Of a stretch of DNA of 11,989 nt, positions 1 to 11,989 are shown in pieces. The stretch is from Thermoleophilaceae bacterium (lineage in GTDB: Bacteria > Actinomycetota > Thermoleophilia > Solirubrobacterales > Thermoleophilaceae), in assembly GCA_013695885.1 (NCBI GenBank), contig JACCZP010000030.1, forward strand, positions 1-11,989, read 5' to 3'. A program made the position numbers and the translations under genes. Below the pieces are notes generated by a model. That model did not search any database. It was not told where the DNA came from and saw only the letters and a program-made list of their open reading frames with translations. The stretch's first letter is position 1; every line of letters starts with the position of its first letter.

Positions 1-165
1 CTCGAGCGTGGCGTGTGCGTGGCGCTCCCACAGGTCGTCGAACACCGGTGTGCGGGCCTGGGCCACCGCGTTCCCCGGCCCCGGATCGGCGAGGCCCCAG
101 CCGTCGAGCACCACGAGGCACACCGAGGGCACCGGCGGGCGACCCGGCCCGTCGGGCACGCTCAC
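1..165 (-). CDS. gpmI: 2,3-bisphosphoglycerate-independent phosphoglycerate mutase, N-terminal fragment
   Basis: Cofactor-independent phosphoglycerate mutase interconverts 3- and 2-phosphoglycerate in the cytoplasm, the step after Pgk. Only the first 55 codons are inside the window; the gene continues beyond base 1. The visible part contains VLDGWGLAD (residues 19-27) followed by GPGNAVAQARTP. This is the metal-binding alkaline-phosphatase-superfamily N-terminus of the family (LDGWG with the metal-ligand Asp, then a GNA-x-A-x-A-x-TP element). I chose the GTG at 165 because its GTGA overlaps the tpiA stop by 4 bases, a usual coupling arrangement; a second GTG two codons later is possible. No clear Shine-Dalgarno precedes it, so translation probably depends on termination of tpiA. 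It is the last visible gene of the gap-pgk-tpiA-gpmI run. The family call is firm; the exact start is less so. Confidence 0.88.
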   Translation of the reverse strand, partial: MSVPDGPGRPPVPSVCLVVLDGWGLADPGPGNAVAQARTPVFDDLWERHAHATLE

Positions 166-941
166 GCGGAGATGCGTGCAGCGGCCGCGACGATCGCGGC
201 GAGCTCGGGCGCCTCCAGGCTCGCGCCGCCCACAAGGGCGCCGTCCACGTCGGGACCAGCCAGCAGCTCGGCGGCGTTCTCGCCCTTCACGCTCCCGCCG
301 TAGAGCACGCGCACCCGCTCGGCGGCGGGTGCGGAGCGATCACCCACGAGAGCCCGGATGAAGCCGATGGCTTCCTGGACCTGCTCGGCCGTGGCCGAGC
401 GCCCGCTGCCGATGGCCCAGATCGGCTCGTAGGCGATCACGACATCGGGGAGCGACTCGTCGGCCACGCTCTCGAGGGCCTCCTGGACCTGGTGGCGTAG
501 CCGGCGCTCGGTGTCGCCGTCGTCGCGCTCGGCCTCGGTCTCCCCCACGCAGAGGATCGGACGCAGCTTCGCCTCGAGCGCCGCGGGGAGCTTCTCCGAG
601 AGGGCGCGGTCGGTCTCCGCGTTGTCGCGCCGGCGCTCGGAGTGCCCGAGCACCACGCCGTCCACCCCGAGCTCCGTGAGCATCGGCGCCGAGATCTCGC
701 CGGTGTGCCCGCCCGACTCGCCCTCGTGCATGGTCTGGGCGTACACCGCGATCTCCGAGTCGCGCAGCTCCTCCACGCAGGCGGCCAGCGCGGTGAACGG
801 CGGGCAGATGCCCACCTCGACCGCCTCGTGTCCGGGCAGCAGCGGCCCGAGCTCGGCGATGTAGGACCGGGCCTCGGCCACCGTCATGTGCATCTTCCAG
901 TTGCCGACCACGAGCGGTCTGCGCGGCGCGGCCTCAGGCAT
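162..941 (-). CDS. tpiA: Triosephosphate isomerase
   Basis: Interconverts dihydroxyacetone phosphate and glyceraldehyde 3-phosphate in glycolysis and gluconeogenesis. The 259-residue length is typical for this TIM-barrel enzyme. Catalytic residues are all visible: N14 and K16 in GNWKM, H100 in VLGHSERR, and E172 in AYEPIWAIG. The phosphate-gripping loop reads AIGSGRSAT and YGGSV lies at 214-218. The usual AQNMH reads AQTMH here, a mild change. The open frame extends far upstream of the true start. I chose the ATG at 941 because a GGAGGT stands 8 bases ahead of it (950-955) and the homology begins right after it. The ATG overlaps the pgk stop by 8 bases (ATGCCTGA), and the tpiA stop overlaps the gpmI GTG by 4, so the three genes are translationally coupled. 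Confidence 0.96.
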   Translation of the reverse strand: MPEAAPRRPLVVGNWKMHMTVAEARSYIAELGPLLPGHEAVEVGICPPFTALAACVEELRDSEIAVYAQTMHEGESGGHTGEISAPMLTELGVDGVVLGHSERRRDNAETDRALSEKLPAALEAKLRPILCVGETEAERDDGDTERRLRHQVQEALESVADESLPDVVIAYEPIWAIGSGRSATAEQVQEAIGFIRALVGDRSAPAAERVRVLYGGSVKGENAAELLAGPDVDGALVGGASLEAPELAAIVAAAARISA

Positions 942-2124
942 CGTCGAGCACCTCCACGCCGGGCAGCTCCTTGCCCTCGAGCAGCTCGAGCGAGGCGCCG
1001 CCCCCGGTCGAGAGGTGGGTGACGCTGTCGGCGAGCCCGAATGAGGCCAGGGCGGCGGCCGAGTCACCCCCGCCGACCACCGTCTTTGCCTCCGACTCGG
1101 CGACGGCCTCCGCCACCGCGCGCGTGCCCTCGGCGAAGGGCGCGAGCTCGAAGGCACCCATGGGTCCGTTCCAGAACACCTGGGCGGCCCCCTCTATCAC
1201 CTCGCGGTAGCCCTCGACCGTCCGGTGCCCGACGTCGAGGCCCATCCACCCGTCCGGGACCTCGACCCCGTCGAGCTCTTGACGCTCGGTGTCCTCCTCG
1301 AACGCCCGGCCGGCGACGAGGTCCACGGGGAGGCGCAGATCGCAGTCGGAGTCCTCGGCCTTCTCGAGTACCCGCCTCGCCACCTCGATGTCGTCCTCCT
1401 CGACCATCGAGTCGCCGGTGGGGATGTCCTGCGCCCGGAAGAAGCTGAAGCACATCGCCCCGCCGATGAGGATCGCGTCGGCGACCTCGAGAAAGCGTTC
1501 GATGAGCCCGATCTTGTCGCTCACCTTGGCCCCGCCGAGGACCACGACGAACGGCTGCTGCGGGTCCTCGATGAGCTCGGTGAGCGTGGTGACCTCCTTC
1601 TCGAGGAGCTTCCCCGCCACCGCCGGGCGCAGGTGCTGCGGCACGCCGTACACCGAGGCGTGCGCGCGATGCGAGGCACCAAACGCGTCGTTGACGTAGA
1701 CGTCCGCCAGATCGGCGAGCTCGTGCGCGAGCTCGTCGTCGTTGTCGGTCTCGCCCGACTCCCACCGGAGGTTCTCGAGCATGAGGATCTCCCCCGGCTC
1801 GAGCCGCTCGACTTCGCGGCGTACCTCGGGGCCTATCACCTCCGACGCCTGGTGGACGTGGGCGCCGAGCAGCTCTCCAAGGCGCCGCGACGTCGGCTCC
1901 ATCGAGGTCTCGGGGTCACGGCCGTCGGGCCGGCCGAGATGCGACGCCAGCACGAGGTGGGCGCCCCGCTCGCGCAGGGCCTCGATGGTGGGCACGGTCT
2001 GCCGGATGCGGGCGTCGTCGGTCACCTCCCCGTCCTTGAGCGGGACGTTGAAGTCCACGCGCACGAACACCCCCCCGCCCTCCGGGATCTCGAGGTCGTC
2101 GATGGTCCGCTTGCTGAAGGCCAC
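934..2124 (-). CDS. pgk: Phosphoglycerate kinase
   Basis: Transfers phosphate from 1,3-bisphosphoglycerate to ADP, giving the first substrate-level ATP of glycolysis. The 396-residue length fits the bacterial monomeric enzyme. Motifs in order are RVDFNVPL (22-29), SHLGRP (61-66), an NDAFG-x-SHR element, GGAKVSDKI, the ATP-site GGGDS (351-355) and STGGGASLE (372-380). The start is a GTG at 2124, supported by a strong AGGAGG (2133-2138) with 8 bases of spacing. It lies 58 bases downstream of gap, with a 9-bp stem-loop in that gap, and overlaps tpiA by 8 bases. It is probably co-transcribed with gap, and its strong ribosome site suggests high, independently initiated translation. Confidence 0.97.
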   Translation of the reverse strand: MAFSKRTIDDLEIPEGGGVFVRVDFNVPLKDGEVTDDARIRQTVPTIEALRERGAHLVLASHLGRPDGRDPETSMEPTSRRLGELLGAHVHQASEVIGPEVRREVERLEPGEILMLENLRWESGETDNDDELAHELADLADVYVNDAFGASHRAHASVYGVPQHLRPAVAGKLLEKEVTTLTELIEDPQQPFVVVLGGAKVSDKIGLIERFLEVADAILIGGAMCFSFFRAQDIPTGDSMVEEDDIEVARRVLEKAEDSDCDLRLPVDLVAGRAFEEDTERQELDGVEVPDGWMGLDVGHRTVEGYREVIEGAAQVFWNGPMGAFELAPFAEGTRAVAEAVAESEAKTVVGGGDSAAALASFGLADSVTHLSTGGGASLELLEGKELPGVEVLDDA

Positions 2125-2132
2125 GGCTCAGT

Positions 2133-2138
2133 CCTCCT
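2133..2138 (-). promoter_or_regulatory. Ribosome binding site of pgk
   Basis: AGGAGG on the minus strand lies 8 bases before the GTG start of pgk. It is the strongest Shine-Dalgarno in the window and fixes the non-ATG start of this gene. Confidence 0.75.
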
Positions 2139-2146
2139 GTTCGCTG

Positions 2147-2177
2147 GGCGCTCGCAGCTCTTCTGGCGGCGAGCGCC
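2147..2177 (-). other. Intergenic stem-loop between gap and pgk
   Basis: A perfect 9-bp inverted repeat, GGCGCTCGC / GCGAGCGCC, with a 13-base loop begins 5 bases after the gap stop codon. No T-run follows on the minus strand, so it is a poor intrinsic terminator. It is better read as an RNA hairpin that may protect the 3' end of a processed gap message or modulate read-through into pgk. It leaves the pgk ribosome site (2133-2138) free. The structure is seen in the sequence; the function is inferred. Confidence 0.5.
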
Positions 2178-2182
2178 GCGGC

Positions 2183-3187
2183 TCAGCCGAGCCGCTCGAT
2201 GAAGTCGACGAGGCGATTCGAGTAGCCCCACTCGTTGTCGTACCAGGCGAGGACCTTGACCATGTTGCCGTCGACCACATAGGTCATCCCGGAGTCGAAG
2301 GTCGACGAGTACGTCGACTTCACGATGTCGCTCGAGACGATCGGCTCGTCGGTGTAGGCGAGGATCCCCTCGAGGTCGCCCTCGTCGGCCCGCTTCGCGA
2401 AGACCTGGTTGATCTCGTCCGCCGACTCGACATCGCGGGCGAGCGTGACGGTGAGATCGAGCACCGAGCCGTCGTTGACCGGGCCGCGGATCGCGTACCC
2501 GTGCATCTTGCCCTCGAGCTCGGGGATGACCTTGCCGATCGCCGCCGCCGCCCCGGTGGTGGTGGGAATGAGGTTGCTCGCGGCGGCCCGGGCGCGGCGC
2601 AGATCCTTGTGCGGCCCGTCCTGGAGCTGCTGGTCGGCGGTGTAGGCGTGCACCGTTGTCATAAGCCCGCGCTCGATGCCGAACTCCTCGTGCAGCACCT
2701 TGGCCACCGGCCCGAGGCAGTTCGTGGTGCAGGAGGCGAGCGAGATGACGTTGTGCTCGTCCGGGTGGTAGTGGTCGTCGTTGACGCCTGGCACGAGCGT
2801 CAGGACATCGCCCTTGGACGGAGCGGAGACGACGACCTTCTGGGCTCCCGCCTCGAGGTGCTGGTCGGCCTCCCCCTCGTCGGTGAACTTGCCGCTCGAT
2901 TCCAGCACCACCTGGACGTCCATGTCCCCCCACGGGAGGTTGGCCGGCTCAGGCTCGGAGAGGACGGGGATCTCCTTGCCGTTGACGGTGAGGCTCTTGT
3001 CGCCCGCCTCGATCTCGCCCTTGAAGTGCCCGAGGACCGTGTCGTACCTGAGCAGATGGGCCATGGTCGGCGGATCCATGATGTCGTTGATCGCCACCCA
3101 CTCGATGTCGGCCCCGCGCTCCTCGGCCGCCCGAAATACGTTCCTGCCTATACGACCGAAGCCGTTGATCCCCGCCCTGACCGCCAT
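2183..3187 (-). CDS. gap: Glyceraldehyde-3-phosphate dehydrogenase, type I
   Basis: Oxidises and phosphorylates glyceraldehyde 3-phosphate to 1,3-bisphosphoglycerate with NAD+. The 334-residue length is standard. The Rossmann start is INGFGRIGRN (7-16). The Asp in AINDI (D35) marks NAD+ rather than NADP+ preference. The active-site Cys is C153 in ASCTTNCL, with its partner H180 in TVHAYT, and the C-terminal WYDNEWGYSNR is intact. Two small oddities are the loop IRGPVNDGSVLDL, where most homologues have IRVP-type sequence, and an Ala where a basic residue usually follows TGAA. An upstream ATG at 3220 adds 11 residues, but it lacks a ribosome site. The ATG at 3187 has AAAGGA 8 bases before it and leads straight into the conserved N-terminus. 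First gene of the glycolytic run, 88 bases after rapZ. Confidence 0.96.
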   Translation of the reverse strand: MAVRAGINGFGRIGRNVFRAAEERGADIEWVAINDIMDPPTMAHLLRYDTVLGHFKGEIEAGDKSLTVNGKEIPVLSEPEPANLPWGDMDVQVVLESSGKFTDEGEADQHLEAGAQKVVVSAPSKGDVLTLVPGVNDDHYHPDEHNVISLASCTTNCLGPVAKVLHEEFGIERGLMTTVHAYTADQQLQDGPHKDLRRARAAASNLIPTTTGAAAAIGKVIPELEGKMHGYAIRGPVNDGSVLDLTVTLARDVESADEINQVFAKRADEGDLEGILAYTDEPIVSSDIVKSTYSSTFDSGMTYVVDGNMVKVLAWYDNEWGYSNRLVDFIERLG

Positions 3188-3255
3188 ACCCGCCGTCCTT
3201 TCCGCGTGCGACTCGACCATCTCGAAGATTGGCCTACCCAGCCGCGAGCTGCGCG

Positions 3256-3261
3256 AATCTA
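3256..3261 (-). promoter_or_regulatory. Possible -10 element upstream of gap
   Basis: TAGATT on the minus strand in the 88-base rapZ-gap spacer fits the TANNNT pattern of actinobacterial -10 boxes. It would give a 5' leader of about 60 bases ending at the AAAGGA site of gap. I see no matching -35 at 17 or 18 bases. It would let the glycolytic genes be transcribed apart from uvrC-rapZ. Confidence 0.3.
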
Positions 3262-3275
3262 GCGCACCTGCGGGA

Positions 3276-4310
3276 CTACGGCCGCCGGGGCGACTTGTCG
3301 ACGTCGCGGTGGACGACGTCCACGAGGTAGCCGCCGCCCTCCTCGGCGTACAGCGCGGCCAGGTGCTCGGCGATCACCACCGATCGGTGGCGGCCGCCCG
3401 TGCAGCCGATCCCGATCGTGAGGTGAGCCTTCCCCTCCCGCACGTACGCGGGAAGGAGGTAGTCGAGCAGGGGCAGCAGCCGCTCGTAGAAGCCCTCGAT
3501 CCCGTCGGAGCGCTGCACGAAGTCACTGACCCTCTCGTCGAGCCCGGTGAGCTCGCGGAGCGTCTCCTCGTAGTGCGGATTGGGCAGGAAGCGCACGTCG
3601 AAGAGGAGGTCGGCGTCGTGGGGCACGCCGTGCTTGAAGCCGTAGGTGAGGAAGGTGACCGCGAGCTTCCCGCGGGTGCTGCGCAGCAGCATCTTGTCGG
3701 CGACGATCTTCCGTAGCCGCGCGGCCGAGAGGTCCGAGGTGTCGATCGAGACGTCGGCGCGCCCCTTGATCGGCGCGAGCAGCTCCCGCTCGCGGGCGAT
3801 GCCCCCTCCCACCTGGCCGGTGTCCGCGAGCGGGTGGCGGCGGCGGGTCTCCTTGTAGCGGGAGATGAGAACGGACTCCGAGGCGTCGAGGAAGAGCAGC
3901 CGCGGGCCGGTGCCCTGGGCGTCGAGCTGGCCGAGGACGCTCACGAGCGCCTCGAAGAACTCCCCTCCACGCACGTCGCAGACCACGGCGGCGCGCCGGA
4001 CGTCCGACCCCGGGTGCTCGAACAGCTCGGCGAGGGAGGCGATCATCTCGGGTGGAAGGTTGTCCACGCAGAAGTAGCCGGCGTCCTCGAAGCAGGCCAT
4101 GGCCTGTGACTTGCCGGCGCCCGAGAAGCCGGTGATCACCACGAAGTCCTCGAGGCGCGACCAGGAGGAGGGGCCCCGTCCGGGCCCCGGAGCTGCGGTG
4201 TCGAGTCTCCGATCGGCGGACGCCTCGTCGCGTGGACCGGCCCTGCGGCGATCCCTCCCGGTCCGCCTTTCGGCCGGCGCGTCGCTCGCGTCAGTCGGTC
4301 TTGTGGACAT
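3276..4310 (-). CDS. rapZ: RapZ/YvcJ-family nucleotide-binding protein
   Basis: The RapZ (YvcJ) family consists of P-loop ATP/GTP-binding proteins. In E. coli RapZ is an RNA adaptor that delivers the sRNA GlmZ to RNase E and senses glucosamine-6-phosphate; in Gram-positives the role is less clear. Motifs are Walker A GFSGAGKS (61-68), VDNLPP (82-87), FDVRFLPNPHY (239-247) and the C-terminal IGIGCTGGRHRSV (299-311) that forms the ligand pocket. From the ATG at 4310 it has 344 residues. The first ~55 are an Arg-rich tail (RRTGRDRRR) with noticeably more A/T third positions than the rest. A GTG at 4142 or 4139, preceded by GAGGA, would give about 288 residues, the normal family length. With the longer start it overlaps uvrC by 20 bases; with the shorter a 148-base gap remains. 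The usual downstream partners yvcK and whiA are absent. Confidence 0.92.
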   Translation of the reverse strand: MSTRPTDASDAPAERRTGRDRRRAGPRDEASADRRLDTAAPGPGRGPSSWSRLEDFVVITGFSGAGKSQAMACFEDAGYFCVDNLPPEMIASLAELFEHPGSDVRRAAVVCDVRGGEFFEALVSVLGQLDAQGTGPRLLFLDASESVLISRYKETRRRHPLADTGQVGGGIARERELLAPIKGRADVSIDTSDLSAARLRKIVADKMLLRSTRGKLAVTFLTYGFKHGVPHDADLLFDVRFLPNPHYEETLRELTGLDERVSDFVQRSDGIEGFYERLLPLLDYLLPAYVREGKAHLTIGIGCTGGRHRSVVIAEHLAALYAEEGGGYLVDVVHRDVDKSPRRP

Positions 4311-6171
4311 GCCAGTGGATGTCGCGGGCCACCTTGCCGGGCAGGCCCGGCACCGCCTCGAGCTCCTCCCGGGTGGCGGTCAGGAAGCGGTCGGGAGATC
4401 CGAAGTGGGTGAGCAGGAGTCGCTTGCGCGCCGGTCCGACGGCCGGGAGGTCGTCGAGCACCGAGCGGGTCATGGCCCGGTCGCGCCGGCCGCGGTGGAA
4501 GTCGAGGGCGAAGCGGTGGGCCTCGTCGCGAGCCCGCTGGAGCAGGTGCAGCGCCGGCGAGTCGGTCGGTAGCAGCAGGGGGTCGGAGCGCCCGGGGACG
4601 AACACCTCCTCGATGCGCTTGGCCAGGGAGACGACCCGCACCCCCAGGTCGCGGAACTCCTGGAGCGCCTCGAGGCCGGAGGAGAGCTGACCCTTGCCGC
4701 CGTCGATCACGATGAGCGCCGGCACGGCGGCGAAGGAGGCGTCGTATCCGCGCTCGTGCGGAGAGCGCTCGCGGTGGTCGGCGTACTGGTCCATACGCCG
4801 GGTGAGGACCTCGTTCATCGCCGCGAAATCGTCCTGCGCCGCGTCGCGGATGCCGAAGCGGCGATAGTCGGACTTCTTGGGCGCGCCTCCCTCGAGGACG
4901 ACCATCGAGGCGACGGTGTGGGTCTCCCCCAGGTTGGAGATGTCGAAGCACTCGATGCGCATTGGCACGACATCGATGCCGAGCGCCTCCTGGAGTCCCT
5001 CGAGACCCTCGATCCGCTGGCTGCGCCGATGCTCGGAGCGCAGGCGGTCCTGGTCGAGGGCGAGCCGCGCGTTGCGCAGGGCGAGCTCGAAGATCCGGCG
5101 CTTGTCGCCGCGCTCCGCGTGACGGATCTCGACCGCGGCGCCGCGGCGCTCGGCCAGGGCGGCCGCGAGTGCGTCGGGCGCCTCGAGGTCCGGGGGCACC
5201 ATGACCTGCGGGGGGATGGCCGGCGAGGTGGCGTAGTACTGGAGGATGAACTCCTCGGCCACCTCCGACTCCGGCCGCTCGCCGGCGTTCTCGAGATAGA
5301 AGGACTGCCGGTCGGCTAGCACGCCGTCGCGGACCTGGAAGACCTGCGCGTTGGCGTCGCCGCCCTCGGCGGCCACGGCGATGGCGTCGAGCGTGCCCAC
5401 GCCCTCGTTGGCGATCCGCTGGCGCTCGAGCAGGGAGCGGACGGCCTTCAGGCGGTTGCGCAGCAGCGCGGCCTGCTCGAACTCCTGGGCGTCGGCCGCG
5501 TCGTGCATCTCGGCCTCGAGGTCGCGCTCGATCTGGCGATAGCGGCCGGACAGGAAGGCGACGATCGAGTCGATCCCGCGCCGGTACTCCTCCTTCGAGG
5601 CGTATCCGACGCACGGCGCCTGGCAGCGCTTGATGAAGTAGTCGAGGCACGGCGAGCCGGACGCCCGCCCGGGCTCGGTGCCCTCGCACGTCCGGTACTG
5701 GAACACCTTCCCGAGCAGGTCGAGGGTCTCCCGAACGCGCTTGGCGTTGGAGAAGGGACCGAAGTAGGCGCGCGAGCGGCGGTGGCGCTCGCGGGTGAAG
5801 TAGACCCGCGGGAAGTCCTCGTCGAGGGAGATCGCGATGAAGGGGTAGGACTTGTCGTCGCGCAGGCGGACGTTGAAGCGCGGCCGGTACTGGCGGATGA
5901 AGTTCTGCTCCGCGAGGAAGGCCTCGGCCTCGGACTGGGTGACCACGAACTCGATGTGGTCGATCTGCTCGACCATGTCGTCCGCGGCGCGCACGTGCGA
6001 CTTCGAGAAGTGCGAGCTCACCCGCTTTCGCAGTGACTTCGCCTTGCCGACGTACAGCACCTTCCCCTTGTGGTCCCGGAACAGGTAGACGCCCGGCCCG
6101 TCCGGCAGGGAGCGGCGCTGATCGGAGATCCTCTGGGAGCGGCCGGGACGCTCGACCGTGACCGTGCTCAC
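4291..6171 (-). CDS. uvrC: UvrABC excinuclease subunit C
   Basis: Makes the 3' and 5' incisions around UvrB-bound DNA lesions in nucleotide excision repair. The 626 residues carry the full architecture. The GIY-YIG nuclease comes first (GVYLF at 27-31, LYVGKAKSLRKRV at 39-51). Four cysteines follow (C162, C175, C183, C187) with the spacing of the E. coli UvrC iron-sulfur ligands. Then come a UVR helix pair that binds UvrB (about 213-247), an RNase H-like nuclease (D410 in ECFDISNLGETH, D490 in VIDGGKGQL, H552) and a C-terminal double helix-hairpin-helix (about 573-620). The open frame runs 46 codons further upstream, but that part is unlike UvrC. I chose the GTG at 6171, which has a promoter -10 exactly 7 bases ahead and no Shine-Dalgarno, so the mRNA is probably leaderless. 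rapZ follows directly. Confidence 0.95.
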   Translation of the reverse strand: MSTVTVERPGRSQRISDQRRSLPDGPGVYLFRDHKGKVLYVGKAKSLRKRVSSHFSKSHVRAADDMVEQIDHIEFVVTQSEAEAFLAEQNFIRQYRPRFNVRLRDDKSYPFIAISLDEDFPRVYFTRERHRRSRAYFGPFSNAKRVRETLDLLGKVFQYRTCEGTEPGRASGSPCLDYFIKRCQAPCVGYASKEEYRRGIDSIVAFLSGRYRQIERDLEAEMHDAADAQEFEQAALLRNRLKAVRSLLERQRIANEGVGTLDAIAVAAEGGDANAQVFQVRDGVLADRQSFYLENAGERPESEVAEEFILQYYATSPAIPPQVMVPPDLEAPDALAAALAERRGAAVEIRHAERGDKRRIFELALRNARLALDQDRLRSEHRRSQRIEGLEGLQEALGIDVVPMRIECFDISNLGETHTVASMVVLEGGAPKKSDYRRFGIRDAAQDDFAAMNEVLTRRMDQYADHRERSPHERGYDASFAAVPALIVIDGGKGQLSSGLEALQEFRDLGVRVVSLAKRIEEVFVPGRSDPLLLPTDSPALHLLQRARDEAHRFALDFHRGRRDRAMTRSVLDDLPAVGPARKRLLLTHFGSPDRFLTATREELEAVPGLPGKVARDIHWHVHKTD

Positions 6172-6178
6172 CCCGTCG

Positions 6179-6207
6179 AGGATAGGTAGCGCCGAGGTCG
6201 GTTTCGA
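6179..6207 (-). promoter_or_regulatory. Predicted uvrC promoter (leaderless)
   Basis: On the minus strand TCGAAA (6202-6207, four of six matches to TTGACA) is followed after 17 bases by TATCCT (6179-6184, TANNNT). The -10 box ends 7 bases before the uvrC GTG at 6171. Transcription would therefore start at or next to the first base of the start codon. This agrees with the lack of a ribosome site. Both boxes are seen; activity is inferred. Confidence 0.5.
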
Positions 6208-6222
6208 TCGCGGCAGATCGTC

Positions 6223-6251
6223 CGGCGCCCCCGAACCGGGATCTGGCGCCG
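6223..6251. repeat. Inverted repeat in the uvrC / 6267 divergent spacer
   Basis: CGGCGCC (6223-6229) and GGCGCCG (6245-6251) form a 7-bp inverted repeat with a 15-base centre, located between two divergent genes. It could be an operator or simply chance in such GC-rich DNA. Nothing else supports a role. Confidence 0.2.
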
Positions 6252-6266
6252 CCCCCCCGACCGGAT

Positions 6267-6503
6267 ATGAATACGCGAGTGAGAGTGCTCGGGACGGTGG
6301 CGGGGACACTGGGCTTCCTCGTGGCGTCGCTCGCGCTCGTCGCGGCGGTGCTTCTGCTCGCGCTGACGAGCATCAACCGAGCGACCTGCGGCGAACGCGA
6401 CTCGGCGCGACCCCAGTACATCGTCGTCCTCCCGGGACAGGAGCTGCCCGAAGACTGCCGCCGGGCTCGGAGCGGCTACCGCATCCTGGTCGATAGCCTG
6501 TGA
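6267..6503 (+). CDS. Small single-span membrane protein of unknown function
   Basis: I do not recognise a family. The 78-residue product has a short basic N-terminus (NTRVR), a long hydrophobic segment at about 8-35, and a 40-residue polar tail. The tail carries two cysteines (C41, C64) that could form a disulfide if it faces outside, as the positive-inside rule suggests. Codon use is strongly G/C at the third position, like the neighbours, which supports real coding. It diverges from uvrC with a 95-base spacer and converges on the pilus-module gene. There is no good Shine-Dalgarno before the ATG. A GTG four codons later (6279), preceded by TATGAA, is an alternative start. Possibly a membrane accessory protein; no function is claimed. 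Confidence 0.6.
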   Translation: MNTRVRVLGTVAGTLGFLVASLALVAAVLLLALTSINRATCGERDSARPQYIVVLPGQELPEDCRRARSGYRILVDSL

Positions 6504-6543
6504 CGGGAGGGAGGGCGAGTAGGAGCGCCTCTCGCGCGGTGCA

Positions 6544-6582
6544 TGGGTGGGGCGGGTCGTGCACACGCCGAACGGCCACCCA
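6544..6582. terminator. Possible bidirectional hairpin between convergent genes
   Basis: The 105-base spacer between two convergent stop codons holds TGGGTGG (6544-6550) and CCACCCA (6576-6582). Nested inside are GGCG (6551-6554) and CGCC (6566-6569). The combined bulged hairpin sits where a shared terminator is expected, but there is no T-run on either side. Weak call, made mainly on position. Confidence 0.25.
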
Positions 6583-6608
6583 CAGGTCTCGCCCAGGACC
6601 TACAGGAC

Positions 6609-8066
6609 CTACTCGACGAGCCTTACCTCGAACGGGGGTAGGGAGATGTCGCCGGCCCCGCCCAGCAGCCCGAGGATGCGGGCGACGTACGCGCGCGTCT
6701 CCGCGTACGGCGGGATCCCGCCGTACCGCGCCACGGCGCCGGGACCGGCGTTGTAGGCGGCGAGGGCGAGCGCCGCGCTCCCGAATCGCCGGAGCAGCTC
6801 ACTCATCATGCGCGCCTGGGCGTTGATCGCGGCCTCGGCGTCGAACGGGTTTCGCAGCCCGTACGCGCGGGCCGTGCCCGGCATGAACTGGGCGATGCCG
6901 AGCGCACCGGCCGGGCTGCGAGCGAACGGGTTGAAATTGGACTCGGCGTAGAGCTGCGCCGCGAGCAGGTTCATCGGCACGTTGTGCCTCAGAGCCGCTC
7001 GCGTGATCGCGTCGCGATAGCGCTCGGGGACGAAGGACGGAAGCCGGTGGTGGACTCGGTCGTGATCGCCGTCCGGCGGCTCCCAGGCCCCCTTCTCGTA
7101 CTGGGCGGGCACATCACGGGGGTTCTTTCCGTAGCCGTAGTGCCAGGGCTCCCAGGCGTAACGGTGGATGAAGCCGAAGCGGCGGTGATTTCGCTTCAGC
7201 CACCCGTACGCCGCGGGCGGCGCGAGGTCGAGCTCGGTGGCGTAGCGGTGCAGGCTCGTGCCCGGCGGGGCTACCCACCGCGGATTCGGGTTGGCCGCGA
7301 ACAGCCTGCGCTGCTCGGCGTCCGAGCGGAACGCGCTGTTGATGCCCAGGGTGATGCCGTCCGCTCGGGCAGCCGCGGCCATGCGGTCGAAGGCCTGGGC
7401 GACGTCCGGACGCATGGGCTTCCCCATCCGGCAGGCCAGGGGGCCGCTATACCCGCCACCCGAGGCGACAGAGGCGCAGCCTCCGCTGCCTCCTCCGAGC
7501 GAGGCACCGGCCGACGCGGGTGGGGCAAGCTCCGCGGTCGCTCGTGCCCGAACGGGGACCGATGCTCCCCGCCCGGTCCCCGGCCCGGTGCCGAGCCGCA
7601 CCCCGGCCGAGCCGTGGACGGCGGTGGTCACCCGGGTCGGAGCGAAGGACCTTCGCTCCGGGAACGAGACGTCGGAGGGCGCGAGCGTCACTCCGTTGGC
7701 TCGTGCGCCCCTGACGGCGGCGGTGCGGGCGCGGGCGAGGTACTCCGTTCGTGAGAGGTGGCGCGGATTCGGCACGCCGGGGCGCAGATAAGGCGCGGCG
7801 AACAGCCGCGGGTAGGCATCCCGCATCGCTCGCGCGCCCGAGACCGCGGCCAGGTCCGCGGCACGCTGGTGGCTGCTCCTCGCGCCCAGGGCCTGCCCGA
7901 AGGCGCCGAGAACGAGGGTGCCGAGGACTATCGCCCCGGCGATACCGAGCAGGAGCACGAGCGACTGGCCCGACTCGCACCGGAGACGGGGGCCGGCTCG
8001 GCGGAGGAGCTCCACACCCGAGGAGGCACCGGCGGTTCTCGCGGCTCGCCTCAGGCTCAGTGCCAT
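6609..8066 (-). CDS. TadG-like anchor fused to VanY D,D-carboxypeptidase and SLT lytic transglycosylase
   Basis: A 485-residue membrane-anchored cell-wall enzyme with three parts. Residues 31-80 resemble the TadE/TadG-like anchor: ESGQS, a hydrophobic span (about 36-60), then HQRAADLAAVSGARA, the usual (Q)-x-AADAAALAGA helix. A Gly/Ala/Pro-rich linker with C197 and C212 follows. Residues about 215-315 are a VanY-type zinc peptidase: NSAFRSDAEQRRLF, SLHRYATELD (ligands H273 and D280, with the family's usual Gly replaced by A276) and EPWHYGYG (E306, H309). Residues about 350-465 are an SLT lytic transglycosylase: catalytic E375 in YAESNFNPFA, GALGIAQFMPGTA, AAYNAGPGAV. It should trim stem peptides and cleave glycan strands outside the membrane. 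The ATG, with GAGGGG 5 bases ahead, overlaps the upstream CpaE-like gene by 10 bases. Context implies that it opens the wall for a Tad-type apparatus. Confidence 0.88.
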   Translation of the reverse strand: MALSLRRAARTAGASSGVELLRRAGPRLRCESGQSLVLLLGIAGAIVLGTLVLGAFGQALGARSSHQRAADLAAVSGARAMRDAYPRLFAAPYLRPGVPNPRHLSRTEYLARARTAAVRGARANGVTLAPSDVSFPERRSFAPTRVTTAVHGSAGVRLGTGPGTGRGASVPVRARATAELAPPASAGASLGGGSGGCASVASGGGYSGPLACRMGKPMRPDVAQAFDRMAAAARADGITLGINSAFRSDAEQRRLFAANPNPRWVAPPGTSLHRYATELDLAPPAAYGWLKRNHRRFGFIHRYAWEPWHYGYGKNPRDVPAQYEKGAWEPPDGDHDRVHHRLPSFVPERYRDAITRAALRHNVPMNLLAAQLYAESNFNPFARSPAGALGIAQFMPGTARAYGLRNPFDAEAAINAQARMMSELLRRFGSAALALAAYNAGPGAVARYGGIPPYAETRAYVARILGLLGGAGDISLPPFEVRLVE

Positions 8067-9154
8067 AGCGACCCCTCGAGCGCGGCGGCCAGCTCGCCGA
8101 CCGCCAGTCCGATCTCGCCGCGAGCCTCGCGACCGGTAGCCGCCCGGCGGGCGGCGAGCCTCGACTCGGGCAGGACGACGTCGGCGCGGCCATCCCAGCG
8201 CGCGTCCTCTAGCGCCCGGTCAAGGACCACGGTGGGCTCGGGTGCAGAGCGGGCGATCGATTGGGCGACGACCTCGGCCAGGGCGGGCTCGACTTCGGGA
8301 GATGCCACCAGCAGGACGTGGTCGGCCACCGAGAGCGCAGCGTCGGGAGGCACACCGTGACCGACGTCGAGGATCAGCGGAGCGAGGTACGTAGCCGCGA
8401 TGGACAGCGGCGAATGCACCTCCGAGTCGACCAGGCACAGCCGCCCCGCCGCCCGCACGGGCTCGAGAGACCTCGCGCCGAGACCGCGGGCGAGCCGGGC
8501 CGCTCCCGGCATCCTCAGCGCACCCGCCCCCCGTGGGGCGACGGTGGAGATGATCGCGGCACCCTCCGGATCGCGAGCGGCAAGGGCGGCGGCCACCCAT
8601 CTCGCAACGGTGCTCGCTCCGCAACGTGGCGCCAGGCCGACCACCGCGACGACCGGGCGGGGAGGCGGCGAGACGTCGGAGATCGGCCCGTCGACCGGCT
8701 CGATCTCGGCGTCGAAGCCCTCGATGTCGACGTCGGTCATGGTGTCCCGCTCGCCGGCGTCGAGAGACCTGGGGCCCGCGGGGAAGGCGCTGGATGTGTT
8801 CCCAGCTCCGTGGCCCGGCTCGGTGCCTCCCGCCGCCCCGTCGTCCATCGCCACGACCGGATCGGGGGCGCCGGACGTGCGATAAGCGGACGCGTCGGCC
8901 TGCGCCGACGGCTCCCACGGCTCGAGCAATCCCTCGATCGCCGGTGGAGGCGCGGACGCATCGAGCCCGGGTGAGTCCGCTACCGGGCCTGAGCGCCTGA
9001 GCGAGTCCTCATGGTCCGGCTCGCCTATCGTCGGCAGGGAGTCGGCCGGCGCCCTGCGGTACGCCTCTCCCGGCTCGATCACCCAGCCGCGGGGCCGATC
9101 CACGACCATCGACACGCGACCGCGGGTGGTGGAGGTGCTCGACGACGGCGTCAT
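8057..9154 (-). CDS. CpaE/ParA-like P-loop protein with disordered N-terminus
   Basis: 365 residues. The first ~165 are rich in Pro, Ala, Asp, Glu and Ser and look disordered. The rest resembles the SIMIBI (MinD/ParA/CpaE) fold: VVAVVGLAPRCGASTVA (168-184) at the P-loop position, LILDVGHG (260-267) as a Walker-B-like strand, then ADHVLLVASPEVEPAL (277-291) as the usual switch-region segment. The P-loop reads CGAST where active ATPases have G-K-S/T, so the key lysine is missing, as in some CpaE-like proteins. TadZ/CpaE proteins place Tad pilus machinery at a cell site, and that role is inferred here. The start ATG at 9154 overlaps the upstream pseudopilin stop by 4 bases (ATGA), and the stop overlaps the TadG-peptidase ATG by 10. 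Family membership is moderately sure; nucleotide binding is doubtful. Confidence 0.72.
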   Translation of the reverse strand: MTPSSSTSTTRGRVSMVVDRPRGWVIEPGEAYRRAPADSLPTIGEPDHEDSLRRSGPVADSPGLDASAPPPAIEGLLEPWEPSAQADASAYRTSGAPDPVVAMDDGAAGGTEPGHGAGNTSSAFPAGPRSLDAGERDTMTDVDIEGFDAEIEPVDGPISDVSPPPRPVVAVVGLAPRCGASTVARWVAAALAARDPEGAAIISTVAPRGAGALRMPGAARLARGLGARSLEPVRAAGRLCLVDSEVHSPLSIAATYLAPLILDVGHGVPPDAALSVADHVLLVASPEVEPALAEVVAQSIARSAPEPTVVLDRALEDARWDGRADVVLPESRLAARRAATGREARGEIGLAVGELAAALEGSLWH

Positions 9155-9510
9155 CCCGCCACCGCCGCGGCCGCCCGGACCTCGAGCCGCCGGGCGATCG
9201 AGTCGATCGGCGTGGGGGGCCTCAACCACACCTCGACCCGGCGCCCGGAGACCCTGATGCGGACGTCTGCGCGAGACGCCTCGGGCAGCGCGTCGCGAGC
9301 CCCGGAGCGTCCGTCCCGCCCGGCGGCGAGCGCGAGGGCCCCGGCCTCGGCCGCGTTGCCGGCCAGCACCGCGGCGTAGCCCACGGCGAGGACGTGGAAG
9401 CAGACAATCCCGAGCACGAGCATCGCGGGCAGTCCACCGAGCAGCTCGATGCTCGCCTGACCACGCTCGCCGAGGACGGCGGAGCACCTGGCGCGGACCC
9501 TCCCGCTCAT
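9151..9510 (-). CDS. TadE-like pseudopilin (second)
   Basis: 119-residue minor-pilin-like protein. A basic leader ends at G17. Then comes QASIE, with Glu at position +5 of the mature protein as in Flp/TadE substrates of the TadV prepilin peptidase, and a hydrophobic helix (about 23-51) leading into GNAAEAGALALAAG. The C-terminal half is short and soluble, ending in a strand-rich RVSGRRVEVWLRPPTP region. TadE-family proteins are thought to act as minor pseudopilins of Flp/Tad pili, anchored in the membrane with the soluble part outside. The ATG at 9510 overlaps the previous gene's stop by 4 bases and has GGAG 7 bases ahead. The stop overlaps the CpaE-like gene by 4. It is clearly different from its upstream TadE neighbour, so the two are not a recent duplication. 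Confidence 0.82.
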   Translation of the reverse strand: MSGRVRARCSAVLGERGQASIELLGGLPAMLVLGIVCFHVLAVGYAAVLAGNAAEAGALALAAGRDGRSGARDALPEASRADVRIRVSGRRVEVWLRPPTPIDSIARRLEVRAAAAVAG

Positions 9511-9896
9511 CGCTCGGCTCCGAGGGAGGCCGTGGCGGAGACCGGAATCGAGGTGCTCCAGCGATGGGCGAGCATGGGCATCAGCACCGTGACCCGGGCG
9601 CCACCGTCGCTCTGGGCGTCGACCTCCAAGCCGGTCTCCAGGTAGTCGGGCAACAGGCTCCGCGCGGCGCTCTCGCCGTCCTTCCCGACCACCTCGGCGC
9701 GCGCCGCCGCCCGTGCGGCCTGGGCGCACTGCCAAGCCGTGTGCCCCGCGAGCGCGAGCTGCCAGACCACCGCTCCGACCACGAACACGAACGGCACCAC
9801 GGCGAGCGTCTCGACCGACGCCTGACCGAGCTGCCCCCGCCATCGGCGCGAGGGGACGACCGGTCGAGGGTGGTCCTCTGGGTGGCGTTCGGGCAT
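9507..9896 (-). CDS. TadE-like pseudopilin (first)
   Basis: 129-residue protein with a Pro/Arg/His-rich leader, then GQASVE (24-29), the cleavage motif with Glu at +5, and a hydrophobic helix at about 30-51. An Ala-rich segment of TadE type follows (QCAQAARAAARAEVVG), then a soluble C-terminal domain of about 55 residues. The role is inferred to be a minor pseudopilin of a Tad/Flp apparatus. First gene of the four-gene overlapping unit. The frame is open up to a TTG at 9932, but I chose the ATG at 9896 because it is the first standard start before the leader; a GTG at 9905 is also possible. None has a good ribosome site. I see no convincing promoter in the 87 bases upstream, so how the unit is transcribed remains open. 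Confidence 0.8.
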   Translation of the reverse strand: MPERHPEDHPRPVVPSRRWRGQLGQASVETLAVVPFVFVVGAVVWQLALAGHTAWQCAQAARAAARAEVVGKDGESAARSLLPDYLETGLEVDAQSDGGARVTVLMPMLAHRWSTSIPVSATASLGAER

Positions 9897-9983
9897 GGTC
9901 GCCACGATGGCGCCACCCGCGTGACGACACAACGAGCGTGACCTACAGAGCAGTGACGGTGGGGCTACAAGTCGGTGAAGCTC

Positions 9984-10334
9984 CTAATACCGGCTGGCGA
10001 ACACCCGGAACACCGCGAACGAGGCCAGCCCGAGCAGCGCGATCCACGCGAGCACGCCCAGCCCGCCGAAGGAGAACAGGCGGGGCGTGGCGGCGAACAC
10101 GAGGAAGGCGAGCCCGACCGCTGCGTAGAAGATCAGGCGGCGGCGGTCGTCCATGGCGTCGAGGGTGAAGGTGCGGTGCTCGCGGTAGAGGCGGTAGCCG
10201 AAGACGCCGATGGCCGCGAAGAACGCCATGGTGAGGACGGTCAGCACGATGTCGAGGGCCGGCCCCCCGCCCGGGGCCGCGGTCAGCGCCAGCGCGATCA
10301 GCCCGACGATCGCGATGTTGCGCGCGGTCTTCAC
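9984..10334 (-). CDS. Small four-span membrane protein of unknown function
   Basis: I do not recognise a family. The 116-residue product has about four hydrophobic segments (roughly 6-20, 26-48, 68-83, 90-111) and a charged loop between the second and third (RLYREHRTFTLDAMDDRRR), which by the positive-inside rule should be cytoplasmic. Third codon positions are strongly G/C. The frame is open 28 codons further upstream, but I chose the GTG at 10334 because the hydrophobic protein begins there and a TAAGGT hexamer lies 7 bases ahead. That hexamer can be read as a leaderless -10 box or, less likely, as part of a ribosome site. It follows uppP by 93 bases and precedes the pilus unit. The function cannot be deduced from context. 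Confidence 0.68.
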   Translation of the reverse strand: MKTARNIAIVGLIALALTAAPGGGPALDIVLTVLTMAFFAAIGVFGYRLYREHRTFTLDAMDDRRRLIFYAAVGLAFLVFAATPRLFSFGGLGVLAWIALLGLASFAVFRVFASRY

Positions 10335-10341
10335 GCCTCCG

Positions 10342-10347
10342 ACCTTA
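10342..10347 (-). promoter_or_regulatory. -10-like box before the four-span membrane protein
   Basis: TAAGGT (TANNNT) on the minus strand ends exactly 7 bases before the GTG at 10334, the same geometry as at uvrC and at the gene starting at 11881. A GGAGG also lies in the spacer, but only one base from the GTG, too close to act normally. No clear -35. Confidence 0.4.
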
Positions 10348-10427
10348 GGCGCCCGGCTCGCCTGCGGGACCCGGGCACGGACGCTCGGCGCCGGCCTGCC
10401 ACGGGGTGCACGCCCCACCCCGCCCGG

Positions 10428-11252
10428 TCACCGAATGACCCCGCCCAGCGCGAGTCCAAGCACCAGTAGGCCGAGCGCCACCCGGTAGACCACGAACACT
10501 CCCGTCGAGTGAGTCGCCAGGAAGCGCAGGAGGAAGGCGATCGACGCGTAGCCCACCACGAAGGCGAGCACTGTGGCCACGACGAGCGCGACGAGCCCGG
10601 TCTCGCGTCCCTCGGTCCCGTCGAGTATCGAGAAGAGCTGGAAGACGCCCGAGAGCACCACCGCCGGCACCGACAGCAGGAACGAGAAGCGCGCCGCGGT
10701 GGGGCGGTCGAGACCGAGGAAGAGGCCGGCGGTGATCGTGGCCCCAGACCGCGACACCCCGGGCACCAGGGCCAGCGCCTGCGCGAAGCCCACCACCACC
10801 CCGTCGCGGGCGCCGAGCGACTCCATGCCCCTCAGCCGTGTCCCCAACCGCTCGGCGAGGAGCAGCACCAGGCCGAGCCCGATGAGCGCGGCCGAGATCA
10901 GGTAGAGGTTGCGGGCGACGGTCTCGATCGGCTCCTCGAACGCGAGCCCCAGCACCGCGATCGGGGCCGTGCCGAGGACGATGTACCAGCCGAGCCGCGC
11001 ATCGAGCGACCGGCGCGCGCGTGGAGCGCGCAGCGACCGAAGCCACGCGCGAGCGATCCGGGCGAGGTCCTCGCGGAAGTACACGAGGACGGCGGCCACC
11101 GTGCCGAGTTGGGTGACGGCGGTGAACGCGGCGCCCGGGTCGGGCCAGCCCACGAAGGCCGGGATGACGCGCAGGTGAGCGGTGCTCGAGATCGGCAGGA
11201 ACTCCGTGAGGCCCTGGACGACCCCGAGCACGATGGCCTCGAGGAGCGACAC
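10428..11252 (-). CDS. uppP: Undecaprenyl-diphosphatase (BacA/UppP family)
   Basis: Integral membrane enzyme that dephosphorylates undecaprenyl diphosphate, recycling the lipid carrier for peptidoglycan and other wall polymers; it can confer bacitracin resistance. The 274-residue length is typical. The two family signatures are present: QGLTEFLPISSTAHL (13-27) with the catalytic Glu, and PGVSRSGATITAGL (164-177) with the essential Arg (R168). Several hydrophobic helices span the rest. The frame is open about 113 codons upstream through the ppa region, but homology starts at VSLLEAIVLG. I therefore chose the GTG at 11252. It has no ribosome site, but a TAGCCT box lies 10 bases ahead. It lies 56 bases after ppa on the same strand. 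The pairing is logical: one enzyme makes undecaprenyl phosphate available, the other removes pyrophosphate. Confidence 0.95.
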   Translation of the reverse strand: MSLLEAIVLGVVQGLTEFLPISSTAHLRVIPAFVGWPDPGAAFTAVTQLGTVAAVLVYFREDLARIARAWLRSLRAPRARRSLDARLGWYIVLGTAPIAVLGLAFEEPIETVARNLYLISAALIGLGLVLLLAERLGTRLRGMESLGARDGVVVGFAQALALVPGVSRSGATITAGLFLGLDRPTAARFSFLLSVPAVVLSGVFQLFSILDGTEGRETGLVALVVATVLAFVVGYASIAFLLRFLATHSTGVFVVYRVALGLLVLGLALGGVIR

Positions 11253-11262
11253 GCGGGGCGGG

Positions 11263-11268
11263 AGGCTA
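11263..11268 (-). promoter_or_regulatory. -10-like box before uppP
   Basis: TAGCCT (TANNNT) on the minus strand, 10 bases before the uppP GTG, would give a leader of only 2-4 bases. No -35 match and no Shine-Dalgarno. The other content of the 56-base ppa-uppP spacer is a 6-bp GCCGGC inverted repeat (11272-11291) without a T-run. Confidence 0.3.
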
Positions 11269-11308
11269 GAAGCCGGCGACGCCCGGCCGGCGGTCCCGTC
11301 CCGAGGCG

Positions 11309-11815
11309 CTAGGCCTCCTCGCGCTCGCGGAAGCGCCGGCGGGAGGCCTCGATCTCCTCCCAGGCGTCCTCGCGCGTGAACCAGCCCTCGACCGTGGTCG
11401 TCTTCTGCTCGAGGTCCTTGTAGACCGAGAAGAAGTGGGCGATCTCGTCGGCGAGCTGCTTGGGCAGGTCCTCGACGGCCTCGAGGTGGCTCCAGTCCGG
11501 GTCGTCCACGGGCACGCAGAGGACCTTGTGGTCGGGCCCCTTCTCGTCGGCCATCCTGAACAGCGCGATCGGCTTGGCCTCGATCAGGCAACCGGGGAAC
11601 GTGGGCTCAGAGACGCAGACCAGCACGTCGAGGGGGTCCTCGTCCTCGGCCCAGGTCGCGGGCAGGAACCCGTAGTCCGTGGGGTAGACGATCGAGGAGA
11701 ACAGCAGGCGGTCGAGCTTGATCGCGCCGAGCTCCTCGTCCCACTCGTACTTGTTGCGGCTCCCCTTCGGGATCTCGATGGTGCAGACGACGGACGTGTT
11801 CTCGTCGTCGGCCAC
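11309..11815 (-). CDS. ppa: Inorganic pyrophosphatase, family I
   Basis: Soluble Mg2+-dependent enzyme that hydrolyses pyrophosphate to phosphate, pulling biosynthetic reactions forward. The 168-residue length fits the bacterial family I enzyme. Visible motifs are EIPKGSRNKYE (14-24), YPTDYGF (44-50), the signature DEDPLD (58-63) with the metal-binding aspartates, EPTFPGCLI (70-78), and DHKVLCVPVDDP (95-106). The C-terminal KDLEQKTTTVEGW is also typical. The start is a GTG at 11815. The nearest GGAGGT is 15 bases away, too far for normal initiation, while a TAGGGT box 10 bases upstream suggests a near-leaderless transcript. It diverges from the gene at 11881, leaving a 65-base spacer, and is followed by uppP. 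Confidence 0.96.
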   Translation of the reverse strand: MADDENTSVVCTIEIPKGSRNKYEWDEELGAIKLDRLLFSSIVYPTDYGFLPATWAEDEDPLDVLVCVSEPTFPGCLIEAKPIALFRMADEKGPDHKVLCVPVDDPDWSHLEAVEDLPKQLADEIAHFFSVYKDLEQKTTTVEGWFTREDAWEEIEASRRRFREREEA

Positions 11816-11825
11816 CGCAGGCGTG

Positions 11826-11831
11826 ACCCTA
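11826..11831 (-). promoter_or_regulatory. -10-like box before ppa
   Basis: TAGGGT (TANNNT) on the minus strand ends 10 bases before the ppa GTG, the same spacing as the uppP box. It shares the 65-base divergent spacer with the plus-strand TACGAT box at 11868. No clear -35. Confidence 0.35.
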
Positions 11832-11867
11832 CCTCCCCGACGAGCCGTCCGGTCGCCGGCCGCTCGA

Positions 11868-11873
11868 TACGAT
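11868..11873 (+). promoter_or_regulatory. -10-like box of the gene at 11881 (leaderless)
   Basis: TACGAT (TANNNT, close to TATAAT) ends exactly 7 bases before the ATG at 11881. That places the transcription start at or next to the A of the ATG. There is no Shine-Dalgarno, which agrees with a leaderless mRNA. No good -35. Confidence 0.45.
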
Positions 11874-11880
11874 CGTCGCG

Positions 11881-11989
11881 ATGCGCGGCTCCCGTCTCGC
11901 CCTCGCCGGCCTCCTGGCCCTGATCCTCGCCCTCGCCCTCGCGGCTCCCGCGCTCGCGGCGGACAACGGGGAGGGCCTCCTCGGCGAGA
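11881..11989 (+). CDS. Secreted or membrane protein with signal peptide, N-terminal fragment
   Basis: Only the first 36 codons are in the window and the gene runs off the right edge. The product starts MRGSR, followed by a long Leu/Ala hydrophobic core (about 6-22) and APALA-AD, a good signal-peptidase I site after residue 27, then DNGEGLLGE. The protein is therefore exported, or begins with a cleaved signal ahead of a membrane domain. The core is built partly from repeated CTCGCC codons. It diverges from ppa, and the ATG has a TACGAT box 7 bases upstream. No family can be named from this fragment. Confidence 0.62.
   Translation, partial: MRGSRLALAGLLALILALALAAPALAADNGEGLLGE

Follow-up and report, generated by a model that had tools for sequence, protein, structure and literature searches.

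A conserved TadG-type pilin-like protein carrying VanY and SLT domains, a candidate wall-opening component of Tad pili in Solirubrobacterales

How the fibre of a Tad pilus crosses the peptidoglycan is an open question, and a TadG-type pilin carrying two wall enzymes would offer a testable answer for one lineage. In a preliminary description of an 11,989-nucleotide stretch of DNA from a Thermoleophilaceae bacterium (the window), it was proposed that one 485-residue chain joins a TadG-like N-terminus, a VanY-type carboxypeptidase and an SLT lytic transglycosylase, and that its gene lies inside a Tad gene unit. The chain and its three parts are confirmed here by Pfam searches, by an alignment of 59 fusion homologues (the source of all the residue conservation and anchor match counts given below) and by an AlphaFold2 model; the bounds of the ORF are exact, and the features of the locus are collected in Table 1. 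The model, built on the 59 sequences with a mean pLDDT of 81.8, placed the N-terminal module first, followed by the VanY domain, a disordered linker (residues 315-339) and the SLT domain.

Table 1. Features of the fusion gene and its upstream neighbours in the window
Feature	Position	Strand	Remarks
Fusion gene: TadG-like pilin module, VanY and SLT	6609..8066	-	Pfam, AlphaFold2, 59-homologue alignment
TadG-like hydrophobic N-terminus; PF13400 at residues 33-80; Gly at 33, without Glu at +5	7827..7970	-	
Predicted pilin-like head, residues 89-185 (helix 106-123, strands 145-157 and 167-181)	7512..7802	-	AlphaFold2
VanY-type zinc carboxypeptidase domain, residues 218-312 (H273, D280, E306, H309)	7131..7415	-	
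SLT lytic transglycosylase domain, residues 353-451 (catalytic Glu E375)	6714..7010	-	
MinD/ParA-fold protein, 365 aa, non-standard P-loop; TadZ-like candidate	8057..9154	-	10 bp overlap with fusion gene
TadE-like minor pilin 2 (TadE2), 119 aa; G-QASIE class III-type site	9151..9510	-	4 bp overlap with P-loop gene
TadE-like minor pilin 1 (TadE1), 129 aa; G-QASVE class III-type site	9507..9896	-	4 bp overlap with TadE2
Small membrane protein (hyp); cassette neighbour, outside the cassette	9984..10418	-	kept where the cassette is gone (L093, L095, L096)

Both enzyme domains scored over their Pfam cut-offs (SLT, PF01464, E 2.1e-21; VanY, PF02557, E 2.2e-14), and the positions that had been singled out as zinc-binding or catalytic held throughout the alignment, H273, E306, H309 and E375 being identical in 59/59 homologues and D280 in 58/59. 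For the VanY part, the closest solved chain by sequence was the L,D-carboxypeptidase BaLdcB (1e-4), followed by VanYB (8e-4), and of the NCBIfam models those for VanY matched (1.3e-4) and that for LdcB did not. We read this part as a probable VanY-type carboxypeptidase, D,D or L,D, with BaLdcB and VanYB both near and NCBIfam leaning to VanY. Foldseek and VIA-align showed that the enzyme parts of the model resemble VanY, LdcB, Slt and MltF structures. These results suggest that both modules would be able to cut the cell wall, an activity predicted here from sequence and fold.

The three-domain order was found well beyond this genome. Among 399 genomes sampled from the class, 340 gave some match at 1e-5, many of them to a single domain, and the strong matches (E<=1e-34, a number of them truncated at a contig end) were confined to five families (f1-f5). 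Of 396 genomes sampled from the phylum, 42 matched at E<=1e-25; outside the class the match covered the SLT region only (query about 260-421), and the same held inside the class for G015 (f10) and G055 (f5). The 20 named loci were mostly titled Thermoleophilaceae, Solirubrobacteraceae or Solirubrobacterales, three being titled 'Actinomycetota bacterium', and one Pseudotabrizicola record matched in the SLT part only. Three loci (L078, L083 and L085) carry Bifidobacterium breve MAG titles, yet their fusion genes are of Solirubrobacterales type (48-52% identity) and the titles look mislabelled. By hand count, a precomputed PF13400 assignment was present in 14 of the best 120 of 7801 protein matches and, for a distant query, in 72 of the best 120 of 7247; Miltoncostaea marina (P0211) was among the matches listed for the latter query. 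An assembly artefact or a single-genome oddity is ruled out by the strong matches throughout f1-f5 and by close proteins from many sources. By these comparisons, the TadG/VanY/SLT fusion makes up a family that is conserved among Solirubrobacterales and relatives of Miltoncostaea, and its domain order is widespread and stable within the class.

The anchor called for closer inspection, for in the window copy PF13400 (Tad) scored 19.6 bits (E 0.0012), under its cut-off of 22.3, and the NCBIfam Rv3654c-type TadE-like model (3.6e-4) was likewise under cut-off. Among the homologues, 48/59 matched PF13400 at E<=0.01 and one from family f5 reached 27.2 bits, over the cut-off, as the preliminary description had anticipated for a TadE/G-like N-terminus. 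The weak score is a trait of the window copy, the TadG-type N-terminus being recognizable for the family and marginal in this member. The model gave this module a long helix (residues 14-88) before the head listed in Table 1; the 10-residue blocks from 71 to 160 scored 83-97, and block 161-170 was lower (71). We therefore read the N-terminal module, on the model, as a predicted pilin-like fold. The structure searches with the whole model were dominated by matches to the enzyme domains, and the rows listed in the VIA comparison comprised lytic transglycosylase or VanY/VanXY/LdcB-type chains and no pilin, so that the N-terminal part was barely probed by either. The Gly at residue 33 was present in 53/59 homologues, the other six having a gap. 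Glu at +5, in contrast, was never found among the 59, where L, V, I or M stood in 55 and a gap in four; unlike the fusion, TadE1 and TadE2 of the window have it. Glu at +5 is usual in polymerising pilins, and GspK of type II secretion is likewise not known to have it. Its absence would be in keeping with a subunit that caps the tip or does not polymerise; Streptococcus sanguinis PilB is an example of a pilin with this Glu (PMC8179133; papers given by PMC number are cited, here and below, from excerpts).

The fusion gene is the last of a cassette of overlapping genes in the order TadE1, TadE2, MinD/ParA-fold protein and fusion (Table 1). TadE1 matched PF07811 over the cut-off (23.6 bits), and the MAG as a whole gave no other match to this profile at E<=0.1. 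TadE2 was without a Pfam match; with NF041390 (TadE_Rv3655c), TadE1 and TadE2 gave 2.5e-5 and 2e-4, both under cut-off. The family of the P-loop protein had no Pfam match either, and sequence searches of the PDB returned chance matches only. A model of its homologue P0250 (pLDDT 87.8) found its closest Foldseek matches in ParA/MinD proteins (3ea0, 7.7e-6; 1hyq, 9.9e-6), and a TadZ-like role, as judged from this model, is plausible. Inspection of the window's ORFs revealed no gene for a motor, for Flp or for a prepilin peptidase.

The order hyp-TadE-TadE-(P-loop)-fusion-uvrC-rapZ-gap-pgk-tpi recurred, whole or in part, in 20 fetched loci; for L042 the fusion was missed in this comparison of gene order and picked up in the ORF count that follows. 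Counted by a regular expression on ORFs that asks for Glu at +5, and in those loci that extend 2.3 kb or more upstream (some genomes being represented twice), there were two TadE-like ORFs upstream of the fusion in 28/35 loci, one in four and none in three, two of these three being a single locus split by an insertion. In L050, from family f5, TadE-TadE-fusion are joined directly, without the P-loop gene between. When 18 fusion-bearing genomes were searched with PF07811, 17 had a TadE match inside the cassette; TadE matches over the cut-off outside it were found in G124 and G356 only, at a second tad locus. The cassette can also be missing as a block. In G298, from the window's own family, the four genes are gone between the end of hyp at 8531 and the start of uvrC at 8646, a TadA match is absent and ppa-uppP-hyp-uvrC-gap-pgk-tpi is kept (genes named by eye); in two g38 genomes hyp likewise abuts uvrC.

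Several loci showed further peculiarities. In L034, L035, L037, L039, L040, L043 and L044 a response regulator with a winged helix (PF00486, 1.3e-23 in L035) precedes the small membrane protein and the TadE genes. The fusion of G300 is interrupted between VanY and SLT by about 10 kb (L043:4958-15757), an insert that contains a recombinase-like gene, identified by eye, at 14135-15652. In G212, too, these two parts of the fusion are apart, on separate contigs. In G124 the cassette is split (L046:10949-18918) by some 8 kb that include IS21-like genes, recognised by eye as istA/istB-type, leaving the P-loop and TadE genes some 8-10 kb away from the fusion.

The other genes of a Tad system were looked for in 20 fusion-bearing genomes with PF00437, PF00482 (T2SSF) and PF01478 (A24 peptidase), and TadA, TadB/C-type (T2SSF) and A24 peptidase matches were obtained in 19 of them. 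Profile searches of the window's own 87%-complete MAG found no TadA, T2SSF, A24 peptidase or Flp, its single PF00437 match being PilT. In none of the 19 genomes were the motor genes adjacent to the fusion; they lay at least 78 kb away or on other contigs, and the closest distance on one contig (78 kb) was that of G356 to its second tad locus. The proposed placement of the fusion inside a Tad gene unit, beside tad genes, thus stands for the two TadE-like genes and the MinD/ParA-fold gene that precede it, the TadE genes being its usual neighbours in other loci too, and falls for tadA/B/C. Four fusion-bearing genomes (G198, G364, G256 and G041) had TadA as their sole PF00437 match, from which it follows that the fusion does not need a classical type IV pilus; such a pilus as its partner in place of Tad is rejected on these grounds.

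Two kinds of tad locus could be told apart. Type I, represented by 45 stretches, consists of tadA-B-C without a Flp, TadE, TadG or CpaB match and with a TadZ match in 4/45; it often lies near mraZ-rsmH-ftsI, with mraZ in the same stretch in 35/45 (stretches L051-L138). This position hints that fibre extrusion might be coupled to wall synthesis. In type II, tadA-B-C can be accompanied by Flp, TadE, TadG, CpaB and TadZ. The TadA types were separated by tblastn score on a hand-chosen set of stretches, with narrow margins for f5 and a few others. Fusion-positive genomes mostly had a type I locus, with an extra type II in G124, G356 and, by a narrow margin, G007; in G202, which has the fusion, the TadA found was of type II only. 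Eight of the 28 TadA-positive, fusion-less genomes were examined, all from g36/g38, and in all eight the locus was of type II with TadZ beside TadA.

The major pilin was less conspicuous. PF04964 (Flp) scored over its cut-off in 1/20 fusion-bearing genomes, PF14029 gave weak matches and none over cut-off in 16 genomes, and a class III regular expression run around tadABC and the A24 peptidase found no pilin. Seven stretches fetched at weak PF14029 matches yielded Flp-like ORFs in five genomes, of about 80-100 aa, with the motif GQGT[VI]EY and weak Pfam scores, which argues against a Tad system without a major pilin. The Flp-like gene adjoins rph-rdgB in G103, G118, G198 and G017 (L150-L153; neighbours by eye), with murI, also by eye, lying in between in the last two; it forms a further, unlinked Tad locus. 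Of the two remaining stretches, that from G260 was not pilin-like and that from G093 encodes the phospholipase A2 protein described below.

Fusion and TadA were compared across 203 genomes of f1-f5, with both present in 123, the fusion only in 28, TadA only in 28 and neither in 24 (Fisher p 1.8e-4, a descriptive value, as related genomes are not independent). The table and the few-contig count below were compiled by hand, and 'neither' is an undercount, as genomes without a match (39 in the fusion search, 141 in the TadA search) were placed only if the other listing named them. A strict one-to-one co-occurrence is ruled out by the two classes of 28. Full PF00437 re-searches of 12 fusion-only genomes, 91-98% complete, gave no TadA-like match. 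The TadA-only genomes comprised 17 from g36/g38 and 11 from elsewhere; these 11 were 72-93% complete, and several of them (e.g. G258, G133 and G316) have a type I-like TadA, matching the type I query over almost its whole length. Among the listed assemblies of at most 10 contigs, TadA was present in 23/23 fusion-positive ones and in 2/3 fusion-negative ones, both of type II. Fusion and TadA were both absent from the genera g10, g33, g43 and g50 (four, two, one and three genomes). The co-occurrence with a mostly dcw-linked TadABC, together with the absence of the cassette from TadA-less lineages, supports a link to Tad, with exceptions.

These figures also bear on a broader role, that of a lineage-specific autolysin which acts in growth, division or recycling, has taken over a TadG anchor and has lost its pilus role. 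Neighbours such as uvrC, rapZ and uppP would suit a general wall enzyme of this sort, as would the frequent location of tadABC near dcw genes and the lack of a TadA match in 28 of the 151 strong-match genomes and in the window's own MAG. The TadE genes, however, travel with the fusion, four genera are without both fusion and TadA, and every listed few-contig assembly with the fusion has TadA; we find a general wall enzyme improbable. That the protein is a dedicated wall opener of a Tad machine, acting at its tip or at its base, seems to us likely. The preliminary description had suggested a wall-opening enzyme of the pilus machinery, and that suggestion gains from the joint presence and absence with Tad and is weakened by the window's own MAG, in which no motor was detected.

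By analogy with the TadE/TadF/TadG tip complexes and with CpaL, both discussed below, we read the cassette as a trio with a muralytic head. The fusion and the two TadE-like proteins encoded upstream would make up the complex that primes the fibre of a Tad (type IVc) pilus or forms its tip; the remaining genes of that pilus are located elsewhere, namely tadA-tadB-tadC, the Flp-like pilin by rph-rdgB and a separate prepilin peptidase. The long first helix would hold the fusion in the cytoplasmic membrane; as the trio primes the filament, the VanY module would trim stem peptides and the SLT module would cut glycan strands, and through the local hole so made in the peptidoglycan the fibre would extend. 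We infer the complex with the TadE proteins, the tip position, the enzymatic activity and the opening of the wall for the fibre. That the fusion is a modular TadG-type minor pilin, acting in such a trio of a dispersed Tad pilus to open the peptidoglycan, has in our estimate an even chance of being right. Against it stand the missing Glu at +5, the distance of the motor genes from the fusion, and the genomes in which fusion and TadA occur one without the other or, as in G202, the fusion occurs with a type II TadA only. The fuller picture of a Tad pilus that carries its own drill for the wall, each fibre cutting itself a passage, in which a muralytic TadE-TadE-TadG trio has its genes scattered and the motor genes are often housed in a cell-wall cluster, is offered more tentatively and is somewhat doubtful. 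Rather unlikely, in our opinion, is a membrane-fixed opener, in which the TadG-like part is an anchor at the Tad platform and the enzymes cut from the base, ahead of or during fibre extension, without ever entering the fibre. It would explain why no homologue with a residue at +5 has Glu there, and the long first helix and the disordered linker would give the enzymes access to the wall from their place in the membrane; the predicted head is nevertheless pilin-like, and the TadE-TadE-TadG trio matches the modelled tip complex of other Tad systems, both of which speak against it and for a subunit of the fibre.

A related genome, G093, encodes a second enzyme-bearing pilin-like protein of the class, in which a prokaryotic phospholipase A2 domain (PF09056, 8.9e-26) continues in frame from a pilin-like N-terminus, GQASAEYVGLIALLALL (L156:2564-3337, minus strand). 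Such a protein could be taken to favour a tool turned outward, whose tip enzymes would breach the walls of other cells, and not that of the producer, in competition, predation or DNA release. The gene for the TadG/VanY/SLT fusion is, however, conserved and syntenic across families, which is untypical of weapons, and no immunity-type gene was noticed by eye among the ORFs of the cassette. Although Tad-like pili of Myxococcus with different tips mediate contact killing (PMC12075869), we hold an outward use of the fusion to be very improbable.

Among known systems, the best TadE-type models for TadE1, TadE2 and the anchor, all under their cut-offs, were those of the Rv3655c-Rv3654c pair (NF041390, TIGR03816). 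That pair is not known to carry enzyme domains and has tadA-B-C nearby in its loci, whereas tadA-B-C was far from the fusion in the genomes compared. With the VanY/LdcB carboxypeptidases and the family 1 lytic transglycosylases (Slt70, MltF), each module shares its fold and catalytic residues; the fusion differs in putting both on one chain with a pilin-like anchor. The fusion-bearing bacteria are presumably monoderm, and PleA of Caulobacter is a separate protein, not known to be fused to a pilin. PleA, a lytic transglycosylase homologue needed for the pili and the flagellum, resembles the fusion in being a lytic enzyme homologue required by a Tad pilus (PMC5182063), and LytF aids pilus extrusion in a monoderm (PMC13192262). 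According to the excerpt of a 2025 paper, no peptidoglycan hydrolase or lytic transglycosylase has been reported with the Tad pilus (PMC12307814). Our search of titles and abstracts, in which subscription literature was thinly covered, found no account in which a Tad pilin and a peptidoglycan hydrolase are fused; the automatic JGI annotation already gives the domain combination in its product names.

The closest precedents are other minor pilins. TadE-, TadF- and TadG-type minor pilins have been proposed to form the tip complex of the Tad pilus (PMC12075869), and Caulobacter CpaL, modelled at the tip, joins a TadG-like pilin to a vWA module (PMC12607857). Like the fusion, CpaL has a TadG-type N-terminus with a large extra module, and it acts with two other minor pilins (PMC12607857); the module is a vWA there, in contrast to two peptidoglycan-cutting enzymes here. 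Streptococcus sanguinis PilB and PilC likewise have a functional module grafted on a pilin (PMC8179133). The anchor of the fusion is of Tad type, whereas the survey of modular type IV pilins that treats them began from another N-terminal domain, IPR012902; its excerpts note peptidase modules (S74, M26) and name no muralytic module (PMC8179133). We conclude that the muralytic TadG fusion, with its predicted activity and location, is a new variant of the modular minor pilins and, if the proposed role is true, would extend modular pilins from binding modules to wall-cutting ones.
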